From contig CM037864.1 of the NCBI GenBank assembly GCA_021292105.1, positions 12,943,898-13,007,897 on the forward strand: 64,000 nucleotides of DNA. Direction: 5' to 3'. Position 1 is the stretch's first letter, and each line of letters begins with the position of its first letter. Origin of the DNA: Anadara kagoshimensis. Its lineage: Eukaryota; Mollusca; Bivalvia; Arcoida; Arcidae. The notes under the pieces were generated by a model. It saw only the letters and a list, made by a program, of their open reading frames with translations, searched no databases and was not told where the DNA came from. Below, in pieces: positions 1 through 64,000 of this stretch. A program made the position numbers and the translations under genes.

Positions 1-266
1 GACCAAATCATTGTTACTTTTGATATGATGATATTTAAAATATGATTCTTTTCTTGCATTTTGTAACTGCCATTAAACTTATCTGTCCTAGTGGATGTTC
101 AGGTGGTTGTATTAATGTGAATGTTTTAGAAAGTATTACTTGGGATTGTGAATTGGACATGAGCCGGTATGTTTGTGTTGACTTTTATAACCTAATCTGA
201 CTAAAGAACAAATTCCTTATAAAGACCAAGTTCCATTGTCCAAAATCATCCTAGTAGCCCTATATA

Positions 267-396
267 AGACTTACCCTTCCGGAGCACCCGGCCGCACTTC
301 CCTGGTGGAAGTTCATATGTCTAACCTAACTTGTCAGTTCCAAAGTTTTTACTTTGCTTTTGGATTGTGATTCGGACATGGATTAGTATGTTTGTT
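267..396 (-). mobile_element. R1 element, truncated
   Basis: Copy of the window's most frequent interspersed repeat, R1. In sense orientation it runs CATACCAATCCATGTC, CAAAGTAAAAACTTTG, GTGAACTTCCACCAG, then GGTGCTCCGGAAGGGTAAG. Its absence from duplication copy B gives the insertion boundaries. Confidence 0.85.
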
Positions 397-894
397 TTTG
401 ATTTTTAACACTGTGTTAGCATTAAGTGGTGAAATGTTTATCACTATTTTTAAGTTTTCCTACATTACGGGACGAATCTTGTTTTCTCTGGATTGATAAC
501 AAAATATAATGCATGAGACTTTACTACGTAAGCGCATAAGTAGATTGTTCAAGTTGAACGTCCGGATATTTCGAGTTGAAATATTTGAGTGCTTGATAGC
601 ACGTACCCGATCCTAATAAATACCTGCCCATTGTATGATCTAAACATAGCCAGTACAAATAAACAACAGCAGGCCCTTCAGAATGCAATAACAACGATCA
701 AAATGTTCTTGTTTTTCTACCTCATACCAACTTGTTGAACTTATATCAACTTGCATTTCATAACTCTTAAATATTTATTGTTTTTCCTTACTTCCTAAAA
801 CCTTTTTTCACAGCGGGGAATTTCTGAGCAAAAACCATTCCAACAAACAAACAAACAAACATACCAGTCCATATTGAAACCACTATCACAAATT

Positions 895-1160
895 GTAAAT
901 TAAAGTTAAAAGTTAAAGTCTGTCCCGAGCCATTAGGCCCATCAGGCCGGAGCTTATCCCGGTTTCCGTGGCGTTAAGCGACTGAGAGTACAAGACTCTC
1001 CAATGAATGGGACGCCGGTCCATCGCAGGGTTAACCCCAGCATTTTGCTGGTACTCATTTATTTTTTAGCTGAGTGAACTGGAACAACGTGAAATTAAGT
1101 GTCTTGCTCAAGGACACAACACATTGCCCGGTCCAGGGATCGAACCCACGACAAATTGTA
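895..1160 (-). mobile_element. SINE-A, 5'-truncated
   Basis: Matches the body of the SINE at 53213-53502 in reverse: GACTGAGAGTACAAGACTCT, GTCTTGCTCAAGGACACAAC, and a remnant of the B box (GGGATCGAACCC). The tRNA-like 5' end is missing, as expected for a truncated retrocopy or a later break. Confidence 0.85.
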
Positions 1161-1623
1161 AATTACATGTAGAATATTTTAACTGTCAAATTTAGTTAGA
1201 TACCAGGGAAGTGATGGTGAGCCCATTAATGATCAGATTTCCATTTGATGTGATCACGTCAATGAACAATAGCAAAATTTAAATACCTGCTTCAGTGTCA
1301 AACAAGATTGGTTACACATTAATAAGCAAAGTGAATACTCTGCGCGGAGTTGCATTCATTGCGGGGTTTATTCAACAAATTTTAATATTAATGAAGAAAA
1401 TAAGTAGTAAGAATAAATTCTTGTAAAAATGAACATAAACGCATTGAAAAGTAAAAATTTGAACTAAAACAGTATGTATCTTTAGAGACAACCACATGGT
1501 GTTTGAGTGAACGACAAGGCAGATTCATATTATATATATACATTGTATATAACTTAAAAATAAGTTACAATGTTTTCTAAAACATAACTGAATCTTTATT
1601 CTTTGTAAATTGCAAAGAATAAA

Positions 1624-1680
1624 TTATATATATATATAATATATATATATATATTATATATATATATATATATAATATAA
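1624..1680. repeat. AT dinucleotide tract
   Basis: Interrupted TATATA run bordering the duplicated block. It may mark a rearrangement junction. Confidence 0.9.
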
Positions 1681-1993
1681 CAAGAAGAACCGTACACAAC
1701 GGTGAAACATGTTTTACAAATAATAAATTTAGTTATGATAATGTTTTAGAAAACACTTTAACTGATTTTTTAGTTTTTTTTATATAACAGCTTATTGGAA
1801 CTCTAATTTCGGAATGAGATCACAATTATATCGCTATCAAACACGTGATACAGGTACCGTGTGCACTGTATATCATAAAAACAAAATGATTGGTTGTTAT
1901 GGGGATAGTTTCCTCAATTTTATTGTCTTATAAAACTTCAATAACGGAGTGCTAATAACTAAGTTAATTTCGGAAAAATTTCATCGTTTAATT

Positions 1994-2129
1994 TAAGAAA
2001 TGACATTCTGATCGTGGTATTTCAAGAGGTAATGCAAGATAGTGTGGCGCGTGCCAAATGCGATGACGGGCGAAGCCCTTTATTTTGAATTACCCCCCTG
2101 AAATACCATGAGCAGAAATGTTATTCTTA
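1994..2129. mobile_element. foldback element (TAAGAAAT family), duplication copy A
   Basis: TAAGAAATGACATTCTGATC...GTGGTATTTCA pairs with TGAAATACCATGAGCAGAAA...TTATTCTTA. 136 bp. Confidence 0.8.
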
Positions 2130-2920
2130 TATTTAAAATTCTTTCTTTTAATAAATAGTTTGTATCTTCGCGCTACTTTTTCCATATCTGCTCGTGTGAT
2201 ATAGGGTTTACAGCCATGCGAGATCGGCTTATCTCACATGATCACGTGACCCCCTTTGCGGAACATGACGTAATATCGCGGGAAAATTGATACCCATCAA
2301 GAGCTATGACACCTATTGTCTTTCAACGGGAATTTAAATACAATTGCTTCTGTATGTTTCATCGAAGAGAGATACAGTCATATTGTAAATATTTTATACT
2401 AACTCCGGGTGGCTAAATTCTGGCATTAACAAAAATATTTGTCGTTTTTCAGAATTTCAGTCCAAACCCAATTTCCTCAATTTTATTGAATTATGAACTG
2501 TTTTATAACTAAGTGCTACTTTATATAAGAAAATTTCCTTAGCAGTTTTACTTTCTCTTCCTATAAATCAAGGAAGAATAAATCCTGGCATTCAAACACA
2601 CGTGTAACCGTTGTAAGAATACCCACGTGCCATCTTCTATTGGCAGTCATTTTTCTCCATGTCTCTCCACTCATCTCTCTTTATTTCACATTGTTTATTT
2701 TTGTGTGTTTTGTTCGGTTTTTTTTACTTTATCAAATACACCTGAATCGTAAAATTAGATCTTCAAATTTTTTTAAAATGGTTCTAGGTACATTGAATTA
2801 AAATAATTTGTCTACATACAGGTACATGGTACTACATTCAGATCTTCTGAGTTGTGGGTAGTATAGATGACCACAACATTCTGTATAAAATATAAAAATA
2901 TAGTTTTTACGATCAAACTA

Positions 2921-2921
<1 letters not shown>

Positions 2922-3003
<82 letters not shown>
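2922..3003. repeat. (CA)n(GA)n microsatellite
   Basis: Compound microsatellite, about 33 bases of CA then about 48 of GA, inside duplication copy A. Reading frames through it are artefacts. Confidence 0.98.
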
Positions 3004-3005
<2 letters not shown>

Positions 3006-3766
3006 CCGCTGATCAAATCTACCACTGTTATTATTTCGACATTGTGGAAAAAATAATTATATTTTGCTTATTTTTAGTTAATTGGATTTTAGATATTGTT
3101 ATTAATTGGTGAACAAATATTAGATTGTGATTCTTTCATTTATAGAATTTCTTAATTTCAATAAAGCATTTATTTATATATTTATATTTAGAAGACAGTG
3201 CGAACATGACACGTGCGTAGGTTGTTGAAGTTTAATGACCGGTTGTTTCATCATGAACCGCGTGCGTGAGCATGTGCTGATAAATTCCTATCAGCCAGTG
3301 GTTGTTAACAAAACAAATCCCTCTTGGGAGGCAAATACCCCCATACCAAACATTGCTTAGTTGGTAACTGTATGTGCCACCTAAGTTTTTAGTATAATAC
3401 ATTTGTGTGAAGATTGAAAAATTCATCCATAAATATGGAAGCTATGGAACTGTTTTTAATTTTACTCCTAATTTAAAATTTGATCTCGTAATCTTTTGAG
3501 TGTAAAAACCTAAACTAAGCATACAACATGCATATGCTATTATTATTATTATTATTATTATTTGAGTCTCATCATATATACAACATATAAAACATATTAT
3601 GACAAATTTAAAGCGTTCATATGCCACTTTTAAAGAGTTGAAAAAAAATTGAAAAAAAACAACAACATTAAATTGTATTATATAAAGTATTATCAAGAGT
3701 ATTGATAGTAAAAAATCTGACTACGACGCATTAAAATGGAAAAGTGAATTTTGCTTACCTTTTGCT

Positions 3767-3968
3767 TTTACTGACAGTATAATGTGACTGGGGGAGTGTT
3801 ACGCTTGTCTGCGGCGTACTGGCTCTGTGAGCTAGAACCTTAAAGCCGCCCTGAGTGCGCGCTAGTACAAGGCAGGTCATAAGACACACTCGCACTTCAC
3901 ACGCATACAGAATTTGTTTATAGATTAATCCATAGAGACTAACAAAATATTTCTCGTCGCGAATAACT
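3767..3968 (+). mobile_element. SINE-C tail fragment
   Basis: Matches the 3' half of SINE-C: GTTACGCTTGTCTGCGGCGT, GCGCGCTAGTACAAGGCAGG, GATTAATCCATAGAGACT. The tRNA-like head is absent. Confidence 0.88.
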
Positions 3969-4111
3969 ACAATACTTTTGAGTGAAGTAACACACGGTAA
4001 TACATAGTAAAGCCATCAATACTGTCCGATACAAACTCATATACTGTTATTTTGATAACTTCTGATAAAGTCGTTAAGAGTTGTCTTTCTTTCAATGTTA
4101 TATTGGGTATT

Positions 4112-5063
4112 ATAGTCCGATCACTTATTCAGTGATGAAAACCGACATGGCCTTAAAAAGATCGTCGATTACGTACCTCAAATTTCAATAATGCTATATG
4201 TAGATCTGTTATTTTTATAACATGTGTTTAAATAATTTGATCAAATTCCTTATATTAAGTCTAAAAATCAAATAAAACCAGTTTTTATCAGACACGCATC
4301 TGGATTCAGATAGTGCGTATCACGTAGTAAAATGCATTATCGCCAATAACTACATCTTTTGAGATAAAAATCGCGGCTTTGTTAGATGAGCTAGAAGGTT
4401 TTGTAGTTTTAAAACATTAAATTAAAAAATTGTGTCGTTCTAGGTCAAACATGTGTAATAAATGAATAATATTCATTATTTTTATGTTTGTGCTGTTTTA
4501 CCTGTTGTCCATTCATTAAAAGTGCAATGGGTTAGCCCGTGACGTATACTGGTTAGGAATAGAAAATCCTGTATAAACCCGTATGGCGTGAGTGGGTATT
4601 ATCCAATCAGAACCCAATTATGAATGACTTAAATGAATGAAACTGTCGAATATGCCATATCAACATATGAGAGGGACGACAGCTACCTTTCAATTAATTG
4701 CTAAATTTTGACTCCCGAAAACTCAAAAACTACAGTGAATATTAATAATTTAACCATGAATATAGGAAAATAGTATTTGTAAATACTTATCTTTTAAAAC
4801 AAGACCGCAAACAAACACGTATTAATTTCTCAACAAACTTTTATCGAAAAAGTTTATTAAAATTTATTCATATAAATTAAAAGCAAAAAATTGAAAAAGC
4901 TGAGAACATTTGCAAAAAATATTTAAAATATGAAAAAATATGTTCTAATAACACATGTGAAATCTCAAGTCTATTGAAGTTATATCAAGTAAGATATCTA
5001 AGTTTGAATCACACCACCAGTTCAAAACATGTTTTTTCATCACTGAAAATGTGATCGGACTAT
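4112..5063. mobile_element. putative inverted-repeat element (952 bp)
   Basis: ATAGTCCGATCAC...AGTGATGAAAAC (4112-4143) pairs with GTTTTTTCATCACTG...GTGATCGGACTAT (5031-5063). The interior is AT-rich with no convincing ORF. Only one copy is seen here. Confidence 0.6.
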
Positions 5064-5093
5064 GGACTCAGCTCTAAGATAAGATTGAAAAAC

Positions 5094-5408
5094 ATGTACA
5101 GAGTGGTGTAATATATATTCGGACACTTTGTAAAAATCCATCTTTATGTCATATAAAAAACTAGTTGTAGTTTCTTGCAGTTATTTTTAAAATACTGTCC
5201 ATCTTATAACAATCAAGAAAACATAATCTGAACAGCATTGTAACTTTTAAAAGCAATGTGTAGCATGAATATATAGTAGATTTCAATTTAAGAAATTTTT
5301 CGTTGGATTTGAAATGTTTATCTATTAAAAAACAACATTTTCTTTTTTCATTTTTTCAAAAAAAACTTTAACAGTGTCCCAATATATATATTGCACAACT
5401 CTGTACAT
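5094..5408. mobile_element. putative MITE with AT-rich arms (315 bp)
   Basis: ATGTACAGAGTGGTGTAATA at the left, AATATATATATTGCACAACT and CTGTACAT at the right, nearly complementary over about 30 bases. Starts 30 bases after the previous element. Confidence 0.65.
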
Positions 5409-5935
5409 ATACATACCTTTGAAAAGCAAACTGAACTGACAAACTTTCTTTCACATTAGAATCTGCAAGGAATGATTATTACATATGCAGCAATAGGCCA
5501 TATGAGCAAACTGTCTCACACCAGTGTCCGTTCCAAGTGGGATTCGTAACAAGGTGGTGAGAGGCGTTGTAGTTCGTAAAGGCGCGCTTTTGAACATTTG
5601 ACAACCGAGACCCCTAAATGCGTCTAAGATTTGATCATACAGTTTGGTTTCAATGAGATGTGATCCATGCGCATGTGTCATGCGATGCTTCTTTGCTTCT
5701 GTAAGTGTATGCGGAATGTTCGTCATACGACATTTCTTTGATTTGTATGCAGAATGTTATTGAACATGTACCACCGCATATTATAGTAATCGTCTTACAT
5801 TAACGGGAAATTACTTTAATATGACCCCAAGCTAATGACAATATAATTCACAAGAATTTCACAATATTTACTAAAGATTGTTACAAGCAGAAACCAATTA
5901 TTATAAATTACATACTATATCAATTTTAATTTTAC

Positions 5936-5981
5936 AGCAATAGACGACCGTTTCGGAGTACAATTCCTCATCAGTAGTGTT
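5936..5981 (-). ncRNA. hammerhead ribozyme, opposite strand, slightly decayed
   Basis: The same 46-base layout read on the minus strand: CTGATGA (5974-5968), GAA and a GTC cleavage triplet are intact and stem III is ACGGTCGT. Stem I (AACACTA/TATTGCT) has two mismatches and stem II (GGAAT/ACTCC) has one. It is probably weak or inactive alone. Confidence 0.75.
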
Positions 5982-7157
5982 TGGACCAAAATTGTGAAAC
6001 CAAAATATATTTTAAGATGTTAAAAAGATACTCAAAGGACCAAATATAGTATACTAAAATTAGCTAAGGGAATACTTTATATGAGGGAGTATACCTGAAT
6101 TTTTGAGGAATTTAGATTTAAATTATTATCCAAAAAATATGAGTCTTTGATTGTGGTCATTGTTTTGTTGGAGTCTTTAAGGGGAAAGTTTTCGTTATTA
6201 ATCGTACCCTCATGTACTTGTCAACATTTTTCCGGAAAAAACTTCTCTTTGAAGGAACTTTTTGATGCGCAATTTTCCTAAAAAGTTATAGCGGTCACAG
6301 ATATAGGTTGTGTGAAAGGTCATCGAGAAATCCACGAATTATTTCGATGGTTGATGTCCATAGAAAGGAGTAGATGAGTATTGAATTGACGTCATTAAGA
6401 AACCTCTTAGTTCATACAAACAAAGGAAATGGTCCTCAGTTATTTAAGGTTTTTAATTAAAACACGCTTCCTCATTTCATTTAGTTATAACACTATATTC
6501 AAACAAACAATCCTACAAACAAAGGAAATGGTCGTCAGTTATTTAAGGTTTTTTAAAAACACGCTTCCTTATTTCATTATGTTATAAAACTGTATTCTAA
6601 TTAATATTTAGCAGTTTGTACCATCTGTAAAACAAGGATGGCTCAATTAATATATTATGAAATCTAAGTGAACACGAACTTGTTCTTAGAATACTTACGT
6701 GTTATTTTCGTTGATCATCATTGTCTTTCCATATCATTATTGTCTCTTATTCTTTCTTTATATCGTTTAGGTTTTATAAAAAGTGTGTTTTAACAATGCC
6801 GATTGGCAAAAGTTTATAAAATGAATATTTATGCAATTTATATCAGTATGTTGGTTGAAATCTTCTTTGTTTATATAACATTGAGTTGTGAACAGACGAC
6901 TATGACAATTTCATGTAAAATAATTCTTTTAATTCTTTTGCCTCAAATAGGAAAAGGGATTCCAAATAAGAGTAAAAAAAATAATCCCATATAGAGATAA
7001 AAAAATGCCAGAATGGTGGTTCATATTTTCTTGAACCAAATGTTGACATTATGTGTTAAGCAATTACTGGTTGTAAAAATGTAGGAATGTAAAACACTTA
7101 AAATGTACTTACCCAACACTACTGGTAACTTTTTTTAGCATATATACAATGTCGAAT

Positions 7158-7376
7158 TTGGTATATATTTGACGTCTCATAGTTCCATGTTCCTTTCACA
7201 CAATTTTGATTACACACGTGGCGGGTGTAGCTAGCTAAACAGGAGGCGCTTTCCCTTACGGAGCACACGGCCTCACTTCCATGGTGGAAGTTCAAATGTC
7301 TAAGCTAACTTGTCAGTTCCAAAGTTTTTACTTTGCTTCTGGGTTGTGATTCAGACATGGATTATTATGTTTGTTT
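7158..7376 (-). mobile_element. R1 element
   Basis: R1 in reverse orientation inside the hammerhead-flanked block, including the downstream module TAGCTAGCTACACCCGC, CACGTGTGTAATC and GGAACATGGAACTATG in complement. Confidence 0.85.
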
Positions 7377-7554
7377 TGAGTATCTTATATCATTGTCTAA
7401 ATTCCCTGCAAGTTAAAATTTGAAATTTCTCAAAAACTAAGGTATACTCCCTCATGCAAAGTATTTCCTTGCTTAATTTGGTAAAATATATTTTGGTCCT
7501 TTGGGAAGCTTTTCAACATCTTCAAAATAATTTTGGTTTCATAATTTTGGTCCA

Positions 7555-7600
7555 AGCACTACTGATGAGGAATTGTATTCCGAAACGGCCGTCTAGTGCT
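7555..7600 (+). ncRNA. hammerhead ribozyme (complete core, type I)
   Basis: A 46-base hammerhead. Stem I is AGCACTA (7555-7561) with TAGTGCT (7594-7600), 7 of 7 paired. The core CTGATGA is at 7562-7568. Stem II is GGAAT/ATTCC around TGT (7569-7581). The core GAA is at 7582-7584. Stem III is ACGGCCGT (7585-7592), a short 3-4 bp helix, followed by C at 7593, so the cleavage site is GTC and cleavage would fall after 7593. All invariant positions are present. The very short stem III resembles type I hammerheads known in Penelope-like elements and animal retrozymes, which usually act as dimers. Activity is inferred. Confidence 0.85.
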
Positions 7601-7981
7601 GTAAAATTAAAACTGGTATAATATGTAATTATAATAAGCGGTTGCCTTCGTGTTTTACCTTTGCTATATTTATATAAAGTCTTGATTTTGTACTTTATTT
7701 GTTATTTCTTGAACTTAGTCCCTCTTTCTTTTGTGAAGTATACGTTTATAAAACTGCACTGGAACGGTTGTTGGAAATATAAGAGTTACTGACCTTAAAA
7801 CCAAGTAAGAAAAAACCAAAAGGCTTTAAGATTGATTGTATGAAATATTTTCTAGTTTTCGAAAAATAAATTCGGTACTTTTTTCAGTCGTTTTTGATTT
7901 AAAAAAGCAACGGTTTTTGCAGAAACGATAGTGTGTATGACTTATTTGCAACAATTAGTCAGATTTTATGGTATCATCAAA

Positions 7982-8203
7982 TAACAAACATACAATTCCA
8001 TGTCGAAACCAAAATCCAAAAGCAAAATAAAAACTTTGAACCTAGCTAAACACGTGAACTTCCACCAAAGGAGTGAGGCCGGGTGCTCCGGAAAGATAAT
8101 TACCTCCAGTTCAGCTAGCTATGCCACGTGTGTAATCACATTTGGGAATGAAAAGAACATGGGACTATGTATGAAACGTAAAATATATCCAGATGTTTAT
8201 CTT
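7982..8203 (+). mobile_element. R1 element
   Basis: R1 in sense orientation with AAGCAAAATAAAAACTTTGA and GGTGCTCCGGAAAG. It ends near AAAATATATCCAGATG, next to duplication copy B. Confidence 0.85.
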
Positions 8204-8586
8204 TAAATGATGATTTAAGGATGCTTTGGAAGACATATTTACTTTGAAAATTAACAATAAATTTAGTACTTAAAATGAGTCTGACGAAACCATTGTTACT
8301 TTTAATATGATGATATTTAAAATATGATGCTATTCTTGCATTTTGGAACTGCAATTAAAATTTTCTGTTCCTAGTGGATGTTCAAGTAGTTATTTAATAT
8401 GACAGTTTTAAAAATCATTACTTCGGATTGTGATATGTACATAAGCCGGTATGTTTGTGTTAGACTTTTATAACCTAATCTGACTAAAGAACAAATTGCT
8501 TATAAAGACCACGTTCTATTGTCCAAAATCATCCTAGTAGCCCTATATAACACTTTCTAACACTGTGCTAGCATGAAGTGTTTAAA

Positions 8587-8730
8587 TGGGGTTCGCCGCT
8601 GTACCACGTGGTCAATGCTTCTTAACGTTTGTGTCGAACCTTTTGGAACACGTCAACGTCACAAATTCCCGAAATAACGTCGTTTTTAAGGGAAAACGTC
8701 ATATTGTGCGATTATGGTTCCATTGGAAAC
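8587..8730. mobile_element. MITE-H, left part
   Basis: TGGGGTTCGCCGCTGTACCA to CGTCATATTGTGCGATT matches the first two thirds of the copy at 26943. The right terminus is lost at the junction with duplicated sequence. Confidence 0.85.
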
Positions 8731-9039
8731 AAGAAGAACCTTACACAACGGTGAAACTTGTTTTACAAATAATAAATTCAGTTATGATAATGTTTTAGAA
8801 AACACTTTAACTTATTTTTAAGTTTTTATATAACAAAATATTGGAACTCTAATTTCAGAATGAGATCACAATTATATCGCTATCAAACACGTGATACAGG
8901 TACCGTATGCGCTGTATATCATAAAAACGAAATGATTAGTTGTTATGGGGATAGTTTCCTCAATTTTATTGTCTTATAAAACTTCAATAACGGAGTGCTA
9001 ATAACTAAGTAAATTTCGGAAAAATTTCATCGTTTAATT

Positions 9040-9175
9040 TAAGAAATGACATTCTGATCGTGGTATTTCAAGAGGTAATGCAAGATAGTGTGGCGCGTGC
9101 CAAATGCGATGACGGGCGAAGCCCTTTATTTTGAATTACCCCCCTGAAATACCATGAGCAGAAATGTTATTCTTA
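9040..9175. mobile_element. foldback element (TAAGAAAT family), duplication copy B
   Basis: Same element as 1994-2129, carried along by the segmental duplication. Confidence 0.8.
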
Positions 9176-9965
9176 TATTTAAAATTCTTTCTTTTAATAA
9201 ATAGTTTGTATCTTCGCGCTACTTTTTCCATATCTGCTCGTGTGATATAGGGTTTATAGCCATGCGAGATCGGCTTATCTCACATGATCACGTGACCCCC
9301 TTTGAGGGACATGACGTAATATCGCGGGAAAATTGATACCCATCAAGGGCTATGACACCTATTGTCTTTCAACGGGAATTTAAATACAATTGCTTCTGTA
9401 TGTTTCATCGAAGAGAGATACAGTCATATTGTAAATATTTTATACTAACTCCGGGTGGCTAAATTCTGGCATTAACAAAAATATTTGTCGTTTTTCAGAA
9501 TTTCAGTCCAAACCCAATTTCCTCAATTTTATTGAATTATGAACTGTTTTATAACTAAGTGCTACTTTATATAAGAAAATTTCCTTAGCAGTTTTACTTT
9601 CTCTTCCTATAAATCAAGGAAGAATAAATCCTGGCATTCAAACACACGTGTAACCGTTGTAAGAATACCCACGTGCCATCTTCTATTGGCAGTCATTTTT
9701 CTCCATGTCTCTCCACTCATCTCTCTTTACTTTCACATTGTTTATTTTTGTGTGTTTGTTCGTTTTTTTTACTTTATCAAATACACCTGAATCGTAAAAT
9801 TAGATCTTCAAAATTTTTTAAAATGGTTCTAGGTACATTGAATTAAAATAATTTGTCTACATACAGGTACATGGTACTACAATCAGATCTTCTGAGTTGT
9901 GGGTAGTATAGATGACCACAACATTCTGTATAAAATATAAAAATATAGTTTTTACGATCAAACTA

Positions 9966-10059
<94 letters not shown>
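9966..10059. repeat. (CA)n(GA)n microsatellite
   Basis: The paralogous compound microsatellite in duplication copy B, longer than that in copy A. Confidence 0.98.
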
Positions 10060-10061
<2 letters not shown>

Positions 10062-10515
10062 CCGCTGATCAAATCTACCACTGTTATTATTTCGACATTG
10101 TTGGAAAAATTAATTATATTTTACTAATATTTAGTTAATTGGATTTTAGATATTGTTATTTATTGGTGAACAAATATTAGATTGTGATTCTTTCATTTGT
10201 AGAATTTCTTAATTTCACTAAAGCATTTTTTTTATTGAGCGCATCCATAATATATATAACACGATGACCATTGGCCACTCAGGGTCAGTAGCCAATTCGA
10301 GTGTTTAGAAGACAATACAAACATGACACGTGCGTAGGTTGTTGAAGTTTAATGACCGGTTGTTTCATCATGAACCGCGTGCGTGAGCATGTGCTGATAA
10401 ATTCCTATCATCCAGTAGTTGTAAACAAAACAAAACCCTCTTGGGAGGTAAATACCCCCATCCCAAACAATGCTTAGTTGGTTACCGTATGTCACACCTA
10501 GGTTTTTACTGTATT

Positions 10516-11179
10516 TCCATAATTTCAGTGCACATGGAAAATGCAAGAATAAAGTCGTATTTTTCAACAAACTCACAAAAAAATTGTCAAAACTTAATAC
10601 AAAATGTACTGACCTAATAGGGAAAAATATTTTTCATTCATGAAAAAGTGAACTTAATTCTGTACATGGATTTTAACAAAACAACAAAGATGACTATGTC
10701 AAAATTATCCCTTCTGTACCTTCTTACTTGGAACAACTATAAACGTTATGTCATAATTTGAATATTCATGATGATCACACCTGGAAAAAACCCGAGCAAC
10801 AATAACCTACCTGACCCTAAATGCCCTGATTTAACTTTGAATAAGGCCCAATTGGTGTATAAACTTGATAAAATTTTCACAATTTTCGCAAAATTTCTCT
10901 ATGTACACAAGAACTGAACAATAATGTTTTAATTAAAAATATAATTTAGTTAGGTCACTGCATTTTAAATGCATTTTATTGATAGTTTAATGGAAGCATT
11001 TTCAATTAAAAGAAATAAAGAATAAAAACAATGTGCCATCAATTTATGGAAATACAGTAGAAGAGTCCATCCTATATAGAGGTAGTAGTAGAAGTCGCAG
11101 GTAATTTTTTATTAATGTGCACACAAGATAAGTGATTAGTGTTCCCATTATGTATACAAAATAAACTCGTATGATTCCT
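10516..11179. other. unannotated AT-rich stretch
   Basis: No gene. AATGTACTGACCTAATAG (10602) and TTAGGTCACTGCATTTTAA (10950) are loosely complementary and could be ends of a decayed element; not firm. Confidence 0.4.
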
Positions 11180-12080
11180 ATATGTAAATGCAGTAGTCCA
11201 TGATAAATATTTAAATCAAAGGTCAAACGGACAGGTCAAAGTTGTATACCTATATACAGCGAGTCTATTTTAATATTAGGGTATTTATAACGAATAAAGC
11301 GTGAGCCGGCGTGATTATACACATAAGGCAAACAACATTTATCTGTGATCTTGACCTTTGACTTAAATATTCATTATGGGCGGGTAAATTTTAAGTAATA
11401 GGGATCATGCGTGATTATTTCATCTATAGATATGATGTGAACACTAGTCATGGGCAGTCCGAATATGTATTAACTGCGAATCCTAACGCTACCCATGTAG
11501 TGGATGGGCCCTCCTATATGAATATTCCTAATGAAAGGTCAAACGGACAGGCCAGGATTGTTTGGCTTAAACGGCGATACGCTATTTACACCTATGCGCT
11601 TTATTAATATAGACAAACAACATTGACATGTCCGCTTGACCTTTCATTAGGAATATTCATATAGAAGGGTCCACTTAACAAATGGGTAGTGTTAGGATTC
11701 GAAGTAAATACATATACGACTGTTCTCATTATATCGACGGGATATACGCGCGTTATTCCTATACATAAATTTACTCGTCCATAATAAATATTTTAATCAA
11801 AGGTCAAGCGGACAGGTCAATGTTGTTTACCTATACCCGTCCGTGTTTATAAACACTGTCATCAGATCGTGGACGGACTATAATGAATACTATAGTCAAA
11901 CAATATTGACCTTTAATTTAAATATTTATCATGGACCATTACATTTATGTTTATTAGGGTACATTGATTTATTTATTCTACATCACGGGAAACGTACACC
12001 TATGCTCCCTATACATAGATGTACTAGGTTCGTGATAAATATTTAAATGAAAGGTCAAGCGGACAGGTCAAAGTTGTTTG
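11180..12080. repeat. degenerate repeat array with inverted modules
   Basis: The module GGTCAAACGGACAGGTCAAA or its variants occurs near 11219, 11538, 11802 and 12052. The complement occurs near 11627, and CCTTTGAtTTAAATATT-type partners flank several of these. Spacing is about 250-320 bases. Confidence 0.7.
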
Positions 12081-12777
12081 CATTTTTATACATATATGAA
12101 TTTATTTGTTCTCTATATTTCACAAAACAGAAACAAAAAAAAAACGCTTATAAATATTGCTTGATTAATATTTAACTTTCTAAGTTTTCCCAAGCATTGT
12201 TATTTATTTCATTTTTAATTTTTACGTATAAAGCGCCAAATATACATAAACATATTCGAATTACTAAAACATTTTTTTCTGAAAATTGTTTTTCCCGAAC
12301 TCACCATAACGTACTAGTTAAGACTAAATATTGAATTAAACCAATAGGGACATTTCAGTCAAACCTCAACAGACAATATATTAATGTAAAAACGGTTCTC
12401 CAATATGCTTTGTTGCGTGTTTTCCTCAATGACGGTATATTACTTTTCGAATTGTGTAAGGACATTGCCTGATGTTGTCTCATTTCATTTCGTTCTCATT
12501 ACGTAAACTGAATTCTATTTGCAAATATGTCACAATATGTTATAAAAGGAATTATTTAATAATATACGCGTCTATTCCCCAGAGAAACTGGGGAAAAAAA
12601 CAATAATGGTTTCCCGCTATGTTTGTTGACTACCGTTTATTACACGACCAATAAGTTTTGATAATGTGCCCAGAAATGAACGTGTTTTCCCGCCATATGA
12701 CGTCAGACAACAGCTGCTTACGATCGGTTATGTAACCAGGGCCCAGTTATTTAAAACTACGTTAGGTTAACCAGATG
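12081..12777. other. unannotated stretch
   Basis: No gene, repeat family or structure recognised. Confidence 0.4.
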
Positions 12778-13100
12778 GACAAGCATACCAATCCATGCTC
12801 AAATCACGATCTTAAAGCGTATTCAAGACTTTGAAAACTGACAAATAAGTTCAAAGTGTGAAGTTAAATCACGAAAGTGAGACCGGGTGTTCCGGACCGA
12901 TAACCCCCTCCTTTTTAGCTATCTACACTCGAAATGTGTGTAATAAAACTTGAGATTGAAAACAACATGGAACTATGGGTACAGAGGCATCATAATTATC
13001 AGCCATCTTGTGATGGCGGCCATAAAGCTTTTTGAGGGCCTTGATAAGCCTAGGCTTGCAATATCCCTGCATCAACAATTTATTTGTGAGAAGCGTGGTA
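12778..13100 (+). mobile_element. R1 element, long form
   Basis: R1 with its 3' tail: TGGAACTATGGG, ATCATAATTATCAG, CTTGATAAGCCTAGGC, and ATCAACAATTTATTTGTGAG. The tail shows R1 is at least about 320 bp. Confidence 0.8.
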
Positions 13101-13895
13101 GTTTCGTTGTATAAAAGTGTAAAATAAAAGTAGAAAAATGGTGTTGATAATCATATTTGTTATGAACATAAAAGTATTGACTTAATTAGGGTTTTTTTTT
13201 GAGATTAGTAATCTGTATGAAGGAACGTTTGAACAGAAATTTCAAACACAAGACGTGATTCTCCCATGTTTCATTCATATTGCTGCAAATTTATATGTAT
13301 TTACTTGCTCGTTTATTCTTAACCCTTTGAGTGCCACAGAATTTTTTAGAGAGTGTCAGACTAAAATTTGATGTGAAAACATGTGTGACGTGACAATGGA
13401 ATAATGATGTTGCGTATTCCGCGCAAATTTATATGGCGGGAAATAAGACTATTTTGGCAGGAATATCCAAAAACATTTGCAAGCAAGTTTTTTTTTCTTT
13501 CAAAGACACAGGGTTTTACAGACAATAGTTAATTTGAAACGAGAGATTCTTTGGAAATAACTTTCAATTTGTTATATTTACAATTAGAATTGACGTTCTT
13601 TAGATGAACCTATTTGTTTTAACTGGCATTCAATTGCTCTTGAATACAGTGTGGGGTCATGACCTCTGATTACGTAACGTTTAACTTTTCGATTACGTCA
13701 CAGAATGGCATCTATTACGTCACGCATTGTTTGATTGGTCAGCTTTCAAGTCTACTCGCGACGTAACTTTCCTTATTTGGAGCAAGGCTGTTCCATCAAT
13801 CCCGTATGTTTGTCGGAATCTTGAATGAAATTAATTATTGTAGCGATAATTTTACATTTCGGACATGCTATCAATGTTTTTTATGATTGTAAATA
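13101..13895. other. unannotated stretch
   Basis: Nothing recognised apart from scattered ACGTCA-type motifs around 13670-13760 (GATTACGTAACG, TTACGTCACAGAATGG), too common to call regulatory. Confidence 0.4.
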
Positions 13896-14056
13896 TAAGA
13901 AATAACATTCTATTTGAGTGTATTCATTCGGTATTATGAATGAGAATCAGGAATAGCATATTTAACATGAACTGCTTCGCAGTTCATTGAATATGCTATT
14001 CCTGACTCTCATTCATAATACCGAATGAATACACTCAAATAGAATGTTATTTCTTA
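13896..14056. mobile_element. near-perfect 161-bp palindrome
   Basis: Arms of about 67 bases match with one mismatch (GAGAATC against GAGAGTC). The centre is a second small hairpin, GAACTGCTTCGCAGTTC. The ends begin TAAGAAATAACATTCT, shared with the other foldback elements. A further outer repeat (TGTAAATATAAGAAATAACA at about 13888, complement at about 14129-14147) lies outside the right arm. Confidence 0.9.
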
Positions 14057-14757
14057 AGTGCTTTACTGTTCTGGTAATATACAAGATCTTGCAAGTGGCT
14101 ATTTCTATATTCGCAATTTATGTTATTTCTTATATTTACAATATTAGTCTTTGATATTTCTACTTAGAATTTGCGAAAAGGCAATTATGTCAGTATTACA
14201 ATACTGGTTTTAATTTGTTAACCGCTGGTTCTACCAGTGAACAGGTGAACGGAACAGCGCCATTTATGCCTTCAGAGCGTTATATACGTCTTCTTCACGT
14301 CCCTCCATAAATTATCATACAGACTCAAAATCTTCACAAAATTAAATTGTTGAAAACACCATTATGCTAAATATGAATGTTTTTCAGCTAAAATAGTTTT
14401 TTTTTATATTTTCTCCCAAAATTTCAGAAAATTCCAAGAAAAGTTATTTTAAGAAAACCAACTTAATTACATTCATACATGCATTTGTATCATAAAGTTA
14501 AAATTTCACTTTCAAATACAGGAAAAACTTCAATAGCAAAATTAGATATGATGATTATAATGTAAACCTATGGCAAAATAACATTTGTAAAACTATTTAC
14601 TGTGTATTATAGTTGTCATGGTTACTTTAGTTTACGGATGTTTGTTATTAGCGCAACATTACAACTTGTCCCTTATAATTATTTTAAAATTGTATCAACT
14701 CGGACGTTGTATAAAACGTGTATTAACATAAAGGAGTTGAGTTTAGTAATGGTGTTT

Positions 14758-15080
14758 AACGTTCCAGTCAAGAATATTTCACTTATATCGAGACGTCTCC
14801 AGCTGTAGGCGAAGGTGCAGATATTTAGCCTGTGCGTTGCGCGGATGGGATTATACAGCATGGTTCTTTATCATGTCAAGCCTACTGGGACACTGGACCT
14901 CGAGCTCGTTTATTATAAGTTATCATCCAAAAGAAACGTGACTTTCATTTCTTAATGCTGAATGCTTGGCAATTAAATCTCTACTTAATTTCAAGTCTTA
15001 GTTCAGACCCGGTCGGGGTTCGAACCCATAGCCTCCCACTTACGGAGCGAGCACTTCCAATTGAGCTACCGCAGTGGTAT
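14758..15080 (-). mobile_element. SINE-B
   Basis: tRNA-derived SINE in reverse. The head at the right end has AATTGAGCTACCGCAGTGG (A box complement) and GGGGTTCGAACCC (B box complement). The tail at the left end is CACTTATATCGAGACGTC. Complete but somewhat diverged. Confidence 0.9.
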
Positions 15081-15357
15081 ATTAACATAACGAGTGAACC
15101 TGAATATACCTATTGTTTTTAAGAATTAAACCAACTTTGTATTCTGGTAACATAAGCCTTAACATACAATATGACTGTATCCCTCTTTGATGAAAAATGC
15201 TTAAGCAGTTGTATTGCAATTGCCGTTGAAAGACAGTAGGGGTGATGCATATGGATTTTCCCATAAAATGACGTCATGTTCCTCATATTATAAGCAGGTG
15301 TAGAAAAATAGTACCAAGAGTTGAAACAAAGATGGGTACTTAATATTTATTGAAATA

Positions 15358-15428
15358 TAAGAAATGACATTTCTGCTCATGGTATTTCATCACCTCTTGA
15401 AATACCATGATCAGAATGGCATTTCTTA
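15358..15428. mobile_element. short foldback element (TAAGAAAT family)
   Basis: 71 bp: TAAGAAATGACATTTCTGCT, CATGGTATTTCA, a short centre, TGAAATACCATG, then AGAATGGCATTTCTTA. Smallest member of the family. Confidence 0.88.
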
Positions 15429-15919
15429 ATTAATATATATATATATTCAATTTAACCTAGAAATAACTACTCAACCTATATTTTACAGATACAGTACAGA
15501 GCACGATGTGAAGTCCCTCATATCATTAGGTCTTGAGCTGGTGGCACGTGTAGTTTCGTGATAACCTGCTATTTTTCGCACTTATTGAATGTTAAGTGCT
15601 TTTTTAATTGTTCAGATCTACAAATGACGTCACTTGAAAAGTGTGAATATTACCATATTTGAAGAGCAAACTTAAAAACAATAGTGCATTTGGTACGTTT
15701 ACGGTTATCGGTGACCATTTACGCAAATGCATTCTGTATTCCTCGGGTCTTTGCATTACGGTGACCGAGTTGTTTGAAAGCGCGCGATTACGGAACACAT
15801 TGTCTCTCGCCGCCTAGCTTTAAATCCCAAATGGGACAGATCCTGATGTTAGACAGTTTGTTATTTAGTTTGCCATAGGCAAGTAGTTTTCTCTAGGTTT
15901 TTTACTTACACTATCCCTG

Positions 15920-15985
15920 AACTGATCGCATCGATATTGATAAAATCTTGACTGGGGCGTAAAACACCATTACTGCACTCTACTA
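15920..15985 (+). mobile_element. SINE-B tail fragment
   Basis: CTTGACTGGGGCGTAAAACA followed by CCATTACTGCACTC matches the 3' end of the SINE-B at 42226-42512. Confidence 0.55.
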
Positions 15986-16140
15986 AACTGTTTACATTTA
16001 GGCGATAATAGTGCCTGAACCGCATCAAAACAATGTTTTTGTTTTTTAACAGGCCTGTTTAAAGTGTAGTACTTCTTTTAAATGATATTTTCCTAAAACA
16101 CAAGTATGTTCTCACGCATCACTATAGATAACATGGGTAT

Positions 16141-16286
16141 AATCTATCGCTACTGGTCATATGAGATAGAGAAATCTCAACCCAAAGTCTCATATATTTG
16201 GTTCAGAACAAGGCTGTCTGAGTTCTGGACCAAATATATTAGACGGAGGGTTGAGATTTCCCTGTCTAATATGACCAGTAGAGATT
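16141..16286. mobile_element. foldback element, 146 bp
   Basis: Left arm CTACTGGTCATATGAGATAG, AAATCTCAACCC, ATATTTGGTTCAGAAC; right arm GTTCTGGACCAAATATATT, GGGTTGAGATTT, ATATGACCAGTAGAGATT. Unrelated in sequence to the TAAGAAAT family. Confidence 0.9.
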
Positions 16287-16574
16287 GATTCTTTTTCTCA
16301 CACCTTATTCCTTTAAAAAAGCATTAAAAGCTTCTTGGGTCACAGAAAACATTTGTTTGTTCAGGCGTAACGTGTAGCCTGTCTCAATCCTTGGGTGAAA
16401 CAAGGAAATACTACATTTGTAAAAGCAACGAATTTCCATGTCAAAATTGTAAGAAATGCATGTACTTTTCTGTGACAGTGAATTAATTATGCGTTTCTTC
16501 CGTAGAAAAAAAACCTTGATTGACGTTTTAACATATTTAAGTACAGTCTTGCTATGACAGGAATTTGACATGCA

Positions 16575-16750
16575 CATCCATGATTAGCGTAGGATATTGG
16601 TGCACAGAGTAAAACGTCGCCACTATTGGGATTTATCGTGTTGAATAACTAGGCGAATGCCCGGATCCGTTTGCGCATGTGACTGAAAACGTCATGAATG
16701 ACATCACTTCCGATGTAAACTTGGTGACATCGCCATTTGTCTTGTATTCT
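16575..16750. mobile_element. MITE-D, diverged fragment
   Basis: Middle part of MITE-D in the same order: ATGCACATCCATGATT, GTTTGCGCATGTGACTG, AAAACGTCATGAATGACATC, ACTTCCGATGTAAAC. Outer arms are not recognisable. Confidence 0.6.
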
Positions 16751-16937
16751 GGGTTATTTTGTCTGTTGTGGCCAATTCTGCAGTTTCAAATTATAAGTAC
16801 TTTTCAACAGCCAATGCACAATTTGAAGCGAAAATATCGATTATATGAATCTACCTGATTATAATCTTAACACAATTGAGATAATGATAAATGTTTTTCG
16901 ATATTTGCGGTTAAGTATCATTATCATACAAATACCT

Positions 16938-17157
16938 ACAGTACAGACCTGTCGAAAGTTTAGCACTGATCTTACGAAATGGAGTTGAATGCTGCTGCTA
17001 GGTTACCAAGCTATGCCTATGGATAACAGGTGGCCGAAAAGCTACCAGGAGAAAGATAGCAAGTGCCGAAACGGTTTAGCTTACGAGGGGCCGAGTTGAG
17101 TATCCGATTTGGTACTAATTCGTTATCAGAGAGTTAAATTTTTGACAGGTCTGTATG
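16938..17157. mobile_element. MITE-E, complete
   Basis: Non-coding element of about 220 bp with inverted ends: ACAGTACAGACCTGTCGAAA at the left and TTTTTGACAGGTCTGTA at the right. The interior is CTGC/GCCGA-rich. It is one of about ten copies in the window. Confidence 0.88.
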
Positions 17158-17211
17158 TATATATAACACCTATATTTAGAGTATCAATACCGTGACTTAA
17201 CAATCAGAAAT

Positions 17212-17690
17212 ACAGTACAGGTGCGACGAAAGTTTAACACTGGACTAACGAAAACGAGTTGAAGTTCGGCTATCGAGTGACCGAGGTATGGATAGTTGGT
17301 GACGGTTAAGCTAGTTTTCAGGCCCCGGTTTCACAATCATTCCTTAGTTAAGATTTTCCTAAACTTATATTTAGCAAATTTTACTAATCACTTTTTGGAA
17401 CTACTGGTGAATATTTTTGTCAAAACTAAAGGCAAATGTTTTGATCTAGACTTGATCTTAAAAACGACACTTTAAATATCTTAATATCTTGAACATTAAC
17501 AAAATTATAAAGATTTAAAATTTTGCAAGATTTAAGTTAAGGAAAATCTAAGCTAAGGAATGATTGTGAAACCGGGGCCACGTGGTATAAAGCAGCTGCC
17601 TAGATATAGATAACAAGGGACCGAGATGTGCTGCCGATTTGGCACTTATTATTTAGTTCAGTGTTAAACTTTCGACAGGGCTTTACTGTA
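17212..17690. mobile_element. MITE-E interrupted by MITE-C
   Basis: Ends ACAGTACAGG and AACTTTCGACAGGGCTTTAC belong to one MITE-E, split by the 259-bp MITE-C at 17321-17579. Removing the insert restores the usual size of about 220 bp. Confidence 0.88.
17321..17579. mobile_element. MITE-C, nested
   Basis: Palindrome-ended element, GGCCCCGGTTTCACAATCAT at the left and ATGATTGTGAAACCGGGGCC at the right, 259 bp long. The arms continue as TTAGTTAAGATTTTCCT and AGGAAAATCTAAGCTAA. Non-coding. Confidence 0.92.
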
Positions 17691-17787
17691 TGTATGGAAT
17701 TAAGAAGTATGCAAATTACGTTATATAGTCTTTTAACACAATGGCAGATGGTACGTGATTTGACATCTGTCATTGTGTACGTCATTT

Positions 17788-18345
17788 ATACGTAATATGG
17801 CACAATGACCCGTTATTATAATTATAATGTGTGACATTTCGTTATTACCGGGGAATTTCCAATGGTATTGATTGCAATAAGCTTGTTAACGCGATTGTTT
17901 AGGGTTTAATGAAATCGCTGCGTAAGAATTTAACTGCTATTTTTTTCCTTTTTATTTCTAAACTTGTTCATTTCAATTTTATACACCCACTTATTGTAAT
18001 GATGGGTACCTAGTTGGCTAAGTGGTTCATGTACGTAAGGTGGTACAATGGACCTTTATTGTAATTATTATGTTTGGCATGTCGGCATAACCGGGAAATT
18101 TCCCAAAGATATTGATTGCAATAAGTTTGTTAACACGATTGTTTAGGGTGCCATGACATTTATGCTTAAGAATTTCGCAACTTGCACATTTCACTTTCAT
18201 ACACCCACTTATAGCTATGGTGGGGACCTTGGTGGCTGCGTGGTTCATGTAACAAGAATGACACAATGATCCGTATGTATAATGTATAACATGTCGGTAT
18301 AACTGGGTATTTATCCGATAGTTTTGATTGGAAGAAGTTTGTATA
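17788..18345. repeat. tandem array, three units of 190-245 bp
   Basis: TACAATGGACCTTTATTG-like starts at about 17799, 18042 and 18259, followed each time by GATATTGATTGCAATAAG-like and ACACCCACTTAT-like modules. Diverged, AT-rich. Confidence 0.8.
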
Positions 18346-18499
18346 TATATATATATATATATATCCATGTATTTGACTTGACACAAATGTAAACTAACAT
18401 GAGACGATGTGTGTCATACCAAATTAAGCGTCCGTCTGTCTGGCCGTTTGGGACAGTAGTATTTGTCTCCCAAAATACTCATCTAATTTTATTTCTTGT

Positions 18500-18990
18500 T
18501 TCGACGGGTGACCGAGTGGTCAAGTGGTCTAATGCATCGGTTCATTCCGTCCTCTGCTTTAATACATCGGTTCTTTCTGTCGTCTACTTTAATACATCGG
18601 TTCTTTCCACCGTCTGCTTTAATACATCGGTTCTTTCCGTCGTCTGCTTTAATACATCGGTTCTTTCCGTCGTCTGCTTTAATACATCGGTTCTTTCCGT
18701 CGTCTGCTTTAATACATCGGTTCTTTCCGTCGTCTGCTCTAATAAATCGGTCTTACTGTCGTCTGCTCTAATACATCCGTTCTCACTGTCGCCTGCTTTA
18801 ATACATCGGCTCTTACAGTCGTCTGCTTTAATACATCGGTTCTTACTGTCGTCTGCTGTAATACATCGGTTCTTACCGTCGTTTGCTCTTATATATCGGC
18901 TCTTAACGCAGTTTGCTCTAATACATCGGATTTTACCGTCGTCTGCTCTAATACGTCGGCTCTTAACGTCGTTTGATTTTGATCAATCTC
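18500..18990. repeat. 30-bp minisatellite, about 15 units
   Basis: Unit CTTTAATACATCGGTTCTTT plus CCGTCGTCTG, strictly 30 bp except one 29-bp unit near 18750. Because 30 is divisible by three, open frames persist (translated FNTSVLSVVC repeats), but there is no gene-like context. The array starts next to a tRNA-like stretch, GGTGACCGAGTGGTCAAGTG (18508-18527). Confidence 0.93.
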
Positions 18991-19255
18991 ATTAAAATAA
19001 GAAAAAGTTTGTCATAGACCATGATAGTTTGTTGGTTTTCGAATCCATTTCGGCCATCACAAAGTGTCAATGTTTTCTGGTCATCCTGATTTCTTCCATT
19101 TTTCTTAAAACACTGACCACCTGTCATGATGCACGTCAAATAATCTTGACATTGCGATAATCAACAACTGCGTCTACCGTGACTAACACAGCAAAAACTA
19201 TGACGAGCCGTAATAAACTTGCATTAATAGCATTTAAATGTTAGTTATACAATGA

Positions 19256-19450
19256 AGACATACAGTACAGGCCTATCGAAAGATTAACATTAAACTGATA
19301 AATCGGCAGCTTATCCTGACCTCTTGTTAGTAATATCACCACAGCCGTTTTAAAACTTCTATCTTTATCTCAGCATCGGCAGCTCATCCTGATCTCTTGC
19401 TAGCTATATCACCACAGCTCTTTTGAAACTGCTATCTATGAAGTTCTGTT
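19256..19450. mobile_element. MITE-E, half copy
   Basis: The left end ACAGTACAGGCCTATCGAAA is present. A GGCAGCT(T/C)ATCCTGA segment is duplicated (19304, 19378). No right terminus was found. Confidence 0.6.
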
Positions 19451-19499
19451 AGGTCAAAATTTGCATTATCGCTCCTTCGACTTGAACGAATAAGAGTAG

Positions 19500-19830
19500 T
19501 TGCGAAGATACGATGGCGAAGGAGCAAAATGCGGATCGAAGGTGCGAAGATACGATGTCATGTCGAAGGAGCGAAGTTGCATAGCTACGATGGCGAAGGA
19601 GCGAAGTTGCGAAGATACGATGTCAATGGAGCGAAGTTGCATAGCTACGGTGGCGAAGGAGCGATATTGCGAAGACACAATAGCGAAGTTGCGAAGATAC
19701 GATGTCGAAGGAGCGAAGTTGCATAGCTACGATGGCGAAGGAGCGATATTGCGAAGACACAATAGCGAAGTTGCGAAGAAACGATGTCGAAGGAGCGAAG
19801 TTGCGAAGATACGATGGCAAAGGAGGGATA
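19500..19830. repeat. GCGAAG-rich minisatellite
   Basis: Interleaved units of AAGGAGCGAAGTTGCGAAGA and TAGCTACGATGGCGAAGG with periods near 30 and 60. It is open in several frames on both strands; these are not genes. Confidence 0.9.
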
Positions 19831-20057
19831 GTACCATCGTTCTTTCACTATCGTATCCTCGCAACTTTGCTTCTCCGATTGCAGGTGGAAAGAGCGAAGG
19901 AGCGATTAATGCATTTGCAATTGTCTCTCGTTATGTCCCGTCTTGTTATCATAAAATCATCACTCTACACGTGGTATCGTGTTGTTGATAGGAAACTTTG
20001 TTCGTTTCTCGTATTTCTTCTGTTTGGATTCATCATAGTTTGGAAATTTGGGAATGT

Positions 20058-20240
20058 AAATCAAACATACAAATCCTTGTCCAAACCACGAGCCCAAAGG
20101 AAACTAAAAACTGTGAAGCTGACAAATTATGTTAAACACGTCAACTACTACCGAGGAAGTGAGGCCGGGTGTTCCGGAAGGGTAAGCACATCCTGTTTAG
20201 GTAGCTACACCCGCCACGTCTGTAAATTATTATATCGATA
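20058..20240 (+). mobile_element. R1 element
   Basis: R1 with CCACGAGCCCAAAGGAAAC and the GGTGTTCCGGAAGGGTAAGC core, ending shortly after CGCCACGTCTGTAA. A 179-residue frame crosses it and is not a gene. Confidence 0.85.
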
Positions 20241-20714
20241 ATGTTAAGATCACCTTTTTTGTCATGATATTTACAAGTAAATATGACGTGTACGAAAAAA
20301 TTAATAAATTAGTTGAAAATAACATGCAACCCGGTCACTACAAAACCGGAATAGTGCCTGTTCAAAGATAAAAATTATAAATAACACGTAAAAACGAGAA
20401 TTTTTCATGTACAATGTATTTTACAAGACAATTTAATGTAAGAGAGTTTTGCATCATTTTAAAAATGTTAATGTATATACAAAGTCTACTTTATTACGAG
20501 ACAATTTAGCATTGTTTCTAGAAATTTTTCGATGATGCATTTACAAAGACAAAAATAAAGATTACTATGAGAAAATACATTGCACTTGCATGAAAATGCA
20601 TATCGAACTGAGATGAAAGTGATATGACATGGTGCATCGGGTTTAAAAGTCTTTTAAAATGATTAAATTGTATTCAAACAACATAATTATAAAATATATC
20701 GGTGGTTATTAATG

Positions 20715-20798
20715 TTGTCATATACCATTTTTGAATTTAATCATAAAATATATTCAAAAATGGTATATACTATTAAATTCAAAAATGGTATATGACAA
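20715..20798. mobile_element. MITE-I, small palindrome
   Basis: GTTGTCATATACCATTTTTG at the left and CAAAAATGGTATATGACAAT at the right, about 84 bp with an extra internal copy of AAAAATGGTATATAC. A related copy is at 40628-40691. Confidence 0.8.
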
Positions 20799-20843
20799 TA
20801 TCATAAAAATAATGCGTAACACTTACTATAAAATACGTATACT

Positions 20844-20994
20844 GTGAACTCCCCGTCGTTTCGGTGACACAGCTGCCATTTTCAAGGGTTTGTTTTATTG
20901 CACCATGTAGCTAGTTAATAAGTGACAATAGCTAGCTACATGAAACAAATAAAGAAACCCTTCAAAATAGTGGATGTGTCACATTGGGGAATTC
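20844..20994. mobile_element. MITE-J, palindromic element
   Basis: TGAACTCCCCGTCGTTTCGG pairs with the complement of CATTGGGGAATTCA. Inner pairs are AAGGGTTTGTTT/GAAACCCTT and TGTAGCTAG/CTAGCTACA. 151 bp, single copy in the window. Confidence 0.75.
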
Positions 20995-21097
20995 ATAATA
21001 TTTTATAGTACTATTTATGGGTTATTTTGTCAATTAGACAATGTGAATACAACACATAAAAATGAAGAACGATTTGGGGAATGGGGCTTTACACCCC

Positions 21098-21428
21098 AGT
21101 CTATATAAAGGCGTTGCCAGCTGTGAGGTGGCAGAAATTATTACCTTTGTACATGTTGTGGCACGACTATGCAGGTTTTCTTTTGTTCTCGGATGTTCTA
21201 TAAATCCCCTTGTAGTGCAGGGAGGATTCTTTAATGTGCCACGCCTGTCGTAATACGGGGAATCGGATTTTAAGTTCTCTTTCGAAGGACCCTGTGACCC
21301 GGTATTTCTACATACCAAGTACTTGGCGAAAGAACAGTCACTTCTTAGTCAGATCAGGCCTGGGTTCGAACCCACGACCTCCGAAATACGAAACAAGCAC
21401 TCTACCAACTGAGTTACTGTAGTGATGT
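21098..21428 (-). mobile_element. SINE-B, diverged
   Basis: Reverse SINE-B: head ACCAACTGAGTTACTGTAGT and B box GGGTTCGAACCCACGAC at the right, tail CCAGCTGTGAGGTGGCAGA at the left. Short frames across it are artefacts. Confidence 0.85.
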
Positions 21429-21604
21429 TGTTTTTCGAGAAAAATGTTGAACTTGCTTGAAAATTCACATCGAACTTGGAAACACAAGTAATAGGACATA
21501 AGGCATTAGTTTTAAGGTAGTAAATCATACAGCTCTATTAAAACAACATCATTATAAAGAAATTCACAGCAAAGTTATAAAAAAACAAACTTAGACTTGC
21601 ATAT

Positions 21605-21935
21605 TAGGTTTAATACGCGAACTTCACAGCAAAGTAAAAAAAAAACTTTGACTCGCAAATTAGGTTTAACACGCGAACTTCCACCATAGACGTAAGGTCA
21701 GGTGCTCCGGAAGGGTAAGCATCGTATGCAATCAAAACTTGGGAATGAAAGGAACATGGAACTATGGGACGTAAAATATAACCAGGGGAATTTTGGATAC
21801 AGAGACATCATACTTATCAACAATATTTTGGTCACGGCCATAAAAGTCTTTTAGTACCTTGATAAGCCTAGGCCTGCTAATCCTTGCGTCAACATTTTAT
21901 TTGTGAGCAGCTTGTCGCAGCGTATTAATTGTGAA
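21605..21935 (+). mobile_element. R1 element, long form
   Basis: R1 with a damaged head, intact GGTGCTCCGGAAGGGTAAGC and the long tail (CTTGATAAGCCTAGGCCTGC, ATTTGTGAGCAGC). Its head is partly duplicated just upstream (21560-21605). Confidence 0.8.
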
Positions 21936-22449
21936 ACAAATACACCATAACTAAGAGAAACAGGTATATTGCTACATAGAAAAGGAAAGTTGACAATAGA
22001 AATTTGAAGTAAAATAAATGATCCTCGTAATAACGTGACTATTTTCTTCACGAAATATATCTCCAACATGCTCTATAAATGCCTACTGGGTCAAACAATC
22101 AAAGTTGCCTTTTTGGACACGTGGTCGTCAAATAATATGAAGACAGATCAATTGGAATACAGTTCTAATGGCTCTCTAAAAGCAGATGGCCATTATATAG
22201 AGGTGGCTCGTAAGGCAGGTTTGACTGTTAGATTTCGTCCTTGGTACGCAGGGTGGGATTTTGTTTATGTCACTGTTATGGTTAATTATTATTTATTAAA
22301 ATTTAAGGCACGAAGAAGGTGTGTTGGCGACCGACACCCACCGGTATGTTTGCGTTGATTACATCGTTAAAGGTCTCGTATACTTTTCGTGAAAATCACA
22401 GTGGGCGGACGCCTGACTTACATGCACACATGTCTTGTGACTCAATAAT

Positions 22450-22508
22450 ATGGTAATGGCGGCGGCGGTGGTGGTAGTGATGATGGTGATAATGGTGTTG
22501 GCGGTGTT
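22450..22508. repeat. GGT/GGC-rich triplet tract
   Basis: Imperfect GGC, GGT, GAT triplets (GGCGGCGGCGGTGGTGGTAG). Low complexity. Confidence 0.85.
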
Positions 22509-22611
22509 GCATGTTTCATACAATGCCTATCTTATCAAGTTGTATAATTAGTCCAAATATTTTAAAATTGTACTATATATGTAGTAAGTATGTACACTGA
22601 AGATAAGAATT

Positions 22612-22792
22612 ACAGCCAATCCTATCTTTAAAGGCCACCTAAGTGAACCAGTAAATACGGCCTTTATGGGCAGGTGGCCTTTATATACAGGTTAAAATAA
22701 TTAAAACGATCGGAATTCAATTCTACTGGCCTTAAAAAGCACGTGATCCTTATATAATTGTGGTCTTTGAGGCAGGTTGGACTGTAAAAATT
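22612..22792. mobile_element. MITE-F
   Basis: About 180 bp, ending with AGGCAGGTTGGACTGTA. The left end is the eroded complement (CAATCCTATCTTTAAAGGCC). Internal TATATACAGGTTAAAAT is shared with the copies at 46862 and 55371. A stray right end lies at about 22190-22240. Confidence 0.8.
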
Positions 22793-22808
22793 ATAATTCT
22801 AAACTAGT

Positions 22809-23295
22809 ACTACTGTAGGAACCACTGTGGCTGTGACAGTGAAATTCTCTTTTTATCCATAGAAAATCAAATAAATTTGAATAGAGATTGATATTTTTCA
22901 CTTACTTGTACCTAGTCGTAACTGGAAATCTGTATGCGCATCCACGATTGTCATAAAGTATGTCTGTAAAAAGGAAAATGTTGGCGGTACGGGGATTTTA
23001 CACATGCGAAAATGACGGATGTTTACACCGGAAGTGATGTCCTTGGTGACGTTTTACGTCATATGCGCAACAGAAGCCGCCATTTGCATGGTTTTTCAAC
23101 ATGTTAAATCCCCATAGCACCACCGTTTTTCCCTATGCAGATATATTTTGGGCTAATCGCGGATGCGCATACAGATTTCCTGTTACGACTAGGTACAAGT
23201 AAGTGAAAAATATCGATCTTTATTCAAATTTATTTGATTTTCTATGGATAAAAAGAGAATTTCACTGTCACAGCCACAGTGGTTTCTACAGTAGT
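22809..23295. mobile_element. MITE-D, long-arm palindromic element
   Basis: About 480 bp. Arms of roughly 200 bp pair over nearly all their length: TACTGTAGGAACCACTGTGG at the left with CCACAGTGGTTTCTACAGTA at the right, and inner pairs such as GTACCTAGTCGTAAC/GTTACGACTAGGTAC and TATGCGCATCC/GGATGCGCATA. No ORF of note. Confidence 0.92.
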
Positions 23296-23734
23296 ATATA
23301 AGCTAATAAATATGCATTTGGTCATAGCCGAAACAAATCTAAAAACATCACAGTATACCAATGAATAAGAAAAATAAATACAATATTGAGACGACCAATT
23401 ATAAATCTCTCGACTTTGGACTGACAAAATAAATCAAAACAAATGATTTTGTAGAAAATAAAACCATTACCATTTTCCAAAGCAATCCACTTAATTAGGA
23501 AAACATTTGAAAACCATCAGGAACTTCACTGCGAGAAGTCTGTGGTGCATTTTTACCCGATCGTTATGCCGACTAGATGGACATCTCCAATTAAACGGAA
23601 GATAGCAAGCGTTGTTTTAGATGGGTATTATATTAGTTAAAATTCTGTTTCTTTCGGGTTGTTAATTTTAGCTATGACTGTAGTCAATCCATTCCAAATG
23701 TCAGTAGTATTATAGAGGCAATGGTCCCTATTAT

Positions 23735-24360
23735 ACGACTATTGTTAATAAAAACATACCGATCCATGTCTAAACCACAATCCCAAATACCAACCACAGA
23801 CATACCGATCCATGTCTACACCACAATCCCAAATACCAACCACAGACATACCGATCCATGTCTAAACCACAATCCCAAATACCAACCACAATCATACCGA
23901 TCCATGTCCAAACCACAATCCCAAATATCAGCCGTAAGCGTATCGATCCATGTTCAAACCACAATCCCAAATATCAACCACAAGCGGCGTACCAATCCAT
24001 GTTCAAACCACAATCCCAAATATCAACTACAAGCATACTAATCCATGTCAAATCCACAATTCTAAATACCAACCACTAACATACCAATTCATGTCCACAC
24101 TACAATCCCAAAAAAAAACGTGAACATTCACTGGCAAGTTAGGCTGGATGCACCGGAAGGATAGGAAAAGCACCTAATGTTGTCTAGCTAGCTACACACG
24201 CCAAAACTGAAAATGAACATGGAAGAACTAAGTTAAATATATCCAGGATAATTTTTCATACAGAGACATCATACTTATTAACAATATTGTGACGATATTG
24301 TGATGACGACCATGAACCTTTTTATAGCATAACCCACCCCTTTATCCCTACATGCATGGC
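23735..24360 (+). mobile_element. R1 element with its head expanded as a 45-bp minisatellite
   Basis: From about 23755 to 24095 the R1 head (CATACCGATCCATGTC ... AACCACAATCCCAAATACC) is repeated about eight times with a period near 45 bp. The normal R1 body follows (TGCACCGGAAGGATAGG, TAGCTAGCTACACACGCC) and then the tail to about 24360. The arrangement shows a minisatellite born from the 5' part of a transposon. Confidence 0.85.
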
Positions 24361-24407
24361 GTGTTTTAATATAAATATACCGATTGACACACATGTACTT
24401 CACAGTA

Positions 24408-24742
24408 CAAACCTGCCAAAAAGTTTAATATTGGGCAAACAAATCAGTAGAGAATCGGCGGGTGGCTCATCTTGGTTTTTCATTGGCTATGTTTCAGCAG
24501 CTTTTCTGAACTTGCTGTCTGTATCTTGACAGTTTTAGGTCACTAGCTGTCTATATCTCGGTCACTCGACAGCTAAGCTTCGACTTCTTTTCGTCAGCTC
24601 GATGTTAAACGTTCGGCAGGTATGTACTGTATGTGTCTATCTCTCGTTAGATTTTCGATCACTAGCTATCCATATCTCGGCTTTTCCGACTCCTTTTCGT
24701 TAACTTAATGTTAAACATTCGAAGGGCAGCACTGTATATATA
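24408..24742. mobile_element. MITE-E, rearranged
   Basis: The left end CACAGTACAAACCTGCC and two right-type ends (GTTCGGCAGGTATGTACTG at about 24610, CATTCGAAGGGCAGCACTG at about 24716) indicate two overlapping or duplicated copies. Confidence 0.6.
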
Positions 24743-24743
24743 T

Positions 24744-25613
24744 ACAGTCCAACCTGTGTTAAAGGCCACCTCTATATAAGGGCCACCTGTCTATAAAGGG
24801 CACTTTCAATTCCTCCCGAGCCATTTTACTCTTTATTTAACCTCTATATAAGGGCCACTGTTCAACTGAGCCAGAGGCCACCCTATTTTAGTACAAAATG
24901 GCTCATGAACCTGTCTATAAAGGCCACTTTTTATTCCTTTTTTGGCAAGTTTTGTTATAGTTTCTAAAAATTTATACAAAAATGTTAAGCCATGTAGTTT
25001 TTTTAAAAATCTTGAAGCTAAAATTAGATTTTAAACATTGATTATTTAACTTTAAACCATTGATCATTAAACTAAGTACATATAACCAAATCTGTATGTT
25101 GATAAAAAAAGAATTTTTAAAAATTATGTTTTTGAGACTTTTTTAAAAACTTAAAAAGATTCTTAAGTCATTTATCCTCATGTCAACAAATGAAGCCATA
25201 AAGCACTGAGGATAGATTATTACTCATTATTATTTATGATACCTATACTATTTTCTATTGTTTTCATTACTGGTTCCTACCTATTAAAGAAAACATGTCT
25301 TTATTTAAGATATGTGTATATACTTAGTGGTTTTTATGGGGTTTTTTTTTCAAAGATTGATAAATAGTGTGGTCAGAAGATTTTTCTTTAATTGTTTTCA
25401 AAGAAATCATTCTGTTAAAATTAGCTAATGCCTTTTTTGTAACAGAAATTTTAACAAATAAAATAAATAAATTAGAACTGCTCACTATTTTTCCAAGTAA
25501 TATTTATATTGATGTCATAACTGGATTTACAAACCTCTATATAAAGGCCACCTGTCCATAAGGGCCACTTTTGCAACTTCCCCCGAGTGGCCCTTATAGA
25601 CAGGTTAGACTGT
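24744..25613. mobile_element. MITE-F, long variant (870 bp)
   Basis: Ends ACAGTCCAACCTGTGTTAAA and GACAGGTTAGACTGT match the short MITE-F copies, but the interior is about 870 bp of AT-rich DNA without an intact transposase. Subterminal CTATATAAGGGCCACC is repeated several times at each end. Confidence 0.8.
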
Positions 25614-25735
25614 ATATCGAATATACCGACAGTTTTCGGTCACTAGTTATCCATATTTCGGTCGCTCGACATCCAAACTTCGACGCCTTTTCGTCAGCTC
25701 GTCGTTAAACTTTCGACAGGTCTGCACTGTCTTTT
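25614..25735. mobile_element. MITE-E, right part
   Basis: GTTTTCGGTCACTAG through TTAAACTTTCGACAGG and TCTGCACTGTC. It directly follows the large MITE-F, which seems to have split an E copy. Confidence 0.6.
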
Positions 25736-26942
25736 GATAAATAGCTTTTATACAGTTATACAGTGATTTAAATCATCTTTGCCAAATGATATTTGTTTTG
25801 AAAAATAAGTTGATTTGGAATTATATGTATTGCATTAACAATATGTGCAGTTTAAATTATAAGCCCCAAGTGAAAGATAAAGTGACAGAGTTGATTGAAT
25901 GGTGGTTAAAAATATCCATTCTGATAATATATTTTATACGTAAAGGAGAAATTAATTTAATTTTCAGAAACAGAATTATCAGTTCTAATAATTTTTTTTG
26001 CGAAATGTTATCTGTTTTTTAATTTGTTTTGTTAATCATAATAGTATTTATTGGCATAAAGCAAAAACGAGCTTATAGCCCAACATATATAAATAATACT
26101 ATTGTTACAATAACATCTGTTATCTCAGTCTCTACATTGGTGTACATATTCAACAGACGTTTAGGGTTTAGAAGGTTAATTGAATTTATGGTTCAAATGT
26201 ACAAAATTCTATAAGGATATGGGAAAAAAGAAACGATATGTGCAATATTAATGTCACTTTTCTTCCCTTTCTTTTGTTTGGTTCGAATGAATTTTTTAAG
26301 CTAGTTAAAATATTCATTTCGAATCATAATAAATTTGCCATATTGCTGTCGATATTGTCTAAATATGACGTTTAGGGTTTAATAAGTTAATTGAATTCAG
26401 GGTTCAAATATAGATTAGTCCATTACATGAAAATAGTAAAAATAAATAAATAAAAATAAAAACCTAGATAAATGTAATAAGCAAAAATACCCAAGACATG
26501 TAAAATTTCTTCTGTCGAATTTGGGTGATATTTTAACTTGACCAAGTTAAAAATGTTCATTTCAAATCTGTTGTCATGGATATCGATGTTGTCTAGACAT
26601 GTTTTAAAAAAATTGTTTATTTAACCCATTTTTAGAATTTTAATTTTGTCAGTTTAAATGCGACTCGAGCAAATGTGCCACGTGATTACTTATTATTATA
26701 TATCCATCTAGAAAGTTTTTAGGTCGGTTCTAAAGCAGGCGTTGTTACAGGATAGCTGGTCGATATGGGTGGATACCAGCTATAATTGAATAGACAGACA
26801 TTTTTACCTTTGCAGTGTCTCTAGGTCAAATTTTCAGAAACAGAATTATAAGTTCTATTTTTTTTTTTTTTTTTGAGAAATGGTATCTTTTTTTAAATTT
26901 TGTTTTGTTATAAATAATACTATTGTTACAAGATCACATCAA

Positions 26943-27142
26943 TGGGGTTCGCCGCTGTACCACGTGGTCAATACCTCTTTACGTTTGTGCGGAACATTTT
27001 GGAAAACGGTACCCTCACAAATTCCCGCCGGAATAACGTCGTCTTTACGGGAAAACGTCATATTGTGCGATTCCATGTCTATTGGAAACAAGCGTTTCGC
27101 AGACACGTTAGAAGGTATCACGTGGTACAGCTGCGAACCCCA
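26943..27142. mobile_element. MITE-H
   Basis: 200 bp, ends TGGGGTTCGCCGCTGTACCA and TGGTACAGCTGCGAACCCCA, with CACGTG next to each. It sits in the middle unit of a tandem triplication; the third unit (about 27545) keeps the empty site, fixing the boundaries. Confidence 0.92.
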
Positions 27143-27669
27143 TTGTCTATGCCTGTACATTAGTGTATGTATTCAACAGCCGTTTAGGGTTCAATAAGTT
27201 AATTGAATTGAGGGTTTAAATGTACAAAAGCCTATTAGTGCACGGAAAAGAAAAGAAATATATGACCAATATTAATGCCACGTGTTTTTCTTTTCTTGTG
27301 TTTGGTTCGGATGATAGTGTTAAGCATTTCGAATATGTTTGTCATATTGCTGTCGATATTATCTAAATATGTAATTTAGAATAGTTTGTTTAACCATTTT
27401 TTTTAGAATTTTTGTCTTTATATTTTTCTTTAAAGAGAAATTAATTTAATTTTTAGAAACAGAATTATCAGTTTTAATATTTTTTGGCGAAATGGTATCT
27501 GTTTTTTTAATTTGTTCTGTTGAAAATAGTACTTCTGTTACGATCACATCAGTTGTCTATGTCTGTACATTGCAATTGGTGTACAGACGTTTAGAATTAA
27601 ATAAGTTAATTGAATTCAGGGTTCAAATGTACAAAAGTCTATTAAGGTTATATGGTAAAATGTAAATAA

Positions 27670-27670
<1 letters not shown>

Positions 27671-27708
<38 letters not shown>

Positions 27709-27710
27709 AT
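27671..27710. repeat. (AAAT)n microsatellite
   Basis: About ten AAAT units. Confidence 0.95.
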
Positions 27711-28015
27711 CATTAGAAAAAAACTACATAAATGAAATAAGCAAAAGTGTAATATAAACGACATATATCATTTCGTATGTCAGTTCTGGGTTAACTTGAC
27801 CAAGTTAAAAATGTTCATTTCGAATCCGTTTCCTGTTGATATCGATTTTGTCTAGATATATATATATATATTAAAAACAATTGTTAATTTAATCCATTTA
27901 AAAATTTTGTTTTAGTTGGTTGAAGTACAATCCAGAAAATGTCCCACATGATTACGTTTAGATCTTTATAGAAGGTTTTGGTCGTAATCTTAAGTTTGGG
28001 GCAGTAAATGCTACC

Positions 28016-28216
28016 AACTGACGTATCGCCGACCACGCCCACAATGTTCCGACACTGGCCGCTATCACGGTACCTAAGCAGCGTCACGGCAACTACTAGT
28101 ATCAGTGACGTCATTAAATGGCGCTATTCAGGCCGAGTTTTCATTCATTTTGCGTGTAAATCAAGCATCCATCCATTTGACGGAACATTGTGGGTGTGGC
28201 CGGCGATACGTCAATT
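28016..28216. mobile_element. MITE-G
   Basis: 201 bp with inverted ends of about 36 bp: AACTGACGTATCGCCGACCA at the left, TGGCCGGCGATACGTCAATT at the right, with CACAATGTTCCG/CGGAACATTGTG inside. GC-rich for the region. Confidence 0.9.
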
Positions 28217-28853
28217 ACCTCGACTATACGTCTCTCTCTCTTTTACAACGAAGTTAGGATAAAAAAATGGCAAATAAACTATACAACTAACATTAAACAT
28301 GCTCTAAATGTTCATAAAATATTAGTTCACGGAAAAGATAGAACAGTTTAATTTCACATTTCAAAAATCCCTGTCTGTTTTTAAAAGGTAACCCCTCCCC
28401 CAACAAAGTTAATACAAAATGTTCTTCTAAAAAGTATAAAAGGCAAACAGAACTCATAAATACGTCTTAGAAGTCTGGGAAATTTTAAAGTATTTTATAA
28501 GAAGTAATTTTGTTTGCTCAACCACTAGATCTTATAGCTTACATAAGACTTGTTTTGGAAGTGCAATTGCCCAGTTTTTTAGGCACATGCTATTGGTTTC
28601 ACTATCGGATAGGATGGTATGAACCCCCTAAGGCAATTGTGTTTCTCCTGGTAAACCCATCAGAGGCAAACGCTAGACCGCTGAGGTTGATTTCCTATCA
28701 ATGACATAACATCATTTTGACGCTATGTGGTGTTTCGAATGCGGGATAAATAAACGTCGCAGGGAATCTGGATCGCGTAAAAGGAAATATGATAGTTCGA
28801 TCGTGGTCATGTGATTGTGCTCATCCAATTAATAATCAGTATTTATGAATGAG

Positions 28854-28856
<3 letters not shown>

Positions 28857-28890
<34 letters not shown>

Positions 28891-28930
28891 TTTTTATTAT
28901 TATTATTAATCTCATTATTATTATTATTAG
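28857..28930. repeat. (AAT)n/(ATT)n microsatellite
   Basis: AAT run followed by its complement ATT, so it can form a hairpin. Confidence 0.95.
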
Positions 28931-29127
28931 CTAAGGTATATTCCCCTCATGCAAAGTATTTCCTCAGCTACATTAGGCTCAATATAAATGGGTTCTTTGG
29001 GTCCTTTTCGACATCTTGAAAAAATTTTGGTTTCACAATTTTGGCCCAAGCACTTCTGATAAGAAAATGTATTCCGAAACGGCCGTCTAATGCTGTAAAT
29101 AATTACTGGAATAATATGTAATTATCA
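28931..29127 (+). mobile_element. solo hammerhead repeat
   Basis: A single roughly 200-bp repeat matching 7434-7632, from GCTAAGGTATA to ATAATATGTAATTATC, with the decayed hammerhead inside. It lies directly next to an ATT microsatellite on the left and a 109-bp tandem array on the right. Confidence 0.65.
29049..29094 (+). ncRNA. degenerate hammerhead ribozyme copy
   Basis: Aligns base for base with the copy at 7555-7600, but the core reads CTGATAA and stem II is broken (GAAAA/ATTCC). The GAA-ACGGCCGT-C segment is intact. It is expected to be inactive. It sits in a repeat (28931-29127) homologous to the other hammerhead repeats. Confidence 0.7.
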
Positions 29128-29134
29128 GTATCCT

Positions 29135-29560
29135 GTTTTAGTGACCGACTAGATGAACATCTCCAACAAAACCAGTCTTTTCGGTTTCAAAATGTGTTAA
29201 ATGGATATGGTCAATCAAATATGTATGTTATTATCGGCATTCCGTTTTGGTGACCGATTAGATGAACATCTCCAAAGAAACCAGTCTTTTCGGTTTCAAA
29301 ATGTGTTAAATGGATATGGTCAATCAAATATGTATGTAATTATCGGCATTCCGTTTTGGTGACCGACTAGATGAACATCTCCAACAAAACCAGTCTTTTT
29401 CGGTTTCAAAATGTGTTAAATGGATATGGTCAATCAAATATGTATGTTATTATCGGCATTCCGTTTTGGTGACCGACTAGATAAACATCTCTAACGAAAC
29501 CAGTCTTTTAGGTTTCAAAATTAGTTAAATGGATCTGGTCCATCAAAATTATCTTTTTAT
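29135..29560. repeat. 109-bp tandem array, four units
   Basis: GTGACCGACTAGATGAACAT starts near 29141, 29249, 29359 and 29470. Units share TTTCGGTTTCAAAATGTG and ATATGGTCAATCAAATATG, and the middle copies are almost identical. It lies just downstream of the FMRFamide gene. Single diverged units occur near 23565 and 60560. Confidence 0.92.
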
Positions 29561-29606
29561 TTCGATATTATCTAGCTCACTCAACAAAAACCAAAAATAT
29601 TAACAT

Positions 29607-29659
29607 TTTATTAATATATTCTTATCACTCAAGTATGGACGAGCATCATCAACTTTATT
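29607..29659 (-). terminator. candidate polyadenylation signals for FMRFamide gene
   Basis: AATAAA on the minus strand occurs at 29659-29654 and 29612-29607, about 300-350 bases past the TAA at 29958. AT-rich sequence around them fits a 3' UTR. The choice between the sites is not decidable from sequence. Confidence 0.4.
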
Positions 29660-29957
29660 AGTTCTGCAAAATCAAGTGCCTAGATTCTAGAGATAACAGG
29701 TTATCAATCCTTAATGAGCAGATATTAAAATTTATATATACATACGAAAATACTTCTTTGTTTCTTTTTTGTCAGTCTGAACATTTTTTCCTTTCCGGAA
29801 AGGAAGAACTTAAATGATTAATATTTACAAACATTTTACAAACAATTTCCGCTTCCACTTCTTTTTTTCTTTACATTAAAATTAATTTAGATGCATACTT
29901 AAGAAAAAGAATGCAATATATTTTTTATATATATATACTAATGAATATAATATATTT

Positions 29958-31211
29958 TTATTTTCCAAATCTCATGAATCTTTTGTCTTTTGAATCACGG
30001 CCGAATCTCATGAAACGTTTATCGTCTGTACTTTTTCCAAATCGCATAAATCGCTTATCGTCTGATTTCTTTCCGAACCGCATAAATCGTTTCTCTGCCT
30101 CATCCGGGTCTCTACCAAATCTCATAAAGCGTTTCTCATCATCTATACTTTTGCCAAATCTCATGAACCGTTTCTCGTCACCACTTTTTCCGAATCTCAT
30201 GAATCTTTTTTCTTGTTCATTTGTGTCCACACTTTTTCCGAATCTCATGAATTTTTTCTTGTTCATTTGTGTCCACACTTTTTCCGAATCTCATGAATCT
30301 CTTCTCTGGATCACGACCGAATCGCATGAATCTTTTCTCGTCCTCAACGCTTTTTCCAAATCGCATAAACCGTTTTTCGTCTTCGCCGGATCTACCGAAA
30401 CGCATAAATCTTTTGTCTTCTGGTGCAAATGTGTCATCTTCTTCTTCATCATCGCCATCTCGCTTTCCAAATCTCATGAACCGTTTCTCTTCCTCAACTG
30501 GATCCCGTCCAAATCGCATGAAACGCTTCTCTTCTTTTCCATCTTTTCCGAATCTCATGAATCTTTTTCCGAAGCGCATAAATCTCTTTTCATCATCATT
30601 TCCTATGGATTTTCCGAACCTCATAAACCGTTTCTCATCGTCAATAGATTTTCCGAATCGCATAAATCGCTTATCAGCTTCACCAGATTTTCCGAATCTC
30701 ATGAATCGTTTTTCGTCATCAATTGATTTTCCGAATCGCATAAATCGCTTTTCTGCCTCATCACTTTCGTCACTTCCGGGATCTCTGCCAAACCTCATGA
30801 ACCTTTTCTCGGCTTTTTCATCGTCGTTTGTTTCTCTTTTCTTTATTTCGGCATTTTTTGATGTTTCGTTTGGTACGATTGTTTCTTTCTGATCGTCTTT
30901 AATTGCGCGTTTTTCTGGGACATCTTTTACTGGCACGATTTCGTCTGTTGATCTCCGTTTTCGTATTTTTATTCCGGCTTTTTCAGCTGCATCAATTCGG
31001 TTTGCAACTTGTCTGAGCATGTCAGCGGTACTGTCGTCACTTCCGCTTCTGCCGAATCGTAGAAATCGTTTGTCCTCGTTCTGATAGGAATTTCTGCCAA
31101 ATCTTAGAAATCCTTCTTTATTGCCGAATCTTTTTCCAAATCTTAAGAATCCGTCGCCACTCAAAGCTCTTTTGCCAAATCGTAAAAACGTTCTTTTGCT
31201 TTTGTCGTCAT
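29958..31211 (-). CDS. FMRFamide precursor, peptide exon (with internal frameshift)
   Basis: Large terminal exon of a mollusc-type FMRFamide prohormone. Just after the acceptor come [33 protein letters not shown] and KRFLRFGR, then an acidic spacer with dibasic sites (IRKR, PEKR, IKKR). After the spacer lie 13 in-frame FMRFGK/FMRFGR units separated by acidic linkers such as [15 protein letters not shown] and SVEDEKR. The KR sites, the Gly amide donor and the acidic spacers are typical of prohormones cut by convertases and amidated in dense-core vesicles of neurons. A 2-bp loss near 30252 shifts the frame to a TGA at 30217-30219. In the shifted frame 8 more FMRF units continue to a TAA at 29958, ending RFMRFGK. 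As written, the product is 376 residues; without the loss it would be 463. The persistence of the downstream coding pattern suggests a recent or artefactual lesion. Readings on the opposite strand are antisense shadows. Confidence 0.97.
30183..30276 (-). repeat. tandem 48-bp FMRF unit duplication
   Basis: Two adjacent copies of a 16-codon unit (linker SVDTNEQEK plus RFMRFGK), identical except for the 2-bp loss in the first-translated copy. This is the youngest-looking expansion within the precursor; other units differ more in their linkers. Confidence 0.9.
30249..30258 (-). other. 2-bp deletion frameshift in FMRFamide exon
   Basis: Two adjacent units encoding SVDTNEQEK(R)FMRFGK are otherwise identical. 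One (30183-30230) reads GAATC, six T, then CTTG on the plus strand. The other (30229-30276) reads GAA, six T, then CTTG, two bases shorter beside a T run. The coding strand therefore changes from EKRF to EKIH and stops 9 codons later. It could be a real allele, a recent pseudogenising change, or a sequencing/assembly error in a short tandem duplication. Confidence 0.9.
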
Positions 31212-31414
31212 CTACAAAATACAAAACAACAACAATATTACAGACATGTTAATAGCTATGGATGGTCCTTTGTGGATATGTGTTGCCAATTTTCATTTTA
31301 CCATCATATATAAAAGTTAGATAAACATCGATAAAATGCAATAAATCTTCAATGTGTCTGCGTGATGAATTACTAGTACATGTAATTTCATTGACCGATA
31401 AGTACATTTTTAAT

Positions 31415-31612
31415 TGGGTTCGCAAGTGTACCATGTGATACCCCTTAACGTTTCTGTGGAACAAATATTTCCCATGGAGATGGAATTGCTTCAGTTTACG
31501 TTTTCAGGTAAAATGACGTTACTCCGGGAAATTTCGACGTAAACGTTTTCCAAAATGTTCCGCACAAACGTTAAGGGGTATTGGTCACATTGTACTACAT
31601 TGTACAACCTTT
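31415..31612. mobile_element. MITE-H, diverged
   Basis: ATTGGGTTCGCAAGTGTACC start, AACGTTAAGGGGTATTGG end, and GGAACATTTTGG-like segments. It lies about 200 bp from the FMRFamide acceptor. Confidence 0.75.
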
Positions 31613-31827
31613 TCCAGTATGACATAAAAAACGAGATATCAAAAAATTGCTTTATAAGCCTCCATACATTTATTGCCAAACCCCTTTATATTGTCAAGAT
31701 TTGACTGAATAAATATTCATATAGTGGCGAAAAATTGAGTTTTTCCGTGCATCGGGTGACTTCGTTGTAAGTTCTGTTTCGATTATTCGTATGTTATTAG
31801 ACCTAGTGTCCATTCGATTTTAAGAGA

Positions 31828-32206
31828 GGCCGTGGAGGCCCTAATGGATAAGACGCCAGTCTTCAAATCCAGGGTCTCTCACCGCTGTGAGTTCGAGTCC
31901 CGGTCAGACCTCATGTGGGAATGTGAATTTTCCTTGTCGTTGGCCTTTACTGATTCACCTGGTATCAGTATAATGGACTTGGGGAGTGGTACGCTTGTCT
32001 GCGGCGTACTGACTCTGTGAGCTAGCACGTTAAAGTCGCCCTGAGTGCGCGCTAGTACAAGGCAGACCATAAAACACACTCGCATTTCACATGCATACAC
32101 AAAATTGTTCATATATTAATCCATAGAGATTCATAAAGTAGGCGCGAATAGCTAAAAAAATTGCTGATGCGACGTAAAGCAACATTCAACCAACAAACCA
32201 ACCAAC
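31828..32206 (+). mobile_element. SINE-C, full length
   Basis: tRNA-derived SINE. Head AGGCCGTGGAGGCCCTAATG, B box GTTCGAGTCCCGGTC, body TACGCTTGTCTGCGGCGTAC, 3' end AGCAACATTCAACCAAC with a repetitive CCAACC tail. Imperfect direct repeats resembling CATTCGATTTTAAGAG flank it (31811-31826 and about 32207-32222). It lies 0.6 kb from the FMRFamide acceptor. Confidence 0.9.
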
Positions 32207-32394
32207 CATCCGATTTAAAAGATTTACATTCAGTGGTCTATCTACTTTATTTAATTAATTAAAGTGTTATTCACATTAGGTTTATGATGCATTTTTTCAA
32301 TGATATGTGAAAACATTCATGCATCAATTTTTCGCACATGCACTAGCTTTGAAAGAGGCGCGAAGGATAAAGATAAAGGGAGAGAAAGAGAGTA

Positions 32395-32437
32395 GGATTA
32401 ATTTGGAGAGGTAATAAACATACTTTATGTCAGAGAG

Positions 32438-32468
<31 letters not shown>

Positions 32469-32475
32469 GAGAGAG
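32395..32475. repeat. GA-rich microsatellite
   Basis: Interrupted AGAGAGAGAAAG tract in the FMRFamide intron. Confidence 0.9.
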
Positions 32476-32921
32476 CATTGCATAATCGATATATAGTGCA
32501 TGGAAGATAGTTCTCTTAGCCGAGAGGTCAAAATAGTTATAAAAACCGTATATACGTTTTAGTATCCTAATGAGATTTAAACAATAATTACTAACTTAGA
32601 CCAGCCGTGTCTTCGTACAAAAACTGCAAATAAAATAAAAGTTCGGAACGACCATAATATATCGTCATAAGGGAACACAATAATTCGATAAAACGAAAGT
32701 ATGTCCAATTATACCATCACAATTATATTGTGTTTTCTTTTCGAAAATAGAATGAACTCAGTGGCCTTCGCCATAAAATATGTCATTTTCTTGAAATGCA
32801 ATCAAAACAAAACGTATGGTTATCCTTTTTAAGGAATAACGATCTGGGTTTAGAAGATCACAGTTTTAGCTTCGGAAAATAATAATAATAATAATACATG
32901 TAAAAAAAAAAACCAAAACAA

Positions 32922-33055
32922 ATAACATACAAACCCATGCCGAAATCACAATCTCAAAGCAAAGTAAAAACCTTGAAACTGGCGAATTTAGTTTAACAAA
33001 GGAAATTCCTCCAGGAAAGTGAGACCGGGTGCTCCGGAAGGGTAAGTTACTCCAA
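32922..33055 (+). mobile_element. R1 element, truncated
   Basis: R1 head and core ending at GGTAAGTTACTCC, in the FMRFamide intron (opposite in sense to the gene). Confidence 0.8.
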
Positions 33056-33193
33056 GCTAAACATATTTAAATTGTTGATATTATCAAAACAAAAGAATTT
33101 ATAGTTTACCTACAGAAATATGTAGCCGTGAAATTTAATTGCGGAAATAGCCAACGCGATAAGGTACACAAACAATATTCGAAATTGTAAATA

Positions 33194-33405
33194 GACATAC
33201 TAATCCATGTCCGAATCAAAATTCAGAAGCAAAGTAAAACTGTTGGAACTGACAAATTATGTTAGACACGCAAACTTTCACCAGGGGGGTGAGGTCGAGT
33301 GCTCCGAAAGAGTAGGAACCTCCTGCTTAGTTAGCTACACCCGACCCTGTGTAAATTGTGTGACAGGAACATGGAACTATGGGACGTCAAACACGAAGAA
33401 CTTTC
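33194..33405 (+). mobile_element. R1 element
   Basis: Second R1 140 bp further on: CATACTAATCCATGTCC, GAGTGCTCCGAAAGAGTAGG, TAGCTACACCCGACCC, ATGGAACTATGGGACG. It lies immediately upstream of a SINE-C. Confidence 0.8.
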
Positions 33406-33484
33406 CAGTAGGTGCCGACAAAAGAAGATATTCTTGTCCAAACGTGTGCATGACACCACTACACCGAATTTATACTATACGGGA

Positions 33485-33866
33485 TTTTGGTTGGTTGGTT
33501 GAATGTTGCTTAACGTCGCATCAGCAATTTTTCAGCTATTCGCGACGAGAACTATTTAATTAATCTCTATGGATTAATCTATGAACAATTTTGTGTATGC
33601 ATGTGAAGTGCGAGTATGTTGTATGGTCTGCCTTGTACTAGCGCGCACTCAGGGCGACTTTACCGTGCTAGCTCACAGAGTCAGTACGCCGCAGACAAGC
33701 GTACCACTCCCCCAGTCCATTATACTGATACCAGGTGAATCAGTAAAGGCCAACGGTAAGGAAAATTCACTTTCCCACATGTGGTCCGAGCGGGACTCGA
33801 ACTCACAGCGGTGAGAGACCCTGGATTTGAAGACTGACGTCTTATCCATTAGGCCACCGCGCCCTC
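33485..33866 (-). mobile_element. SINE-C, full length, with 15-bp target-site duplication
   Basis: Same SINE, opposite orientation. The head at the right reads, in complement, AGAGGGCGCGGTGGCCTAAT (A box TGGCCTAATGG). The exact repeat TTATACTATACGGGA flanks it at 33470-33484 and 33867-33881. It is probably young. Confidence 0.94.
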
Positions 33867-33889
33867 TTATACTATACGGGAGACCGAAA

Positions 33890-35790
33890 CAGTAACCACA
33901 TCGGCGAAATAACACCCAGTAGGCGCAAAGAAAAAATCGTGCTTTCTTACTTTCCTACTTTCCAACCAATAGTAATGCAAAATATCATTATATATGACGT
34001 CAGAGATTATATATAAGCTATAATAGCAAAACATCTAGGAGGTCAAAATCTCCAACCAATAGAGATATGATGCCACTAATAAAACTTTGATTGCAAAATA
34101 TCTGGGAGGTCAAAACTTGCTACGCACTTCCGCGAATAACTCCCAGTAGAAGCCGAGAATTGGAAGTCCTTTTGTCCTAATCTGCAACCAAAAAAGAGAC
34201 CGAACTTAAGGACGTCTGACGCCAATGATAAAAACCATAATAACAAAACAGCTGGGAGGTCACAAATTGCTACGCACTTCCGCAAATAATTCCCAGTAGG
34301 AGAAAAAAAGAATGGAAAGCCCTATTGCTCTAGTTTGCAGCAAAAATGATACAGAACTTAATTATGTATGACACATCTGATAAGACTATAATTGCCAATC
34401 ACCTTGGAACCAGTATGTATGACACCACTGCACTAACTGAAAACTGCGATTGTAAAACATCTTGACTGTCAAAAAACCAAAATAAAGTATTTCCCCAAAA
34501 AAGACTACCAGTAGAAACCAAAAAATAGAAAGTCTTATTGTCCTATCTTGCAACCAAGAGAGATACATAATATCCTTATGTATACACCGCAGGCCAAAAC
34601 CAAGAAGATACACATTACCCTTATGTATACTCGCAGACCAAAATCAATAGAGATACACAATACCCTTATGTATACACCGCAGGCCCAAAACAAGAGATAC
34701 ACATTACCCTTATGTATACATCGCAGACCCAAAATCAAGAGAGATACACATTACCCTTATGTATACATCGCAGACCCAAAATCAAGAGAGATACACATTA
34801 CCCTTATGTATACATCGCAGACCCAAAATCAAGAGAGATACACAATACCCTTATGTATACACCGCAGACCCAAAACCAAGAGAGATACACGATACCCTTA
34901 TGTATACACCGCAGACCCAAAACTATTCATTCAAATGATCAAGAGAGATACACTATGCTGCGGAAACAAAACTATTAATGCAAATGATCTTAGAGGGAAC
35001 AAAAAAGTCAGTATATTCTCAAAAGACTACCTGTAGGTACCAAAAAGGGTAATTTTAATATCCATATTTGTAACCAATAGAGATACAGAACAAAAGTATT
35101 TGTGTTACCATTGCACGGAACATAAACTATAATTGCAAAATATCTGAGAGGAGGTCAAAACATTAACCCAATCTCAAAATAACTCACAGTAGGCACCGAA
35201 AAAGGAAAGACTAATTGACCTAGTTTGCAACCTTATGTATACCACCTTTGATAAATTGTAAAAAAAATCTGGGTGGTAAAAAAAGCTCCAGGTAGGTTAC
35301 GGAAAAGGAAATTTGTAATGTCCTAACTTGTAATTAAAAAAAACACAGAATATAAGTACGTATAGCACCACTGCACTGATTATAAACTATAATTGTAAAA
35401 AAACTTAAAAAACCTGTGAGGTCGAAACACTAAATATCACCGGATAATTCCCAGTAGGATCCAAAAAGGAAGATCAAATATTCTAACTTTCAAGCGGCAA
35501 AAACACAACAAAAGTATATATGACACCATTGCACTGATTTTAAACAACTATAGTTGCTAAACATCTCGAAGTACAAAAACCTCAGTTTATTACCAAAAGA
35601 CGAAAAAAGGAAAATTGTTATATCCTAACTTGCAACCGATAGAAATATAAAACAAATGTATGTATGGCACCACTGCACCGAATATAAACTATAGTTGCAA
35701 AATATCTGGAAGGTACAAAAATCCAGTACGTTACCGAAAACGGAACATTGAAAATTTCAATGTCTTAAAATGCAACCAAGAGAGTTACAT
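33890..35790. repeat. large degenerate tandem array with a nested 45-bp array
   Basis: Diverged units contain, in order, GCAAAATATCTGGGAGGTC, AACTCCCAGTAGGCACC, TTGCAACCAATAGAGATAC and TATGACACCACTGCACTGA. Between 34545 and 34975 one module is amplified on its own. Confidence 0.82.
34545..34975. repeat. 45-bp minisatellite, about nine units
   Basis: Unit AGAGATACACATTACCCTTA plus TGTATACATCGCAGACCCAAAATCA in pieces, period 45-46. Nearly divisible by three, giving spurious frames up to 162 residues. Confidence 0.93.
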
Positions 35791-35871
35791 AATGGCAATT
35801 GAAAATGAAATGAAATGAAATAAAAAAAGTTGATACTATACTTCATGTATTTTAAAAAGCGATAATCAAAA

Positions 35872-36135
35872 ACAAACATACTTATCCATTTCCGAACCAC
35901 AATCCAGAAGCAAAGTAAAAACTTTGGAACCGACAAGTTAGGTTAGACACGTGAACTTCCACCAGGGAAGTGAAGCCGGGGGCTCCGGAAGGGTAAGCAC
36001 CTCCTGTTTAGCTAGCTACACCCGTCACGTGTGTAATCAAAATTGTGTGAAAGGAACATGGAACTATGAGACGTCAAATATATCCAAGGCAATCCTGGAC
36101 ACTGAGACATCAAACTTATCAACAATACTGTGATG
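35872..36135 (+). mobile_element. R1 element
   Basis: R1 with all modules from CATACTTATCCATTTCC through GGGCTCCGGAAGGGTAAGC to CATCAAACTTATCAACAATA. Confidence 0.85.
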
Positions 36136-37917
36136 AAGTGAAAAATGTAAATACAGACAAACCTGTAAATTGAGACCACTTATGGGACCAAAGAAATGTT
36201 TGTTATAAAGAGGTTCTATTTGGTAGGTTGAAATATGAAGGGCCCTTAACACAGTGTACTTTATCGTCAGGTGTCCGTCTTTATATAGAGTTTTTTATTT
36301 GGTTGAAACATTAAATGTTTTGTCTTATGGACAATTCTAACATGACCTGCGTTTCCTTCATATGAAACATATAAAGAGCCAGCCGTGGTATAACAAACGG
36401 TATACCCATCGATGTTCCGTTTTAATGACGTACTCCCTTGCTTATTTTATGACGTCATGCTATGTGTCGCGAACAATGGTTGTGACGTAATTTTCATTCA
36501 TAAAATCATTTATTTCAATGGAGGTAATCTCAACAGGCGAATAGTTTCGATGGATCTTTTTGCAAGTAGATAGTAAAATGTACTTCCGAAAAAAGATTTC
36601 GCAATATTTATTTCATTCATATTTATGTAAGTCATGTTAGAATTGAAATGATCAACATTTACCCGTGGTATATCGTCGAATAATACACGGGCTGGAGTTC
36701 ACATGCGGAAAAATATATCACGAGGTGGCTTTCCAATAAACAATACATGTTTACAAATAATTTGTGTGCCGAATATAAGCATATCCGAAGTCGTAAAAAA
36801 TAATTTTATGTCACTTTTAATAATCTCAATAAAAGAAGATGAATTTTCAAAAATTGGGGGCGAATTTGCAAAAAGTAGGTGTGATTTTTAACTGGAGCAA
36901 TTTTAAAATGGGGGCGGATTTGATGAAATACCGTGGGGCGAATTGGTCTGATACCAAAGTGGTCACTATCATAGGTTTTATTGAATATCAATATGCTTAG
37001 TAGTATAAAATCTAATTTTCAATTATTTAAAAAAAAGGATTTTTTTGGTTTTACCTCATTTTTATTGCATCAATTCTAGGAATAAGTAACGGTTTTAACA
37101 GTTATATGAAGCAAAGACGCTTTAACACAATGGTCTTAATGGACAGGTGTTCTTTATATAAAGGCGGCGTTATAACAAATTTTATTGAATATCAATATAC
37201 TAAGTGGTTTGAGAACTAATATATAATTTCTAAAAATTAAGATTTCATAATGCGCATTTCTTTGTCATATTGCATCGATACAAGGAAGGGGCAAATATGA
37301 ACCCTCCATAACATAGAAACAATTAATTGATGAATGTGACCTTTTTTTGAACTCATTGTGGCTTTTGTTTTATAACAATAATAAACATTACTTTAATTAC
37401 AATCAAACTATTAATTTATTGTCAACAATTCTATTTTATAAATGCCAAAGCAATAGCAAATTCTGACAATACATGCAATCTTGACAATTAAGACGATCAT
37501 TTTCTTTTTATATTAATGACGAACAATGTTGATAGAAATTAGCTTAATGTATTATCTCCACGGGATTAGCTCTTATTAACCAAGAAATTAGATTTGTAAC
37601 GAAGAGTGTGAATTTGAGTGAAACAAGTGTTATATGCCCCCAAATTGAAACTAAACAAAACCCAAAAGGACGGACGTAATTATAAGCTTAGCTTTGCTAA
37701 CTGAATCATGAGCGAGAATGTCCAATTCTGTGACACTTGTTAAATAGAATTATAATGGACATTGTCCATTTATTGTCTTACAATATGTAATAAGAGTTAT
37801 AAGGTTTATGTACAAGCGCAAGGAGGAGGCGTGTCTGTTTCTCTAAATTTGTCACATTAACCTACTACCTGTTCCAAACGCAACATGGTATAAATGGATG
37901 AAAGAAATTGATTATAA

Positions 37918-37953
<36 letters not shown>

Positions 37954-38869
37954 ACGTGCTTTGCAACAACCAAGAAAATCAATGCAATAGACAAAACAAA
38001 CTAATGAATGTTCTAAACAGTCGAAAAAGATAAGAAACAAAAAGGTTTCACATTTCTCAACTGAGGTTTCAACAGAAGTACAATATAGATGTAATGGCAT
38101 ATAAATGTATGAATATCTTGAAAACTAAGAAAATAATCAAGATTTCAGATAAAGATAAACCTCAAAGTAATCTTCAAAGTGACACCTTCATTATCTTAAA
38201 ATTAACAAAATTATTAAGCATTGTAATTTTGACAGATTTTAGTTTAGAAATGATTGTGAAACCGGAGCTAAACCGGAGCTAAACTGGCGCAAAACTCTAT
38301 CACTCAACTTACCCCAGGGCTGTTTTAGCTACTGTAAACGTATTTATTTTCACGATGTACAAATTTTCGCTTATTTAGCAGTTGTTCGATTTGCGCAAAA
38401 ACTAATACCGAGCGAAAATTACATTTTGCGTAATGTATTATGACACTGCATATTTAAAAACGCGAAAATCTTACTACGGAGATAATTCTTCATTTCATAT
38501 ATATATATATACATCGAAAATAAATACATGCGAAATTAAATACATTTACGTTATTCAAATGTACGTTTTTTGGCAACAAAATTGCTTCTTTAAAACATTG
38601 ATATCATTAAAGAGCTACACTTCGCAGCAATTTTATGATATATCTTTTTTCAAAAAGTGAAATCTAAAAGCAAATTTGGTTAAATCTTCTTTTTTATTTG
38701 ATAAAACAAGAACCACTATCAAAGTATAATAATTCTGTTTCACATATAACAATATTTGAGTAGATAATACACGGGACCTAGGGTCTGTTTTAAATCAGAA
38801 ACGCTCTAGTATTCTATTTAGATCGATAAATATTCATATCACTCAAACTTACTCATAGTTATGGACATA
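36136..38869. other. intronic stretch with MITE remnants
   Basis: Part of the FMRFamide intron. It holds decayed MITE-F-like pieces (about 36165-36260, 37125-37170), a poly(A) run, a MITE-C end (38236-38268) and a TACTGTAAACGTATTTATTT segment (38330) that recurs near 45350. No gene recognised. Confidence 0.45.
37920..37951. repeat. poly(A) run
   Basis: About 31 consecutive A. No retrocopy was recognised upstream of it. Confidence 0.95.
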
Positions 38870-39098
38870 CATACAGTACGGGCCTGTCAAAAGTTTAACA
38901 TTAAGCTCACGGTTAGAAGTCGAAGCTCGTTGCCCAGATGTGGATAGACAGCGACCGAAAAGATGCAGATGTAAAGAAAGCAGTTACCGAACAGCTGTCG
39001 AAATGTACATGTAGCTAAGGAGGGGACGAGATGAGCTGCCGATTCGGCACTAATTCGATAGCCTGGTGTTAAACTTTCGACAGGCCTGTACTGACATC
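38870..39098. mobile_element. MITE-E, complete
   Basis: Left end ACAGTACGGGCCTGTCAAAA, right end TTTCGACAGGCCTGTACTG, about 229 bp. Confidence 0.88.
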
Positions 39099-39354
39099 TC
39101 CTCGACAACTCAAGTTTGACGTGGCGTGTGGGAGGAGGCTGTTACTACAGGCGCTGATATAATACAGTTTTTCTTCTGGGGATATATAATAAGTTATTTT
39201 CTTGTTAAGGGTTTTTGACAAGTCTTAGCTACAAATCCTGCGTAAGTTTTATAGTCAAAATCATTAAAAAAAATTACATGAAAAGTTTCTAAATAGGCCT
39301 ACATGCATGTAATAGACATTTTGACCACTATCACCGGGAATGGCCAAGACCTGA

Positions 39355-39572
39355 AATAGGTATTAACTGTTCCTTCGCCAAGCACACGGCATTTAGAAAT
39401 GAAAGTCACGGGGTATTTTGGGAGAGACCTTGAAAACTGATGTCTCAAGCCAGGCGTGTGACGTAAAAATCCCTCCCTGTACATATTGCCCTGAGCGCAC
39501 TGCATATGTAAAAATTTCTGACACTTTACCTGTAGCTGTGACGTCTTGATATGAGTAAAATATTGAAATATA
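39355..39572 (+). mobile_element. SINE-B body and tail, degraded
   Basis: Headless copy: ACTGTTCCTTCGCCAAGCAC, GAAATGAAAGTCACGG, ACACTTTACCTGTAGCTG, GATATGAGTAAAATATT. It lies in the FMRFamide intron. Confidence 0.65.
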
Positions 39573-41594
39573 TTCTATAGCCCCCTTGGATGGTCCTTAT
39601 ATACATGTTTAACTATATTTTACTCTATATAAAGACATCTTGTCTATCAAGTCCATATTTCACGGATGGTCTTAATATACATGTTTAAGTGTATTTTAAT
39701 CAGGATACTTAGAAAAAAACTAAAATCGTCAGGGATATGTGCCAGATATAAAAAAAATAGCCGAGAATTAGCAATTCTTTGTGTAAAAATGAAACCAATC
39801 ATTACCACATTTAGAAAGACGCGAGAAAAAACAATGTATTAAGTTGTTAGTGTTCTACTGTGACAAATAACACCATTTAAACATTTTGGCCGGATTAGTT
39901 TTACGTCATTCTATGACGTAATTTTAGCAAGTCATTAGTGTTACCATGGAAACGCAAATTAGTTGCAGCAAATTTGAAATAACATCTCACAGTTTGTATC
40001 ATTTGCGATTGCTGTTTGTCGTTGTATCGGTTCTGTAAATTAGTATTTGATGGAAACGGAAAGAGAGGTAAACCTAGATTCTGTGAAATCTAAGCGTAAC
40101 CCCGATCCCTCCGAGTATGATTTGCAGATTAAAAGTTTTTGTTTTTCTTGAAAAATAAAATTGTACGACAACGTTACCATGGAAACGGTAATTAGTAACA
40201 GACAATTTTAATTGACATATCATGATTTTGTATCAATAGTACGTCTGTCGATTTAAAAGTTTATCAATTATGAGTGGAGTTTGTTGTTCAAAAGGGTTTG
40301 TTTTCTTTTTCTTGAATAAAAGTACTAGTATGACATAGGGGCTATTCATGTTACCATGGAAATTATCATAAGCTATTTTTCAATTTCTTTATCACATTAT
40401 ATTATAGTGCAATTACATATAATATTTTTGTTCCAAAAGTTCTTTGTTGGTTACTAACTGCTTTTAAATAAAAGTTGTTTCGAATAATATTTATGTATGA
40501 CGTCAGGGCTTGGTGTTTACATCAATACGACAACACTAATTTTACGTTAAAACCATATCTGAATATTATTGTACACCAATGGAGTAAAGTACATAGTTTG
40601 CGCATACCACATGGCTCAATATACCGTGGTGCCATATACCATTTTTTGAATGTATTCTATGATTAAATTTTAAAAAAATGGTATATGACAGTAGCACTGA
40701 ACCAATCAGGAGAAGGCCTACTACAAAACGTTCCCCAAAAGTATGAAACAAAATTTCACGAAACATGGTGCAAAGTATCAACATAGGTAGGAGATGTGCA
40801 TATTCGGTTAACCCGAGTTGCTTTGCTAATTTTTTCAAAGTTACGCTCGTATGACCCTTTGAACATAAGTGCAAATCACAAAAAAGAACCTGCTGACGGG
40901 GGATCCTAATTCACTGAATTTACTTGTTCAAGATGATATTGCATCTACTAGGAAGTTGGAAGTATTTCATTTTAGTAATAGTTACTGGCCCATATCCTGG
41001 CCAAATACTTCCCTAAATTTTCATAGTGCATAAGTTTAAAAAAGCTGTTATTTAATTGAACCAAACCTAATCATGACCACAGGGGCGTTTTGTTTAAGGG
41101 ATGCGAGTCTGTGTATTGCCCGCGCGGTCCAACGTCAGGTCGTGTATTGCCCGCTCGGTCCATACACGTCAGTAGTCTGTACCACGTGATCGCTCATTAC
41201 CCAATGAAATTGATTGTTACAAAACTGATATGAAATGATAGGTTTTGACGTCATTCTGTAGCTGTATATACGATCAGCATATATAGTGACGTATTTATAA
41301 ATATCTTTAGGAACATTAAATACTTTGCATGTTTTTCCCAAAAGTTAGATTGCTTCCAAAAGTACGTAGAGCACCATACCATAATGGTATTTAAGCAATT
41401 ACCGCCATTACATGACCAAAGAAAAACAGTATTTACCATACAGCCATTACTATGATTTATCAACTAATGAATGCCTATAAGATTGGTGTAGCTATTTTAA
41501 GAACCCATTTACCATAATCTCAAACCCGAAAGTAAAAATATTATTGTAGGTTAACTATTATTATTTTGATACACATACATGTAAAAGCTTTATG
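39573..41594. other. intronic stretch
   Basis: Nothing coding. TTACCATGGAAACG-type segments recur near 39943, 40175 and 40352, suggesting a decayed tandem triplication. A short direct duplication (GTGTATTGCCCGC) lies at 41113 and 41141. A 102-residue frame on the minus strand (40566-40874) has no recognisable family. Confidence 0.45.
40628..40691. mobile_element. MITE-I, small palindrome
   Basis: CCATATACCATTTTTTGAAT and AAAAAAATGGTATATGAC flank about 25 bases; same terminal motif as 20715-20798. Confidence 0.75.
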
Positions 41595-41780
41595 AAAGAA
41601 ATTATAGATTTCAAAACGAGTGTAATTTTAGTCAGCGATTTGAAATTATACATTTCAAAACGAGGGCATTTTAGTCAGCGATTTGTAATTATAGTTTTCA
41701 AAACGAGGGCATTTTAGTCTGCGATTTGTAATTATAGATTTCAAAACGATGATAAATTCAGCCAGCGATTTGCTAAAACG
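41595..41780. repeat. 44-bp tandem array, four units
   Basis: ATTTCAAAACGAGGGCATTT and AGTCAGCGATTTGTAATTAT recur at about 41609, 41652, 41695 and 41738. Confidence 0.9.
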
Positions 41781-42139
41781 TACACGGTTGGTATTAGCAT
41801 ACTATGATGATTTTGACATTCTCCAGACCATTCATTTGGATATATGACCAAGACAGACAATGATTCAAAAGCCAATAAGAAAATGATTTAAACGATGGAC
41901 AATTGTTATTGTCTGACTTGAGTGATGTCATTGAATTATGATTAATTCCCCATAAGGAATTAGCGCTGTCTAAACTCCGTGTTTCACTACCGGTCTGGGA
42001 AATACAAAAACTCAAGTTTTAACAAAAAATCAATGTTCCCGTTGTGCTTTTCTTTTGCCTTTCTTGTTTACAGTTTTAAACCTTTTTAAGTACAAAATTA
42101 CTCGCACTAATTTGATCAGACAATTCGTCTATAATCTGC

Positions 42140-42785
42140 AGTACAGACTTGTCCAAAGTTTAACACTAAATTCAAGGATTTTTGCCGAATCAACAGCGCA
42201 TCTTGGTCCATCAGCTAGCAACACCACTGTGGTAGCTCAGTCGGTTGAGTGCTCGCTCCGTAAGTGGGAGGTCGTGAGTTCGAACCCCGACCGGGTCTGA
42301 CCCACGACTTGAAAATGCGTAGTGACTGTTCTTTTGACCAGCACTCTGAATTACGAAATAAAAGTCACGGTAGGCGTGGCACGATAAAGAACACTGAAGC
42401 GCAATGCACGGGTAAGTTTTCTGCACTTTCGCCTATAGCTGGCGACATAATGGATATAAGTAAAATATTCTTGACAGGGACTAAAACACCATTACTCAAC
42501 TCAACCCCATTAGTTACCAAAATCTCGACAGCTGTCTGGGTAGCTTATCGGCCACCGTAGCTGTGTTAAAAGTAAAATCATTGTCCTGTCAAAAGGTTAA
42601 CACTGAACAAACGCTGCGTTCATGCAGCACATTTCTACCCCTCTTTAGCTATATCTCGACAGTTAATTCGGCAGATGCTATCTATGTCTCAGGAACATTC
42701 AAGCCATTAGCTGTCCATATCTCGGCGACACGGCAGCCAAGTTTCGACTCCTGTGTTAAACTTTCGACAGGTCATTACTGTTAAA
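42140..42785. mobile_element. MITE-E cluster interrupted by SINE-B
   Basis: Left end GCAGTACAGACTTGTCCAAA, right end AACTTTCGACAGGTCATTAC. The middle holds the SINE-B (42226-42512) and another E-like junction (CTGTCAAAAGGTTAACACTG, about 42577), so at least two E copies are present. Confidence 0.75.
42226..42512 (+). mobile_element. SINE-B, inserted in a MITE-E
   Basis: Full copy from GTGGTAGCTCAGTCGGTTGA (A box) through GAGTTCGAACCCCGACC (B box) to CTTGACAGGGACTAAAACAC. It interrupts a MITE-E whose halves lie at 42140-42225 and after 42512. Confidence 0.9.
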
Positions 42786-43234
42786 CATAAGTACATTTAT
42801 GAATTCCCGCTTGGCAACACTTTGAGTATTTAAGCCTACAGATGGAAATTATTTATCGTGAATTGTGATAATTTCGCTAAAGTTCTCCGAAACAACAATT
42901 ACTATAAAACAAATATAATTCTAATTGACATGCGATTTAGAAACGAGTGGGTTTTTTTCACCACGGGAACCAATTAAGATTTTGCTAATTATCCCAATTA
43001 AAAAAACCATTTTACTATTTTCGGACAGAAGACTAAAATACATGAACTTAGCAAAAGCCAACGTTTCTAATTTAACAGCCAAAAACGTTACGTCGCATAC
43101 AATTATTGCGTATGAACGTTTCTACGAACACAAAATAACACAGCGTATGGAGGAAACCGCGAAACACGTTTTAGCTCATCGTATCAAATTATCTCGTATG
43201 GAACAAAATCGAGAATGAAAGGAAGTTGAATTTT

Positions 43235-43430
43235 GAGATATAAAATATATCCAGGATAGGTATATTCCTGTGTTTTTTCATCGCTGTTTCCTCAGCGAAT
43301 TAAAATCTCCAATAGACCTGGGAAATGGAACTTTAGGACATCAAATTTATCCAAAATAAGCCTATTGCTGTATTTTGGCTTCGCTGTTTCCTCAGCAAAT
43401 TAAAAACCCCAATAGACCTATTAATCGAAA
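43235..43430. repeat. tandem duplication, about 105 bp
   Basis: TTCGCTGTTTCCTCAGC(A/G)AATTAAAA and CCAATAGACCT occur twice in the same order. Confidence 0.85.
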
Positions 43431-43749
43431 AAATTTGATTCCTGGTCACATGAATATTTCCTGAAATCTTAAATATTCCAGCGATATACGTGACCTCATA
43501 AACCCTGAGACACTAGACTTCTAATTGGTCCTGACAGTTTTGCTGTACGGTCCCCAGGTACCCAGATATCAAGTGGCCTGTGTGTGTTTATAGCCATTAC
43601 CGCTTGGCACCGTTCCTGTTTACACGATAAACTGTAATAAATGGTATTATGCAAATCAGATCTCAATGTTTGTTATTGTAGAGACAGACTGGCAACAATT
43701 ATTACCATTTTGGCGTTTGAAAAATCGGAACTGATAATTATTTTACGCC

Positions 43750-44710
43750 TTCAGAAACCTTTGTCAGTCATGTTTTGATAAGACAGTGAATTATTACCCA
43801 GCATTTCCAAGACCTTAAGGAATACCATAGGTTAATTTTGTTTTTGTTTTAGGGACAACCGGTTAGAAAATAGGCCATGTGATCCGGAAAAACACCAGAA
43901 CGACCTTCAGAAACCTACGTCAGTCATGGTTTGATAACAAAATGAATTATTACCAAAACTAGTCCCCGCATTTCCATGAACTTAAGAAATACCACAGGTT
44001 AATTTTGTTTTCATTTAGGGACAACCAGTTGGAAAAGAGGTGATGTGTTCCGGGTAAACATCAGAACGACCTTCAGAAGCCTACGTCAGCCATGCTTTAT
44101 AAGACAACAAATTGTTGCCAGAGCGAGTCCCCGCATTTCCATGACCTTTAGGTCTACATATCATAGGTTAATACTGTTTTTGTTTAAGGGACAACCCGTT
44201 GTTAAAAAGGACAGGTGATCCGAGATCCTGCATTTTCACGACATTTGGACATGTTAATCGGTTATTTTTGTTTTTGGGACAACTGGTTGTGAAATTGAAA
44301 AAAAAACAACAATATAACGAAAGCGATTTCCGTATTTTAATGACTTTGAAGCTTGTCGGGTTAGGTTTGTTTTTGGGTTTGTTTTTACAAATGTTTGTAT
44401 ATATACCAGGGTGATCTGGAAAATGTCTAGATCCTCCCAAGATTACCAATGTGAGTTCCCGCATTTTTTCATGACATTTAGGCATGTCATGGGTGAATAT
44501 TTTGTTTTAGGGACAACCAGTTGTAAAAAAGGTTGGGTGATTAAAAAAAAGCCAAGAGCTTCACAGTTAACCAGCTGAACGAGTTCTCGCATTTTCAAGA
44601 CATTTAGGGGTGTCATGCATTAAGGTTAGATTTGTTTTTAGGGAAACACGGTTGTGAAAGAGTCAGGTGATTCGGAACAATCAAGACCACGCTTTTTGAG
44701 ATAAAGTTAA
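43750..44710. repeat. tandem array, about six units
   Basis: AGGGACAACCGGTT-like motifs at about 43851, 44017, 44188, 44276, 44510 and 44640, with CCCGCATTTCCATGAC and AACGACCTTCAGAAACCTAC between them. Irregular spacing. Confidence 0.85.
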
Positions 44711-45469
44711 AAATTATACTGAACAACTTTCAATTCGCCTTTTTTAAATGATGACATATGGAACTGACTGACATTTTCTCTTTTTTTCTAAAATTGCAGT
44801 GGGTGTAAGAAAAAATACATTTAATTATGAAACAATGACTATTTGTAAAATCTAATAAAAACCTGATGCCTTAAAAAGTTATCTTTAGACAGCCATACCA
44901 ATATCTTTTTAATCATGTATCTCCCTAAGAAGTCAAATATTGACTATATAACACTCCATATATGTCTGTTATTCATGGAATTGGTAAATTAAACTCTAGT
45001 AAACGGTGCCGAGTCACGAAAAATATTATTGTAATAATTACAAAAATGGATCTGGTCCAAATCAGTTCAAGATAAGGCAGTATCCTGTCATTTTAACCTA
45101 TTGGATACCTCAATGTGCGATTCTGATATCATCCGTACGTGGTGTGCCGCTGCCATTTTCATTTCCGTTAATTTAATGAAGAAATATCATTGTTTGTCAA
45201 TATTTCTGGAATAGTTAAAACACATACGTATATATTGCTTTTATTTCATGTAAGTTAACATTGAAGAGTATGTTTTCACGTGGCAATTTCAATTTAGGAA
45301 TGGCCGATGCAATCTTGTGGCAAGTTTGAAAAGCATACTTGTACTGTAAACGTGGTTATTTTCGCGAAGTCATATTAGTTTTATAAAATTTCATTTAAAA
45401 AAATCAAAAGCTTCCATTATTAATTAAAATATTGAATGTGCAGCTTTCGAAAATTATAAAAGACGAACA

Positions 45470-45640
45470 TGCCGTTCCATGTTTAAATCACAATCCAAAA
45501 AAGCAAAGTAAAAACTTTCAAATTACGTTAAACACGTAAACCTCCTCCAGAAAAGTAAGGCCCGGTGATCTAGAAAAGTAAAAATTTCCTGCCTGTCTAA
45601 TTCTCCCGTTAGTACTAAACACGTGTTTGATTAAAACGTT
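45470..45640 (+). mobile_element. R1 element, diverged
   Basis: Diverged R1 (CATGCCGTTCCATGTTTAAA, GCAAAGTAAAAACTTTC, CCCGGTGATCTAGAAAAG) at the left end of an array of about 195-bp units. Confidence 0.7.
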
Positions 45641-46330
45641 GACGCCTTTTGGAAAATAACAAGTCTGAAAGTTTGTAAAGCCAATGAAGTCATGAAGAAC
45701 ATTACGCAAATCAAGAAAACAACATGATGTCGGACGAGCAATCCTGGAAGAGTACCCAACACAGCATGCCATTTGTAACTTTATGCGGTAAATACACGAT
45801 ATGTTATTTACAGGTCAAAACCGAACATGTGTTTGATTTAAACGTTGACACCTTATCTGAAAATTTTTTATAAGAACCAATGTACTCATGAACAGCATTA
45901 CCCAATTCAAGAAAACAAAAGGTTATTGGGCGAACAAGCCTGGACGAGTATCCAACACGGCATGTCATTTGTAAGTTTATGCGGTCAATACACGATATGT
46001 TATTTACAGGTCAAAACCGAACACGTGTTTGATTTGAACGTTGACACCTTATCTGAAAATTTATAAGAACCAATGTTCTTATGAACAACATTACCCGATT
46101 GCAATTCAAGAAAACAAAATGTTGTTGGGCAAACAATCCTGGACGAGTATCCAACACGGCATGCCATTTGTAAGTTTATGCAGTAGATGTGTAATCTACA
46201 GATTTATACCGAACACATGATTGATTAAAATATTGAAACCGTATCTGAAAATTTGTGAAAACCAATAAACGCATGAACAACATTACCCAATTTAAGAAAA
46301 CAAAAGGTTATTGGGCGAACATTATAGGAT
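45600..46330. repeat. tandem array, units of about 195 bp
   Basis: GTTTGATTTGAACGTTGACA then CATGAACAACATTACCCAAT then GAGTATCCAACACGGCATG recurs about four times. A further partial unit lies at 46620-46765 after a poly(G) tract. Confidence 0.9.
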
Positions 46331-46348
46331 GAGTACTGTATAGTTGTA

Positions 46349-46366
46349 TAGGGGGGGGGGGGGGGT
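46349..46366. repeat. poly(G) run
   Basis: About 16-18 consecutive G, unusual in this AT-rich window and prone to sequencing error. Confidence 0.9.
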
Positions 46367-46861
46367 TAGGGTTCGTGGTTTAGACACTGGAACTTATTCA
46401 CGGGTATGAAATTTCGCGGTGCAGTGCAGTGGCTGGTGAAAACAATTTTCTGTATGGATTATCTCAGTCTATGTTTAATAAATGCTACATGGAAATATTC
46501 ACTTTGTATTTAACTTTGCGCTATGAAGTCAAACCGCGAATATAGCAAATATAAATTCCCGGTGAATGAAAGCAACAGTGTACATTATCAAACACGGGCG
46601 GGGCATTTTTACTTTTATATCGTACTCGTGTTTAACTAAAACGTTGACACCTTATCGAAGATAACAAGTCTTAAAGTCTGAATTCATGAATTACACAATT
46701 CAAGAAAAACCTAAAGGTTGTTGGGTGAGAGTTATTGGACGAGCATCCAGCACTAGACAGGCCATTTCCTTAGTGATATTTCCTACTTAGCAGCCATGTT
46801 ATCCTCGCCATACTGTTTATTAATGTCATTCACATGAACATTTACGCAAATGTGATGCACT

Positions 46862-47043
46862 ACAGTCAACCCGTCCTATAAAAGCCACTAAAGGTAACTA
46901 GTAAAAGTGTTTTTATAGGCAAGTGGCCTTTATATACAGGTTCCAATAATATGGATAAAGAACATTTGGAATAAAATTTTATTGGTCTTTATAAGCAGGT
47001 GACCTTTATACAGAGGTGACTTTTAAGGCAGGTTGGACTGTAT
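46862..47043. mobile_element. MITE-F
   Basis: Short form: CAGTCAACCCGTCCTATAAA at the left, AAGGCAGGTTGGACTGTA at the right, internal ATACAGGTTCCAATAATATG. Confidence 0.85.
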
Positions 47044-47473
47044 TACACTTAGGATTTTCTCGATAGAAAGTTCAGCAGAACTTTAAAGCAAATAAATCAA
47101 CGAAATTCCTAAATCTCGCATATCGAAGTAAAATATGCTCGCTTACATTTAGTATTTCTTCTGGCTTTTATTTATTGATGTTATTAATTGTATTAAGATT
47201 TCAAAATTCTTATCACTTTGATGTTAACAGCATTAAAAGGAAACAAGATCATTTTTTCATCTAAACATGAATTGGTCATAAACAAAAACATCATTATAAT
47301 TCAACTTTTGAAGTTATGAAATTGTAAAAAAATTGTAGGTTATTTCAGATTACTACTTATGTATTGTTTTAGTATTATGATAAAAAGACGGTTAAACTTT
47401 ATATTTTCAAAATCGGTCGTAAGAACTAGAAATGGTACAAAATACTTGTATCTGCTTTTCAACTGGTGAAATA

Positions 47474-47730
47474 ACAGTCCAACCTGCCCTCAAGGCTACG
47501 TCTATATAAAGGCGACCTGCTTATAAAGGCCATTAGAATTGTATCCCAGTTGTTCTTTATTGATATTATTTGAACCTGTATATAAACCTCACCTGCCTAT
47601 AAAGGCCACTTTTACTAGTTCCCTTGTGTGAGTGACCTTTATAGACAGGGTTGACTTAGTTGAACCTGTATATAAAGGCAACTTTTACTGGTTTCCCTTG
47701 GTTACCTGTATAGAATGTTTGACTGTATGT
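47474..47730. mobile_element. MITE-F, partly duplicated
   Basis: Left end ACAGTCCAACCTGCCCTCAA. Two successive right-type ends (GACAGGGTTGACT at about 47645, GAATGTTTGACTGTATG at about 47713) suggest a duplicated 3' half. Confidence 0.7.
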
Positions 47731-47829
47731 AAAATGTAAATATGAGTCTATTTTCATATATGATGTAAAATGTTTTAAAGGCTTTCGAAAAACTAACTAA
47801 AAATATGACCGCATACAGTTTTAAAAACT

Positions 47830-48430
47830 AGATCTATAACTTTTTACTTCGAAAGACCAATTAACTGCCAAAACAAAAAACGCAACACACCAACAGTCGT
47901 AAGTTTTACTTTTTAAATGCTATTATTTAATTACCAGAACTAGAGCCATCGCTTTTTAACTCGAAAAGCCCAACTAACTGTCACATCAAAACGCAGAAAA
48001 ACAGTCGTAGTTTTCATTTTTCATGCCGTTACATGGTCTCATTCAATTACCAGTACTAGAGCTTTCTTTTTTTAACTCGAAAATTAACTGTCGAGACTAA
48101 AAACAAAACAGCCACAGTTTTGACGCTGTAACATGGTATCATTTAATTACAAGGTCTAGACCTATCGTTTTTTAACTCGAAAAATCAAACTAACTGTCAC
48201 AGCAAAACGCACAACGCAGCAACAGTCATAGTTTTGACTTTTTACATGATTCAATTACAAAATTTTTAACTCGAAAAGTCAAACCAACTGTCACAATAAA
48301 ACGCAAAGCAACAGTCGCAGTTTCGACGCCGTTGCATTGCCTCATTCAATTACCAGAACTTTGTTTTAACTCGAGAAGCGACTAAAATGTCAAAACAAAA
48401 CCACAACAACAGCCCTATATAGTTGACGCC
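47830..48430. repeat. degenerate tandem array, about six units
   Basis: TTTTTAACTCGAAAAGTCAA, AACTGTCACAACAAAACGCA and CATTCAATTACCAGAACTAG recur every 90-120 bases. Confidence 0.85.
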
Positions 48431-48577
48431 GTTACAATTATACGCAAACTTCTTGAACCATATTAGTGTACCGTAGATATTGTGCTTGTAAAGAAACAGA
48501 ACCTTTATTAGTGATTAAACTTGACATATTGGCATACATTATCTGTTAACGAGAGATCTGCCTAAGATCCACATAAT

Positions 48578-48794
48578 ATACAGACTTGTCGAAAGTTTAA
48601 CACTGCTCTATCGAAATGGATCTAAACACGGCTGCTAAGTGGTTGAACTATAGATACTTTGTGCCCGAAAAACTGCCCGGAGATGGATTTCAGCTGTCGA
48701 AACGATATAACTAACGAGGGCGCCGAAATGAGTATCCAATTAGGTACTAAATCGTTATCCGAGTGTTAAACTTTCGACAGGTCTGTACTGTAAA
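48578..48794. mobile_element. MITE-E, complete
   Basis: Ends TACAGACTTGTCGAAAG and CTTTCGACAGGTCTGTACTG, about 217 bp, close in layout to the copy at 16938. Confidence 0.88.
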
Positions 48795-49287
48795 ACAATA
48801 TCAAATTGTTCTATTGATTGTAAATGGAGCTAGAACTAAAATTGAGAAGAGATGGTATTGAAGGACATTATTATAAGATTAATCTATATACACAAGTACC
48901 GTTCTAAGTCATTGAGATCAACTTGACCCCTCTCGTTAATCCTCACGACGCATGTCGCCACTTTGCCGAATGGAGAGGGCGATATATTTAGTTAAAACAA
49001 ATAAAATAGAGAAGTCATTTCTGATTAGAACAGAAAAGCCAATTATAAGCAAAAACACATGACCATTTTGTAGTCTCTAAGCAATAAATATTTTTCCATG
49101 ATAAGATTGCTTCCAAATGCTTTTAAATTATTTGGCAATAGACGTATATCATCGGATGGAATGGAAAATAATGTTGTTACATCATAGCAAGTCTGCTATG
49201 GATTTCTAGAAAGTTGTATTTGGACGATAGAAAAAATCTATACCATATACTTAATGATACCAATAGCCAAAATATCAAAATGCAATG

Positions 49288-50090
49288 ATGTACAGTACAG
49301 ATCTGTCGAAAGTTTAACACTGAAGTAAGAAAAAAGAGTTGAAAACCAGTTGCTGAAACATGAGAAGTTAGTAACTCAAGAGCTATTGAGAGACATAAGA
49401 TACAGCGATATATACATTACAGGCCGGTCTAAAGTTTAACACTTAGCTAACAAAAGAAAGTCGAAAATCAGCTGCCAAAATATGTGCAGCTAGTAACTGA
49501 AGAGCTGCCGTGATCTAGAGATATAAAGAAGCTCCGGAAAGCTGCCAGAATATGTACATTACAGGCCGGTCTAAAGTTTAACACTTAGCTAACAAAAGAA
49601 AGTCGAAAAACAGCTGCCGATACATGTGTAGCTAGTGATTCAAGAGCTGTCTAGAGGCATATAGAAACTACGGAAAGATGCCGTGATATATACATTACAG
49701 GCCGGTCTAAAGTTTAACACTTAGGTAACAAAAAAAGTCGAAAAACAGCTGCCGAGATATGTGTAGCTAGTGATTCAAGAGCTGTCTAGAGACATATAGA
49801 AACTACGGAAAGATGCCGCGATATATACAGTGCAGGCCTGTCGAAAGTTTAACACTTAGCTATGTGTAATTAATTAATACGAAATCGACAATTCACATGT
49901 CGGCCCTCTTTACCTTTATCTCGACAGTTTTCCGCATCTATACTATACTATATATATAGCTGTTGGAAGTTATCCCCGAACTACAGTTTCTTTTTGTTAG
50001 CTCAGTGCCTGTACTGTAGCTGACGAGGGATCAAAGTGAGCATGAGCTGATGATTCGGAACCAATTCGCTGTTAAACTTTTTACAGGTCT
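49288..50090. repeat. tandem array derived from MITE-E
   Basis: The end motif GTCTAAAGTTTAACACTTAG recurs near 49303, 49427, 49569, 49706 and 49838 (spacing 124-142 bases). Between repeats lie GCTGCCGAGATATGTG and ATTCAAGAGCTGTCTAGAG. A right-type E end closes the block near 50085. Confidence 0.85.
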
Positions 50091-50499
50091 GTGCCGATGA
50101 AGTTGTATTTTCTAATTTAGTCTGAAGATAAGTGATCGATCTTAATACGCTTTATACAGTGAACCAATTTGATAAAAAAGATTTTTTAAAAAGAAACAAT
50201 AAATATGAAGATGGGTCATTCGTTATATAGGAAGGTTGCAATAACTTCCAAAAGAACACCCATTTTATTAGCTCAGAAATGGTTCAATCAAAATACCCAT
50301 TGTATACGCCACAAAAGCCAATTGCAATGATTTTCATTATGGCATAAAATTTGACAAATATAATATTCTCGTTTTAGCTGAATATCATAAAAATGCGAGT
50401 ATTGTAGCTATTGAATGAAAACTTAGCATTGTGTTAAAAAGTGTCCATAAAGTTAATAAAGGCATTGATTGTTCACATTACTCAAAGTGTAATCATCAA

Positions 50500-50735
50500 A
50501 AACAATCATACCGATCTATGTCCAAATCACAATCTCAAAGCAAAGAAAAAACTTTGAGTGAACACGTGAACTTCCACCAGCGAGGTGAGACCGGATGCTC
50601 CGGAAGGGTACGCACCTTCTGTTTAGCTAGCTACATCCGCCATGCATGAAGTAAAATGAAAAGAACATAGAACTGTGGGATGTCAAATATCTCCGGGTTA
50701 ATTTTTGACACAAAAACATAATACTTATGAATTTT
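50500..50735 (+). mobile_element. R1 element
   Basis: R1 with ATACCGATCTATGTCC, GGATGCTCCGGAAGGGTACG, TAGCTAGCTACATCCGCC and a diverged tail. Confidence 0.85.
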
Positions 50736-51091
50736 TTGCATCACTTAATGCATTATTTATATGAATTTTGGATTTGTGATTACTTATTACTAGAATTCCT
50801 TTCGACCTTAGTGCAACATTCGTATTCAGAAAGAACTTATGACATGTCCACAGGAGGTATGATGGACATGTGTAAATATTTCATTAGTGTCATCTATTTG
50901 AAGTCGCTCTACTTATTCATACAATGACGTCGTGTGCTATTTTTGAAATTTTATTGTATAACTATTTCAAAGTAGCTACAACAACACTCGGTCAATACCT
51001 CCTGTCTTGAAGGATGCATATAAAGTCATAAAACCCCTATTATATGAGTAGGAAGAGTGGAGTATGATGATTACCCCTGTTAAGATTTTTC

Positions 51092-51385
51092 ACTTATATC
51101 GATGTTGTCAGTTCTGGGATGTTGGAGGAAACCGGAGTGCCAAAAGAAAACCTCCGACCTTCAATAAGTGAATTTGGTCCAACTGTGCAAAGCAAAATTA
51201 AAGTTAATCACTTAAATCCTTTTTAGCAAAACTATTAGCGCTGTGCTAATTAACGTTTAATTACTTATTAACTCTCATTATGCGTTTTGCAGCTTGGATC
51301 TTTCCAGCTTGAATTCGAACCTATGTGGTTAGAAGCGCTATTATCCGTAGTTCGGATCTTTATAACACTGAGCCACCGAGTCCAC
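51092..51385 (-). mobile_element. SINE-D (tRNA-like head)
   Basis: The minus-strand head reads GGTGGCTCAGTGTTATA (A-box-like) and CATAGGTTCGAATTCAAGC (B-box-like) at about 51380-51300. The tail CACTTATATCGATGTTGTCA is at the left. The tail motif resembles that of SINE-B, hinting at a shared 3' module. Confidence 0.7.
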
Positions 51386-51687
51386 TATTATATGAATAAA
51401 AAAACCCAATCAAATTCAATGAATTAGGATCCCCGCCAGTAGGTATTTTTTGTGATAAAATTCGCACTTGTGTTAAAGAGCAATAACTCCCAGAAAAATT
51501 AGTAAACGAACTCGGGTTAATGATATGCGCTTCTCTTAACAATGTTGACCCATTTCACCAAGTGTAGTTAAAAAGTGCTTCATAGTTTAGGAGAATAACC
51601 CCGGACAAAAAGTGTATAGACGAAAAGACAGAAGTTCGAATTTAATGTTTTTCTTCGAAAGGCGGGAAATAATAAGCAATGGAACTT

Positions 51688-52167
51688 ACTGTAGGAACCA
51701 CTGTGACTGTGACAGTGAAATTCTCTTTATATCCATAGAAAATCAAATAAATTTGAATAAAGATCGATATTTTCCACTTACTTATACCTAGTCGTAACAG
51801 GAAATCTGTATGCGCATCCGCGATTAACCCAAAATATATCTGCATAGGGAAAAACGTTGGTGCTATGGGGATTTAACGTGTTGAAAAACCATGCAAATGG
51901 CGGCTTCTGTTGCGCATATGACGTAAAACGTCACCAAGGACATCACTTCCGGTGTAAACATCGTCATTTGCGCATGTGTAAAATCCCCATACCGCCAACA
52001 TTTTCCTTTTTACAGACATACTTTATGACAATCGCGGATGCGCATACAGATTTCCTGTTACGACTAGGTACAAGTAAGTGAAAAATATCAAACTTTATTC
52101 AAATTCATTTGATTTTCTATGGATATAAAGAGAATTTCACTGTTACAGTCACAGTGGTTCCTACAGT
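51688..52167. mobile_element. MITE-D next to FMRFamide exon 1
   Basis: Second copy, 480 bp, highly similar but inverted relative to the first. Its right end (GTGGTTCCTACAGT) lies 34 bases from the exon 1 edge, so the intron base 35 onward is MITE sequence. Confidence 0.92.
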
Positions 52168-52201
52168 TTTTTAAATTAACTAATCCAAGATACACACTTA
52201 C

Positions 52202-52337
52202 CGAAAACAGAGGATAAAAATGCGTTACAAACTACTGGTTCACTCATACACCAATTGGCCAAGTCGTCCGCTAATACTGATGTGCACCATTTAGCTAAGA
52301 TGGCTACAAGCAAGCCGACGTAACTCCACGTCCCCAT
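52202..52337 (-). CDS. FMRFamide precursor, coding exon 1 (signal peptide)
   Basis: First coding exon of the FMRFamide neuropeptide precursor; too short for ordinary ORF calling. The ATG at 52337 opens 45 codons. They start MGTWSYVGLL, continue through a hydrophobic run and reach TSVLA at residues 19-23, a good signal-peptidase site before DDLANW. Two cysteines follow at residues 30 and 37 (WCMSEPVVC). The exon ends ...SSVF plus a single G, followed by GGTAAGT-type donor sequence (intron starts at 52201), so the phase is 1. The peptide exon at 31211 starts with AT, completing GAT (Asp), and reads straight into DDKSKR and TFLRFGKR. No other reading frame here looks coding. Mollusc FMRFamide genes are known to put the signal peptide on an exon separate from the tetrapeptides. 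The link across 21 kb is inferred from phase, strand, order and content and has not been shown by a transcript. Confidence 0.85.
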
Positions 52338-52370
52338 GCTTTGTACTGTATTCTTTAGAGCTGAAAATAT
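52338..52370 (-). promoter_or_regulatory. possible 5' UTR with upstream splice acceptor
   Basis: Upstream of the exon 1 ATG the minus strand reads ATATTTTCAG (52370-52361) and then 23 bases to the ATG. That is a plausible acceptor, suggesting a non-coding 5' exon further upstream (above 52370). No TATA-type promoter was identified, so a transcription start in this stretch is also possible. Confidence 0.4.
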
Positions 52371-52489
52371 ACATATTTATTTTTAAAAAAAGAATGTGAT
52401 ATTCAGTTCTAGATATTCTATTGATGAAGCATACGTAGCTCCTCAAACGGAATTTTACGTTTGAGATCCGTTATGAAGGATGTGGTGAT

Positions 52490-52645
52490 CGGTGAGGTCT
52501 GGTATGAAGGATATGCTGACGAACAGGCCCGGTATGATGCATATGGTGATCGATGAGGCCCAGTATGAAGGATATTGTAATCGATGAGGACCGGTATGAA
52601 GGATATGATGATCGATGAGGCCCAGTATGAAGGGTATGGTGCTGG
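52490..52645. repeat. 36-bp tandem array, about four to five units
   Basis: CGGTATGAAGGATATGGTGA and TCGATGAGGCCC recur at about 36-base intervals just upstream of the FMRFamide first coding exon. Confidence 0.9.
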
Positions 52646-52674
52646 GTTAGCACCTGTTTTCAATTATCGCTCAG

Positions 52675-52830
52675 AAGAGGTAGCAAAAGAGCGAAAACGT
52701 GAAGATGCAAGAGTGAAAACGTGAAGGCGAAAGTGTGAAAACGTAAAGGCGAAAGTGTGAAAATGCGAGGGCGAAAATGCCAAGGCAATGGAGTGAAAAC
52801 GCGAGGACGACAAAGTGAAAATGCAACAGT
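52675..52830. repeat. GCGAAAACGTGAA tandem repeat
   Basis: Short units such as GTGAAAACGTGAAGGCGAAA repeat with an irregular period of 16-20 bases. Confidence 0.85.
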
Positions 52831-53212
52831 CATAGTTTCCAAGTCAAAGGAGAGAAGCTACATTGCTTTCTCGTACCGTCTGACGCACTGTCATACACTT
52901 GGATATGCTTGAGAAATTTTAACGTAGGCGATGAATAACAATGTTATCCGTATGCGGCGCTTTAGTCAAGTCAGCCTCCGTCCAAGCTCTAACGTATTGG
53001 AAAATTTATTTCGCTTAGGTAAATTGAAGATCCCATAGTAACCCACCGCTTAGATGAACATCGCAAATAAAGCCCAGGTTTGTACGTTACTTGGTTTTAT
53101 TTTATGATTGGCCGTTGTTCATTGAACAGCTTTCAAAACCATAAAATTTTGAAAAATATATTTCTGGCCCTCTATTTTCAACATTTTATAGATCTATTTA
53201 ATTAACATTCGG

Positions 53213-53502
53213 TGGAAGCGCGTGGCCTAGTGGTTAAGGCGTTGGACTCATGATTCGAAGGTCGTGGGTTCGATCCCTGGACCGGGCGATGTGTTGTGTC
53301 CTTGAGCAAGACACTTAATTCCACGTTGTTCCAGTTCACTCAGCTGAAAAATAAATGAGCAAAATGCTGGGGGTTAACCCTGCGATGGACCGGCGTCCCA
53401 TTCAGGGGAGAGTCTTGTACTCTCAGTCGCTTAACGCCACCGAAACCGGGATAAGCTCCGGCCTGATGGGCCTAATGGCTCGGGACAGACTTTAACTTTT
53501 TA
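53213..53502 (+). mobile_element. SINE-A, full length, with target-site duplication
   Basis: tRNA-derived SINE. A box TGGCCTAGTGG and B box GGGTTCGATCCC lie in the head, followed by the body (TCCTTGAGCAAGACACTTAA, GCTGGGGGTTAACCCTGC) and a T-rich end. A 13-bp direct repeat, AATTAACATTCGG, flanks it at 53200-53212 and 53503-53515. The head contains an ACTCATGA anticodon-loop-like stretch, but this is not a functional tRNA gene. Confidence 0.92.
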
Positions 53503-53536
53503 AATTAACATTCGGGATTTCCGCATTTTTTCCCCG

Positions 53537-53582
53537 AGCACTACTGATGATTAGTGCTATTCCGAAACGGACGTCTAGTGCT
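53537..53582 (+). ncRNA. degenerate hammerhead ribozyme copy
   Basis: Stem I (AGCACTA/TAGTGCT), CTGATGA, GAA, ACGGACGT and the C cleavage base are all present. The stem II 5' strand is replaced (TTAGTGCT before ATTCC), so no normal stem II forms. Only about 80 bases of the parent repeat remain, squeezed between a SINE-A and a MITE-G. Confidence 0.65.
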
Positions 53583-53601
53583 TCATAATTCAAACAGGTT
53601 T

Positions 53602-53814
53602 AATTGACGTATCGCTGGCCACGCCCACATTGTTCCGACAAAGGCCTGGCATGCTTGAATTAAACGCAAAAAGAATGAAATCGCGGCCTGAATTCCGCCG
53701 TTTAATGACGTTACGTCACTGACTAGCACGTCATTAGTAGCCGTGATGCTGCTCTGGTACCGTGAAGGCGGCCTTTGTCGGAACATTGTGGGCGTGGCCG
53801 GCGATCCGTCAATT
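53602..53814. mobile_element. MITE-G
   Basis: 213 bp, ends AATTGACGTATCGCTGGCCA and TGGCCGGCGATCCGTCAATT. The interior shares TTTAATGACGTT/AACGTCATT-type modules with the copy at 28016, in opposite orientation. Confidence 0.9.
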
Positions 53815-54801
53815 ACGCCATATTATAATTTTTTTTAATATTCTGAAAAATAATAATATGACAACGTCCGTATTTTTTTTCTCGAAAATTCAAAAAATGA
53901 TAATGTAATTTTAAGTAACAATAAGATAAGAAAGGCAACTTAAAACACCCAACAGCTCTGAAGTATTGTATTTGAGCTTTAGTGCTCGCATGCAATCATG
54001 TCCTATTATTGCAATCTCTACAATATCATCAATATTTCTTAAAATGTTATCATTTTTGCGAATCAAAAAGAGCTCTCACAATGGAATGTTTGTGTAACAA
54101 GGTTAGAAACTCTCATAAATATCACAATTGCATCATAGAAGGCCAAAACATAAAGCCGTTAAGGCAATGTACAGTAAGCGAATGTGTATAAATTAAATAA
54201 AGATTGCAATACCAATGACCTAGGACAATAGTTAGCCAGACATGGTATTACAATTGATTTTAATATCGTTTCATGTTATTCATTGTTAGTGCAGTTTTAT
54301 ATATATTATATGCAGTGTTACGTCGCGTTTTATGCCATTGATGTGCGAGAACCGAACAAAGTCGCGGCCATTTATCATTTTTTCTTTACGACGTAAATAA
54401 TATTACCGTTAAACTTAATATAACAACATAATCGTATAAAAGCCGTTACATGTTTGGTTTATATCTAAATTGAATTTAACATTGTCCAGTGTAATGTTTG
54501 GCAAGAGAGGGAGTTTTAGCAAAGTCAGACAATTCAGTCGGGACCTCCAATCGTGAAATGGCGTAGTTTGTAGCTGAATAACACGAACTTTGCTCTTCGT
54601 ATTGTAACCAAGAATCACTAAGGCAAACTTTTTTTAAAAATATTTTTGTAGCGTTATATTTGGCAAAGAGTTTTAATACTTGTATAGTTTGAACAATTAT
54701 CTTGTGACTAAGTACTAGAATTATGAAATATTGTACTTGGTAGGCGGTTACTTATACTACTATTACTGCTTCTTCTACTACTACTACTACTACTACTTCT
54801 G

Positions 54802-54840
<39 letters not shown>

Positions 54841-55370
54841 TATTATTAATGCTTATACGATACTGGAGATATATATTGAATATCATGTCGGTTTTTGTTT
54901 GTTTTTTGTTTTGTTTTTTAATTTTAATTTTTAATTTTAATTTTAAGTATTAAAAAAATGTGAATACTAATGCATGTTTTATAAAACAAATAGAAAATGA
55001 CAAGCAAACTAAAAAGTCTATTTTTAAAGCTTGGTTCTCATGTTGGGACACGTGTACTAATTTTGACAGAAGATATCATATCTGAAATGATTTCCCAGTA
55101 ACAAAGTTACGTCCATTTCGATCTACTATGATTAATAAATATACACGTAGTTGCTTTTTTTTCTTGAAAAGTATTTCCAGTACTAAGATAATGTTTTATT
55201 TCGACAAACCACTATAAATAATAGTAATAAAAGGAATCATGGATTTTAGTAAGGCCAACACAAATTTATTCCATGTTTAGCGTCTTCCTCGTTTACTAAA
55301 ACCTCTCTTAACTGTTAAACCTACACGCTACAATGTGTTCGCTCATTAATCGTGTACGGCATCACCTTGT
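53815..55370. other. unannotated AT-rich stretch
   Basis: Only microsatellites were recognised here; no gene. Confidence 0.4.
54770..54840. repeat. ACT and AAT trinucleotide microsatellite
   Basis: Short ACT run followed by about 13 AAT units. Confidence 0.95.
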
Positions 55371-55556
55371 TAATACACTCAAACTTGTCCATAAAGGCCA
55401 CCCATGGGAACCAGTAAAAGTGGCCTTAATAGGCAGATGGCCCTGATATACAGGTTAAAATGTATGAATAAAGAGCAATTGGGTTAAAATTTTACTGGCC
55501 ATTATAAGCAGTTGGTCCTTATATAGAGGTGGCCTTTAATACAAGTTTGACTGTAC
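55371..55556. mobile_element. MITE-F
   Basis: Short form with ACTCAAACTTGTCCATAAAG and AATACAAGTTTGACTGTAC ends, and internal ATACAGGTTAAAATGTATGA. Confidence 0.8.
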
Positions 55557-56189
55557 ATATAAACTCATAAACATTTAGTACTGTCATGTACTGATTTTGA
55601 ATTTTTATTTAAATAATGCATTCAAAGTCACCACATGACAGTACTGTTATACTGAATACTGTAACTTGAAACATATACCAAGATTTTGCATAGAACTTGT
55701 TTTTTTTCTTATCAAAATTGGCCAAAAAAGCTATCCGTCAGCTGACGCAAAACATAAAACAATCTTGGAATAGTCAAATGTATTATTGTCCTACAACCCA
55801 TAATAAAAAAATAAAAAAGAGTGTTTTTCTGAGTTTGTATAAGAGTGGATTATTTAGTAATGGTATCGATTTTGATGTCAAATCCTTTGTAAGACAATAA
55901 TTACATGTTAACATGTTTAAGATATCTTCATACTACCGAATAGAGTTCATTTCCATAAAACATAATACAATTATCAACTGAAGCCCGGATCTCTTGACAA
56001 TTTCGGAATACATTGTATTTACGGTTTTCTATTTGAAGTTTATTTGAACTGAACTGTTTCCTTTTGACCTTTGATTTGTGAACAACAATATACCATTGTA
56101 CTTTCGGGTTTATATTAACTGAACTGTTTTCTTTTTATTTTTGAGTAGCAATATAATAAGTTTTATTGAAATCAATCGGATTGGTGTTT

Positions 56190-56355
56190 CAATTCACGTC
56201 CGTGACAAGATTCTTTCACTTATATCGAGACAGTAAGTTCTGGAATGGCAGAGGATACCAGAGTAACTGGAGACAACCATCGACATTCAGCTCTCCAAAT
56301 GACAAACTTTCTAAGCCAAGGATCCTAACTAGTTGGATACAATCCAGGCAGTAAG
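56190..56355 (-). mobile_element. SINE-D-like fragment
   Basis: TTTCACTTATATCGAGACAG, AAGTTCTGGAATGGCAGAGG and ACCAGAGTAACTGG parallel the left part of the SINE-D at 51092. Head missing. It sits directly beside a SINE-B. Confidence 0.5.
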
Positions 56356-56389
56356 AGATGCTTTAGACCTCTCGCTTGTTCTGTTCCTG

Positions 56390-56697
56390 AGTTTTCACTT
56401 ATATCGAGACGTCGCCAGCTATAGGCGAAGATGCAGAAAATTTGTCTTTGCGTTGCGCTTGTGGCATTATACAGCAGGGTTCTTTAGCGTGCCAAGCCCA
56501 TCGTGACACGGGGTGTCGTTTATTTTAAGTTCCCATCCGAAAGAACTGCGAATTTTATTTCGTAATGCCGAGTGCTTGGTGATACAGCAGTCACTACCCA
56601 TTTTCAAATCTTGGGTCAAACCCGGCCGAGGATCGAACCCATGTCACCCCACTTACGAAGAGAGCACTCTACCATCTGAGCTACCACAGTGCTATAA
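56390..56697 (-). mobile_element. SINE-B
   Basis: Reverse copy: tail CACTTATATCGAGACGTCGC at the left; GGATCGAACCCATG and CATCTGAGCTACCACAGTG at the right. Confidence 0.9.
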
Positions 56698-56759
56698 TCA
56701 AGAAAGCATGTATCATTGAACTGATACAAAAGCCTTCAAAACCATGGCAACGGCAGTCA

Positions 56760-57740
56760 TTTTGAAAATTAGAATACTTTAAAGCGCCCCTTCATATGAT
56801 TGTTACCAATCCTATAAAAATAATTAAGTTTGGCCCACTAATGATGTTAAATACTTTGGCATTTTGTCAGTTTCCATGATAATGACAATTTGAAAATTTG
56901 AATTCCTGAATGCAAATCTACTCATAGAGGGGTACCATTAAGTTACGACCACCAATGAAGTTAAATATTTTGGAATTTTGTCATTTTTCATAGGAATGAC
57001 GTCTTAAAAATTTGAACCTCAAATGCCCATCTATTCATGATGCGAAATATTATTAAAATCATCATTAAATTTGGACCACCAATGAAGTTAAATATTTTGA
57101 AATTTTGTCATTTTTCATAGGAATGACGTCTTAAAAATTTGAAACCTCAAATGCCCATCTACTCATGGTGCGTAATATTATTAAAATCATCATTAAATTT
57201 GGACCACCAATGAAGTTAAATATTTTGAAATTTTGTCATTTTTCATAGGAATGACGTCTTAAAAATTTGAAACCTCAAATGCCCATCTACTCATGGTGCG
57301 TAATATTATTAAAACCATCATTAGATTTAGACCACCAATGAAGTTAAATATTTTGACATTTTGTCAGTTTCCATGGTAATAAGATTTTGAAAATTTGAAA
57401 CTCCAAATGCCCATCTACTCATAGCGGGTAGCATTAAGGAATAAATAAGTTTGGACCACTAATGAAGGTAAAGATTTTAACATTTTGTCAGTTTCCATGG
57501 CGATGACATTTTAAAAATTGAATCTTAAATGCAAAATTACTCGTAGTGGGATGCATTATTTCATCATTTGGATTACTAATAGAGTTATATATTTTGACAT
57601 TTTCAGTTTTCAAGTCAATACACTGTAGCAACCAATTTGAAAATTTGATTTACAAAAGTAAATCTACAAATAGCCAGTTATAATCTTTTAAAGTTAAGTT
57701 TATACCACTACTAACCATTGAAAAATTTTAATGTAAAAAA
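56760..57740. repeat. 129-bp tandem array, about seven units
   Basis: TTGGACCACCAATGAAGTTA occurs near 57069, 57198 and 57327 at exactly 129-base spacing, with diverged units on both sides (56828, 56945, 57452). Each has TTTTCATAGGAATGACGTCT and AAATGCCCATCTACTCATG. Confidence 0.93.
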
Positions 57741-57767
57741 GATTAATTTTGATTGATTGACCAAGTT

Positions 57768-58047
57768 TCACGTCCCAGTCAAGACTTATATCAAGACGTC
57801 ACCAGCTGTAGGTGAAGTAGCAGAACTGTTTACCTTTGCATCGCTTAGAACAGTGTGGCAGAAATGTTCTAAATAGTGCCACCACGGGGCATAGGTTTTC
57901 AAGTTCTCTTTCAAAGAAAGATTTAGCTAGCGCTTGGCAAAGAAACAGTTGCTACCTTTTTAAGGCTTGGTCAGATCCCGGCCGGAGTTCGAACCTTTGG
58001 CCTTCCACATGCGAAGCGAACACTCAACAAAGTAAGCTACCGTTATG
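57768..58047 (-). mobile_element. SINE-B, diverged
   Basis: Reverse copy: CCAGTCAAGACTTATATC tail, GGAGTTCGAACCTTTGG B-box complement, and a degraded head near AAGTAAGCTACCGTTATG. Confidence 0.8.
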
Positions 58048-58801
58048 ATTAGTGAAAAGAAGAATAAGAAAGTAAAAAACAACAAAGTCTATCACTATAA
58101 GTTTTGAATTCCCCAAATTTTCACATAACCATTGTTTTCATATTTGCAAACATAGTTTTACAGGTTAGCAACAACGTTATACAAAGATCTCTGCGCAGCA
58201 AGTCCTGGGATCAACTTATAAGCATTTTATAATTGCACATATGAAATAATTTTGATTTCTTGAGCAAACAAATATAATTGATTTAATAAGCAACAACTCA
58301 ATAAATGCATATTTCATTGCATTAAAAGTCATTTTAGATTTGCTCAATTATGTCAATTTTTGATTTGCTTCCACGTAGAGTTGCATGCGAATATTGCGTT
58401 AACACGATGGGTACGGTTATTACTTTAGATTGAACTGATTTTTGAACTTTCACGAACCTGATTCTCGTGAAGGTGCAAGTTTTAAAATCTGGTATTGTTC
58501 TATTTAAATGTTGTCAAATGACCAAAATTTATAGCTTTGATCGACGAAATGTATTAAAAAATAGGAAGAAAATAATCATCTAAAATATCTGTATACCAGT
58601 TCCATTAGAACCAAAGTAGGTTTTTCATATTTTTTCGGACGAAAAATCTGATTTCATTGGAATGAATATTGAAGTGTACTGCGCTGTTCTTTTAACAGTT
58701 CTCGCTATTTTAAGAATTTGGATAAACTTTCATATGACAGCCTTTTACCACCACTGTCTGCATGTGAACTCCTGACTGCGTAATACTCGACAATAAAAGC
58801 A

Positions 58802-59060
58802 GGCCCTGGTTTCACAATCATTCCTTAGCTAAGATTTTCCTTAACTTAAATCTGGCAAAATTTCAAAACTTTATAATTTTGTTAATTTTCAAGATATTCA
58901 GGAAATTAAGGTATCATTTTTAAGGTCACTTCTAGATGAAAACATTTGAATTTAGTTTTTACAAAAATATTCATCAGTATTTCCAAAAAATGATAACCAA
59001 AACTGGCTAAATTTAAGTTAAGGAAAATCTTAGCTAAGGAATGATTGTGAAACCGGGGCC
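58802..59060. mobile_element. MITE-C
   Basis: Second copy, also exactly 259 bp, with ends GGCCCTGGTTTCACAATCAT and ATGATTGTGAAACCGGGGCC. A third fragment of the right end lies at about 38236-38268. Confidence 0.92.
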
Positions 59061-59165
59061 AGGTATATTAATGCATGTTGATTACGACGCTATTCGGCCT
59101 TGTGTATATAAAATAATTAAATTATTGCACCATGTCTATATACATGTATTACCACTTGTTCCGTA

Positions 59166-59706
59166 ACTACACTACAGACCTGTCGAAAGTTTAACACTGA
59201 AATATCGGGAAAATGTCTAAGCACGGCTGGCGAGTGGCCGATATATGGATAACTAGTTGCCGAAAAGAGACTGAGAGCAGCTGTCAAAATAGTTATCAAA
59301 ATAAAGCTAACGAGGGATAGAGTTGAGTTTTACTTATATCGAGACATCGCCAGCTATACACGAAGGTGCAGAAATTTTGCCTGTGTGCTTCGCTGAAGAC
59401 ATTATACAGCAGGGTTCTTTAGCGTGCCAAGCCCACCGTGACACGGGACCTCGTTTATTTTAAGTTCCCGTCCGAACAAAACGTGACTTTCATTTTCGAA
59501 ATGCCGAGTGCTTGGCGAAGGAACAGTCACTACCCACTTTCAAGTCTTGGATCAGACCCGCCCGGGGATCGAACTTACAACCTCCTACTTACGGAGCGAG
59601 CACTATACCAACTGAGCTACCACAGTGGTTCTAACGAGGGATAGAGATAGACTGCCTATTCGGCAGAAATTTGTTAGTTTAGTGTTAAACTTCCGACAGG
59701 CCTGTA
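59166..59706. mobile_element. MITE-E interrupted by SINE-B
   Basis: Left end CTACAGACCTGTCGAAAG, right end CTTCCGACAGGCCTGTA. The SINE-B and one TSD copy account for the excess length. Confidence 0.9.
59323..59630 (-). mobile_element. SINE-B with 16-bp target-site duplication
   Basis: Reverse full copy inside a MITE-E. The 16-base direct repeat CTAACGAGGGATAGAG flanks it at 59307-59322 and 59631-59646, and joining the flanks restores the MITE-E. This is clear evidence for retrotransposition into the MITE. Confidence 0.93.
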
Positions 59707-60225
59707 TTATATCTTATTTGTTTGTATTGAAGCCAAAGATGTCAGTAATCTGTTTTGCCCTTTGGTTCATCTGCAACTCCCTTCTTCTAGTCTGAATAGC
59801 GTATACATTATTCACTCCGTGTATCTAGTGTTACCTCACACCAGTTAATAATTAATACCCAAGTGTCCCTACCGTATCGGGTTACGATAATTGAAACCTT
59901 ATTGCTTTATTGTCCCATAATCACTTTCTAACACCCCGTTATTTCATTACCGTAATAAGAATCGTACCTTAAGAGAGGTTAAATATTATTAGAATAACAA
60001 ATGAACTGTTTCCCGCGAAACAGCTGGTCTCCGAACGGAGCGAAAAACACAAGGGATTGGTTCGACGGATGTAATCGAAAATAAAGGCAGCTCGATATTT
60101 TCCTAACTTTTATAGTGATTAAATTTTTAATTTTGAGTTTTTTAAAATATTTTAAATCTAGTATGATAATTTGATTACTTATGTCGCATTTAAGATTAAA
60201 ACTGTGTTTAAAAGACGAAACAAGC

Positions 60226-60470
60226 GTCTGAAAACAGCGTTTCAGTTTTATTAATAGACCCGCCTCTGGAAAAGTGTTTCGGTTTTATCAATAGACCCGC
60301 CTCTGGAAAAGTGCCTCGGTTTTTAAGACACTGCTTTAAAACAGCGCTCGGGTTTCTTAGATGGTATGTCTCTGAAAACAAAATTATTTTGGTTTTCAGA
60401 CAAAAGCGTTTTGGATTTTTATTGAGACGCTTTTGAAAACAGTGCTTCGAATTTATTGAAAACGTAACTT
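60226..60470. repeat. short tandem repeats, AATAGACCCGCCTCTGG
   Basis: GTTTCGGTTTTATCAATAGA and CCCGCCTCTGGAAAAGTG occur as two near-identical units and several diverged ones. Confidence 0.8.
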
Positions 60471-61228
60471 TGAAAATAGTACAATATCACTTAAACTGCA
60501 ATGCTAGGGACGTCTAGTAATTTATCTTGAAGAATATTTTGTACTTTATTGAAGATTTCATGATGACCTACTAGATAAATATCTCCAATCAAACAGGGGA
60601 AAATGCTTTTTGGACCGACTTTTTTGTGTTTTTTCCTGCTAAGCCTTTTCTTTTTTTAAAATTAATCATATTACCAATATATTTGCTTTTTATAATGAAT
60701 ATGGCATCTGAAGCATAATGTGAACAATTTTTCTGACAGCACACGCTTGATGTAGGCGTGTTATGTCAAAAGCTGACATAAGCAAAAAGTAAATTAATAT
60801 TTCAAAAGTGTCAGAAAAAGGTAATATTTGTCTGCAATTCAAATCAACTGCTAAAGATATGTATTAGGAAAACATAATATGGAGTAATATAGACAGTGAG
60901 AATATTTGCAATGAGCCATCATCAATGAACAACGGCGTGATCTTTGACTTTTTTGTTTGAACAATATTCTGATAAAGATCTGCTGTCAGCGGATTGAAAT
61001 TAGTTCCATTGAGCCCAAGTGCTTCCGAGAAAAGCGATCGAAGAGTGTTAAAATAAACAAGAAAGTTGAATTGTAATCAGCGAGTGTTATGCGAAGCTAA
61101 ATACAATTATATCTAATATTGACATACTTCTTGTAAGCAAATGCTCTTTATTAATCATGAGCCATTCATTTTTTTTCCCACATTAACCAATTTATTTGTT
61201 TTGATGTGTAGAATCTATTTCTGTAATA

Positions 61229-61452
61229 TGCAGTACAGACCTGCCGAAAGTTTAACACTAAGCTGACGAATAAGGACCAAATCCGAAGCTGATCTCAGTC
61301 CAATCGTGAGCTATATCCCTTAAGCTATTTATTTGGCACTGCTATGTATCACATCTCACCTTTTCGCTCAATAGCAATTCATATCACGGCCACGTCGACT
61401 CGACTTTTTTTGCTAGCTCAGTGTAAAAAAATTCGACAGTGCCGTACTTTTA
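61229..61452. mobile_element. MITE-E, degraded
   Basis: The left end GCAGTACAGACCTGCCGAAA is good. The right end (AAAATTCGACAGTGCCGTAC) is eroded. Confidence 0.7.
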
Positions 61453-61529
61453 CATTTAAAGCCTCCTGTTTTGACAATTTTCTTCAGAATACAGCGGATA
61501 CTCAAGGGAAAAAATATGAGGGTAATTTT

Positions 61530-61625
61530 AGTCGAGGAAAAGACAACTATGATGTTAGTCTTAGTAGAGGAAAAGACAATTATGATAGTAATTTGTAATC
61601 GAGGAAAAAATAATTATGGGGGTAA
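61530..61625. repeat. GAGGAAAAGACAA short tandem repeat
   Basis: Three or four units of about 30-36 bases (GTCGAGGAAAAGACAACTAT). Confidence 0.8.
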
Positions 61626-62008
61626 TATCCTACAAAATTCAAAATGTCAAGTCATCATTATACATGTACTATTGAAAATTATACAAGTTTGTAGTGACGT
61701 ATTCAAAGCGGAATTTTGACAGCGTTGAAGTAATTCCAAAGTGAGATATCCTATTGATGCTTAAAAGTGCAATTAGCCAGTTAAAGAATTATTATTTTTA
61801 TTTTTTACGTTTTATTTGGCACGGACTTTAAAGGATTTTTGTATATTCTGAAAAATGATTTTGAGGTTTGGTACTTTGCCCTTGCTGATAAGGGCCTTGA
61901 GTTTCGGTTTAAGTAATTTTTTTTAAAATCGAATCATTTTGTACCCAGATATGATAAGTGTTCCAAGCTCTTACTATTTCTTTTACCCGGCAATCGCCAA
62001 TTTAGGGT

Positions 62009-64000
62009 CATTTCGAAACGGATGGTACAATATATTGGATGAATAATTTAAGGGTATTATGGAAAATAACATTCGCTAAAACTAAAATTGACCCATAGTT
62101 ATGACACAGCGCAAAACACAAGCGACAGTTTGTTCATTCCAATCTTTGCTTATTTCACTTTTTGACCGATCTACATGGCATCAATAACCCCAATATTATT
62201 CCTTTAAAGCGGATGGTACATGAATTAACGACATTTCGAAATGGATGGTTCAATGATATATAAGATGAATAATTTAGTAGTATTATGAAAAAACTACATT
62301 CGCTTGAGCTTAAAATGATTTGTAAGTCTGATCGCTTAAGTCTTTGCTTATTTCACTTCCGACTGTAATACAAGACCTGGCGGATTGGCAACAGAACTCT
62401 CAACATAATTCCCGCGAAATGGAATATACATCAATTTAGGGTCATTTCAAAATGGATGGTGCAATAATATATTAGATGAATTATTAAGAAGGGGCATTGC
62501 AAAAAACAACATTTGTCTAAAGTAAAAAGAACTGGTGTTATGAAACAGCGATAAACACAAACACATGACTGCCCACTTTGAACAATCTTTGCTTATTTTA
62601 CTTTTCGGTTCGTTGTAAAAGAACAGTCTACCTGGCAAGAATACCAATGAAAATTTTCCCTCCGGATGGTACAATAATATATTGGATGAATAATTTAGGA
62701 TCATTATGAAGACAACATTCGCACCAACTAAAATGACACATAGTTATGAAACAGTGACACAAACATGAGTCGGCTGGTTTTAATCTTTGTTGGAATATTT
62801 AATTTTTCAACGGAATAGAATAACTGGCGAGTAAAAAAAAACCTTCAAAATGACCTGGGTTGTACATGGATTGAGGGTCATTTCGAAACGGATGGTATAA
62901 TAATATATATTGGATGAATGATTAATTTAGGTATAATATGAAAGCAATATTTGCCTAAAGTAAAAAGAAAGGGTGTTAAGAAACAGTGATAAACATGTTC
63001 ACGAGTCTGGTCACTCCAATCTTTGCTTATTTCACTTTCGACTGTAATACAAGACCTGGCGAATTGACAAAAATACCCTCAATATTATTCCTTCGAAACG
63101 GACGGTACATTAATTTAGGACCATTTCGAAAGGGATGATACAATAATATATTGGATGAATAATTTAGGACCATTATGAAGACAACATTTGCATTAAATAA
63201 AAATGACCCGTAGTTATGAACTGATGATTTGTAATCATAATTATGCGTCTGTTTACTTCTTTGCTTATTTCACGTTTCGGCCGTTATAGGAGAACAGTTT
63301 ACTTGGCACGAATACCACTAATATTTCCCTTCGAACGGGTGGTACATACATCAATTCAGGCAATTTCGAAACGGATGGTACAATAGTGTATTGGATGAAT
63401 AATTTAGGAAGACAACATTCGTGCTAACTAAAATGACGCATAGTTATGAAACGGCGACAAACATGAGTCGGCTGGCTTTAATCTTTGTTGGTATATTTCA
63501 TTTTTCAACCGAATAGAATACCTGGCGAGTTGGTCAAAAATAAAAAAATTAAATAATGAATAAAACAAAAATAATAATAAAAACCCTTCAAAATGATCCG
63601 GGTTGTATATGAATTCATGGTCATTTCGAAACGGACGGTATAATAATACATTGGATGTAATATAAACAACATTTGCCTAAAGAAAACAGAATGGGTGTTA
63701 TGAAAAAGTGATAAACTTATTTACGAGACTGGTCTCTGCAATTAATCTTTGCTTATTTCACTTCCGACTGGCGAATTGGCAAAAATACCCTCAATATTAT
63801 CCCTTCGAACGGATGGAACATACTAGTACATGAATTCAGGCAATTTCGAAACGGATGGTACAATAGTGTATTGGATGAATAATTTAGGACCATTATGAAG
63901 ACAACATTCGCACCAACTAAAATGACGCATAGTTATGAAACGGCGACAAACACAGACACGAGACTGGCCACATCAATCTTTGCTGGTATATCTCACTTTT
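62009..64000. repeat. satellite-like array, units of about 220-260 bp
   Basis: CATTTCGAAACGGATGGTAC or variants at about 62009, 62232, 62443, 62660, 62879, 63122, 63361, 63622 and 63841. Each unit adds TATTGGATGAATAATTTAGG, CATAGTTATGAAAC and AATCTTTGCTTATTTCAC. It continues past the window edge. Confidence 0.93.

Follow-up and report, generated by a model that had tools for sequence, protein, structure and literature searches.

The window, by which we mean the whole 64,000-nucleotide (nt) stretch of Anadara kagoshimensis DNA that was analyzed, holds an insert bearing a hammerhead ribozyme sequence and three decayed relatives of that insert. It also contains a gene for an FMRFamide precursor at 30217 to 31248 on the minus strand (Pfam FARP, E = 1.1e-26), which carries a decapeptide and many FMRF repeats; related molluscan decapeptides include ALAGDGFLRFa in Lottia and ALSGDAFLRFa in Sepia (excerpts of PMC4208409), so that the gene by itself points to a probable molluscan host. 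The features of the insert and its relatives are as follows.

7388..7630, plus strand: retrozyme insert, one 5'-truncated copy of ~243 bp ending in ...GTAATT (alignment to the monomer of locus L010; 3' end as in 33 of 37 distinct inserts)
7555..7600, plus strand: predicted type I hammerhead ribozyme with all core positions (pairing count; 2030 exact genome copies)
7555..7561, plus strand: 5' strand of stem I, AGCACTA, 7 bp with 7594-7600 (pairing count)
7562..7568, plus strand: core CTGATGA (sequence reading)
7569..7581, plus strand: stem II, GGAAT/ATTCC, 5 bp, with loop TGT (pairing count)
7582..7584, plus strand: core GAA (sequence reading)
7585..7592, plus strand: stem III palindrome ACGGCCGT, 2 bp intramolecular and 8 bp intermolecular (folding and pairing count)
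7593..7594, plus strand: predicted cut, after C7593 (follows from the hammerhead scheme)
7594..7630, plus strand: 37-nt tail, from the cut to the common 3' end of inserts (insert alignments)
5906..6122, minus strand: second, decayed copy, with a hammerhead relic at 5936-5981 (11/14 pairs; alignment and pairing count)
28931..29123, plus strand: third, decayed copy, with a hammerhead relic at 29049-29094 (10/14 pairs, core G8 lost; alignment and pairing count)
53514..53597, plus strand: part of an older related copy, with a hammerhead relic at 53537-53582 (12/14 pairs; alignment and pairing count), split upstream by a tRNA-type SINE

The 5' boundary of the window insert is approximate, and its alignment to the L010 monomer was counted to 7634, including ATAA.

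The sequence from 7555 to 7600 reads AGCACTA CTGATGA GGAAT TGT ATTCC GAA ACGGCCGT C TAGTGCT. Every core base is present, along with A15.1 and U16.1, in a type I arrangement, and 14 of 14 pairs form when stem III is counted as 2 bp closed by a GGCC loop. The original prediction placed all catalytic positions and three stems within these 46 bases, which the complete core and full set of pairs bear out; its 7-bp stem I, CTGATGA, 5-bp stem II, GAA, and putative cleavage position at C7593 can likewise all be read there. The 3- to 4-bp stem III that it proposed must be revised, in that ACGGCCGT is a perfect 8-base palindrome and therefore closes only 2 bp within one molecule and 8 bp between two. 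The 46-base hammerhead is complete in sequence, and self-cleavage is predicted.

A relaxed hammerhead descriptor (stem I of at least 4 bp, stem II of at least 3 bp, and stem III of at least 2 bp) matched the whole window only once, at this same site. When 100 first-order Markov windows with matching composition were searched on both strands, the descriptor matched twice, neither time with stems as good. Across the 36 contigs of the 1.115-Gb assembly, there are 2030 exact matches to the 46-mer (1070 on one strand and 960 on the other), and 9638 places match it with three or fewer mismatches (4871 and 4767 by strand); the reversed control gave 0 in both searches. The Markov controls and the 2030 copies, against none of the reversed control, uphold the earlier view that a chance origin is very unlikely, and a chance origin of the hammerhead is excluded. 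Two loose-pattern matches in viral and prokaryotic collections align to the window only in the pattern itself and were taken as chance, and two stricter pattern scans, one of genome contigs and one of viral contigs, detected no relatives.

The covariance models of Rfam 15 gave no hammerhead match at the gathering score either in the window or in eight loci of the family, and none up to E = 10 in positions 7450 to 7700. The original prediction had staked itself on such a match, which failed to appear. We read its absence as a limit of the test, which involved no positive control for short type I hammerheads, rather than as a refutation.

For the lone 46-mer, the minimum-energy fold is not the hammerhead (-12.3 versus -7.8 kcal/mol), and in a 66-base context, the two stem III pairs have probabilities of 0.001 or less. 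With two molecules, the fold of lowest energy (-34.5 kcal/mol) is precisely the double hammerhead; the energy gained on dimerization is matched by 70 of 300 shuffles, and the two-molecule folds of the three other window copies are not double hammerheads. These results suggest, without proving, that the hammerhead would work better in pairs. The notion of a highly structured monomer circle was rejected, the circular fold having no extra stability relative to 60 shuffles (z = -0.45).

The three other copies that had been anticipated in the window all exist (5936-5981, 29049-29094, and 53537-53582), but none is intact, with 11, 10, and 12 of 14 pairs, respectively. In the copy at 53537-53582, TAGTGCT in the stem II region repeats the 3' strand of stem I and would form a rival hairpin with AGCACTA. 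Since the nearest relative lies ~1.6 kb away on the other strand and the window insert is solo, this locus alone cannot give unit-length circles; by itself, the window insert could do no more than cut a host transcript, probably with low efficiency.

Elsewhere in the genome, the repeat occurs in head-to-tail arrays. Among the matches listed on contig C1, successive copies are separated by steps of 339 and 339 nt; 340, 340, and 337 nt; 344, 343, and 341 nt; and 354, 352, and 366 nt, and from C3:9334940, at least eight successive tails lie 338 or 339 nt apart. The tail motif has 6738 occurrences in the genome, at least 872 of which continue exactly into the next unit, this number being a lower bound since 10 further bases must match. 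The monomer from L010 has 339 bases and a G+C content of 34.2%. Processing of multimers to unit length, as originally envisaged for this repeat, could thus take place among tandem members elsewhere, but not at the window copy, which is solo and 5' truncated. The copies and arrays found genome-wide agree with the assignment to an interspersed animal repeat of the retrozyme type that carries a type I hammerhead whose stem III is minimal.

Animal non-LTR retrozymes, as described in excerpts of PMC7229834, have type I hammerheads, tandem units of 150 to 450 bp, and circular RNA, and they occur in coral, Mytilus galloprovincialis, and axolotl; the mussel has about 5000 hammerhead copies, and its retrozymes are mostly circular RNA. 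The Anadara family has a complete type I core, head-to-tail units within the 150- to 450-bp range (~339 bp), and a G+C content below 50% (34.2%). It resembles those retrozymes in its type I hammerhead, its tandem A+T-rich units, its thousands of copies, and the lack of any visible coding capacity, and, as in the mussel hammerheads, most of the usual loop-loop bases are absent (excerpts of PMC7229834). It differs from the retrozymes of that source in its host and sequence and in having a full 8-base palindrome as stem III. Weak stem III helices with a palindrome, for which better cutting is expected as a dimer, are also a feature of the satellite hammerheads of newts and salamanders (excerpts of PMC7229834 and PMC6155905), from which the present hammerhead is distinguished by 2 bp plus a full 8-base palindrome and by another sequence and another host. 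Its sequence features agree with those of the animal non-LTR retrozymes already described, and the family is most suitably classed as a new member of that group. We assign a probability of roughly 0.7 to the reading that the window holds a type I hammerhead carried by a non-coding, non-autonomous retroelement of the animal retrozyme type, with a cycle passing through units, circles, and an internal start of cDNA synthesis.

The ends of the inserts bear on how such an element would return to DNA. In a first set of 30 loci, ranked by a window query that included bases past the 3' end, a common 3' end and the sequence TTATAA are at least partly a selection effect, because the ranking query included those bases; the family was therefore resampled by the exact hammerhead alone. 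This second sample comprised the first 40 of 72 clusters from the 91 places listed on C1 and contained 41 inserts, four of which (L056, L057, L069, and L071) duplicate sampled loci and are left out of the end counts. The 3' end falls within 3 nt of the ...GTAATT end in 36 of 41 inserts and in 33 of the 37 distinct ones, the four distinct exceptions being L034 plus, L039, L042, and L054. This common end lies 37 nt downstream of the predicted cut. The 5' ends of the 37 distinct inserts are scattered over monomer positions 27 to 329, and just one lies 2 nt or less from the cut (0.55 expected if uniform). Insert lengths range from 112 to ~1700 bp, with 11 of 37 exceeding one unit and the window copy among the shorter ones; L037 was counted as a hammerhead-bearing insert of ~298 bp with its 5' end near monomer position 46, and L046 was counted as ~404 bp.

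Target-primed reverse transcription that stops early is known to leave this signature of a fixed 3' end and variable 5' ends. Since the motif used for sampling straddles the cut, inserts ending before it could not be recovered here. The first base of a self-cut unit is the one after the cut, and synthesis from the common end would therefore reach the end of such a template in 37 nt; all sampled inserts instead continue past the cut, and their templates were therefore joined there, as either ligated circles or uncut multimers. The insert ends thus suggest copying back to DNA from circular or uncut RNA, with the cDNA beginning at an internal site on a template that is continuous across the cut.

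As a target site, TTATAA looked universal in the first 30 loci and is not general in the exact-hammerhead sample, and it was rejected. The flanks (25 bases on each side) have A+T contents of 0.68 and 0.71, versus 0.67 in the loci at large. Clear target-site duplications were not found among 33 exact-hammerhead inserts or 26 inserts of the first set. Short direct repeats at insert ends average 3.8 bases in the former sample versus 3.0 for re-paired flanks, a weak excess reached by 2 of 300 re-pairings, and show no excess in the latter, where 61 of 500 re-pairings reach the observed value. Apart from the unit itself, the inserts of both samples showed no terminal repeats. Compared with the animal non-LTR retrozymes in print, the present family is marked by a fixed 3' end of its inserts and by a lack of clear target-site duplications. 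Neither a fixed 3' end nor shared-variant arrays are reported in the excerpts of PMC7229834 or in the titles and abstracts listed by searches of open-licence papers, which is weak evidence of absence.

Some arrays carry variants that their units share. In L033, which has five full units, all 10 pairwise identities (0.985 to 0.994) are higher than that of the closest match in any other locus (0.976). Eight of its variant columns are common to all five units, 10 are confined to a single unit, and 1 is shared by a subset; six of the eight all-unit variants are rare elsewhere (2 to 5%), and the other two occur at 13% and 36%. The columns of L065 divide into 4 all-unit, 12 single-unit, and 0 subset variants, and its partial first unit is less alike (0.968 to 0.973). 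The columns of these two loci look as they would if a single template had been copied again and again and the units had then mutated individually, and the five L033 monomers with their common variants are as expected if one circle was copied repeatedly. The pattern is not universal: L027 has 25 subset columns, which mostly represent one ~24-nt deletion common to two units, and identity within the insert is above the mean between inserts in only 11 of 17 multi-piece inserts (means, 0.939 versus 0.932), several of which are, in our reading, chance neighbors of old copies. The 17 are what remained of 20 multi-piece inserts after removal of duplicates and of those without 60 shared bases, and the variant and identity counts omit L004, L007, L016, L028, L056, L057, L069, and L071.

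The cycle that we favor would begin with transcription of tandem copies into multimers, which would be cut into units by hammerheads that probably act in pairs, held together by the palindromic stem III. A host RNA ligase would close the units into circles, by analogy with published work on mussel and axolotl. A reverse transcriptase provided in trans, with the Penelope-like elements of this genome as a possible source, would then initiate cDNA on the putative circle at a constant internal site, 37 nt beyond the cut, and would stop after a partial round or after several; the window copy would be one such product, stopped after ~243 bp. We lean, at somewhat better than even odds, toward a single rolling-circle, target-primed reaction from a site 37 nt past the cut, with random stops, as the source of both solo inserts and homogeneous arrays.

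The chief competing account retains the same element but has the inserts copied from uncut multimeric transcripts of arrays, with the hammerhead dispensable for mobility and cutting serving another step or none. The data require only a template joined across the cut, which uncut RNA satisfies, and transcription of an array that was homogeneous beforehand would give multimers whose copies share variants just as those from a circle do. In the Anolis Penelope-like element PAc, moreover, internal initiation was shown in vitro, hammerhead mutants still inserted, and unprocessed RNA was the main substrate (excerpts of PMC11167929). Homogeneous arrays nevertheless need an origin, which one circle copied repeatedly supplies in a single step, and retrozymes of this kind in the mussel are mostly circular RNA (excerpts of PMC7229834). 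We consider copying from uncut multimers unlikely relative to copying from circles.

The enzyme of the favored cycle would have to come from elsewhere. Penelope-like elements are reportedly equipped with minimal hammerheads in pseudo-LTRs, in work by Cervera and de la Pena from 2014 and Lunse et al. from 2017. The present family shares with them a minimal type I hammerhead, a tandem organization, and an internal start of reverse transcription (PAc; excerpts of PMC11167929). Unlike them, it has no reverse transcriptase or GIY-YIG domain in or beside the window copy, as judged from the 10 open reading frames (ORFs) of at least 70 amino acids nearest the four window copies. Among the candidates scored, GIY-YIG domains occur at 50 places in the genome, and at one of these loci (L078), a reverse-transcriptase ORF (RVT_1, E = 5.7e-10) is followed by a GIY-YIG ORF in another frame (E = 6.9e-8), which is the arrangement of Penelope-like elements. 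The retrozyme monomer shares no sequence with 12 GIY-YIG loci except for a separate retrozyme insert in L077.

Conservation of the motif varies with the copies compared. Between the window copy and the 53537 copy, the hammerhead outside stem II agrees at 32 of 33 positions, stem II agrees at 8 of 13, and the flanks agree at 54 of 94; over the whole motif, with flanks joined across the SINE, agreement is 40/46 versus 62/96 (P = 0.004). Against the two nearer copies, the corresponding values are 42/46 versus 126/158 (P = 0.05) and 41/46 versus 126/155 (P = 0.15). The motif is better conserved than its flanks relative to the older copy, and the excess is weak or absent relative to the two nearer ones. 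In the first set, the core is kept in 34 of 42 hammerhead-like 46-mers from 26 distinct loci (omitting L004, L007, L016, and L028 as duplicate or overlapping), in a set that was ranked by similarity to the window copy. A changed 10.2 base is accompanied by a matching A-T pair in 5 of the 100 copies listed (of 307), and a changed 10.3 base is accompanied by a new Watson-Crick pair in 2 of 71. Paired changes in stem II, counted here without a background rate, are few, and most copies seem to decay neutrally. That the repeat is merely decayed, keeping a hammerhead-like sequence by descent in an RNA that does not cut today, would accord with the missing Rfam match, the unfavorable lone fold, the mostly uncompensated decay of stem II pairs, and the breakage of three of the four window copies, but it is very improbable given 2030 exact copies with a complete core, retention of the core in the similarity-ranked first set, and a motif that has outlasted its flanks relative to the older copy, if not clearly relative to the two nearer ones.

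The return of retrozymes from RNA circles to chromosomes has so far been proposed in print, as target-primed copying of the circles with Penelope-like elements or LINEs as the source of the enzyme (excerpts of PMC7229834). The fixed 3' ends, scattered 5' ends, and at least one shared-variant array yield direct predictions of a start site, a template joined across the cut, and a size series, all of them open to testing in the genomes of related molluscs and with purified Penelope-like reverse transcriptase. If the favored reading is true, the genome would hold a readable record of retrozyme integration.

Several other repeats adjoin these copies. The hammerhead insert is flanked by inverted copies of a ~220-bp dispersed repeat (7163-7385 and 7983-8188), of which there are some 10 further copies or fragments in the window. 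The possibility that the hammerhead belongs to a 1-kb fold-back element with these inverted repeats was set aside, the arrangement being taken as accidental because both parts occur apart elsewhere in the window. Within the older retrozyme copy, a tRNA-derived SINE at 53214-53513 (tRNA match in Rfam, 53221-53284) is flanked on each side by the repeat aattaacattcgg, and an apparent MITE, recognized by eye from its inverted ends (taattgacg... and ...cgtcaatta), interrupts that copy at 53597-53815. Positions 7540-7650 and 53514-53610 both recur ~0.53 Mb away on the same contig (C8:12415350 and C8:12469661) with 100% and 97% identity, and one of the two recurrences has matching flanks (L004); they represent either a large segmental duplication or an assembly duplicate. 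A 109-bp tandem array of four copies (29115-29547) starts where the third retrozyme copy ends, and its motif GACCGACTAGATGAACATCTCCAA recurs near 53045, 23569, and 60564. Two compound (CA)n(AG)n microsatellites of near-identical makeup lie at 2922-3002 and 9967-10058.
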